This document shows positions 1-32,171 of a stretch of DNA of 32,171 nt, one piece after another; the first letter of the stretch is position 1; the number at the start of each line of letters is the position of its first letter. Where the stretch lies: the IMG/VR virus record IMGVR_UViG_3300025168_000358, positions 1 through 32,171 of that record, one strand, 5' to 3'. This stretch comes from a virus. Made by a program: the position numbers and the translations under genes. The notes under the pieces are model-generated. The model was not told the DNA's origin. It ran no database searches and worked only from the letters and a program-made list of their open reading frames with translations.

Positions 1-60
1 TACAACGAAGTCAAACTTTCCATAGTCTCCACTATTCTCGTTAAGATATTTCGTTTTCAT
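1..60 (-). CDS. 5' end of a virion gene, cut by the left edge
   Basis: The first 20 codons of a minus-strand gene are present (MKTKYLNENSGDYG...). The ATG at 60-58 is preceded by a clear GGAGGG ribosome binding site at a normal distance. The gene directly follows the major capsid gene in the same orientation, with almost no gap. In short-tailed phages this slot usually holds a head-completion or tail-tube protein, but twenty residues are too few to assign a function. Confidence 0.6.
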   Translation of the reverse strand, partial: MKTKYLNENSGDYGKFDFVV

Positions 61-61
61 C

Positions 62-1432
62 TTATAGTCCCTCCACATTAAATAGAGCGTGTGATTCTGG
101 TAATGTGATTTCAAGACCTGCTTCTGTTAGAATCATATCTTTTCTCAAATCTTCATCTGCACTTTGTACATTTGTCATAATTTGAGTATCACGGTTAATA
201 CCATTACCTACTAGTGGTCTGTATGCTAACTGACTCATATCAGCCATCATCATCATTCCACTTGCAATACCTCTAAATAAAGGCTGTTTAACTAAGAACA
301 TACTTCCGTGCACAGTATTGATTTCCATCAATTTGTGACCAAAAGCACCATCTACGTTATCCATATTCACTCTATAAGGAGCATTTGAATGCCCAACGGA
401 TGCATCAATAAACGCACCATCGCCCATTTTATTAAAGAATGAAATTACAGGTAAAGAAGCCATAACAAGTTTTTCACTTGCTCCGCCTCTTGCTGGGTCA
501 AATATTACTTCCATATCTGATAGTAATCTATCGTATGTTAACTCGCTTGTAGTACAACTTCTGTAATAGCCTTTTCCTGAAGAATAAGCTAATGCAGAGT
601 TATTTACTACTGGAGTTACATTTTTAAGGATATTTCCTACTAGACCTTCTGTATATTGAACGCCTTGAACGCGAGCTTTTTGACCGAAGAGCATAGCTCT
701 TTCAATGTCAATTTTATGTTCACGTAACTTTTGAGCCCATATTCTATCGAACTCGTTAGCATATCCACGGTGACGTGTTGCTATTGCTGTGTTTGTTAAT
801 TCACAGGCTGTTTTAAAGATTTGAGTATAACCAAATCCGTCATCTAATGTATCTGAAAAAGTGTCTGGTGACGCTGTTCCTTCTTCAAACGATGTCCCAA
901 TAATTTGGGCTGAATCGTCGTCTGCAAGAATGTTGTAACCAGTCGCTGTATTTCCTGATAAATCGATTATTCTACCTTGAAAGGTAGTTGAAGCTGAACC
1001 TTCAGCTGGTCCAGATTCTACTCTAACTAATACTTGAGTATATCCTGCGTCGGTATCTAGTGAAGAAACTGCAAAAACCATTCCTTTTGTAAGGAAGGAA
1101 ATTGCTGCCCCTGCACCGTCATCAACGGTGAATAAGTATGAAGTATCAGCTACTACTGCTGAGCCGCCATTTACTGCTGCTGCTAATTTAAAACTTCTAT
1201 CGGTGTGATTGATTTGAGTTCTGTTTTCAAGAAATCTGAAAACATTATCATCAGTCGCAACTTTAGAAACGTTAGACAAGTAGGTGAAAAAAGGTGATTC
1301 TTCTGGTGAAAGTTCTGCAACTCTATCAGAGAAATCATACAGTTTTCTTTGGTCCGGGGCTTGCCCGTAATCGGCACTTGTCGCCGCAGCTGTAATATTG
1401 GAAGCTTTTAATATTCCGCTATTGTAAGCCAT
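62..1432 (-). CDS. Major capsid protein
   Basis: A 456-residue protein that probably forms the icosahedral shell. The start at 1432 has an AGGAG site just upstream. Near the N-terminus (about residues 34-60) it has a conserved-looking 'aELSPEESPFFTYLS' segment, of the kind seen at the start of HK97-fold capsid proteins in large environmental phage families, including DUF5309/SU10-type capsids. The remainder is an alternating beta-rich sequence without hydrophobic membrane segments. Position is the strongest support: terminase, portal, an acidic coiled-coil scaffold, then this protein is the standard head-gene order. The exact capsid family is inference and needs a profile search. Confidence 0.85.
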   Translation of the reverse strand: MAYNSGILKASNITAAATSADYGQAPDQRKLYDFSDRVAELSPEESPFFTYLSNVSKVATDDNVFRFLENRTQINHTDRSFKLAAAVNGGSAVVADTSYLFTVDDGAGAAISFLTKGMVFAVSSLDTDAGYTQVLVRVESGPAEGSASTTFQGRIIDLSGNTATGYNILADDDSAQIIGTSFEEGTASPDTFSDTLDDGFGYTQIFKTACELTNTAIATRHRGYANEFDRIWAQKLREHKIDIERAMLFGQKARVQGVQYTEGLVGNILKNVTPVVNNSALAYSSGKGYYRSCTTSELTYDRLLSDMEVIFDPARGGASEKLVMASLPVISFFNKMGDGAFIDASVGHSNAPYRVNMDNVDGAFGHKLMEINTVHGSMFLVKQPLFRGIASGMMMMADMSQLAYRPLVGNGINRDTQIMTNVQSADEDLRKDMILTEAGLEITLPESHALFNVEGL

Positions 1433-1450
1433 ATTTAGTCTCCTAAACTG

Positions 1451-2215
1451 TTATTTAGCTAGTCTACCACCACGAGTTGAACTCATAATTCTATCCCACA
1501 CCTGGTCTCCTTCAGATTTAGTAGGCTGTTCGCCTCCCTGAAGTACTCCAGCTGGTTTAGGAACTGATTTAGCAGCTTGCACAGCTTTTTTGTTTTCATT
1601 TGGTTTTGCAGTTGACCCTTTACCTTCTTTCCATACCTTGATTAATGTCTCGATAGGTAAGTTAGCTTTTGGTGTTGTTGCAAACTGTAAAAACTCTTGA
1701 GCGTCATCTTGCCCTAATTTGTGCTTGTTTACTAATTCTGTTTGTAAATTATTCATTGCCATCTGGCTTTGTAGTTTAGCTAATTCGTTATCTACTGTTT
1801 CATGTACAAGCTTTTTTTCATTTCTTACTCTAAACTTGTAAGATTCTGAATCTTGCTTGTAATAGGCGTCCCAAGGGTCAAAATTATCTGGAGTTGTACT
1901 TCCTTCCATATTTTTGCCCTCAACTGATTCTCCAGCAAGTTTTTCTTCAAGTACTTCAACTAAATCTGGTCTAGAATTTAACGTATCTCTTAATTGAATT
2001 AAGTCGTTAGACTCACTTCTAAGATTCTCGTGTTCTGCAGTTTTTTTGTCATACATTGATTGAAACTTTTTAGCTTCTGTTTCCCAATTCACTTCTTCGG
2101 ATGCTTCCACACCTTCTTCTACGGCTTCTTCTTGAAATGAAACGTTTTGTTCCACTGCAGAATCCACTATTGGGTCTTGCTTTATAACCTCTTGTTTTTC
2201 TTGTTCATTTGCCAT
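1451..2215 (-). CDS. Scaffolding protein
   Basis: A 254-residue, highly charged protein rich in Glu, Lys and Gln. The N-terminal 50 residues are very acidic, followed by a predicted coiled coil (about 45-90) and a second helical region near 135-190. The C-terminus is basic (ends TRGGRLAK), as in many scaffolds whose C-terminal helix binds the capsid protein. It has no Cys and no recognisable enzyme motif. The ATG at 2215 has an AAGGAG site. It lies between portal and capsid, the usual scaffold position. No protease domain is visible, so capsid maturation either needs none or uses a protein outside this window. Confidence 0.75.
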   Translation of the reverse strand: MANEQEKQEVIKQDPIVDSAVEQNVSFQEEAVEEGVEASEEVNWETEAKKFQSMYDKKTAEHENLRSESNDLIQLRDTLNSRPDLVEVLEEKLAGESVEGKNMEGSTTPDNFDPWDAYYKQDSESYKFRVRNEKKLVHETVDNELAKLQSQMAMNNLQTELVNKHKLGQDDAQEFLQFATTPKANLPIETLIKVWKEGKGSTAKPNENKKAVQAAKSVPKPAGVLQGGEQPTKSEGDQVWDRIMSSTRGGRLAK

Positions 2216-2240
2216 TGTTTTTTCTCCTTCTGATTTAATC

Positions 2241-4244
2241 TTACGATTCTGAACCAGGGTTGTTTTTGTTTTCGGCCTCCATAGAACTAGCCATCTGGTC
2301 TGCCAAATTTCCTAACTGCATTATCTTTTCTTTTTCTTTTACTTTAGAGGACGAGTTAAATTCCTTCAACTCGCTTTTAAACTTCTCAACTTCTGTACGT
2401 TTCCTAGATGAAATCTGTTCACGTTCTGATGTTTGTAAGTCTCCACTTAGTTTCTTTACTTGATTTTCAAGTTGGGATATGTAGTTTTGCATTTGTGTCA
2501 GCTTGCCTTTTCTTTGAAGAACACCTTCTTTGTCAAAGATTTCACTTTTCTTTAAAACCTCGACGTCATCTACCAAGCCTAACTTATAAGCATCAAGGTA
2601 CATATTATATTCTGCCACCTTGTTACTCGGTAAAGTTGAACCGGATATTATGCGAATGTCGTGCTGTCCGATAGTAATATCGTTTTCAACAGCAGCAATC
2701 GCTTGTGATTTATCATCGTACAATTTCATATTAACAGAAAATTCTGTTAAATCATTATTCGGTTGTACAATTCTAAAAGTTTTTTGGAATTTATAATGGT
2801 CTTTAGCTAAGTTATATACAACTTGACCTGTTATACTTAAAGCAGATTCAATATCTCTTAACTTAGACTTCCCTCTAGACTCCCCCATCTCAGATAAAAG
2901 CATAGTGCCTCTAGCAGATTCGGGTGCTGCGGACTTAAATCCCTGTAATAATTCTGGTATACCAAAATTTAAATCTATATATTTTTCTACCCTGTCAATT
3001 AAATAATAAAACTCGCTAGTTAAAGGAGCTGGTTGTGGAAAGTGAGGTTCTCCAAATTCTGGGTTATATTCAATAACCGCATTTGGATTAGCCCAGTCTT
3101 TTTCTAATTGAGTTACACTATCTACACTACCTTCAGGTATTAAAAGCTTTAATCCTGCGGAAGATTGAGCGTGTGATAAGGTTAAAGAGAATAGCTTGTT
3201 TAAAAGCCTTTGAGAGTCTTTAACCTTATTCACATCTGATTTTGGATAGGGAGTATTCGTCCAAATATTCGTAAATGGAATAATTGGATATATATCAGTA
3301 TTTAGGACACGCTCATATAACAAAACATCTCCAATGCTAGTGCATTGCATAATTCTTGTTTGCATTACTTCTTCTATTTCTATTGCTCCACTTGCAATGG
3401 CTTGGATATTTTCTTCCTCTTGTAACATCTCAGCATAAATTTGAGCATTAATAATTTTTTCTGCTCCACTGGAAGTATTAAATAATCTATAAAAAGGAAC
3501 TCTTGTTTTATAAAACCTATCTAACACTTGGTATTTTTGATTGACATTGTAATCTAAATTTTTTGCTTCTGCTGGAGTTAAAACATTTTGAGAATTTTTT
3601 AAGTTAGAAGATGGATAATCTTCTCCGTACAAAGAACTTTCACTTACATCTATATCGTCAATAATTTCTTCTAAGTCTGGATATAGGTCTAAAACTTGAG
3701 ATTTTGTAAGGTAAGTAGAAAGAATCATTCCAGAAGCGTCATGAAAAAATCTATCTCTAGATGCTGGGTCTACATACACCCTAAAAGGGTCAACGTGCGT
3801 ATATTTAATTTCGCCTCTTCCGTAGTCGGCTTCTGGGTCCATATATACATACATATAACCAAGACCTTGTACTGCATAGTCATGGACTACTTGTTTGAAT
3901 ACTGTATCGCCCTTAGATATGTCCCAGATATACTCTAAGATATGTTTCCATATATTAGAAATTTTATTGTCAGAGTCTTCTCTCCCGATAGCTGTAAATT
4001 TAGCTGGTTGAGCTGTAAGTAAAGATTTTAATTTGTCAACAGCTGCATAAACTCTATCTATAACAAAGTCTGCTTGCCCTACGGATGCAAGAGCATCAGA
4101 CTCTTCAGATGTATAATGATTTCCTAAAACAAAATCTACTGCGTCCCTAGCTTCTAAATCCCAGGTTTGTCTCGCGTCTCTCCATCTTCTAAATAACTCT
4201 CTAGAGATTTGAGGGTTTGTTTTATTATTATCGTCGTATTTAAT
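2241..4244 (-). CDS. Portal protein, apparently initiated at AUU
   Basis: The portal forms the dodecameric ring through which DNA enters and leaves the head. The first ATG in frame (3854) would give 537 residues, but the frame stays open upstream to a TGA at 4301-4299. That upstream part codes portal-like sequence: 'RELFRRWRDARQTWDLEARD' is followed by a 'DFVIDRVYAAVDKLKSLL' segment typical of portal N-termini. No ATG, GTG or TTG occurs in frame between 4298 and 3855. A strong AGGGAG lies six bases before an ATT at 4244-4242, so I place the start there, giving 667 residues, a size like P22-type portals. The middle holds the helical stem and crown segments; the last 110 residues form a charged coiled coil. 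A frameshift or assembly error is the alternative explanation. Confidence 0.85.
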   Translation of the reverse strand: MKYDDNNKTNPQISRELFRRWRDARQTWDLEARDAVDFVLGNHYTSEESDALASVGQADFVIDRVYAAVDKLKSLLTAQPAKFTAIGREDSDNKISNIWKHILEYIWDISKGDTVFKQVVHDYAVQGLGYMYVYMDPEADYGRGEIKYTHVDPFRVYVDPASRDRFFHDASGMILSTYLTKSQVLDLYPDLEEIIDDIDVSESSLYGEDYPSSNLKNSQNVLTPAEAKNLDYNVNQKYQVLDRFYKTRVPFYRLFNTSSGAEKIINAQIYAEMLQEEENIQAIASGAIEIEEVMQTRIMQCTSIGDVLLYERVLNTDIYPIIPFTNIWTNTPYPKSDVNKVKDSQRLLNKLFSLTLSHAQSSAGLKLLIPEGSVDSVTQLEKDWANPNAVIEYNPEFGEPHFPQPAPLTSEFYYLIDRVEKYIDLNFGIPELLQGFKSAAPESARGTMLLSEMGESRGKSKLRDIESALSITGQVVYNLAKDHYKFQKTFRIVQPNNDLTEFSVNMKLYDDKSQAIAAVENDITIGQHDIRIISGSTLPSNKVAEYNMYLDAYKLGLVDDVEVLKKSEIFDKEGVLQRKGKLTQMQNYISQLENQVKKLSGDLQTSEREQISSRKRTEVEKFKSELKEFNSSSKVKEKEKIMQLGNLADQMASSMEAENKNNPGSES

Positions 4245-4250
4245 CTTAGA

Positions 4251-4256
4251 CTCCCT
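4251..4256 (-). promoter_or_regulatory. Ribosome binding site that sets the portal AUU start
   Basis: AGGGAG on the minus strand is followed by TCTAAG and then ATT AAA TAC. It is the only strong Shine-Dalgarno sequence between the terminase stop (4310) and the first ATG of the portal frame (3854). The spacing of six bases is ideal for a start at 4244. AUU starts are rare but known (E. coli infC and pcnB) and are sensitive to initiation factor IF3. Confidence 0.6.
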
Positions 4257-4309
4257 TTTATATTTTAAGTCTAAAATAATTAATTTACGACGTTGTTGTC
4301 AAGAATTAT

Positions 4310-5896
4310 TTATATTTTTTGTCCAGTAATCCAATTAATAGTTCTGTTAGCTAAATTGTTTTGTTTTTTTTCTAGTCTTTCACCTAACTTACTTATTTCT
4401 ATTGCTGAGCTTTTAGGAGGTTTTGCCGTAGTAGCAGCATACCAAAGTCCATCAAGTAAGTCGTCGTTTCTTCCTTTGGGGAATTCGAACATTTCATCTA
4501 TAATACCTTCGTGCTCTTTTTTTATAAATAATTTTCTAGAGTTTACTATAGGGCATAGTAGAGCTTCCAACCTATCTTCTTTCTTAATTCCCCCAGGAGG
4601 TCTTATTCCTTGCGAAAGACCTGGAGCTAATTTTCTATCACTTCCAGCTAATTTATTAACATGGTCTTTAATAATTCCTTGGGCACCAACTTTTTCTACA
4701 TTCACTCTCTTAACAGGGTGATATTTTCTAGCTAAGTCAATAATAACTCTAGGCATATCATACAAGGGAGAATGTTCTCTATAGTAATCTACTATGTATA
4801 TATTTCTATCGCTGTCTATAGCTATAGTCATTATAACTTGAAAGTCACTTTTTGCGTGAGTCTCATATGCCAAGTCAACTCCCATATATACATGAACTGG
4901 AATAGCAGACTCATCAATCATCATATAATTAAATCCACCTCTTTCTTCTAAGTGTCCTCTATATTTATTTATTCTATCTATTTTAAACTTTGCAGTCTCT
5001 AAGTCTCTAGCTTCATTCATATACTCTTGAGCAAACTTATGAACAAGTCCCATTTCTGAGAACCTAGATTTAATGTCGTCTAGTTTCTTCTTTGTAAAAT
5101 AGTTTGGCCATAAAGGAACTCCGTCAACCATTGCTTTTTTGTATAACACATTCCAAGCAGATGTTCTTCCTTCTTTTTTGGCAAGTTGATTATTATCATA
5201 AACTCCTTGTAAAAAAGAATCATAATGAACAATAGTACCGATTAACCAAATAGAACCTTCTTGTTCTTTAGAATTTTCTAAAGCTGGTTCTACTGTAGAC
5301 ATAACCCACTCTTTAATTTCTCTTCTTCTATCTGGAGTTTTTGTATTTAACTCAGATTCAAAGTCGTCAAGAATAATATTAGTATATCTAAGACCTAATT
5401 GAGAACGACCACGTAAACGTTGACTTGTACCTTTTGCAATAATTCTATCCCCTCTAGACGTAGTAAATTCTTTTTCAGTCCACTTACTTCCTTTTAAATC
5501 TCCAAAGTAATATCGTAACGCAGGGTTTACATCAATGTGATTTTGAATATACTTAATGTGGTCAATAGCTTGAGATTGTTCTTCAGACACCCAAGCAATA
5601 AATTGTTTTTTTTCTGGGGGAGCAAAATACAACTGATATAATAACGCCGTTTTTGCTAGTGTAGATTTTGCGTGACCACGAGGGAGTATAATACAAGCTC
5701 TTTTTTCATTTCCAAGTAATAAGTCACTTAACTCATATTGATATGGAGCTGGATTAGATTTCATAAAATCTTCAGGTAAAAACATTTGACCAAAAGTGAT
5801 TATGTCTTTTTTTGCTAATTCTAATGCTCTTTCTTTTTGAGATAAGTCTGGAGGAATTATATTAAATATTTCAGGCTTTTTCGAATTCTTTTTCAT
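4310..5896 (-). CDS. terL: Terminase large subunit (DNA-packaging ATPase and nuclease)
   Basis: A 528-residue packaging motor. The ATPase domain has a Walker A variant LPRGHAKST (about 71-79) and a Walker B IILDDFE (174-180). A 'GTSQRLRGRSQLGLRY' arginine-rich segment (156-171) resembles the region ahead of Walker B in other terminases. The C-terminal RNase H-fold nuclease shows GVDLAYE with Asp340, Glu400, and the final acidic motif in GRNDDLLDGLWYA (about 474-486). All catalytic positions I would expect are present. It overlaps the upstream cyclotransferase-like gene by 26 bases, and the portal follows after a gap of about 65 bases. Confidence 0.95.
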   Translation of the reverse strand: MKKNSKKPEIFNIIPPDLSQKERALELAKKDIITFGQMFLPEDFMKSNPAPYQYELSDLLLGNEKRACIILPRGHAKSTLAKTALLYQLYFAPPEKKQFIAWVSEEQSQAIDHIKYIQNHIDVNPALRYYFGDLKGSKWTEKEFTTSRGDRIIAKGTSQRLRGRSQLGLRYTNIILDDFESELNTKTPDRRREIKEWVMSTVEPALENSKEQEGSIWLIGTIVHYDSFLQGVYDNNQLAKKEGRTSAWNVLYKKAMVDGVPLWPNYFTKKKLDDIKSRFSEMGLVHKFAQEYMNEARDLETAKFKIDRINKYRGHLEERGGFNYMMIDESAIPVHVYMGVDLAYETHAKSDFQVIMTIAIDSDRNIYIVDYYREHSPLYDMPRVIIDLARKYHPVKRVNVEKVGAQGIIKDHVNKLAGSDRKLAPGLSQGIRPPGGIKKEDRLEALLCPIVNSRKLFIKKEHEGIIDEMFEFPKGRNDDLLDGLWYAATTAKPPKSSAIEISKLGERLEKKQNNLANRTINWITGQKI

Positions 5897-6266
5897 ATAC
5901 CCTATCTAACATCGTGAACGTTTTTCTTGAATACCAATCCCCGTCTGGAACTTCTGTAAAAGACTTTGAACTTTGCCACAGCTGAGGTCCAGCTACATAT
6001 ATCCAAGCTTTTTCAGTTTTACCACTATTTAATTTTATAGGAACAGTAGTTCTAATATATAACCCAGTATCTATACCTTCGTACTCGTCATACATATTAA
6101 GGTCTTCATCGGTTACATCCATAAGTTCTACGACAGCACCTTTTCCTTTTTCGTTTTTAATTATAGCTGGAAAAGATTGCGTTCCCGGAAACACCAAACT
6201 AAACCCTTCTGCTTTACCAGTGTCTGGTAATCCTCTTCTAAGTGTTCCGTATACAGCTAGTCTCAT
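5871..6266 (-). CDS. Gamma-glutamylcyclotransferase-like protein (AIG2/BtrG fold)
   Basis: A 131-residue, single-domain protein. It opens with the family signature YGTLRRG (residues 6-12), the substrate-binding loop, and contains YDEYEGI (59-65), where Glu63 matches the catalytic acid of AIG2/GGCT proteins. 'Y' and 'W' beta strands at the C-terminal side (AWIYVAG) complete the usual barrel. Enzymes of this family release a gamma-glutamyl group from an amine as 5-oxoproline; BtrG does this in butirosin synthesis. The gene sits between the terminase subunits, overlapping terL by 26 bases and the zinc protein by one. Its place in the packaging cassette is unusual. A functional link to the amidotransferase and amidoligase at 11546-14487 is inference. 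Confidence 0.85.
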   Translation of the reverse strand: MRLAVYGTLRRGLPDTGKAEGFSLVFPGTQSFPAIIKNEKGKGAVVELMDVTDEDLNMYDEYEGIDTGLYIRTTVPIKLNSGKTEKAWIYVAGPQLWQSSKSFTEVPDGDWYSRKTFTMLDRVYEKEFEKA

Positions 6267-6493
6267 TAAGCATACCCTATCTCTCTCGGTATACCAATAT
6301 TAATAACATCAAAATTAGGTGCATACATTGTTAAACAATTTATACATTTAACAGCGGTTGCGTCTTTTTTGTTAATATCCCAAACAAATACTCCTGTATT
6401 CAGAAGTCTGTGAGAGCATATGTGACACCTTTTACTTTTCGCTATTGCTTTTAACTTCTTGAAGTTTTTTGACTTCGGGTCCTTGAATTGCAT
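6266..6493 (-). CDS. Small zinc-ribbon protein
   Basis: A 75-residue basic protein with CHIC (residues 25-28) and, about 30 residues later, CINC, which together would bind one zinc as a ribbon. The N-terminus is Lys-rich. The ATG at 6493 lies inside the terminase small-subunit gene (62-base overlap) but is supported by an AAGGAG site seven bases upstream. Such proteins in packaging cassettes may bind DNA or the terminase, but the function here is unknown. Confidence 0.65.
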   Translation of the reverse strand: MQFKDPKSKNFKKLKAIAKSKRCHICSHRLLNTGVFVWDINKKDATAVKCINCLTMYAPNFDVINIGIPREIGYA

Positions 6494-7193
6494 TTAGTTG
6501 CTCCTTAGTAAATCCTTGAAATAGAGTAAGAGACTCTGACTTCTTCTCTGTGTCCATCATTCCAGATATTTTCATTAACGTATTTAAAGCTGATAGCTTA
6601 TCCCTATCCGTAGAGCCTTGTTTGTCTATTATACTTCTCATTTCTTCTAATAGATATAAAGGCGTAATTTCTGCTTCATTTAAAACTTTGTCTATTTCTT
6701 CTCTAATCAAATTCTTCACCCTGTCTGTTTTAAGCAAAAGTTTTGCTTGAGATGCAGCGTATGATTCTTTCTTACTAGGAAAAGCGTTCATATACGCATC
6801 TACAACATCATCTCCCTTTGCTACATACTTTGCAAATAGAAATTCTTTTTCTGTTGCTTTAGTTCTTTCTTTTTTACGTACTGAGGGAGATTTGCCGTCT
6901 TTTGCAAACGTGTGCATATTAGTACGCATCTCTCCCGTCATAGTAACTTTAGGACTACAAACGAAAGAACCTATTATAGTTCTTATAAATGTAGTCTCTT
7001 TTTTTCTATTAGGACTTTTTAATATACCAACATGCAATACTTGGCAAACTTGGCCATCATCTGATGCAATCCAATCATCTACAGAAGCGTGCCTCCAATC
7101 TTCACAAATATCAATTGAAGGGTGGTATTCTTTAAATTCAAGTATATTATCAAATAAGTACTTAGTTTCACCATTTATTGTTCTGGTCTTCAT
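6432..7193 (-). CDS. terS: Terminase small subunit
   Basis: A 253-residue protein. Residues about 114-170 look like the helix-turn-helix DNA-binding part of terminase small subunits: 'EKEFLFAKYVAKGDDVVDAY' followed by a short loop, 'AKLLLKTDRVKNLI' and a long helix. In the family this part recognises the packaging site and the remainder forms the oligomer ring. The position one to two genes before terL agrees. The first 85 residues are a separate beta-rich region (with DDWIASDDGQVCQVLHVG) that I do not know from standard small subunits. The C-terminal 50 residues are charged and probably contact TerL. Confidence 0.75.
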   Translation of the reverse strand: MKTRTINGETKYLFDNILEFKEYHPSIDICEDWRHASVDDWIASDDGQVCQVLHVGILKSPNRKKETTFIRTIIGSFVCSPKVTMTGEMRTNMHTFAKDGKSPSVRKKERTKATEKEFLFAKYVAKGDDVVDAYMNAFPSKKESYAASQAKLLLKTDRVKNLIREEIDKVLNEAEITPLYLLEEMRSIIDKQGSTDRDKLSALNTLMKISGMMDTEKKSESLTLFQGFTKEQLNAIQGPEVKKLQEVKSNSEK

Positions 7194-7200
7194 AAATTAC

Positions 7201-7452
7201 CTATTTATTTTCTTTGTCGTCAAGTGTTATAATCTTAGACTCTTTTGAATCTAATTCTTTAACAACGAAACCAACATAGTTATTAATAAGAAAGCGTTTT
7301 TCCATAAGGTCTTGCTCTAGCTGCATACAGCCTGAACCTATTTGATTTGCTCTTTGAAATTGTGCTTTTGACTCATCTGACAATTCAGATGCCAAAAACT
7401 CATATTCTTTCTCATTATGAACTATTTTCATTTTTGTTTCTTTATCACTCAT
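7201..7452 (-). CDS. Small conserved-type phage protein of unknown function
   Basis: An 83-residue acidic protein. A short beta-strand start (KIVHNEKEYEF) is followed by 'ELSDESKAQFQRANQIG' and a helix. This 'need-to-feel-Y-then-LS-(D/E)-E-(A/S)-K' arrangement resembles small phage proteins such as DUF6447, but I cannot confirm the family. The stop abuts the terS start region and the start overlaps the upstream gene by one base, so it is part of the late operon. Confidence 0.55.
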   Translation of the reverse strand: MSDKETKMKIVHNEKEYEFLASELSDESKAQFQRANQIGSGCMQLEQDLMEKRFLINNYVGFVVKELDSKESKIITLDDKENK

Positions 7453-7829
7453 TATTTACCCCATTTACGGTTTTTAACTATTAACGCCATCACTGCATAT
7501 ACAGCAATATCTAAGAATGCATCTTCAATTGGCTCGTTTTGAGCCTTAAAGCTATGCTTAGTTGATAGGTTAACTAGTCGGTTTATCTTATCGTTCATCC
7601 TTACTATAATACCTAATAAGGCTATATTGACTTCTTCTTCAGTTTTTAATTGAGTTCCCATGGCAATATTGCCTGGACCGTAGTCAAATTGTTTTTTAGC
7701 AAATGTCATATACATTGTATTTAATATCTTTTGAAAATCGTGCTCTGTTTCAGGAAAATTGTCTTTTATATGTAATACTACATTCTCCGTTACTCCTTCT
7801 ACGTCAGCTGTTGTTTTTTTTTGTTCCAT
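7452..7829 (-). CDS. Nmad1/DUF1599-like (MazG-type fold) nucleotide-associated protein
   Basis: A 125-residue, mostly helical protein. The C-terminal half has the pattern 'FDYGPGNI ... RMNDKINRLVNL ... EPIEDAFLDIAVYAVMAL', with Glu and Asp residues spaced as in all-alpha NTP pyrophosphohydrolases. The YGxxNI, DKxxRL and E-x2-D-x3-D-x2-Y pattern is that of DUF1599, called nucleotide-modification-associated domain 1. The family is thought to act on nucleotides, by analogy with MazG. It overlaps the HNH gene by 26 bases. The biochemical role here is unproven. Confidence 0.6.
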   Translation of the reverse strand: MEQKKTTADVEGVTENVVLHIKDNFPETEHDFQKILNTMYMTFAKKQFDYGPGNIAMGTQLKTEEEVNIALLGIIVRMNDKINRLVNLSTKHSFKAQNEPIEDAFLDIAVYAVMALIVKNRKWGK

Positions 7830-8469
7830 TACTATTCTCCCAGTTTTGTTTCATTGTTATTACTTCTAAGTTATTTATATTACTTGCTTGTTTAATACTG
7901 ATACCACAATCATAACATTGTCTTACTGGTATCTTGTGCTCTATCGTTAAATCATTTTTATTAGGTTTTTTAGGATTCCAAGGATTATCTTTATAAATGT
8001 TATACAATATAAGATTATCTCTTTTTAAAGTACTTTTACTGCTTCTTTGTACCTGTCTCTTATAATCTGAGTAAGGAAGACTGCCATCTTTTTCCATATC
8101 ATAAAACCCTTTGTTTGCATAATAAGTAAACATAGCAACGCTTTTTTTCATATTCGTCTCTTCTGATTGAGGATAATCTAAATTACGTTGAATACAAGCA
8201 CAATTCTTGTTACAATACTTTCTTTTCCTATATTGATATATTGTTAACGGCTTATCTTGCTTGTTTGGATTTATAAATTTTCGGCAGTCTTTTTTCTGGC
8301 AATACCTTAAATCTCTATAGTTTAGCTTCCTAGTAGTAGTATCTCCATTTTGACTATTCCTTATAAAAATATACTTCTTAGAAAAATCAGACTCTTGTTG
8401 AAGCTTCTGAACCTTCTTCATATCGTTACTATTCTTAGCTTTTATTATTTTTTTTGTGATTTCTTCCAC
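7804..8469 (-). CDS. HNH endonuclease with an N-terminal zinc site
   Basis: A 221-residue protein starting at GTG 8469. The C-terminal part has TIEHKIPVRQ (Glu177, His178), then NINNLEVI and QNWENSN with Asn212, matching the H-N-H metal-finger nuclease core. Two Cys, C185 and C188, lie between. The middle has a second zinc-like set, C57, C62, C86 and C90. HNH proteins near terminase genes can stimulate terminase cutting, or may be homing endonucleases. Here the gene is inside the late operon, overlapping both neighbours by about 25 bases, so it is more likely an integral phage gene than a homing insertion. Confidence 0.7.
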   Translation of the reverse strand: MEEITKKIIKAKNSNDMKKVQKLQQESDFSKKYIFIRNSQNGDTTTRKLNYRDLRYCQKKDCRKFINPNKQDKPLTIYQYRKRKYCNKNCACIQRNLDYPQSEETNMKKSVAMFTYYANKGFYDMEKDGSLPYSDYKRQVQRSSKSTLKRDNLILYNIYKDNPWNPKKPNKNDLTIEHKIPVRQCYDCGISIKQASNINNLEVITMKQNWENSNGTKKNNS

Positions 8470-8741
8470 AAGTAATCTCCTACTCCTAATTGAAATAACC
8501 CATTAGATATTGCCTCTATTTGACGTTCGTCGTGCTCTAGACCAGTATTATAAAAAATCGCGTGTAATACCTCGTGTATAAGCGTTTCTTCTATTCTAGA
8601 TGGTGCTATGTCTTCATTTATTAATATAACATTCTCTTTTACTAAGTGTCTACCGTATAATTCTTTGTTTTTATCCTCATGCTCTAACTTCGACGTTAAA
8701 ATTTCGTAAGGATGTCCTCCTATGGTTAATCTTTTCTTCAA
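8445..8741 (-). CDS. Small zinc metallopeptidase (HExxH)
   Basis: A 98-residue protein with HEVLH at residues 56-60 and a downstream Glu76 (QIEAISNGL) in position to be the third zinc ligand, as in gluzincin-like and ImmA/SprT-like peptidases. No signal peptide is present. It starts at TTG 8741 behind GGGAGG. It is the first gene of the leftward unit, directly below the promoter at 8802-8831. The substrate is unknown; similar small phage peptidases are common and uncharacterised. Confidence 0.7.
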   Translation of the reverse strand: MKKRLTIGGHPYEILTSKLEHEDKNKELYGRHLVKENVILINEDIAPSRIEETLIHEVLHAIFYNTGLEHDERQIEAISNGLFQLGVGDYLWKKSQKK

Positions 8742-8801
8742 ATTGCCCTCCCTATGGCTAATGTGTACATTAAATTAAGTATATTAATCATTTGTGTATG
8801 C

Positions 8802-8831
8802 AATATACATCAATATTAATACATTAGTCAA
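8802..8831 (-). promoter_or_regulatory. Sigma70-like promoter for the leftward late unit
   Basis: On the minus strand, TTGACT (8831-8826) and TATATT (8807-8802) are 18 bases apart. Transcription would start near 8795 and read the metallopeptidase through the capsid genes. The same TTGACT-N18-TATATT arrangement occurs at 16239-16268. Confidence 0.6.
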
Positions 8832-8883
8832 GAATTAAATTCAAGTAGTAATTAATATATCTTTAAGAAAAAGAAAATAACTA

Positions 8884-8916
8884 TTGACAAAGGTAATATG
8901 ATTTTTGTACTATAAT
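8884..8916 (+). promoter_or_regulatory. Sigma70-like rightward promoter
   Basis: TTGACA (8884-8889) and TACTAT (8908-8913) are 18 bases apart; TATAAT at 8911-8916 is the alternative -10 with a 21-base spacer. The 15 bases AAAATAACTATTGAC (8874-8888) recur exactly at the promoter 14632-14646. It diverges from the leftward promoter about 50 bases away. The next plus-strand gene starts about 400 bases downstream, so a long leader or a non-coding RNA would be made. Confidence 0.55.
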
Positions 8917-8980
8917 ACTCGGTGCTCAACACATAAATAGAGTTTATTAAATCTATTTTTAAAATAATACTCGATACTCA
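8912..8980 (+). repeat. Direct repeat over the rightward promoter start
   Basis: ATAATACTCGGTGCTCA (8912-8928) and ATAATACTCGATACTCA (8964-8980) match at 15 of 17 positions, with starts 52 bases apart. The first copy covers the -10 region of the promoter at 8884. It may be a pair of operators or a duplicated initiation region; the binding factor is unknown. Confidence 0.5.
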
Positions 8981-9323
8981 GAGACCCTCCTTTCTAAAAA
9001 ATATCCTCAAAAAAATATTAAACCCCGAAATTTTTCTATTTTAGGGCTATAACCCCCCAAAACCCAACCATATTCAAAATATCGCATAATTTTGTGTGCG
9101 TGTCTTATCTCCACAAACGGGGCCGGGCCTCTTTCTGGTTAGGAATTGGGAATTATGGTTGAAAATTGGGATTCCAGACCATAAGGGGTTGTAAAACCGA
9201 CTGACTGGTCGGATTCGGTGTAACTCTAACAATAACAATAGATACAGCGACGTAAATAGTTGCCCACCCTCACACAATCTATGACTATATTATAGTATGA
9301 TAACAATAAACAAAGGACATACA
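8981..9323. other. Non-coding stretch with GC-rich block and hairpins
   Basis: No convincing gene is present. A minus-strand frame at 9074-9277 lacks a binding site and looks like chance. A GC-rich block (GGGGCCGGGCCTC, about 9119-9131) stands out from AT-rich surroundings. Two potential RNA hairpins follow: TTATGGT (9153-9159) with ACCATAA (9178-9184), and CCGAC with GTCGG around 9197-9212. AATTGGGA occurs twice nearby. This may be the untranslated leader of the small gene at 9324, a regulatory RNA, or a replication or packaging site; the sequence does not decide. Confidence 0.35.
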
Positions 9324-9482
9324 ATGACTAAGAAATACAAAGCAAATAGTTTCATATTCCCGTGCTACCAACCGGTGGATAGAGCCTTCTATAAATGGCG
9401 TAAGAAGTACGACAACAAACCTATTGTCTTTACAATGATAGAGCATAGGTTAAGCGTAGGTATATGGGAGGATATCAAGTAA
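9324..9482 (+). CDS. Small basic protein, unknown
   Basis: A 52-residue protein starting MTKKYKANSFIFPC. I chose the ATG at 9324, because AAAGGA lies five to six bases upstream; the longer frame from 9297 adds nine residues but has no binding site. It is rich in Lys, Tyr and Trp and ends RLSVGIWEDIK. It is the first plus-strand gene after the divergent promoters, so it may be expressed early. No family is recognised. Confidence 0.5.
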   Translation: MTKKYKANSFIFPCYQPVDRAFYKWRKKYDNKPIVFTMIEHRLSVGIWEDIK

Positions 9483-9496
9483 TACCAAAAACCAAA

Positions 9497-9537
9497 GTAG
9501 GTCGCACCCTACCCTCAAATCAAGGATAGCGGCCTAC
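9497..9537 (+). other. Stable stem-loop after the small gene
   Basis: GTAGGTCGC (9497-9505) pairs with GCGGCCTAC (9529-9537): nine pairs, one of them G-U. The 23-base loop can form a further imperfect stem of five pairs (TACCCT with AGGATA). It begins 14 bases past the stop of the small gene. No T-run follows directly, so it is either a processing or stability element, or part of a non-coding RNA, rather than a textbook terminator. Confidence 0.5.
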
Positions 9538-9851
9538 ATAATTAATATATACTCTATATATATATCTATATATTACTAGCTGAATGACTCTTCTCTCTTT
9601 TTTTTTATTTGCTAGACTGAGGGCAGAATTTCAAAAAAGTGGATTTTGGAAAGTAGAGACCTATAAGCGACGGAAGGGAATATAGAGGGTACAAATACTT
9701 AGAGATGGTTCAATTATACATAATATATATTATGCGTAAATCCCCTATTCAATTATACATAATCTTTATTATGCGTACTTTGTGATAAATCTAAAACATA
9801 AAATAGCTGAATCATCTTGTCGGCTTGTGTTCGCTAGACGGAAGATATAAA
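9538..9851 (+). repeat. Non-coding region with imperfect TAGCTGAAT/GCTAGAC repeat pair
   Basis: No gene is seen. Two related elements lie 227 bases apart: TAGCTGAAT (9577-9585) with GCTAGAC (9611-9617), and TAGCTGAAT (9804-9812) with GCTAGAC (9833-9839). In both, TAGC can pair with GCTA to close a loop. The first follows a run of TATA and encloses a long T-run. The second is followed by GACGGAAG, an octamer also present at 9669, 10593 and 11507. GCTAGA-type sequences recur at 10453 and 14598, also in non-coding DNA. Confidence 0.4.
9709..9777. repeat. Tandem operator-like palindromic repeat
   Basis: Two 30-base copies (9709-9738 and 9748-9777) match at 28 of 30 positions and are 39 bases apart. 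The core of the first is a perfect 16-base palindrome, CATAATATATATTATG. In the second, CATAAT and ATTATG flank a four-base spacer. The TTCAATTATA lead-in and GCGTA tail are also kept. Paired dyads in a non-coding region between divergent units are typical of repressor operators, though they could be replication iterons. Confidence 0.6.
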
Positions 9852-9886
9852 GAAAAACGGCGACCATAATAAAATGAATCGCCGTC
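9852..9886 (-). terminator. Rho-independent terminator of the isolated leftward gene
   Basis: Read on the minus strand, ACGGCGA (9885-9879) pairs with TCGCCGT (9863-9857): seven perfect pairs with a 15-base loop. A T-run (9856-9852) follows directly. It lies 25 bases after the stop of the gene at 9911-10306. Confidence 0.75.
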
Positions 9887-9910
9887 TTGTGAGGTAGGTA
9901 TAATGAAATG

Positions 9911-10306
9911 TTATTTCATAGGCTTGTCCATATCTACTAGTTCACAAACAAGTTTTAATTGTGGCTGTGCTTCATATTCTATTGTCTCCCCTCTTTTTCT
10001 TTTTGGTAATGTTACACCATTAGTAATAAGTAATAAATTAAAGTCTAAGACACTTGTATGAACATCACCTAAAAACTGCTTATAAGTTTCGTCCATATTT
10101 GATAGTCTTATTATATGCGTGTCAATCTTACTTCCTTTAATCATATGCGTTTTCTTATAGTTTTCCTTCATATCCTCAACAATAGCTTCTGACAACTTGT
10201 GCTTCTTCCCCATTGTGTCAAATTCTGATAATGATGAATCATAAGACTCTCTACTAACTTTTACTACTTCTACTACTACGTCTACTGCTTTTTCTTTTGT
10301 AGCCAT
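9911..10306 (-). CDS. Isolated leftward gene, unknown; possible regulator
   Basis: A 131-residue protein with its own promoter (10347-10374) and terminator (9852-9886). I start it at ATG 10306 (MATKEKAVDVVVEV), which has GGAG upstream. The longer frame to 10357 would overlap the promoter -10 and has no binding site. The first half is charged and helical; the second ends with a beta-rich segment that includes PKRKRGETIEYEAQP. No helix-turn-helix is obvious. Being a lone opposite-strand gene between early units and next to paired palindromes is the position of a repressor or immunity gene, but this is context only. Confidence 0.7.
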   Translation of the reverse strand: MATKEKAVDVVVEVVKVSRESYDSSLSEFDTMGKKHKLSEAIVEDMKENYKKTHMIKGSKIDTHIIRLSNMDETYKQFLGDVHTSVLDFNLLLITNGVTLPKRKRGETIEYEAQPQLKLVCELVDMDKPMK

Positions 10307-10346
10307 TTTAACGACTCCTTTATTTTTATTAATTAACATAATAAAC

Positions 10347-10374
10347 AATATAGCCATAAATCACGTCTTGTCAA
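10347..10374 (-). promoter_or_regulatory. Promoter of the isolated leftward gene
   Basis: TTGACA (10374-10369) and TATATT (10352-10347) on the minus strand are separated by 16 bases. Initiation near 10340 leaves a 30-base leader with GGAG before the ATG at 10306. Confidence 0.65.
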
Positions 10375-10526
10375 ACACTTTCAAGGGATATCTTCAAGCG
10401 ACAACGACACCATTGTAGTCTAAAGCATAACCACGCAAAGGGGGATTACTGGCTAGATAAAGCTTTATATATATATATAGGATAAAATAAGATACACATT
10501 AGAGGACACACCACAAAACAAACATA
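10375..10526. other. Divergent intergenic region
   Basis: No gene is seen between the two divergent promoters. TAAAGC (10421-10426) can pair with GCTTTA (10462-10467) around a 35-base interior that holds a GGGGG run and GGCTAGATA. A TATA run of about 14 bases follows. This may be a regulator-binding region for both promoters. Confidence 0.35.
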
Positions 10527-10555
10527 TTGATATTTATATAGATATTGCTTAAAAT
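10527..10555 (+). promoter_or_regulatory. Promoter of the early unit at 10608
   Basis: TTGATA (10527-10532), a 17-base spacer and TAAAAT (10550-10555) are present. The leader of about 46 bases contains a small AGCC/GGCT hairpin and GACGGAAG (10593-10600), whose GGAAG serves as the ribosome binding site for the ATG at 10608. Confidence 0.55.
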
Positions 10556-10607
10556 AAAAAGCCGTAAAAGGCTCTAAGATAAACACATAAACGACGGAAG
10601 TTAAACA

Positions 10608-11069
10608 ATGTCAGAAACAACATATAAAAAGCATTCTAAATGTCCGACGTGTACACAATGGGTAACTAAAGAAGTAGTAATTAAGTCGTTACCTAAGAGC
10701 GTGCAGGTATTATGCGTTCCAGACGATAATGATGATTCCACGTGGTCAGTTACTTTGACAGACTACAGAAATGATGAGACATCAGAATTTGTTGCGACGG
10801 ATATGAAGGACGTAAGATGGTTTATAGAAAATGTCGCAATTAAGCTACATAGACCAGACCATAGATTTAGTGTCGTATTCCCTACTAGTAGATATGATAG
10901 ACATAGTCGCATATCAAAGATAGAATTTAATGAGTGGGCAGACGAAAATTTAAAAGAACGTAAGAACAGAACAGACTGGTATAGTAAGTTAGTCAGTAAA
11001 GCAACTAAAGACGCAGTTCGTGGCTCTAACGTAAGTAACAGACTTGGATATAACGAGGACGTAGAGTAA
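10608..11069 (+). CDS. Unknown early protein with an N-terminal CxxC
   Basis: A 153-residue protein. CPTC at residues 12-15 is the only Cys pair near the start, so a full zinc finger would need dimerisation. The middle (about 50-110) alternates beta strands and helices, and the C-terminus is basic and polar. No family is recognised. It is first in the unit led by the promoter at 10527, followed by another unknown gene 29 bases later. Codon use favours GAC and GTC, as in its neighbours. Confidence 0.65.
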   Translation: MSETTYKKHSKCPTCTQWVTKEVVIKSLPKSVQVLCVPDDNDDSTWSVTLTDYRNDETSEFVATDMKDVRWFIENVAIKLHRPDHRFSVVFPTSRYDRHSRISKIEFNEWADENLKERKNRTDWYSKLVSKATKDAVRGSNVSNRLGYNEDVE

Positions 11070-11098
11070 ATCTATGTCGCAACACAGGAGAGACGCAA

Positions 11099-11356
11099 AT
11101 GTCAGATTACGACAAGCACAATAAAATAATCTCGCTAGATAGAGAGTTCGACGTTATTAGAAATAAGATTATAGGGCTACGTTCAGACGTAAGAATATTC
11201 TATAATAACAATAATATAGCAACGTCAAAGACTTCAGAATTTAGTCAAAGATTAGATAAAGTAATAGAACTTGTTTTAGACGCAGAAAGCGTGTATAAGA
11301 AACAAGTAAGAGAAACACGACAATTAATACAAGAAGTCGTAAATATAACTAAGTAG
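11099..11356 (+). CDS. Small helical protein, unknown
   Basis: An 85-residue, charged, probably all-helical protein (heptad-like Leu, Ile and Val spacing in 'EFSQRLDKVIELVLDAES'). It has no Cys. AGGAG lies at the right distance before the ATG at 11099. A coiled-coil adaptor or regulator is possible. No function can be assigned. Confidence 0.6.
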   Translation: MSDYDKHNKIISLDREFDVIRNKIIGLRSDVRIFYNNNNIATSKTSEFSQRLDKVIELVLDAESVYKKQVRETRQLIQEVVNITK

Positions 11357-11359
11357 ACA

Positions 11360-11545
11360 ATGTATAAACAAGACACATTTCATATGCCGACGTTTTTAGC
11401 AGAAACAAACTGCACCTTTTCGTCGGCGTCTTGTTTGGTCGTACTTAAACAAAGTAAAAATTTAAGATTTTGCGAAAGCAGAAATAGTTTCGTCGCTCGG
11501 TCGAACGACGGAAGTACATTAATACAAAAGAAAGGAAATTAGACT
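11360..11545 (+). ncRNA. Structured leader upstream of the glutamine amidotransferase
   Basis: The 186 bases between two genes fold extensively. GCCGACG (11386-11392) pairs with CGTCGGC (11421-11427), enclosing GCAG/CTGC (11399-11402 with 11410-11413). TTGTTT pairs with AAACAA (11431-11436 with 11447-11452). A TGC-GAAA-GCA hairpin is near 11471-11480. TTTCGTCG (11488-11495) pairs with CGACGGAA (11506-11513). CGTCG at 11421 could instead pair with CGACG at 11506, so the folds are mutually exclusive. GACGGAAGTA (11507-11516) matches, from memory, the conserved core of glutamine riboswitches (glnA/downstream-peptide motifs). A 60-codon frame (11360-11542) spans the region but lacks a binding site and protein-like composition. 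Confidence 0.5.
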
Positions 11546-12634
11546 ATGTGTGGAATATATGGAATAGCCAAATCTCCGACACCTTATACTGCAAGTCAGT
11601 ATAAAGATGTTAGACGCATTCTGAGAGATATTGCAATAGACTCTGAGTCTAGAGGCAGTCACTCGTCTGGAATAGCATCAGTCGGAAATGGAACTACAAT
11701 ACATAAATCCCTACTTGAGTCTTCAAAGTTTGTAGACACTAAACAATATAGTTCTGTCGTTAAATCGTTAAAGACAGATACTAATATTGTATTAGGACAT
11801 ACAAGGTTTGCGACACAAGGTGCAATTACCGTCAAGAATGCTCACCCATTTAAGGTTGGCAACGTCGTCGGAGCACACAATGGTTGCGTCTATAACGTAG
11901 AACAAATGGAAAAGAAACTAGACAAAGTTTGTCCAGTAGATAGCCAGTTGATTTTTAAGTCTATAGACAGGTCAAATACATTAGAAGAAGCCGTCGAACA
12001 TTTCGATAGCGACTTTGCTTTGTGTTTCGTCAAAGACAACTATAATGTCTTACATCTATGTAGAGAGACAAACAGACCTCTACACGTCGCATATGTTCCT
12101 GAACTTAAAACCCTATTCTTTGCGTCTGAAAATGACTTCTTAGAAGATTCATTATGGATTAACGGGGAATACGAACCTAAAGTCTATCAATTAAATAAAA
12201 ATACATTGTATAGCTTTGACGTAAATAAGTTTGAGGATACAGCAAATGCAACTAAGACGGAGTTTAAGTATGAAAGCAGGGTTTACACTTATAATGTAAA
12301 TAAATATCCAGTTAAACATACTATAACGACTGCCAATATTGATAATACATACCTTGATAACGACGCTATTTTAGCAGACTTTTCAGGAATGGAATTTGAT
12401 GATGATGGTTTGCCGTCTAAAGAGTGGTACGAAAGAGAACAAGAAGAGCTTTCGTCTATATATGGTGGCTACGCTTGTAACTGGTATTTTGACGACGTTG
12501 AAATGTCTTGGTACTATTTAACAGACGACAATAGACATATGTCTGAAGATGAAATGGCGAACGACTTTTTTCAAAGTCCACACGCACCAGACTCAGAAGA
12601 CATAATACTAAAAGATAACGAGGACGTAGTGTGA
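11546..12634 (+). CDS. Class-II glutamine amidotransferase domain protein
   Basis: A 362-residue protein. The Met is followed at once by Cys2 (MCGIYGIA), the N-terminal nucleophile of Ntn-type amidotransferases that release ammonia from glutamine. Other family motifs follow in order: ESRGSHSSGIA (34-44), GHTRFATQG (84-92), NAHPF (98-102), AHNGCVYN (110-117, Asn112 and Gly113 for the oxyanion hole) and DSQLIF (132-137). The last 130 residues are acidic, without a sugar-isomerase or synthetase domain, so it must pass ammonia to, or act beside, another protein. It overlaps the amidoligase gene by four bases (GTGA), which implies coupled translation and a joint role. The ribosome binding site is AAAGGA. 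Confidence 0.9.
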   Translation: MCGIYGIAKSPTPYTASQYKDVRRILRDIAIDSESRGSHSSGIASVGNGTTIHKSLLESSKFVDTKQYSSVVKSLKTDTNIVLGHTRFATQGAITVKNAHPFKVGNVVGAHNGCVYNVEQMEKKLDKVCPVDSQLIFKSIDRSNTLEEAVEHFDSDFALCFVKDNYNVLHLCRETNRPLHVAYVPELKTLFFASENDFLEDSLWINGEYEPKVYQLNKNTLYSFDVNKFEDTANATKTEFKYESRVYTYNVNKYPVKHTITTANIDNTYLDNDAILADFSGMEFDDDGLPSKEWYEREQEELSSIYGGYACNWYFDDVEMSWYYLTDDNRHMSEDEMANDFFQSPHAPDSEDIILKDNEDVV

Positions 12635-14487
12635 CTAGGGTAACAATAAGAACTATAGACAATCACGAGGTAGAAAGAGATGAAATACTCTACGACTCTT
12701 GTGGTGGTTGTAGTATGGAAATTACTCCAGACGTCGAATCAGTAGAGAATCAACAAGGGGATACATATTGTAATGGTTGTTACGACGATTATTACTTTAT
12801 TTGTCGCCATTGTGAAGAAGAGTCGCATATGGACGACGTAACTACTATACACAGCGAAGACATCTGTGTTTCGTGTAGAGACAGTTATTACGACACTTGT
12901 CCAGAATGTGACGACTGGTGCTTTGTAGACGATATGCATTATTCGGATAACACAGACTGCGACGTATGTGAGTCTTGTTACGACTATAATGAAGAAAGCG
13001 ACTACAATTCTTCAGACTCTGTGTCTTGGAGTGTAATGAATAATGATTACGTAGCAACAAATACAGACTTCGAGAATCCTAAAGACTCTGGTTATAATAT
13101 GACAGAGACTGGAAACGTAAGGAAGAATATGTTTGATGTGACTTACTCTGAAAGAACAGACTTTAAAGATTCTTTTAGTATGATTAAGTCTAGACGATAT
13201 CAAGGAGTTGAAATAGAATTTAATACTTTCAACGACGTTGATAGAGGCGAATTATTTCAATACTTACACGGAGATATACTTATGTCTAGAACTAATAGGT
13301 TTAGACGAAGCGATTGGTCAGACTATATGAAAAGAATGCTTAACGTAGTTTACGACGGCTCTGTTACTGGTGGAGAACACTCGTACGGGTCGGAAGTTGT
13401 TATGTTCCCTCGCAGGGGTGACGTCTTAATAAAAGACATAGACGTTATAAATAAAGCAATTAAGAAAATGGACGGATACATTAGCCATAAGTGTGGCTAC
13501 CATTTACATATAGACGTAAGAGATTACGACTGGTATCATTTTGCAGTCTTAATAGCTATGACTAAGTTAGTAGAGCCTCATATATTTCGTTGGATGCCGT
13601 CTAGCCGTAGAACGTCTAGGTGGTGTCAACCAGTTACTCAAAACTGGTCTGAGTTTTCAGACATTGGAAGTAGAGAATCTCTAGTCGATTTCTATTACGA
13701 CGGAGACAATTATAGAGACGAAAAATATCACGACAAAAGATATTCAGGTCTTAACTTGCACTCTCACTTTCAAGGTAGACAAGGCGTAGAAATGCGATAT
13801 CATTCTGGTACTTTAAATACCGACAAGATGAAGCATTGGTCTATACTTTGGAGTCAGATTGTAGACAAGTCTTATGAAATAGGTAATGAACTACACGATA
13901 AATATGCTGTATATGGAAGCGACGGAACAGATGATTGGTTTGCAAATACTCCATTCATTAAGTCGTTACAAAACGTAGTCTCAGATGAACTAAAGACCGA
14001 TATATTAAATATAATATCAGTCAATGGAACAAAGAGAGATAGAGTCAACGACATTAAACTAAAACTATCTAGAGATATAAGACGTGAGTTAGGTATAGAC
14101 ATAGAACAGAATCTTCCATATATGGAACTTGACTTAGACAGACTATCTTCATTAGTCGGGATACGTAGTCCTATGGGAATTTACAATAGTCCTACAATGA
14201 CTATGGACAATATGTTCAAAGTCTTTGACTTGCCTAATACGACTAGAGAGTTTTACAGAAATTGGTGTAAGACTAGAGAAAGTTCTTCTTCTTATGACCC
14301 TAACCACGTAGAAAAATGCTACGGCAAGACTACGAGGTTTGTAGAATATCATAAGTTCAGTAACGACTTTAGTACGAAGTCTATGATAGAACATAGACTG
14401 CCTAGAGTAAATAGTCTAAGTAGTATATATCAAGACCTTAGATATAGACTAGAGCCTAGACTTATAAGTGAGTATATTAATGTCTAA
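12631..14487 (+). CDS. Zinc-cluster amidoligase (putative COOH-NH2 ligase)
   Basis: A 618-residue protein starting at GTG. Residues 1-120 carry 14 Cys, including CxxC pairs at 24/27, 47/50, 58/61, 79/82, 90/93 and 110/113, consistent with three LIM- or ribbon-like zinc modules. From about 190 the sequence shows the signature of phage amidoligases (Amidoligase_2, a glutamine-synthetase-like fold): GVEIEFN (192-198), YDGSV with SEVV (241-257), CGYHLHIDVRD (288-298), and VEMRYHSGTLN (386-396). The Glu and His residues would bind Mg-ATP. The family is predicted to join a carboxyl to an amine by an acyl-phosphate; substrate unknown. The remaining 200 residues are helical and probably specific to this protein. 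It is coupled to the amidotransferase. Confidence 0.8.
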   Translation: MTRVTIRTIDNHEVERDEILYDSCGGCSMEITPDVESVENQQGDTYCNGCYDDYYFICRHCEEESHMDDVTTIHSEDICVSCRDSYYDTCPECDDWCFVDDMHYSDNTDCDVCESCYDYNEESDYNSSDSVSWSVMNNDYVATNTDFENPKDSGYNMTETGNVRKNMFDVTYSERTDFKDSFSMIKSRRYQGVEIEFNTFNDVDRGELFQYLHGDILMSRTNRFRRSDWSDYMKRMLNVVYDGSVTGGEHSYGSEVVMFPRRGDVLIKDIDVINKAIKKMDGYISHKCGYHLHIDVRDYDWYHFAVLIAMTKLVEPHIFRWMPSSRRTSRWCQPVTQNWSEFSDIGSRESLVDFYYDGDNYRDEKYHDKRYSGLNLHSHFQGRQGVEMRYHSGTLNTDKMKHWSILWSQIVDKSYEIGNELHDKYAVYGSDGTDDWFANTPFIKSLQNVVSDELKTDILNIISVNGTKRDRVNDIKLKLSRDIRRELGIDIEQNLPYMELDLDRLSSLVGIRSPMGIYNSPTMTMDNMFKVFDLPNTTREFYRNWCKTRESSSSYDPNHVEKCYGKTTRFVEYHKFSNDFSTKSMIEHRLPRVNSLSSIYQDLRYRLEPRLISEYINV

Positions 14488-14497
14488 TAGTATGAAA

Positions 14498-14585
14498 GAA
14501 CGTAGGCTATACGCCACTAGTCTACGTTCAACTACTACGACGCGATTATTAAAAGTCCACCTGTGATAGCGTTCTACTTTTTTTT
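14498..14585 (+). terminator. Probable terminator region after the amidoligase
   Basis: GAACGTAG (14498-14505) pairs perfectly with CTACGTTC (14522-14529). A second fold pairs GAAC and GCTAT (14506-14510) with ATAGC (14566-14570) and GTTC, which ends just before a run of eight T (14578-14585). The two folds exclude each other. The T-run and position between two transcription units argue for termination, although the pairing next to the T-run is broken by a bulge. Confidence 0.5.
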
Positions 14586-14641
14586 ATATATATATATACT
14601 AGCTAGATAGCTAGAGATAGAAAAAAAATATAAAATAACTA

Positions 14642-14670
14642 TTGACTATTAAATTTATTATAACTATTAT
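14642..14670 (+). promoter_or_regulatory. Strong sigma70-like promoter for the 14838 operon
   Basis: TTGACT (14642-14647) and TATTAT (14665-14670) are exactly 17 bases apart. The 15 bases AAAATAACTATTGAC (14632-14646) are shared with the promoter at 8874-8888. The expected start is near 14677, at the beginning of the structured leader. Confidence 0.75.
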
Positions 14671-14676
14671 AGAAAC

Positions 14677-14837
14677 AGATATGACGGACAGATATAAATA
14701 TAAACAATTAACGACTGGGAATAGGCAGTCGTCGGCAACCAATCCGACACTCGTTACCCCCATAATTGTAAATATGTTAGGTTGGCAAACCTCTGTCCGT
14801 CGTAAAAAATTAAATAACATAACCTTGGGAGGTTAAA
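14677..14837 (+). ncRNA. Structured, riboswitch-like leader RNA
   Basis: The leader begins right where the promoter at 14642 should start transcription. GACGGACAG (14683-14691) pairs perfectly with CTGTCCGTC (14793-14801), closing a domain of about 120 bases. Inside, CGACTG (14712-14717) pairs with CAGTCG (14726-14731) over an eight-base loop, and TCGG (14732-14735) with CCGA (14744-14747) stacks beside it. The loop bases CAACC (14736-14740) can pair with GGTTG (14780-14784) as a pseudoknot. After the domain, AACCT (14821-14825) and AGGTT (14830-14834) form a hairpin holding the Shine-Dalgarno GGGAGG of the next gene. Aptamer plus sequestered binding site is the layout of a translational riboswitch. 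I do not recognise a known class. Confidence 0.65.
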
Positions 14838-15167
14838 ATGAGTAAGAAGTATAAAGTAAGAGTAAGTATTCCAGTAGAGTATGACATTTCAGACTTAATG
14901 ACTAGTTTTGATACTACTATAGATGTAGAAGCAGATAACTATGAAAAAGCAGTCAGTATAGCTAAGACGGAGTTTAATGATAACTACGACTTAGATTCTA
15001 TATACGACGAAATCTACGAAGCAGTCAAAACTAATATGTTGGTGTGGTTAGACGGAGATTATGAGTGTGACACTTATGACGACGACTACTACTTTGCAGA
15101 AGAACAACAACCTAGACCTTTTCCAGGAATGGAAGGCAAGGGAATAGACGGAGGCAGTAATGAGTAA
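14838..15167 (+). CDS. Acidic protein under leader control, unknown
   Basis: A 109-residue, very acidic protein rich in Tyr and Asp. The N-terminus has a beta strand (KYKVRVSIPVEYD), a second strand ending VEADNYEKAV and a helix, an arrangement seen in small DpnD/PcfM-like proteins, but that resemblance is weak. The C-terminus is disordered (EEQQPRPFPGMEGKG). GGGAGG, caught in a hairpin, is its ribosome binding site. It is the first gene of an operon with GroES, and it overlaps the next gene by eight bases. Confidence 0.65.
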   Translation: MSKKYKVRVSIPVEYDISDLMTSFDTTIDVEADNYEKAVSIAKTEFNDNYDLDSIYDEIYEAVKTNMLVWLDGDYECDTYDDDYYFAEEQQPRPFPGMEGKGIDGGSNE

Positions 15168-15462
15168 AGAAGCAATGAGATTACAAGCAGAAGTAGTAAA
15201 TGCGACTGCAAAACTATATCAATTAGGATATAAAATAGAGTGTAAATACATACAAGGTGCTGGTTGGGCAAGTGAGATAGTCAACTATAACAATGGAGAG
15301 AACTTTCAACACGACTATCAAGCTAAGATAGACGCAGAACAAGAAAAGAATAATGACTATGCTATAGACAATATGACTTGCGACGATGAAATGGTAATTG
15401 ACGATGTTGGTCAGATGTATGACCCGACAGAGAGACTAAAAATGGAGGAAGAAAATGAATAA
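15160..15462 (+). CDS. Unknown acidic protein upstream of GroES
   Basis: A 100-residue protein with a helical first half (EAMRLQAEVVNATAKLYQLG) and an acidic second half. One short strand region contains ECKYIQGAGWASE. CGGAGG precedes the ATG. It overlaps its two neighbours by eight bases each, so translation is coupled along the operon. No family recognised. Confidence 0.6.
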   Translation: MSKEAMRLQAEVVNATAKLYQLGYKIECKYIQGAGWASEIVNYNNGENFQHDYQAKIDAEQEKNNDYAIDNMTCDDEMVIDDVGQMYDPTERLKMEEENE

Positions 15463-15727
15463 AATAAAACCACTAGACAATAGATTACTAGTACAAGCAG
15501 ACGCAGTAAAAGAGAAGACGGATAGCGGTATCTTAGTTTCTTCTGAGACTCAAAAGAAACCAAACACTGGAGTAGTACTTGAAGTAGGACCGAAAGTTGA
15601 GACTCTTAAGTCTGGCGACTATATTACATATCCAGATTATGCAGGTACTATTATATATACCGACGGAGAAGAATACTTGATAATGAGAGAAGCTGAAGTC
15701 TTAGCTATACTAGAGGACTCTAAATGA
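15455..15727 (+). CDS. groES: GroES-type co-chaperonin
   Basis: A 90-residue protein that matches Cpn10 over its full length: IKPLDNRLLV at the start, a mobile loop EKTDSGILVSSETQKKP (about 19-35) that contacts GroEL, then GVVLEVGP, LKSGD, 'YAGT' and the end EEYLIMREAEVLAILE. It would cap the host GroEL, as phage T4 gp31 does to help fold the capsid protein. There is no GroEL gene in the window. Its binding site is GGAGG. It sits in the plus-strand unit, not beside the capsid genes. It overlaps a tiny membrane peptide by four bases. Confidence 0.92.
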   Translation: MNKIKPLDNRLLVQADAVKEKTDSGILVSSETQKKPNTGVVLEVGPKVETLKSGDYITYPDYAGTIIYTDGEEYLIMREAEVLAILEDSK

Positions 15728-15813
15728 GTGTCGTAATAGTAATTCTAGTATTTTTATTGCTAGTCTACGCAAAAATCATCTTAGAAGAGATTGATAGAGA
15801 AGAAGACAAATAA
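15724..15813 (+). CDS. Tiny single-pass membrane peptide
   Basis: A 29-residue frame: MSVVIVILVFLLLVYAKI forms one hydrophobic helix, followed by an acidic, basic tail (EEIDREEDK). The ATG overlaps the groES stop (ATGA), and AGAGGA is just upstream. It shares a base with the next start. The coupling on both sides argues that it is a real gene. Small membrane peptides in phages may affect the host envelope or lysis timing; function unknown. Confidence 0.5.
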   Translation: MSVVIVILVFLLLVYAKIILEEIDREEDK

Positions 15814-15974
15814 TGATTGAGACAAAATTGAATAAAGGTGCAGTGCCTAGACTGACGCAAGAGATATACTTTAAGTGTAGCTCAAATGGGTCTAAAAAAA
15901 TAAACAGACAATTAACTTTAAAAAGCTTTGACAAAAAGCTTGGAGAGTTAATGCAATCAACGGAGATTAAATGA
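15813..15974 (+). CDS. Small basic protein, unknown
   Basis: A 53-residue frame starting MIETKLNKGAVPRL, basic and Lys-rich, with two beta-strand-like segments. Its ATG overlaps the stop of the membrane peptide and its stop overlaps the next ATG by four bases. It fills the only gap in an otherwise continuous chain of coupled genes. No strong ribosome binding site of its own is present. Confidence 0.5.
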   Translation: MIETKLNKGAVPRLTQEIYFKCSSNGSKKINRQLTLKSFDKKLGELMQSTEIK

Positions 15975-16222
15975 AGAAGATAGACAACAGAACTACTGGC
16001 GACAAGCTTATAGATAGCCTTAAAGTAGAGGTAGAAGTAATGAGTTTTAGTCAACAACAGCTAACTTTATATATAGGACAAGTACAAGAATTAGTCAAAA
16101 AACTAGCTTACGACTTAGATAAATATAAAGAGGGTTATAGTATTTTGTCGGAATATTTCGACTATATACCAGACGATAATAAGCAAGATGTTGATAAGAA
16201 ACTAATGAAACTTAACTTATAA
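15971..16222 (+). CDS. Helical protein, unknown
   Basis: An 83-residue, probably all-helical protein with a coiled-coil-like middle (LTLYIGQVQELVKKLAYDL). ACGGAG precedes the ATG. It is the last gene before the promoter at 16239, and there is no clear terminator between. No family recognised. Confidence 0.55.
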   Translation: MKKIDNRTTGDKLIDSLKVEVEVMSFSQQQLTLYIGQVQELVKKLAYDLDKYKEGYSILSEYFDYIPDDNKQDVDKKLMKLNL

Positions 16223-16238
16223 AGTTATAAAGTTTATA

Positions 16239-16268
16239 TTGACTATAGTAATATGTAGTACGTATATT
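16239..16268 (+). promoter_or_regulatory. Promoter of the recombination unit
   Basis: TTGACT (16239-16244), an 18-base spacer and TATATT (16263-16268) are present. The predicted start falls at about 16274-16276, on the ATG of the next gene, so the message may lack a 5' leader. Confidence 0.55.
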
Positions 16269-16273
16269 GAGAT

Positions 16274-16459
16274 ATGAAAAACAGATACCAAACCTCGTTT
16301 ATGATTGATAAAGAACTTTGGATAAAGTTTAAATCTAAATCATCAAGTGAGGGGGAGTCAATTAAAGATAAACTAAATAGTCTAATATTAGATTACGTCA
16401 ACGATAAGAAGGAGACAAGATATGCCCGCAGTTGGTTTTTATTACCCAGATGGAAGTAA
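16274..16459 (+). CDS. Ribbon-helix-helix DNA-binding protein
   Basis: A 61-residue protein. 'YQTSFMIDKELWIKFKS' followed by two helices (ending LNSLILDYVND) is the pattern of an Arc/CopG-type ribbon-helix-helix: one strand for the DNA groove and two helices for the dimer. These usually repress transcription. No Shine-Dalgarno lies before the ATG at 16274; a leaderless message is likely. The last 13 residues overlap the next gene by 38 bases. It may regulate its own promoter, which is at the start of the recombination genes; that is inference. Confidence 0.65.
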   Translation: MKNRYQTSFMIDKELWIKFKSKSSSEGESIKDKLNSLILDYVNDKKETRYARSWFLLPRWK

Positions 16460-17303
16460 ATTGTCTTTTGAAGATATCAAAGACGGAAATGTAGATATAT
16501 TTAAAATGGGTATGTCTTTACCTACTTTAATTGAAATGTCGAAAGAAAGAGACCCTAGCAGGAAGCCGTCTACAACGGAGTTGCTTGTCGGTGCTTGTGA
16601 ATCCTACTTAAAGAGAACTAAGAACTATCATGTGAATCCACAAGATAGAGCTTTCTCGTTAGCGGGAACTATGCACCATGCTAAACTAGAGCAACACTCA
16701 GACGAAAGACACTTGTTAGAACAGAAGTTAGAAGAGTTTAATATAACTGGAATAGCCGACTTATATGATAAGGAGACTAAGATGTTACTAGACTACAAAA
16801 ACACTGGTTCTTACAAATGTGCTCAACTATTAGGGATGACATACAGACTAATACCAGACCCAACTGGTGCAAAATATAAAATCTCTGGGAAATGGGGGAA
16901 GAAAGGTTCTCCTAAAATGATAAAAGAATGGTACAGAGATGAGGGTTTAGCAGACTTCGGAGATTGGGGTTGGCAGCTTAACTGGTATAGATACCTATTA
17001 AGCAAATCTGGCTACGACGTAGATAGGATGTGCATACAAATCACACTTAGAGACGGTGGAGTAGCAGTAGCTAGGGATAGAGGATTAAGTAATAATATAT
17101 ACTTAATTGAAGTGCCGAAATATGACGACGAAGTACTTGAGAATAAGTTCTTAAAAGCTAGAGACGAATTAATTCGAGCTTTAGAAACTGGTAACTTACC
17201 TCAAAAGTGTAGTAAAGAACAAACGTGGAACGGGAAAAAATGTCAATCTTATTGTGACGTTAGAGAACTATGTCCATATAACAACGGGAGTATAAATGGG
17301 TAA
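16422..17303 (+). CDS. RecB/Cas4-like PD-(D/E)XK nuclease with Fe-S-type cysteines
   Basis: A 293-residue protein. The nuclease motifs are GTMHHAKLE (82-90), TGIADLYD with Asp113, LLDYKNT with Asp124 and Lys126, and QLNWYRYLL (185-193). Four cysteines near the C-terminus (263, 274, 278, 284) plus Cys59 near the N-terminus resemble the cluster-binding Cys of Cas4 and AddB. The start has AAGGAG. Its neighbour downstream is a Rad52-like annealing protein, so it probably makes the single-stranded ends that the annealing protein uses, as in phage exonuclease/annealase pairs. An alternative is a non-recombination nuclease. Confidence 0.8.
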   Translation: MPAVGFYYPDGSKLSFEDIKDGNVDIFKMGMSLPTLIEMSKERDPSRKPSTTELLVGACESYLKRTKNYHVNPQDRAFSLAGTMHHAKLEQHSDERHLLEQKLEEFNITGIADLYDKETKMLLDYKNTGSYKCAQLLGMTYRLIPDPTGAKYKISGKWGKKGSPKMIKEWYRDEGLADFGDWGWQLNWYRYLLSKSGYDVDRMCIQITLRDGGVAVARDRGLSNNIYLIEVPKYDDEVLENKFLKARDELIRALETGNLPQKCSKEQTWNGKKCQSYCDVRELCPYNNGSING

Positions 17304-17943
17304 AATGAGTGAGTTGGACTTAAAAAGACAAGAAGTGGAAGCGATGGAAGTGTCAAAAGGACACTACAATCCAGAAATATTCGAAGAGACTTCTTTGATT
17401 TATAAGCACCAACAAGTTTCAGAAGCACCTACTCCTCAAGACGTAGTTAAAACTAAGAATGGTTTTGAATATGTAGACGAAGGATATATGCGTTGGAGAT
17501 TAAACCAACATTATCCTATCTGGTCTTGGGAGATAGTCAAGTATGAAACACTTGGAGACAAGGCTATAGTAGTTCACGGACGTCTAAAGATTATAGACGA
17601 AGGTGTGCCACGTAGTTTCGACTCAGTAGCAGCACATAGAATAGCTCAAGCTAGAAGTGGTTCTGGATATGTAGACTTAGGTAATGACCTAAAAGCCGCA
17701 AATTCAGATGCATTTAAAGTTGCAGTTAACAGATTGTGTAATGTTGCAGACGACATATATAGGAAGCAGTATATTGACAAGACTCTTAGTCAAAATCAAT
17801 ATGATAAATTGTTACTTACTATGTCACAACTAGATGTGCAAACTGCAGAAAAAGTCGAATCTGCTTTAACGTCTGGTAAAATAAATAAAGACAATTACGA
17901 GAGTGTAATGTCTAAATTAACAATTACAACGGAGGACAAATGA
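17296..17943 (+). CDS. Rad52-like single-strand annealing protein
   Basis: A 215-residue protein. 'HYPIWSWEI' and 'AIVVHGRLKI' (about 72-99) are the paired beta strands, and GNDLKAANSDAFKVAVNRL (129-147) matches the alpha-helical motif (xxD-xK-A-xx-DAxK) of Rad52/Sak-type annealases. The C-terminal 60 residues are helical and probably oligomerise. The family anneals complementary single strands in phage recombination. It overlaps the nuclease gene by eight bases and the SSB-like gene by four, so the three are coupled. Confidence 0.75.
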   Translation: MGKMSELDLKRQEVEAMEVSKGHYNPEIFEETSLIYKHQQVSEAPTPQDVVKTKNGFEYVDEGYMRWRLNQHYPIWSWEIVKYETLGDKAIVVHGRLKIIDEGVPRSFDSVAAHRIAQARSGSGYVDLGNDLKAANSDAFKVAVNRLCNVADDIYRKQYIDKTLSQNQYDKLLLTMSQLDVQTAEKVESALTSGKINKDNYESVMSKLTITTEDK

Positions 17944-18497
17944 GTAATGTTAATGAAATGTTATCAGAGATAGATAACAACGTAGCCTATTACAATCCAA
18001 CTGAGGATACTACTGGCAATAAATATGAGCCAATTCCAGAGGGAACGTATGAAGCTAACGTAAGCAAACTAACTACAAAGAAAGATATTGTTGTTAAGAA
18101 TTCGTATATTTGCGACATTTTTGAAGCTACATACGCTATAGACGACGACAATTATCCTAAATTAAAGAACAGAGAAATTAAGTCTAAAGGTTATTTTAGA
18201 TTTAAGAAACCTGACAAAAACACGCACCCTGGACTTGAGGACAATCAAGGTAATAATAAGGGTTATATGATTTTTGCAGAAGCTTCTGGATATGAAATGC
18301 AGAAAGATGATACTGGGAAATATTTACTTCCCTACTTGATGGAATCTGATATATCTGGAAATCCTGTTACTGTGAAAGTAGTTCACGACAAATGGACTGG
18401 TAGCGACGGAGATAAGAGAGTAACTCCATTAGCAGTTAATGTGTTTAAGTCTAAAGATAGAGTTAAGAAAACACAAGTAACCGAGTTGCCATTCTAG
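17940..18497 (+). CDS. Probable single-stranded DNA-binding protein
   Basis: A 185-residue protein with a beta-rich core (about 30-165) of OB-fold type, similar in layout to DUF669/SSB-like phage proteins: IPEGTYEANVSKL, then repeated strand-loop units with Tyr and Phe residues. The extreme C-terminus TELPF resembles the acidic, Pro-Phe tip by which SSBs recruit partners. It lies directly after the annealing protein (ATGA overlap). I infer SSB from context and from the tail; an identity check is needed by profile search. Confidence 0.65.
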   Translation: MSNVNEMLSEIDNNVAYYNPTEDTTGNKYEPIPEGTYEANVSKLTTKKDIVVKNSYICDIFEATYAIDDDNYPKLKNREIKSKGYFRFKKPDKNTHPGLEDNQGNNKGYMIFAEASGYEMQKDDTGKYLLPYLMESDISGNPVTVKVVHDKWTGSDGDKRVTPLAVNVFKSKDRVKKTQVTELPF

Positions 18498-18730
18498 TGG
18501 AATATTCATTCAAGTTAACGGAGGAGCAAGCAATGTCTTTAATAGAGGTAATTGAGCAGCATAGATGTGAAGGCGAAGAAGAACTATGTTCTAACGTAAG
18601 AACATCTATTAAAACTCAGTTTAAGTCTCAGTTTAAAGAAAACGAGGAAGGGATTACCTTAGAGGTAGATAATATATTAGAATCTGCTAAAAAGACTCTC
18701 GGACCAGGATACTGCGACAACTGCGACTAA
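18497..18730 (+). CDS. Small protein with terminal CxxC, unknown
   Basis: A 77-residue acidic protein starting at GTG 18497, which overlaps the upstream stop by one base. It is helical, with a Cys-containing end (CDNCD). Only the terminal CxxC could bind metal. It lies between SSB-like and other small genes. No family recognised. Confidence 0.5.
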   Translation: MEYSFKLTEEQAMSLIEVIEQHRCEGEEELCSNVRTSIKTQFKSQFKENEEGITLEVDNILESAKKTLGPGYCDNCD

Positions 18731-18960
18731 TGGACATTTCTAAGTGGAATCGAATAATGAAGTCTTTTCAAGACTTGATGGGTTACGAAGAAGGAACTCG
18801 AGAAGTCGTTATTATGAAAAGACTTTCTTTCGGTATAAAAAAGGGAGTTGAAGAGATTGATGCACGGGAAGAAAGGGTTTTCGTGCATCTTCTTAGAAAA
18901 ACATATAGGGAGATAGCTAGTGATAAGAAGTCAAGAGAGGATAGTAAAAGACAATCTTAA
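18730..18960 (+). CDS. Small basic helical protein, unknown
   Basis: A 76-residue protein with alternating Lys/Arg and Glu in its second half, helical, ending SREDSKRQS. The ATG overlaps the previous stop by one base. No Cys and no membrane segment. It could be a DNA-associated accessory protein. No family recognised. Confidence 0.5.
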   Translation: MDISKWNRIMKSFQDLMGYEEGTREVVIMKRLSFGIKKGVEEIDAREERVFVHLLRKTYREIASDKKSREDSKRQS

Positions 18961-19129
18961 AGAAAACGGAGTTATATCTGAAATAGAGGTATTACTTAAT
19001 CACGGAATAACACCGTGGACGTTAAGAAAAATAATTAATTCCATAAGAAACCAAGGTTATAGAATGTCATCAGACAGATTGTACTTAGATATAGAATATG
19101 TTTGGTTAGATAGTCCTAATAAGTGGTAA
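18920..19129 (+). CDS. Winged-helix-like small protein
   Basis: A 69-residue protein starting at GTG 18920 behind GGGAG. Helices 'VISEIEVLLNHGI' and 'TLRKIINSIRNQGYRM' are followed by a strand pair ending in 'YLDIEYVWLD', the order of a small winged-helix domain. It overlaps the previous gene by 41 bases, in a different frame. Such proteins in phages often bind DNA or regulate transcription. The assignment is by pattern only. Confidence 0.5.
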   Translation: MIRSQERIVKDNLKENGVISEIEVLLNHGITPWTLRKIINSIRNQGYRMSSDRLYLDIEYVWLDSPNKW

Positions 19130-19150
19130 AAAATGGATAAACTTTAAATA

Positions 19151-19276
19151 ATGAACGAGAGTATATATATAAGAAAAGATAGTTATTTAGGCGATAGTTA
19201 TATCGAAAGAATAATTTTGAGAGCTTGTAGGGGTATCCTCGAAAGGAAAATTTGTGAAAGATTTAATAAAATATAG
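19151..19276 (+). CDS. Possible 41-residue protein
   Basis: A frame starting MNESIYIRKDSYLG and ending at 19276 covers the gap before the next nuclease. It is basic, with Ile/Arg/Leu composition. No Shine-Dalgarno sequence precedes the ATG, and the end overlaps the nuclease start by 23 bases. It may be a real short gene or a chance frame, and I keep it only as a candidate. Confidence 0.25.
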   Translation: MNESIYIRKDSYLGDSYIERIILRACRGILERKICERFNKI

Positions 19277-19661
19277 AAAAAGGTTTAATCAACCAATAGT
19301 CTTCAATGGATTGCAAGACGGAGTGATATCTCCGACAGATATAGACTTTTGTTTTGAAGTAGACAATAGGTTTTTATTAATAGGGGAATGTAAAACCGAG
19401 GGTAAGAATTTAACTATAGGCCAAAAGCTTGTAATTCAAAGAATAGTAGATAGTTGGCAGAAGTCTGGTAACGATAAATTATCTATAGGATATTTTGTTA
19501 CTCATAATATTAACGCTGCAGACGATATTGTATTAGCAGACACTGACGTGAAGTCTATATATTTTAATGGACAGTGGCAAGCTAAAAATATTAAGTTCAA
19601 GGAAAGCCTTCAGATAATATCTGAAAAGTGGAATATTAACAAACTTAAGAATTTAAAGTGA
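19254..19661 (+). CDS. PD-(D/E)XK nuclease-like protein
   Basis: A 135-residue protein starting at GTG 19254, with AAAGGA at a suitable distance. 'SPTDIDFCFEVDNRFLLI' followed by GECKTEG gives Asp29 (or Asp31), Glu45 and Lys47, the D-(x)n-E-x-K triad of PD-(D/E)XK nucleases, and TIGQKL resembles the following Q-containing helix. It could be a resolvase or repair nuclease for the recombination unit. The next gene encodes a second, different PD-(D/E)XK protein. Confidence 0.65.
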   Translation: MKDLIKYRKRFNQPIVFNGLQDGVISPTDIDFCFEVDNRFLLIGECKTEGKNLTIGQKLVIQRIVDSWQKSGNDKLSIGYFVTHNINAADDIVLADTDVKSIYFNGQWQAKNIKFKESLQIISEKWNINKLKNLK

Positions 19662-19668
19662 GGACAAG

Positions 19669-20007
19669 ATGTCTAGTAAATCAAAAGCAAAAGGAAATAG
19701 ATTTGAAAAAGAATGCGTCGAGATTGCAGAGCAACATGGATTTCAAGCAAAGCGTGCTTGGGGTAGCGACGGTAGAAGTATAGGTAAAGATTCAGAAGTA
19801 GACGTAGTAATTAATTACTTACTTTCATCTGATATGGAGAGAGAGATGGACGTACAATGTAAAGTAAGAAATAAGATTGCACAATACCTACTTCCGCCAG
19901 AATCTTGCGATATAACCTTAATCAAACAAGATAGAGGTGAAATATACGCAACAATAAGATATAAAGACTTATTGGAGTTGATACAACTCACATTTCAATT
20001 AGATTAA
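19669..20007 (+). CDS. Holliday-junction-resolvase-like PD-(D/E)XK nuclease
   Basis: A 112-residue protein. 'KAKGNRFEKECVEIAEQHGF' (7-25, Glu13), SEVDVV with Asp45, and MDVQCKVRN with Gln63 and Lys65 are in the order and spacing of Hjc-like resolvases, which cleave four-way junctions. The basic Arg/Lys cluster near 28-36 would bind DNA. AGGA lies upstream of the ATG at 19669. It is separated from the other PD-(D/E)XK gene by seven bases. It may resolve recombination products before packaging. Confidence 0.75.
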   Translation: MSSKSKAKGNRFEKECVEIAEQHGFQAKRAWGSDGRSIGKDSEVDVVINYLLSSDMEREMDVQCKVRNKIAQYLLPPESCDITLIKQDRGEIYATIRYKDLLELIQLTFQLD

Positions 20008-20030
20008 TAAATAATAAATAGGGAGTTATT

Positions 20031-20381
20031 ATGAGAATACATTATGACCAAAAGTCAAAAAAAGAGTATGAACAAGAAAAATCACAATTTATGTCTTTGT
20101 GGTATTATTTTGAAAAAGATGAAGAGTGGTTTGATAAAGCAGCAGTAGATAAATATGTAAGAAGTAGGAATAATCCTCATTACGAAAACAATAGACGTAA
20201 TCAGCCTTATAGAGACGTTTCTACAACAAGAATACCTACAAGGTGTCCTAAGTGTAAAAAATCTTGGGCAATAGAAATGGTATCTGCTAGTAAGTTTGAG
20301 TCTAATTATTTAGACCAATCACTATATAAGAATATACCAATGGTTAAGGGAGAATGTCATGAATGTAAGGAGTCTGAATAA
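20031..20381 (+). CDS. Zinc-ribbon protein ahead of the helicase
   Basis: A 116-residue protein. The first 65 residues are charged and basic (Arg, Asn and Tyr rich). CPKC near residue 73 and CHEC near residue 111 would bind one zinc. GGGAG precedes the ATG. The stop overlaps the helicase start by one base, so they are translationally coupled. It could be a helicase-loading or primase-like zinc factor, but I see no primase motif. Function unknown. Confidence 0.6.
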   Translation: MRIHYDQKSKKEYEQEKSQFMSLWYYFEKDEEWFDKAAVDKYVRSRNNPHYENNRRNQPYRDVSTTRIPTRCPKCKKSWAIEMVSASKFESNYLDQSLYKNIPMVKGECHECKESE

Positions 20382-21703
20382 TGGTCATAGAAAAAGCATT
20401 AGCAATACATAGCCCAGAGTCTGAAAAAGCCGTATTAGGTTCTATACTTTTAGATGAAAATTGCTTTGAATTGGTAAAAGATTTTATACCTGAGAAAGAG
20501 GTTTTTTACGACCTAAACAACAAAGCTATATGGGAAGTTATTTGTAAATTAAAAAAAGAAAACATACCAGTAGATTTGATAAACGTTTCTACTAAGTTAG
20601 ACAATATGACTTATTATGTTTCTGGTCTATTAGAGGCAACACCGACTGCAGCCAATGCTATATCATATGCTAGGCAGCTGAACTCTGATTGGTTAAGAAG
20701 GAAGTTGGTAGAGCAGTCTCATCAGATAGCTGCTAAAGCTACAGATAATACAAATGATATAAATGCACTACTTGTTAACGTTCACGACACTGCTAGTTCT
20801 TTACTAAACCTAGAGCCTGGACAAAAGTTTAACTTAGAAGAATTATTATCAGAGACTCAAGATTCTATATTTAATCAAAGAAACTTAGTAGGTACTGGAA
20901 TAAAGCCTTTAGATTCTATTATATCAGGTATGACAAAAGGTGAAATAACTATCTTTGCTGGACGTCCTGGTAATGCTAAGACTACAACGGTTGCAAATAT
21001 TGCCAGAAATTTAGTTTTACAAGGCAAGAAAGTTGTAATGTTTAACAGAGAAATGCCTAATACAGAAATGATGAAAAAATTCATTGCTATGGAATCAAAT
21101 AATATAACATATGATATGTTAAGACATAATGCTATATCTCATAAGGATAAAATACAAAAAAGTTTAGAAATTATTAAAGAAAAGTATACTGACAAACTAT
21201 TTATGTTTGACAATATACGTAATTTAGAAGGAACTTTTAGGGAGATACGTCGTATAAAGCCTGACATAGTTATCGACGACCACATAGGTCTTATTGAATA
21301 TGCTAGTAATGATATGAGAGACTTAAGACTTAAGATAGGTGATACGTCTAGAAGATATAAGTGGTTATGTAAATCTGAAAAGATTTCAGTAATTCTTGTA
21401 TCGCAACTTAATCGTAATATAGAATACAGAACAGAACGTATTCCTAAACTTAGTGACCTTGCCGAATCGGGTAATCTAGAACAAGACGCAGAGATAGTAG
21501 CATTTACGCACTATCCTTGGACAGTTAATTTTGAGAATGCAAAGCACGGTAGATATGGTTTAGAGATTGTAGTAGCTAAAAATAGATATGGTTCTACTGG
21601 TAAGGCGTCTGTAGGATTTGCTCCAGACTCTTGTAAGTTATACGACACAGTTGAAGAGGTGGAGGCTATTTCTGCTCCTCCTATGTCTGACGTGCCTTTT
21701 TAG
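20381..21703 (+). CDS. dnaB: Replicative DnaB-type DNA helicase
   Basis: A 440-residue protein. The N-terminal domain starts SPESEKAVLGSILLD (11-25) and includes VFYDLNNKAIW, as in DnaB. The RecA-like core has Walker A GRPGNAKTT (194-202), Walker B DIVIDDHIG (295-303), and LVSQLNRNIE (339-348). The final part SGNLEQDAEIVAF carries the helicase H4-like motif. It unwinds DNA at the fork. No primase domain is fused, and no polymerase is seen in the window. The end meets the leftward gene at 21700 tail to tail, with a four-base overlap. Confidence 0.93.
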   Translation: MVIEKALAIHSPESEKAVLGSILLDENCFELVKDFIPEKEVFYDLNNKAIWEVICKLKKENIPVDLINVSTKLDNMTYYVSGLLEATPTAANAISYARQLNSDWLRRKLVEQSHQIAAKATDNTNDINALLVNVHDTASSLLNLEPGQKFNLEELLSETQDSIFNQRNLVGTGIKPLDSIISGMTKGEITIFAGRPGNAKTTTVANIARNLVLQGKKVVMFNREMPNTEMMKKFIAMESNNITYDMLRHNAISHKDKIQKSLEIIKEKYTDKLFMFDNIRNLEGTFREIRRIKPDIVIDDHIGLIEYASNDMRDLRLKIGDTSRRYKWLCKSEKISVILVSQLNRNIEYRTERIPKLSDLAESGNLEQDAEIVAFTHYPWTVNFENAKHGRYGLEIVVAKNRYGSTGKASVGFAPDSCKLYDTVEEVEAISAPPMSDVPF

Positions 21704-21712
21704 TCTAAAAGG
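21695..21712. terminator. Convergent hairpin shared by both units
   Basis: CCTTTT (21695-21700) pairs with AAAAGG (21707-21712) around a six-base loop that contains the stop codons of both converging genes. Symmetric hairpins with A/T-runs at convergent ends often terminate both directions. It is weak as a stand-alone terminator but is the only candidate at this junction. Confidence 0.4.
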
Positions 21713-22281
21713 TTTCCTAAATTAATTCTTACGGGGTTTCCTGAACCTGGACGACTTCCGTATTTACCAGAAAACTTATGAAGGAAGTCTCCGAAATTTT
21801 GACCTTGCCCTCTACGGCCCGAAGAAAGGCTTTGAATTAAGGTTTGTAAAATCTCTTTATTACTGACGTCGGAATGTTGCTCTGATGCTATATCAAAATC
21901 ATATTCATCTTCAATAACAAATTCTCCTTTTTCATTTTGAGTAAGAGCTGCTTTACCTAGAGATGTTTGTAAACTTGTTTGAGGGTCTTTAAAACTAGAC
22001 TTTATTATATCTTTCAATGTAAATTCGCCCTCTTCATTTTTCATTTTATCAACGTTTCCATAAAAATTAATTGCTCTTCTTTCTCCTTCTTCAAAATTTT
22101 CTGTATAATCAGGAACATCTTTAAGCTTGGAAATTATATATTGAAGCTCAATTTCTGTTAGGTCTTTTTCGGTAAATGTTTTATCTATACCTAATAAATC
22201 TGCTAAAAACCATCTAGCATTAGAAGGAATAAAGTCTTTTATTCTTTTACGTCTAGTCTCTACGTTGGAATTATCAGGCAT
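21700..22281 (-). CDS. Unknown virion-region protein, SNVETR type
   Basis: A 193-residue acidic protein, last in the leftward block. It begins MPDNSNVETRRKR and ends with a Gly/Arg-rich tail (SSGRRGQGQNFGDFLHKF then SGNPVRINLG). The SNVETR sequence also occurs in the protein encoded upstream (22283-22873), so the two may share a processing, binding or assembly signal. The middle is helical. It may be a minor virion component, judging from its place. No family recognised. Confidence 0.6.
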   Translation of the reverse strand: MPDNSNVETRRKRIKDFIPSNARWFLADLLGIDKTFTEKDLTEIELQYIISKLKDVPDYTENFEEGERRAINFYGNVDKMKNEEGEFTLKDIIKSSFKDPQTSLQTSLGKAALTQNEKGEFVIEDEYDFDIASEQHSDVSNKEILQTLIQSLSSGRRGQGQNFGDFLHKFSGKYGSRPGSGNPVRINLGNLLD

Positions 22282-22282
22282 G

Positions 22283-22873
22283 TTAAGGTCTACTTTGTCT
22301 TAAAATAGCTTTTAATATTTGAGTAAGGTTTTGTCCTTTCTTACCAAACAAACCACTTCCAGTCAATCTTTCTAATGCGTCTGTTTGTAAAGAATCTTGT
22401 TCAGCTGTTTTATTACCAAAAACATCAGAAAGAGTTTCCATAGCTTTATCACCTTCACTTCCAAACAATCCACTTCCCTTAAGTCTTTCAGACTGTTCTG
22501 GTAGAGTCGTTTGTTTTCTAGTTTCTACGTTAGAAGTATCTTTTAAGGTTTGAGTAAGTCCGCCGACTGGAGATAAAGCTCCTAAATAATCTTTAGTTCT
22601 TTTCAATGAATTTTTAATTCTCTCATCTTCTAATACTTCTTGTACTCTATTTCTAATTGATTGTTTGGCTTGTATATCTTTAAGCTTTGTACCAGTCAAA
22701 GGATTAATATTTCCAGATTTTAATTTAGAATTTAATAAAGACCTTCCTAACTTTCCAACCTTTTCCGTATTACCCATAGGGTTAAGCATCATAGCTAATT
22801 CTTCCATTGAAAGCATTTCTGCTTCGTTTCCAAATGTATTCATTTGTAATAATTTCTTTAATCTGTCGTTCAT
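22283..22873 (-). CDS. Unknown virion-region protein with internal repeat
   Basis: A 196-residue protein. Two related segments near the C-terminus, 'SERLKGSGLFGSEGDKAMETL' in brief and 'LERLTGSGLFGKKGQNL', share ERL-x-GSGLFG-x2-G, about 45 residues apart. SNVETR occurs just before the first. The N-terminal half is helical and basic. It lies between the 1493-residue protein and the last gene of the unit. It may bind DNA or membranes in the virion; this is a guess. Confidence 0.55.
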   Translation of the reverse strand: MNDRLKKLLQMNTFGNEAEMLSMEELAMMLNPMGNTEKVGKLGRSLLNSKLKSGNINPLTGTKLKDIQAKQSIRNRVQEVLEDERIKNSLKRTKDYLGALSPVGGLTQTLKDTSNVETRKQTTLPEQSERLKGSGLFGSEGDKAMETLSDVFGNKTAEQDSLQTDALERLTGSGLFGKKGQNLTQILKAILRQSRP

Positions 22874-22881
22874 AATTTATC

Positions 22882-25800
22882 CTATGGTATATATTGTTTT
22901 TCTTCTTGTTGTGCTTTTACTTTTCTTTCCCACTTCTTTTGTATAGTTTTCCAAGATACATCAGAAGATTTTATTTGTAGACTAGGATACATAGACCCAT
23001 AAGTTTTATTAAAATCTACATACATCTTTATTGCTTCTTTGCTATTTCCGTCTTCAATCATATCTCTAATACTTTCTACTGTTCTTCCTTTAGTATTTCT
23101 AATTCTGTCTTTCTTCATACCCTCAGTCTCTGCTCCAGGAGTAATTTTAAATTTTCCAATACCAGCTCCCGTTCTAACCATCCTACTAATATTACCACCT
23201 GCTATAGGAGCTAAGACTGTTGCAGCTTTTCTAAATGGTACATCCCACTGTTCTGGATAATGGGTCTCCATACTTTTAGCAAACGTATCATAAGACCTTA
23301 TAAGTCTTTGGAAGTCGTCAATTATAACTGGCTTTAAAAAGAAACTTATAGCAGAACCAGGGTCTTCGTCTGTTAAAATATCAGACATAACACCAAAGGA
23401 ACCTACGTTAGATAGAGCATTCATATAGTCATCAAAAGTTTTATCTTCTTTTAATAATTTTATTCTAGCTTCTTTACCGTAAAACTGAGGCTCTCCTGTT
23501 AATACTTGATTAAGTTTCTCTTTTGCCCACATAACAAAACTACCACCAGCAACTCCGCCTATACCTAAATTAAGTAATGGCATAACATTTCCGTCTATAA
23601 ATTCTCTTTCAATAGTTCTTTTCATATAAGTAGCTTGCCTATAACCAAATCTTTTAAACAGTAGCAAAGGTTTTATCATAGGGTCATTAAACAAAAATGG
23701 GTCTAACATAAAGTCTCGTTGTAACTGAGAGTTCTTAGCGAACTTTTGCATAGAGCCTAGAAGTTTAGTTCTAAATAATTTCTGTTCCTGTGTTGTATAT
23801 CTACCCGCTTCTATTGCGTCTAAATGTTTTATAACATCTTTTTCTTTTAATCCCATTCTACCCAATTTATTAACAGCCCACTTTTTTCTTTGAGCTGGAG
23901 CTAAACTAGAAAGAAAATCTTTCCCTGCAATAGCTCTACCAAGTTTTTTCACAGTTTCCTCAGCTGTAGCTGCAGCTATCATTTGATTCATTTCATTAAT
24001 TTTAGAAAAAGGGTAAGCTGTTTTTTTAGTAAGATATGTAATTCCGTCTGTGTAGCTCATCTTACCTTTTATAAACTCTTTTATAGGAGCTTCTGTCTTT
24101 GTAAGTCTGGCTGCTCCAATCTGTAGAGCTTTATCTTGAAGAACAATTTCGTCAAAAGCAGTTAAAATAGTAGCTCCACTTCTATTAACTCTATCTCTTA
24201 ATTTCGCGTCTGTAGCTAATCTATAAATAGATTTTAATGTAGTCCCCATACCAGCCTCTACCGCTGTAGATATAAAAGTCTGAGTAAGATTAGGTATAAC
24301 AGCTTGACCTAAAGATATTTTACCCATCATTTCTAAGTTAGCTATAGTCTGAAAGCTTTTAGATAATGGAGTAGTTTTATCAAAATTAATCTCTCCAGTA
24401 AATACTTCTTTTATCATCTTAACTGCGTCAGATTGGTTTTGTATAGTAAGAGGTAAATCTTGTCCACCTAAAAGCTTAGGCAGTTTTAACCCACTCATTT
24501 CTGCTGATGGGTCTACTCTAGCTAAAAGCTGGTTAAAGTAAGCACCTGAAGGTGTAAAAGCTTTTGATAGCTCAATACGTTTAGTAGCACCAGACGTATA
24601 CTCTACTAATAATTTAGTAAAATCTTTCTCCATTAATTCTGGAACTAATTTAATAATATCTCTATTAGTAAGTTCAAAGTTTGCTAATTTTCTTGCTTTT
24701 TCAAGAGGACTAAAAGGTCTTAAAGTATTCGTATACATACCATGATTTAAAACTCTGAATACGTCGTATGTATTAGGCTGTCCAGAAGAAGATAGGGAGC
24801 TACTTAAAGCGTTCCATACTTTTTTAAATTCTATAGCTCCAGGTTTTTTAGACGCAGTAAATTGACGAACAAGTCCATCAAGCTGACTGTTTAATTTATT
24901 TAAAGTATCTCTGCTGTAGTTTCCATCTAAATTAAATCCTTCTAACTTAGTAAGCTCTAGAACTTTTTGCTCCATAGTTGACATATTATCGAACATTATG
25001 TCCAAAACATCCTTTCTAAACATTCTAGGTAAATAACCGTCTACTTTTTTTGCTAGATTTAAGTTAGCACTTTTAGCGTCATTCCATATACTTATAGGGT
25101 TTTTTACTCCATCTCCACTAGTAGTAAAAATATGTGTATCTATAATCAAATCTTTTCTAAGTTTTAATCTTTGTTGTTCTTTACCTCTAGCTCTTGCAAT
25201 TCTTTCGTCCATACTTCTTAACCAAAGTTTCCTAGTACCAACCTTTTGAACTTCATCAAAATCTTTCCATGCACTAACTTTTTCATCTCCCCTTAAATAT
25301 CCATCCCACCATTTTTTGTCATCAAAGTCTAGATTTCTTTTAGTAATCTGATTAATAGTAATTAATCTTTCTGTTACTTTTTGTTCTGTTCTATTTGTAA
25401 CATTATTAACAAGTCTTGCTATTTTACGTGCAAAGGGGTCAGTTAGATGATAATAAAAAGGTGTTAAAGGTCCAAGCATTTTAGCAAAGGGACCTTTACT
25501 AGCCCCAGAAGTTTGATACATATAGTTTGTATCGTTAAGCTTTGAATTTGTTTCTATAAAATCTCTAATACCTTTTTGGTTTCTTAAATTTTTAGTAAGA
25601 ATAGCTTTCTCACTTGTGGTCATATTTGAGATTTTAATAGTTTGTCCGTTTTCTATAGCGTTTGCCCATCTAAAGAAACCGCTTGTTCCTCTTTCTTGTC
25701 CACGTTGTATTGTGTTAGAGTTAATAGTGTCTATTAAAGAGTTAGACCAGTCTTCTGCTTTATACCCCTCTACTCCGTCTAAAGCTTTCTGTCTATAAGT

Positions 25801-27363
25801 TCTTAATTCTACGTCGTGAAATTTAGATAATATCTTTCTTTTGTTTCTAATGTTTCCTAGATTATTTTCAAACTTTCTTAGAAGCTCTACGTCAGAAGTA
25901 TGGAATTGAAAGAATAGTTCTGTGTTTTTGGCGTCAAGACGGAATCTTCCTTGACCCTCAACATCTATTTGCATTTCAAAGCCCTTACCTTTTTTAGTAG
26001 TCTGTCTAAAACTTCCATTTACTATTTTAGCAGAAGGGAAAGGTATTGCTTGTTTATTACCAAATACTATCTCAGTATCTACTTCACCTTTAATATTTGT
26101 TCCATCGGGAACAATAGTATCCGTCCCCTTATACTTTCTAACCTTAGTAACTGACTGTCCATATATATTAGTTCTTTGGAAAGTTCCTCTACCCATTTTA
26201 AATTGTTGACTAGGTCTTAATGTACGCTTATCTTCTATATCTTTAATATTAGTAAAAGGTTGTTCAACTTGTTCATATAATTGAGCTTTTTGAGTTAATG
26301 CTAAGTTTTCATACGCAGCTTCTCTAGTTGCCGATGCAGTCTCTTTAGCACCAATTTCATCTCTAAGTTTTTGTTTTTTAATTTTCTTACCATAAGCACG
26401 TATACCTCCTGGTAAAGTTAGTGCAGCTGTTAATCCACCAGCCATAGCCAAGTCTTGAAACTGAGGTAGTCTTCCTTCGTAAGCAATAGGACTTAATGCA
26501 CCGAAAGTTAATCCTTCTCCAACAAAACCAGCAGCACTACTTCCTTTTCCTAGAGGAGATATAAGTTTAGACATCCTACCTACTCCACCAGCTAAACCTA
26601 ATGCACCACCTCTAAAGAAGTCTTTAGCGTCCGCATTTTTCATAACAGCACCTAGTGCTTGTCCGTAATTCATATCTTTATACTTATCTAAATCTACGTC
26701 TGAAGCAAGTATTTCATCTCTCGCGTCTCTTGCAGCTTCATAGAATCCGTCGTGAGCACCTAACATAAATGCTTGTTGTCCACCTATTTGTATAACATCA
26801 TCAACTACAGATTGTGCAGCTTTCTGACTTAATCCACCTCTTTTTGTTAACATAGCAGCAGCTCTTTGAGCAGTAGTTCTGTTAGGACCTACAGCTACGC
26901 TAGCTGCAGCTTTTCCTGCTATACCTTTTATTGCAGCTCTAGACGCTAAACTTCCTGCTCCCATTGTAGTCGCCATTAAAGCTAAGTCTTCTTTTGAAGC
27001 AAAGAAAGATAAGAATCCAGCTGCAATGTCATGGACAATTCCCTTGGGTTGGTCAACTAGATTATAATATTTTTTACCAGTGGTCATTTCGTGCATGATT
27101 CCACCTAAAGAGTTATTGTAAGCTTCCTTGTAAATTGCAGGAACTGTGTCCCAGAATGCAGACCTGTCTTCATCTCTTTCTACTGGTTTAGTTGGGGTAG
27201 AACCTAAAGAGGTGTATCCGTATAGTTTTCTATTGAATTTATTATTTCTTATAGGAGTAAAATCTTCTTCCTCTTTCTGATTCTCTAAATCAGGTAAGTC
27301 TGGTAAATCAATTGATGATATACCAGAATATTGTTCAAATCTTTTTTGAAATTTTGATGGCAT
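22882..27363 (-). CDS. Large internal virion (DNA-ejection) protein
   Basis: A 1493-residue protein, by far the largest in the window. The N-terminus is acidic and disordered. Residues about 100-330 contain Gly/Ala-rich hydrophobic stretches (LALMATTMGAGSLASRAAIKG, GGALGLAGGVGRM) that could insert in a membrane. The middle is basic and mixed, with coiled-coil segments, and further hydrophobic helices occur near 1310-1330. No lytic catalytic motif is obvious. The size, minus orientation and position beside a lysozyme-like gene and two other internal-type proteins match the gp14/gp15/gp16 set of T7-like phages, which form the DNA-ejection conduit. The assignment is by context. Confidence 0.7.
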   Translation of the reverse strand: MPSKFQKRFEQYSGISSIDLPDLPDLENQKEEEDFTPIRNNKFNRKLYGYTSLGSTPTKPVERDEDRSAFWDTVPAIYKEAYNNSLGGIMHEMTTGKKYYNLVDQPKGIVHDIAAGFLSFFASKEDLALMATTMGAGSLASRAAIKGIAGKAAASVAVGPNRTTAQRAAAMLTKRGGLSQKAAQSVVDDVIQIGGQQAFMLGAHDGFYEAARDARDEILASDVDLDKYKDMNYGQALGAVMKNADAKDFFRGGALGLAGGVGRMSKLISPLGKGSSAAGFVGEGLTFGALSPIAYEGRLPQFQDLAMAGGLTAALTLPGGIRAYGKKIKKQKLRDEIGAKETASATREAAYENLALTQKAQLYEQVEQPFTNIKDIEDKRTLRPSQQFKMGRGTFQRTNIYGQSVTKVRKYKGTDTIVPDGTNIKGEVDTEIVFGNKQAIPFPSAKIVNGSFRQTTKKGKGFEMQIDVEGQGRFRLDAKNTELFFQFHTSDVELLRKFENNLGNIRNKRKILSKFHDVELRTYRQKALDGVEGYKAEDWSNSLIDTINSNTIQRGQERGTSGFFRWANAIENGQTIKISNMTTSEKAILTKNLRNQKGIRDFIETNSKLNDTNYMYQTSGASKGPFAKMLGPLTPFYYHLTDPFARKIARLVNNVTNRTEQKVTERLITINQITKRNLDFDDKKWWDGYLRGDEKVSAWKDFDEVQKVGTRKLWLRSMDERIARARGKEQQRLKLRKDLIIDTHIFTTSGDGVKNPISIWNDAKSANLNLAKKVDGYLPRMFRKDVLDIMFDNMSTMEQKVLELTKLEGFNLDGNYSRDTLNKLNSQLDGLVRQFTASKKPGAIEFKKVWNALSSSLSSSGQPNTYDVFRVLNHGMYTNTLRPFSPLEKARKLANFELTNRDIIKLVPELMEKDFTKLLVEYTSGATKRIELSKAFTPSGAYFNQLLARVDPSAEMSGLKLPKLLGGQDLPLTIQNQSDAVKMIKEVFTGEINFDKTTPLSKSFQTIANLEMMGKISLGQAVIPNLTQTFISTAVEAGMGTTLKSIYRLATDAKLRDRVNRSGATILTAFDEIVLQDKALQIGAARLTKTEAPIKEFIKGKMSYTDGITYLTKKTAYPFSKINEMNQMIAAATAEETVKKLGRAIAGKDFLSSLAPAQRKKWAVNKLGRMGLKEKDVIKHLDAIEAGRYTTQEQKLFRTKLLGSMQKFAKNSQLQRDFMLDPFLFNDPMIKPLLLFKRFGYRQATYMKRTIEREFIDGNVMPLLNLGIGGVAGGSFVMWAKEKLNQVLTGEPQFYGKEARIKLLKEDKTFDDYMNALSNVGSFGVMSDILTDEDPGSAISFFLKPVIIDDFQRLIRSYDTFAKSMETHYPEQWDVPFRKAATVLAPIAGGNISRMVRTGAGIGKFKITPGAETEGMKKDRIRNTKGRTVESIRDMIEDGNSKEAIKMYVDFNKTYGSMYPSLQIKSSDVSWKTIQKKWERKVKAQQEEKQYIP

Positions 27364-27365
27364 AA

Positions 27366-29072
27366 TTATTTATTTTTTTTTAAAAATTGATTTATTATTT
27401 TACCATCTTCATTTTTGACGTCTATTAGTTCGTAATCTTTTAATAGGTCTCTACCTTCAATAACCTGTTCTAGTCTTTTTTCTAAAATCACGGTTTTTTT
27501 AGGAGCCTTTTCTACTTCTTTTCTTAATTTACTAAGTTCATACTGATACCCTTTTAAAGTTGCTTTGTTTGTAAAAGTTCCTCTAGCCTGACCTGGAACA
27601 TCAAGATAAACATTAGAACCTACTCTATAAGTTTTATTTTCTTCAATAGCTGTCTCTAGTTGTATAATTCTACTTCTGTTAGCTTTATCTCTTTCCAAAT
27701 GACTTCTTAATTGTTGTGTTCTAATTTTAGTTTTAAGAGGAGATTTTTTAGGTAATCGCTTTAAAGCTTGGCTTGGAACGCTATCTATAATAGTTCTATT
27801 CTTTTTTAAAGAATCCCTTTCTTCATCATTTAAAGTAGTTCCTTGACTTCTTTTTAAGATAAGTCTGTCATATTCATTTTTTGCATTTGTCACAAATTCC
27901 ATTTTACTTGACATTGCTGGAACTTCTTCATTGTCAAGAACTTTAACTTTATCTTGGGGAGAAAGATTTTTAAAAGTATCTAAATCTGTTGACGGTTCAT
28001 CTACTATTGTAGTTTCTTCATCGGGGTCATCTTTAAACATTTCGCTAGCATCTAAAACTTCTTGACTAACTCCTTTGTTTAATAGATAAGATTCTATCTC
28101 CTTATCGTCTTTAGCTTCTCCGCTTTTTATTAAACCAAAACCTAGTCTTTCAATATGTAAGTCTCTGTTAAACTCACTCATTCCATTAATTTCTTGTGAA
28201 AGAGATTCCCAGCTTCCATATTGATTTACAGTGTTATTAACATATTTTTCTGCTAAAACTTGTTCTGACTCGAATAATCCAGACGCTCTGTATATATTGT
28301 TTAAGTTTTCTTTGTATTCTTTTTGTTGTTGAGCTGTAGCATTAGGTGCTAGAACTTGCTGGTCTAATGGTAGTTGTGAAATAATACTATCTTTTTGAGC
28401 TTCTGTTAAGTTGTCAAATCCAGATTTCTTACCTAATGTCTGGTCATATAACTTAGAATTAAAAGAAAAAAATTCAAGTTCTCTTTCTTGCATTTGAATA
28501 CCTACAAATGCTGCATCGTTTTTATTAGTTTCAATTTTAAAACGGTAATCAGCTTTTTGCTTATCAGTTAAGTCGTTATATATATTAAGAATGTTTCTAT
28601 TCGCTTTAGTTACTTGGTCTTTAGTAGGGTTTAAACTATTAAAAATATCAAAATTATTTTCATAAGTATCATTAATACCTCTAACTTTATCTATTTTAAT
28701 TCTAGACGTTTCACTACCAAAGTCTGCTTCGTTACGACCATATTGTTTTGACCAAAATAATCCTTGTTGATATTCTGTTTCTGCTTCTTCGTCGTTACCC
28801 GTAAGAGAATAAGAAGTAGCTTTTGCAAAATGACCAATTATTTTTTCATTTTTTCTATTATCTTCTTTTAGCCTGTCTTGTCCAGTTACATAGGTAAAAT
28901 TCTTTTCAAAATTGTCTTGAGATTGTTTTCTAGCATCTAATGTGTCTTGTCTCTGTTGAGCTCTATCGTCTCTATCTTGTTTATCTGCAATAATTCTAGG
29001 TAGAGTTTGATTTAACAATCTATCTACTGCTGTTTCTCCAGCACTTTTTGGGTATATAGGATTTCTAGCCAT
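27366..29072 (-). CDS. Helical internal virion protein
   Basis: A 568-residue, charged, almost entirely helical protein rich in Gln, Asp, Lys and Arg, with long coiled-coil-like stretches (for example around 30-80 and 470-540) and no membrane segment or enzyme motif. It is coupled to the gene before (one-base overlap) and is followed by the 1493-residue protein two bases later. By position it would correspond to the tube-forming internal protein of short-tailed phages. Confidence 0.6.
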   Translation of the reverse strand: MARNPIYPKSAGETAVDRLLNQTLPRIIADKQDRDDRAQQRQDTLDARKQSQDNFEKNFTYVTGQDRLKEDNRKNEKIIGHFAKATSYSLTGNDEEAETEYQQGLFWSKQYGRNEADFGSETSRIKIDKVRGINDTYENNFDIFNSLNPTKDQVTKANRNILNIYNDLTDKQKADYRFKIETNKNDAAFVGIQMQERELEFFSFNSKLYDQTLGKKSGFDNLTEAQKDSIISQLPLDQQVLAPNATAQQQKEYKENLNNIYRASGLFESEQVLAEKYVNNTVNQYGSWESLSQEINGMSEFNRDLHIERLGFGLIKSGEAKDDKEIESYLLNKGVSQEVLDASEMFKDDPDEETTIVDEPSTDLDTFKNLSPQDKVKVLDNEEVPAMSSKMEFVTNAKNEYDRLILKRSQGTTLNDEERDSLKKNRTIIDSVPSQALKRLPKKSPLKTKIRTQQLRSHLERDKANRSRIIQLETAIEENKTYRVGSNVYLDVPGQARGTFTNKATLKGYQYELSKLRKEVEKAPKKTVILEKRLEQVIEGRDLLKDYELIDVKNEDGKIINQFLKKNK

Positions 29073-30064
29073 TATACTGTTTCCTCTTCACTGCCTTGAT
29101 ATTGGTCGTAAATAGCTTGAGCTAATTCGTTCAATTGTGCAGCATTTAAATTACTGTGTGCGTTTTGTACAAAAGCTTGAAATGCTTGACTACTATTAGT
29201 TAGGTCTCCAAATATGTTATATTCACTTAATTGAGCTGCAGTCATAGGACTTCCTTTAGGTTGGTTTTTATAACCTTGGTTAGCTTCACTTTCAGCGTCA
29301 GATTTAGTAGCACCAGACGACATTAAATTCAAGGCTTTATTTCCTTGCGTGTTTATGAAGTCTAATAAAGAGCCTTCTAAGATTCCAATCTGTCCACCTA
29401 TTTGTTCCTGGACTCCAGAATATCTTGCTTGTGTTTGCTGTCCTAGTTGCTCCAATCCTTGCTGACCACTTTCTCTAGTCAGCTTTCTTCTTTGTCCAGC
29501 TCTACCTCCAACAAGACCGCTAGTGCTTTCTTTCCCAATCATACCTAATAAAGTATCTTGTAAGTCTGCTTGCATTCCTTGAGTTCTAGACTGAAACTGT
29601 TGACCAATATCTGACATCTTTCTTTGTTCTGATAATTTTAGTGCCTCCAGACTTTCATTATATCCACCAACATCAAAGGAATCAAAGTATTCAGAATATT
29701 CTGAACCATAACCATATTGAGATGCAGGGTCAAATAAATTATATCCAGACTGACCTACTCCAGATAATACCTCATCTAATCCAGAAAAAGTTGAACCAAA
29801 TTGTCCACCATAATTAGTTGAACCAGGAGTTTGGTTATTATTAGAGCTAGGGTCTCCTCCCATTCCTCCAGGGTTTGGATTGTCATCTATAGGGCCTTTA
29901 ACACCGCCTTGTCCAAAAGTTCCTCCACCAGCTTTAATAACGTCTGGATTGTTAAATCCAAAATTGTTATTATCGTTAAATCCTCCAGGCTTTCCAAACA
30001 TCTTTGGATTGTTTTGCATAAAACTGCCTTGCATTTGTTTTAGTATATCGTCGTACATTCCCAT
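29072..30064 (-). CDS. Gly/Asn/Gln-rich virion protein
   Basis: A 330-residue protein. The first 110 residues are low complexity (Gly, Asn, Pro, Phe; for example GGFNDNNNFGFNNP and GGMGGDPSSNNNQ), then helical Gln-rich stretches to the C-terminus. There are no Cys. Its stop overlaps the next gene by one base. A flexible N-terminus and helical remainder suit an internal or portal-associated virion protein, but no family is recognised. Confidence 0.6.
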   Translation of the reverse strand: MGMYDDILKQMQGSFMQNNPKMFGKPGGFNDNNNFGFNNPDVIKAGGGTFGQGGVKGPIDDNPNPGGMGGDPSSNNNQTPGSTNYGGQFGSTFSGLDEVLSGVGQSGYNLFDPASQYGYGSEYSEYFDSFDVGGYNESLEALKLSEQRKMSDIGQQFQSRTQGMQADLQDTLLGMIGKESTSGLVGGRAGQRRKLTRESGQQGLEQLGQQTQARYSGVQEQIGGQIGILEGSLLDFINTQGNKALNLMSSGATKSDAESEANQGYKNQPKGSPMTAAQLSEYNIFGDLTNSSQAFQAFVQNAHSNLNAAQLNELAQAIYDQYQGSEEETV

Positions 30065-30074
30065 AATTTTTTCC

Positions 30075-30701
30075 TTAAACGTTACTAAAATTATCAGTGC
30101 TTCCTAATAATCTTTTTTGTATATCATCTCCATAATTCTTTTCTAATCCTCTCATTGCTCTTCTTTCCTTCCCACCTGCAAACAGACCTCTAACATCATC
30201 TCCAAATTTATCCTGAATTCCATATACATTCAAAGCATCATTAAGTGCATTAGTCATATTTAATAAACCTTGTCCTTCATTAGCGTCAGATATAAATTGA
30301 TTAGTAGAAGCTATATCTCTACTAAAATCTTTTCTTGCTTGTGAGTAAAACTTACCTCCGGGTAATGAGCTAGATATGGTACCACTATAAGGTTTAACAG
30401 AATTTCTACCTAAAGATGAAGCTAGTCCACCAATAAGAGCTCCACCTAAAGCTCCTAATGGAGTAAAAGATACAGCACTACCAAGTAAGGTACCAAAAGC
30501 ACCCCACCTTCCTCTTCTTTGTGCTTTTTGAGTTATTTCTCTATTGGTTTCTTCTACGTCTGTAAAATAATCAGACTGAGCAGATAATAAATCTCGACGC
30601 TCTCCTTCTATAGCCATTCCAGCACCAGTGTTAGTTTGTCCTGATTGGAATCTTTGTCTTCCTTGTAGTCCTGAGATAAGTTGGTTAAAGCTTTTTGACA
30701 T
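30075..30701 (-). CDS. Internal virion protein with Gly-zipper membrane helix
   Basis: A 208-residue protein. Residues about 65-95 form a Gly/Ala-rich hydrophobic segment (GAFGTLLGSAVSFTPLGALGG then ALIGGLASSLG), like the glycine-zipper membrane-inserting segments of T7 gp14-type ejection proteins. The N-terminal region is Gln/Arg-rich and helical, the C-terminal half charged. It overlaps the lysozyme-like gene by one base. This suggests it enters the host membrane on infection. Context and pattern only. Confidence 0.6.
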   Translation of the reverse strand: MSKSFNQLISGLQGRQRFQSGQTNTGAGMAIEGERRDLLSAQSDYFTDVEETNREITQKAQRRGRWGAFGTLLGSAVSFTPLGALGGALIGGLASSLGRNSVKPYSGTISSSLPGGKFYSQARKDFSRDIASTNQFISDANEGQGLLNMTNALNDALNVYGIQDKFGDDVRGLFAGGKERRAMRGLEKNYGDDIQKRLLGSTDNFSNV

Positions 30702-31189
30702 TATAATTTTCCTTCTGTTAATTTTAAAAAATGTTCAACACTACCAGCACCTTCTGCTGTATTATAGTGTTCTTTCCAATACTTTGCTAATCCTTCTGGA
30801 CTATGTTCAATACTCTCTGGTACACGCCAGTACTTAATTCTGCAATGTAAGATACCAGCAGCAATATTAGTACGAAGAATCCAGTCCCAATTATCAGGCT
30901 GAGGGTCAATAAAGTGATAAGGGTCAATACCAAGAATATCTGCAGCCCTTTGCATAAGTTCAGGCCTAGCTGATATAAAATTTTTGCAGTTGTCAACGGC
31001 TGTCTCTGGTTCCACCTGCCAAAAGCTTCTTGCAGGACCTTCTCCAATTTGTTCAATGTATTTGTACTTGCTCTCCACAAGTCCAGTTGCATAGACAATA
31101 TCCAAAGCCTCATCTTTCGCATACTTTTCTCCTAACTGAACGCAAACATCTTTAATAAGTCTTTTCATTTGATTACTATTTACGCTCAC
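30701..31189 (-). CDS. Lysozyme-like lytic transglycosylase
   Basis: About 162 residues from GTG 31189. The motif 'TGLVESKY' (catalytic Glu) followed by 'GPARSFWQVEPETA' matches lysozyme-fold transglycosylases of phage virions, which cut peptidoglycan for DNA entry. The rest is helical, as in the family. I chose GTG 31189 because AAGGAG lies five bases upstream. A longer frame from GTG 31246 adds a hydrophobic start (LILLVLLILQ) that resembles a signal peptide, but it has no spacing for a binding site; this could still be a real exported form. It lies first in the internal-protein block, which suits a virion enzyme. Confidence 0.7.
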   Translation of the reverse strand: MSVNSNQMKRLIKDVCVQLGEKYAKDEALDIVYATGLVESKYKYIEQIGEGPARSFWQVEPETAVDNCKNFISARPELMQRAADILGIDPYHFIDPQPDNWDWILRTNIAAGILHCRIKYWRVPESIEHSPEGLAKYWKEHYNTAEGAGSVEHFLKLTEGKL

Positions 31190-31255
31190 ATTGTCTCCTT
31201 GTAAGATTAATAAAACTAATAATATTAGTGCATGAATGTATCTCACCTTTGTAAA

Positions 31256-31282
31256 ATAGTAAAGTTTTGTCGTCTATGTCAA
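31256..31282 (-). promoter_or_regulatory. Possible promoter for the lysozyme-internal protein block
   Basis: TTGACA (31282-31277) is followed by a short 15-base spacer and TACTAT (31261-31256) on the minus strand. It lies in the 45-base gap between two virion genes. The spacer is below the optimum, so this is weak. If used, transcription starts near 31249 and supports the start at 31189. Confidence 0.3.
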
Positions 31283-31291
31283 GTATATTTA

Positions 31292-31687
31292 TCACGGTAT
31301 TAACATCTTCCCCGCGTTTCCTCCGGTTGTAATTAATCGTGTTTCTCCAAGCTCTAAAGATGCATCTTCGTTCTCTGCTATTGCAAAGTAAGTTTTACCT
31401 GTTCTAGCAACTCTAACACCTTCTGGAATAATCTTAATAGCATCTTTTTGAGGTTGTTTAACATCAGAGTTCTTAGCGAATGTCTTTAATTCTTTTTCTG
31501 CTGCTGGTCCTTTAGCTTGAACAAACTCTAATTCAAACATCTTACCAAATTCTTTTCTAACTACTTTAAGTCTGCCATTGTGATACTGTATAACTTCTTC
31601 TCCGTTCTTCATATCGGACTTAGCTACAGCACCACGTCTAACTTCTTTATTAGTTCCTGCTATTCTTCTACCTCTAACTAATGACAT
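31292..31687 (-). CDS. Small basic virion protein, unknown
   Basis: A 131-residue basic protein (VRGRRIAG at the N-terminus) with alternating beta strands (VIQYHNGRLKVVRKEFG, 'TYFAIAE', 'ETRLITTGG'). No Cys. It overlaps the upstream gene by one base. The beta-rich make-up suits a tail or head-decoration protein, but this is inference. No family recognised. Confidence 0.6.
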   Translation of the reverse strand: MSLVRGRRIAGTNKEVRRGAVAKSDMKNGEEVIQYHNGRLKVVRKEFGKMFELEFVQAKGPAAEKELKTFAKNSDVKQPQKDAIKIIPEGVRVARTGKTYFAIAENEDASLELGETRLITTGGNAGKMLIP

Positions 31688-32171
31688 TATCTTTGTCCTT
31701 TTGCTCTTAGTATAATTGATAAATCTTGTAACTCAAATGTTGAACTTACTGCACCAGAAGCTTGTAGTTGTAACGACTTACCACCTTTACTTGCACCTGC
31801 TATAGCAAACTCTTTTGTTCCCATAACCGTTACAGTTGTTCCGTCAATTGTATTGTTCAACGCATTGGCATTTGTATCATTTAAAAATATATCTGAAGGG
31901 TCTGCTCCGTCTAATCCAGCAGATATTACAGCCGCAGTATTACCATTTAAATAGGTAGCATATACAGAATAAAATCTTTTGTCTACAGACGGTAATTCAA
32001 AGTCTATTTCTTTTGTTTTTATGTCTATAGTTTGTGCTGCAGGCGTAGGGTCATATCTTTTAAATGTACCACTATCTGCCAAACATACTAATTCTTCTCC
32101 ATATACTACAAAGTTAGTAATCTTATCTCCCTCTAGAACACTAGTGCTATTAACGTTAACAATAGAATTGG
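31687..32171 (-). CDS. 3' part of a virion protein, cut by the right edge
   Basis: The frame stays open from the stop at 31687 to the window edge, about 160 residues visible. TTG at 32082 could be mistaken for a start, but the coding sequence continues beyond it without a stop ('LEGDKITNFVVYGEELVCLA'). The visible part is beta-rich with Thr, Asn, Gly and Ala, such as 'YSVYATYLNGNTAAV' and 'IAGASKGGKSLQLQASG'. That composition suits a tail-associated or decoration protein. The N-terminus and the family are unknown. Confidence 0.65.
   Translation of the reverse strand, partial: NSIVNVNSTSVLEGDKITNFVVYGEELVCLADSGTFKRYDPTPAAQTIDIKTKEIDFELPSVDKRFYSVYATYLNGNTAAVISAGLDGADPSDIFLNDTNANALNNTIDGTTVTVMGTKEFAIAGASKGGKSLQLQASGAVSSTFELQDLSIILRAKGQR

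Follow-up and report, generated by a model that had tools for sequence, protein, structure and literature searches.

Glutamine synthetase (GS)-fold amidoligases were reportedly predicted by Iyer and colleagues in 2009 to act together with class-II amidotransferases and AIG2-like cyclotransferases. Amidoligase cassettes are widespread in phages and have repeatedly been annotated as cell-wall modifiers; the papers found cite the 2009 genomic prediction, not an assay, and no assay of any member of a phage cassette was found in open-access papers. The enzyme set of RIO-1-like and LUZ24-like podoviruses is known as a 'peptidoglycan modification cassette' (PMC5498523; PMC11945000). The first of these papers gives the name to the sets of RIO-1/PSA-HP1, LUZ24/UFV-P2/tf and phiEco32-like podoviruses, with reference to Iyer et al. 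2009 and Hardies et al. 2013 (PMC5498523). Action of the podovirus cassette on peptidoglycan is a hypothesis in the literature (PMC5498523), as is its role in superinfection exclusion (PMC5498523; PMC11945000). The gene content of a related podovirus cassette has been described (PMC3890496) and an amidoligase plus amidotransferase has been reported for OM43 phages (PMC10580990). For phage ZRK32, a similar gene set is interpreted as nitrogen-metabolism genes (PMC10945688).

The DNA analysed here is IMG/VR record IMGVR_UViG_3300025168_000358, from a virus of microbes; the whole stretch of 32,171 nt is referred to as the window. Related loci from the first round of IMG/VR scans were reduced to 56 distinct contigs (window included), and a deeper scan added ten contigs to the related group. 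Conservation was determined in 44 distinct amidotransferase (GAT), 37 distinct ligase and 42 distinct gamma-glutamyl cyclotransferase (GGCT) homologues. The curated Pfam cut-offs were 27 bits for GATase_6, 22 bits for Amidoligase_2, 22.8 bits for PF06094 and 22.9 bits for LIM PF00412.

The first gene of the cassette (11546..12634, + strand) encodes a class-II (Ntn) glutamine amidotransferase with the N-terminus MCGIYG. The protein matched GATase_6 (PF13522; E = 2.6e-14, 53.8 bits) and PHROGs family phrog_4736 (E = 1.5e-40), and C2, R87, T90, N112-G113 and D132 were at least 97% conserved in the 44 distinct homologues. The catalytic residues sit at GlmS-type positions, Cys2 being the N-terminal nucleophile of the class, the Arg, Thr and Asp those that bind glutamine and Asn-Gly the oxyanion pair, and PurF and GlmS are relatives of the protein in the PDB. 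Identity with GlmS, PurF or asparagine synthase itself was rejected: only the GAT half is present and the NCBIfam scores lie far under the equivalog cut-offs. The tail of the protein (residues 251-362) is acidic, with a net charge of -22. The gene shares the four bases GTGA (12631..12634, + strand; context GTAGTGTGACTAGG) with the ligase gene behind it. The two genes overlapped or were at most 21 bases apart in 48 of 48 contigs measured, an arrangement from which we infer that their translation may be coupled. The first-pass annotation, made from the window alone, had described a class-II amidotransferase and a ligase overlapping by four bases; its coordinates, reading frames and motifs were exact for both genes, and the profile match and conserved residues bear out the amidotransferase class.

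The second gene (12631..14487, + strand) encodes a 618-residue protein that matched Amidoligase_2 (PF12224) over residues 188-409 (E = 5.9e-21, 75.9 bits) and phrog_2443, 'amidoligase enzyme', in PHROGs (E = 1.8e-22). The Pfam profile also matched 37 of the 37 homologues (best E 4.8e-23). Within the catalytic core, placed at residues 188-412 (13192..13866, + strand) by this match, conserved residues and predicted fold, conservation of E194/E196, D242-G-S, E255, H291-L-H293, R326, R370 and E387/R389 was at least 97% in the 37 distinct homologues. The core is followed by a C-terminal helical extension (residues 413-618; 13867..14487, + strand), delimited by the secondary structure of the model and the lengths of the homologues.

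An AlphaFold2 model of the ligase built from 37 sequences (mean pLDDT 76.8, pTM 0.71) replaced a model from 6 sequences (pLDDT 60); its pLDDT was 82-89 in the zinc modules described below and 80-95 in much of the core. In a Foldseek comparison with the PDB, YbdK (1r8g) ranked first (probability 1.00, E = 1.2e-3), and behind it came glutamine synthetases (probability 0.9-0.98) and, among others, the depupylase Dop; the E-values for the ligase were only about 1e-3 and whole-chain TM-scores were low, the query being multi-domain. As HMG-CoA reductases were also matched at lower probability (about 0.5), we predict with only moderate confidence that the core has a GS-like fold, nearest to YbdK and glutamine synthetase. 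A viral structure library yielded 51 matches at E<=1e-3 (best 4e-13), and the named ones were mainly amidoligases. Profile search and model both agree with the amidoligase assignment that had earlier been made from motifs.

At its N-terminus the ligase has an arm (residues ~1-120; 12631..12990, + strand) of three acidic zinc modules, recognised by conserved cysteines, LIM matches and the model. Six CX2C pairs at residues 24/27, 47/50, 58/61, 79/82, 90/93 and 113/116 form three modules of the pattern CX2C-X17-19-CX2C (residues 24-116) with 7-residue spacers, in good agreement with the 'roughly three zinc ribbons' counted at first pass. All 12 cysteines of the arm were 95-100% conserved in the 37 distinct homologues and the remaining cysteines were not. 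Median dN/dS was 0.15 for the GAT core, 0.18 for the ligase core and 0.26 for the zinc region, which points to clear purifying selection on the zinc region, weaker than on the ligase core. Chance occurrence of the motifs is ruled out by the family E-values, the conservation and the dN/dS.

Comparison of the N-terminus with LIM families, suggested at first pass, gave a divided picture. The best match of the ligase-family profile among PDB sequences was the LIM protein PINCH1 (5e-4) and Foldseek matched the arm to LIM domain 2ehe (probability 1.00). However, the LIM PF00412 profile did not match the window ligase; it matched 5 of the 37 homologues weakly (best E 0.0059), and among the proteins tested only a divergent relative, L210, passed the cut-off (23.7 vs 22.9 bits). 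A LIM unit binds two zincs with a 2-residue link between its fingers; because the arm has CX2C/CX2C repeats and modules 7 residues apart, we regard it as LIM-half-like and not as canonical LIM.

Residues 24-120 of the arm contain 26 D/E against 2 K/R, and the N-terminus is similarly acidic in every ligase homologue. This charge disfavours the arm as a nucleic-acid binder. Docking of the arm onto the GAT tail is likewise unsupported, since both are acidic (-27 and -22, respectively). The arm alone gave no match in a search against named phages, and nothing on point was found in the open-access literature on zinc or LIM modules of phage amidoligases. Five divergent phage contigs (L204, L205, L207, L209 and L210) also fuse zinc modules to Amidoligase_2. 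A GAT adjoins the zinc-ligase in four of these five (L204, L205, L207 and L209), with the ligase preceding the GAT, and the C-terminal extension is mostly missing from L204, L207 and L210 (412-443 aa). The arm is therefore an older phage architecture and not a one-off. The zinc fusion had been singled out as notable; it is indeed less ordinary than the GAT-ligase pair, but it is found in other phages as well. At positions 7292-12024 of L209, ligase, GAT, ligase and GAT genes lie in tandem, one ligase with zinc modules and the other without.

The third enzyme is an AIG2-like gamma-glutamyl(amine) cyclotransferase, encoded on the other strand (5871..6266, - strand). It matched PF06094 (E = 8.2e-16, 59.1 bits) and phrog_2520 (E = 2.6e-15). 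Its YDEYEG stretch contains the putative catalytic Glu63, which was retained in at least 97% of 42 distinct homologues. In a weak PDB match (E = 0.056), this residue falls on the DDFE motif of the AIG2-like domain 1 protein. The genes of the small and large terminase subunits lie on either side, and the 5' end of the latter overlaps with the cyclotransferase gene. At first pass, AIG2-like cyclotransferases had been mentioned as background to the amidoligases; the one encoded in the window had been missed.

A complete GAT gene adjoined that of a zinc-armed ligase in all 59 distinct related viral contigs. Of the 49 distinct contigs of the first set in which the GAT is complete, 48 have the ligase ORF directly behind it; L055, the remaining one, shows the start of the zinc region right after the GAT and then ends. 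The ten contigs from the deeper scan all carried the three genes (10/10), and a search of 16 whole records from the related group detected the cyclotransferase in every one. The pairing expected from the single locus thus extends across related phages, and its precedent and family assignments hold, but such a pair is not unusual among phages. The members do not cluster in one operon: GGCT lies on the strand opposite to GAT, 5.3-7.2 kb away, in all 67 loci (contigs that recur being counted each time). GAT and ligase belong to a rightward unit with DnaB and exonuclease genes, and GGCT to a leftward unit with terminase, portal and major head protein genes.

Several other features of the window were recorded. 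A Cpn10/GroES-type co-chaperonin gene (15455-15727, + strand; PF00166, 2e-21) follows the ligase gene at a distance of roughly 1 kb and has the same orientation; its NCBIfam GroES scores are under the equivalog cut-offs. In the leftward unit, three overlapping genes (7452-8741, - strand) matched DUF1599 ('nucleotide modification associated domain 1', 1.8e-5, just above the cut-off), DUF4406 and an SprT-like/M78 metallopeptidase, the latter two weakly. Short TA runs (tatatatatata) at about 10464-10480 and 14587-14602 flank the gene block 10608-14487. An RNA-family search across the window found none, a promoter scan gave a signal at background level, and PADLOC matched none of the three enzymes to a defence system. 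A cellular origin of the cassette was also considered; a pattern scan of 84,980 bacterial and archaeal genomes, which was of low sensitivity, found no relative.

Outside the group, a cyclotransferase was present in 11 and a GAT in 7 of 12 amidoligase-bearing phage records, and neither was found in any of 3 amidoligase-lacking terminase relatives (a small control set). In a separate clade of 80 contigs (L090-L169), related to a Faecalimonas phage amidoligase, the cyclotransferase gene directly followed the ligase in 79 of 80 contigs, and neither GAT nor zinc arm was found in any of the 80. Ammonia donation is therefore not obligatory for the amidoligase family, and within the lineages sampled the combination of ligase and cyclotransferase is the more general link. 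Judged from these gene neighbourhoods, some of the sampled lineages have added the GAT, and it may be the cyclotransferase with which phage amidoligases are most tightly linked. Of the eight divergent ligase records, seven (L204-L210) showed no cyclotransferase and the eighth (L211) a sub-threshold match only, from which it follows that trimming is not universal.

The reading that we favour, and consider reasonably probable, is that of a minimal phage cassette for writing and erasing amides, whose product would be made early and trimmed late, with a peptide of the host envelope as its likeliest target. The GAT would hydrolyse glutamine via its N-terminal Cys2 and either supply the ammonia or act on the same amide as the ligase. 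The coupled GS-fold amidoligase would activate a carboxylate with ATP and join it to an amine, which may be ammonia from the GAT or belong to a peptide. With its three zinc modules, the acidic arm may recruit a positively charged protein or peptide, as substrate or as docking factor; at first pass it had been conjectured that the modules hold the substrate, perhaps the cell wall or a protein of the phage. Gamma-glutamyl-amine links would be removed or trimmed by the cyclotransferase as 5-oxoproline. As the writer is encoded with replication genes and the eraser with packaging genes, the modification is probably written early and trimmed late, to judge from gene company and strand. The likeliest target would be the stem peptide of peptidoglycan, narrowly ahead of a protein of the host or the phage.

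Such a protein target leads to a different role, in which a protein of host or phage receives glutamyl or some other amino acid from the ligase, in the manner of the pupylation ligase PafA or of RimK, the arm recognises this protein and the cyclotransferase erases the mark. LIM-like modules are protein-interaction modules, the strongly acidic arm would suit a basic protein, and Dop is among the fold matches; GS-fold ligases include Pup ligase and depupylase (PMC2588565). However, the window contains no identifiable substrate protein or tag, and many phages carry related cassettes that have no zinc arm, so that the core chemistry can do without it. On balance we regard protein modification as possible, though clearly less probable than the favoured reading. 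Phage-specific tagging that resembles pupylation, with the arm selecting proteins, ligase and GAT writing a gamma-glutamyl-type amide early and the cyclotransferase of the packaging unit erasing it late, is in our estimate quite unlikely.

It is unlikely, too, that the three enzymes process free gamma-glutamyl compounds (glutamine, glutathione-like peptides or polyamines) and thereby form an auxiliary module of nitrogen or thiol metabolism. GGCT classically works on such free compounds, yet a dedicated zinc arm of ~120 residues is hard to square with an enzyme for free metabolites. The model of the ligase core is nearest to YbdK, a gamma-glutamyl:cysteine ligase according to the title of the structure paper cited in PMC2588565. 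The nitrogen-metabolism interpretation of the ZRK32 set would fit as well, but the available part of that report does not link the growth promotion by ZRK32 to these genes (PMC10945688). The DUF1599 match (1.8e-5) and weak DUF4406 match in the leftward unit could point to addition of an amide-linked group to phage DNA bases. We consider this very improbable: the arm, with its 26 D/E to 2 K/R, does not resemble a DNA-binding module, the proteins scanned included no base hydroxymethylase and nothing else that was clearly for DNA modification, and no link was found between related cassettes and hypermodified DNA.

The split gene layout predicts make-early, trim-late behaviour, and the zinc arm could serve as bait to retrieve the target directly. 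Among described systems, YbdK and the glutamine synthetases share the predicted core fold with the ligase at only about 10% identity; they have no zinc arm and work with other partners. A structural match to the window ligase in BFVD is annotated 'LIM domain containing protein' (A0A6J7X2B6). The divergent zinc-ligases (L204, L205, L207, L209 and L210) share the fusion of tandem CX2C modules to Amidoligase_2, but are only 24-31% identical, have the ligase before the GAT and in most cases a short C-terminus, and are accompanied by no cyclotransferase above the cut-off. Arthrobacter phages Waltz (gp94-96) and Ottawa (gp64-66) carry just the three enzymes of this minimal set, and neither an ATP-grasp nor a second ligase is annotated close by; for Ottawa, the contiguity of the triplet was identified by profile search. 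In both, the three genes are consecutive and in reversed order, and the ligase, of about 325-340 aa, has no zinc arm.

The podovirus cassette resembles that of the window in combining a class-II amidotransferase, an Amidoligase_2 protein and a gamma-glutamyl cyclotransferase in one genome and in having the ligase in the replication or early region. In the window group, by contrast, the ligase bears a zinc arm as well as a C-terminal extension, and the cyclotransferase gene lies within the packaging operon, on the other strand. The second ligase and the ATP-grasp of the podovirus cassette are apparently missing from the window group, within the limited sensitivity of the searches. COOH-NH2 ligase type 2 was found in 0 of 16 group records by family and protein searches, in which 14 family-search controls were silent and the records were fragmentary; an ATP-grasp ligase was found in 0 of 16, where a positive-control phage scored below the cut-off and divergent ATP-grasps could escape. 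The cassette of the window group is reduced to three enzymes in place of five or more, and a zinc arm is built into it; as far as gene content can tell, it is a stripped-down variant of the podovirus set. The enzyme set itself was already known, and what sets it apart here is that the ligase bears a zinc arm and that maker and breaker are encoded in separate units.

Follow-up and report, generated by a model that had tools for sequence, protein, structure and literature searches.

A structured RNA family found ahead of and between the genes of uncultured phages

The DNA analysed here, referred to as the window, is an uncultured-virus record of 32,171 bases, in which 350 bases separate an amidoligase gene (618 aa, 12631-14487) from the 109-aa gene on its 3' side (14838..15167, plus strand), which belongs to no family. 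Within this gap we found a structured RNA element of 119 bases (14683..14801, plus strand) that is the long form of an element carried by ~70 uncultured phage records. Comparison of aligned relatives shows that the leader in the window is a real RNA structure maintained by selection, and what appears to be new about it is the RNA family and not a mechanism. Our preferred reading, held tentatively and at a little under even probability, is that the element is a phage RNA of a new class, carried by a clade of uncultured tailed phages and acting within the replication-gene transcript as a module in its own right, not as the switch of one gene.

Fold, covariation and minimal form of the element

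Modeling of the family predicts a three-way junction with three parts: a closing helix of variable sequence (P1), a long arm whose P2 bears the hairpins P3 and P4, and the short P6 hairpin. All parts lie on the plus strand of the window. P1 pairs GACGGACAG at 14683..14691 with CTGTCCGTC at 14793..14801, the nine-base-pair closing helix that an earlier sequence-only reading of this DNA had described; its coordinates proved exact, and a helix of this strength occurred in 0 of 300 dinucleotide shuffles of 14677-14837. The same region has a folding energy of -48.7 kcal/mol, compared with -29.9 +/- 3.6 for dinucleotide shuffles (z -5.2). Two inner hairpins had also been proposed, and the alignment supports both with their register shifted by one base: P3 occupies 14713..14730 (14713-14717 with 14726-14730, the loop ending in AGG) and P4 occupies 14731..14748 (14731-14735 with 14744-14748, around the 8-base loop CAACCAAT). 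The minimum-energy fold of the window contains P4 and lacks P3; the family alignment backs both.

The present analysis added P2 and P6 to this picture, and it showed the element to be independent of any particular gene and of the leader position. The 5' strand of P2 (14698..14710, ATAT and CAATTA) pairs with 14763..14775, which contains a conserved GCAAATAC-like strand identified from the alignment and a motif scan (GTAAATA, 14768-14774). P6 (14780..14791, GGTTGGCAAACC) presents a conserved UGGC loop, and the hairpin adjoins a conserved GCAAAUAC-like strand.

Related phage contigs were collected with four queries: the 109-aa protein, the product of the second gene, the helicase and the amidoligase. 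Covariance models built in three steps (R1, R2 and R3) brought in many further members, and two pattern scans of a viral collection widened the family. The window element is recognized by all three models and belongs to the 40-row alignment, with an R3 score of 99.6 bits (E 1.4e-21). In 900 kb of loci from the second pattern, R3 returned 22 matches at E 1, and those read by eye sit on the pattern. Most short forms escape R3, as do some distant members (L057 is one), so that absence of an R3 match is on its own weak proof of absence.

Covariation was assessed in an alignment of 40 members (A7). Because the rows had been fitted to the structure, the following percentages of paired cells are inflated: 99.4% for P1, with two-sided changes at 9 of 9 pairs; 98.5% for P3, at 5 of 5; 99.0% for P4, at 4 of 5; and 93.9% for P6, at 3 of 3. 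P2 was weaker, with 74% of cells paired in its outer part and about 88% in its inner part, and by eye it is rebuilt from other letters in L113 and L138. The covariation score was 0.707, compared with 0.211 for shuffled alignments and at most 0.071 when the partners were slid. Complementarity of P1 in unrelated letters is visible in the raw sequences before any alignment; L003, L007 and L009 have the same layout 5' of the 109-aa gene and a P1 that is wholly different yet complementary (GTGGTGGATA/TATCCACCAC). Across P1, P3, P4 and P6, G-U pairs (80) far outnumber A-C cells (6), and therefore the plus strand is the one that acts as structured RNA.

The sequence-only reading had named homologues with covarying pairs as the test of its structure, and 40 aligned relatives now provide them: across P1 and the two inner hairpins, 18 of 19 pairs show two-sided changes and 98.5-99.4% of cells are paired. 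Its broader argument, that several pairings within 160 bases indicate selected structure, is sustained for P1, P3 and P4, which covary, and not for a loop pseudoknot and a Shine-Dalgarno hairpin that it had counted among them.

Three kinds of short form, only 58-62 bases long, help to delimit the parts that matter (L041-type, L024/L026-type and L036/L037-type leaders). These are without P3 and P4, and each has kept a perfect or compensated P1, an arm, and P6 with a UGGC or UGG loop. The essential core therefore consists of these parts together with, in some members, the GCAAAUAC-like strand. The P3-P4 arm has been lost in some lineages. Two other types of sequence were noted during the searches. 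Five loci (L226, L232, L236, L258 and L293) contain a simpler candidate variant that reads GCAAATAC, TTGGTTGGC and then TACTAAAAC...TTAGTC, and in L319 (~position 7000, minus strand) the closing helix reads 29 bp.

Promoter, loop and ribosome-site signals near the leader

A sigma-70-like promoter (TTGACT-17-TATTAT, 14642..14670, plus strand, 10/12 match) ends 12 bases 5' of P1. For the strong promoter claimed directly ahead of the structure, the TTGAC[AT]-17 spacing recurs 5' of the leaders in L008, L017, L019, L051, L043 and L045, but matches of this grade are not rare, with a mean of 1.4 per region in shuffles of the AT-rich DNA found here. At intergenic copies of the element, no promoter was found above the level of shuffles. 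Further 5' of the promoter in the window lie a 12-bp inverted repeat (GAACGTAGGCTA/TAGTCTACGTTC, 14498-14529), which possibly marks the end of the amidoligase operon, and tandem TAGCTAGA repeats in very AT-rich DNA (14600-14615). In L017 both arms of the inverted repeat have changed with pairing kept (GAACACAGACTA/TAGTCTGTGTTC), and GCTAGATAGCTAGA-like repeats stand 5' of the leaders in L016, L017, L020, L023 and L024.

Proposed loop pairing between CAACC (14736-14740) and GGTTG (14780-14784) is perfectly complementary in the window. With loops assigned manually in 15 members, pairings of this type within members were no better than permuted ones and had no covariation support, and the complement is missing in L247, L265 and L028; the family does not bear out this pseudoknot. 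This pairing of the P4 loop with UUGG and a second candidate pseudoknot, which joins the P3 loop AAGG to CCUU behind P4, were both complementary above the level of shuffled loops and were rejected for showing no covariation. Loop pseudoknots in this family may be real but invariant, or may not be real.

The hidden ribosome site also failed to generalize. The hairpin holding the Shine-Dalgarno sequence (14821..14834, plus strand, AACCTTGGGAGGTT) is peculiar to the window, being broken in the close relative L010 and absent elsewhere. In nearly all members, no more than ~40 bases separate the end of the 3' strand of P1 from a start codon; the distance to the ATG is 7-12 bases in many members that are without a Shine-Dalgarno sequence and roughly 15-37 bases where one is present. 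The idea that the structure substitutes for a Shine-Dalgarno sequence was considered and set aside, as many genes of the same phages are without one anyway.

Genomic setting and distribution of the family

In close relatives of the window the element is a leader, and in other phages it occupies the space from one gene to the next, where P1 starts at or just 3' of the preceding stop codon. Wherever it was read, it lies on the coding strand of its neighbors. The 77 downstream proteins fall into 27 families with no shared theme or pathway, including GroES, cytosine and adenine methyltransferases (named by sequence motifs) and many small unknowns. GroES was rejected as a common partner, being the next gene for only a subset of elements. 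In the GroES kind of phage the element lies ~1 kb 3' of a helicase gene and in the window kind it lies 5' of DnaB, so it can stand on either side of the replicative helicase gene. A replication origin was likewise rejected, the element being away from both the minimum and the maximum of GC skew.

Several features of the neighborhood were recorded alongside. Just 5' of the leader in the window, a glutamine amidotransferase-like gene adjoins the amidoligase gene (11546-14487), and several related phages have an amidoligase relative at the same place. Five loci (L162, L164, L165, L174 and L191) share the same upstream gene and the element, which is followed in them by different genes, some methyltransferase-like and some coding for a small protein, as though a module border lay at the element. 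Directly 3' of the element, L057 (5577-5765) and L094 (723-905) have a terminator-like hairpin with a T-run that by eye is unlike what follows other members.

Running R3 on whole records gave one match in nearly every positive phage. The exceptions were L021 with two, G083 with a partial second match and the element at both contig ends, and G059 with a weak second match (E 0.09). A second site that is vacant in the window was found at 18497..18960 (plus strand), where the genes 18497-18730 and 18730-18960 share the single base 18730. Each of the 27 records in which these two genes overlap by one base has a leader copy, long or short (27/27). In L031, L033, L034 and L055 a gap of 143-155 bases that holds the element separates these genes, and no leader copy was found; L021 has both a leader copy and a junction copy, and in L028 and L029 the junction is occupied and the leader site falls off the contig. 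Where a junction copy of 141-155 bases is present and the leader site is on the contig, the leader copy is thus absent in 4 of 5 records (Fisher p 1.4e-4, a value that ignores shared descent and comes from a tally made by hand in which several records are near-identical). More distant relatives (L057, L094, L098, L088 and L087) have the element just 3' of the second of the two genes. The element has changed place among close relatives.

The sequence-only reading had recognized no known riboswitch or ribozyme class, and a covariance-model check agreed: with Rfam 15 (4227 families) at the gathering threshold, the window and 9 member loci gave 0 family matches, and relaxed E values for the window, L120 and L113 returned chance-level hits, none of them credible. 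One exact pattern scanned against ~85,000 species genomes of bacteria and archaea gave 5 matches, none within an element. In blastn searches of ~50,000 records of cultured phages nothing covered the element, and most hits to the window query fell in the AT-rich 5' part of the query; either search could miss diverged forms. In the literature, mostly open-access texts, we recognized no paper describing the element RNA. The large terminase of the window phage belongs to phrog_38 and is 26% identical to its nearest cultured counterpart. Homologous large terminases (31-81% identity) were found in 18 of 36 element-bearing records checked, and the other 18, several of them short, gave no terminase match.

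The pRNA of phi29 is also present once per genome and also folds as a three-way junction, in which a long closing helix meets a large arm and a short hairpin, and its AACC/GGUU loop complementarity resembles the element loops. Kissing loops are the defining feature of pRNA, whereas in the element loop complementarity comes without covariation; the element also differs in having no Rfam match, in its location among replication genes and in its phage having a phrog_38 large terminase. T-box leaders have, like the element, a conserved UGG-containing hairpin near the gene start, but the element matches no Rfam family, precedes no amino-acid genes and lacks a general terminator. GOLLD and ROOL RNAs occur in phages too. 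They are large, ornate structured RNAs of several hundred bases (PMC12286853), whereas the element measures 58 to about 150 bases. The manA and wcaG motifs come closest in setting; they are marine, phage-borne structured RNAs of unproven function in 5' untranslated regions, standing 5' of metabolic and photosynthesis genes (PMC2864571). The element is likewise structured and phage-borne, but it precedes unrelated small genes, GroES and methyltransferases, and it gave no match to the manA and wcaG models at the gathering threshold or at E up to 10.

Candidate functions of the element

We favor an independent module because place, neighboring genes and arm all change while P1 and P6 stay. The element would be transcribed with the replication-gene operon, either as a leader behind a promoter, as in the window, or as a spacer between genes, and it would then be recognized by a protein of the phage or of its host, or be released from the mRNA. 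Several points weigh against this reading. Both sites in the close relatives lie in one operon, so a cis effect on the whole transcript would survive the move; the end of P1 lies near the start codon (~40 bases), as it would for a cis regulator; the phage records may be fragments; and the single copy could reflect mere rarity. A dedicated small RNA, needed once per genome in its own right, with the replication machinery, the packaging machinery or a host factor as its partner, for example, is possible but doubtful; its gene would move between spacers and could shed the large arm.

An operon-level cis element, such as an antitermination, stability or RNase processing site in a long early transcript, seems unlikely, though it deserves weight. 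It would fit the placement of the element on the coding strand wherever read, the location of both sites of the close relatives in one operon, and long P1 stems such as the one of 29 bp in L319. The put RNA of phage HK022 and the RNase III sites of T7 would be analogues; sites of this kind are usually present in several copies in a genome and can do without conserved strands like GCAAAUAC. Terminator-like hairpins stand behind only two members, which also counts against this explanation.

The interpretation first offered for the window, a riboswitch-like leader, did not survive as stated, since the downstream genes are unrelated, the element is intergenic in many relatives and short forms are without P3-P4. 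In its general form, a riboswitch or other cis regulator would bind a ligand at the junction with GCAAAUAC and UGGC, tune P1 and thereby gate the start region. The conserved folded domain with covariation that a riboswitch calls for is present, as are a conserved unpaired core and a P1 close to start codons. By eye, the 5' strand of P3 (GGCAUU, GCACU) could also pair behind P4 (AAUGCU, AGUGC) in L134 (1627-1759), L135, L120, L147 and L202, and L057 and L094 supply terminator-like hairpins 3' of P1. However, these hairpins occur in only those two members, the ribosome-site hairpin and the expression platform in general are unconserved, the 27 downstream families have no common theme, and the large arm is absent from the short forms, making this explanation improbable.

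Two further explanations are very unlikely. Some known ribozymes are, like the element, compact, pseudoknot-prone and located between phage genes, but a self-cleaving ribozyme that separates the transcript is opposed by the lack of any Rfam ribozyme match, by the lack of any invariant site close to where P1 ends on its outer side and by short forms that lose most of the RNA. A single-stranded DNA structure for priming or replication would suit an element found once per genome, near replication genes and in a kept orientation, but it sits poorly with promoter-like sites just 5' of several leader forms, with tolerance of G-U and not A-C, with the tight fit between stop and start codons, and with a position that is not at the GC-skew extremes.

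The retention of one copy of a structured RNA per genome throughout a phage clade points to a function worth finding. The covarying helices, the short forms that mark a minimal core, and the occupied and empty sites in close relatives should make that function directly testable.
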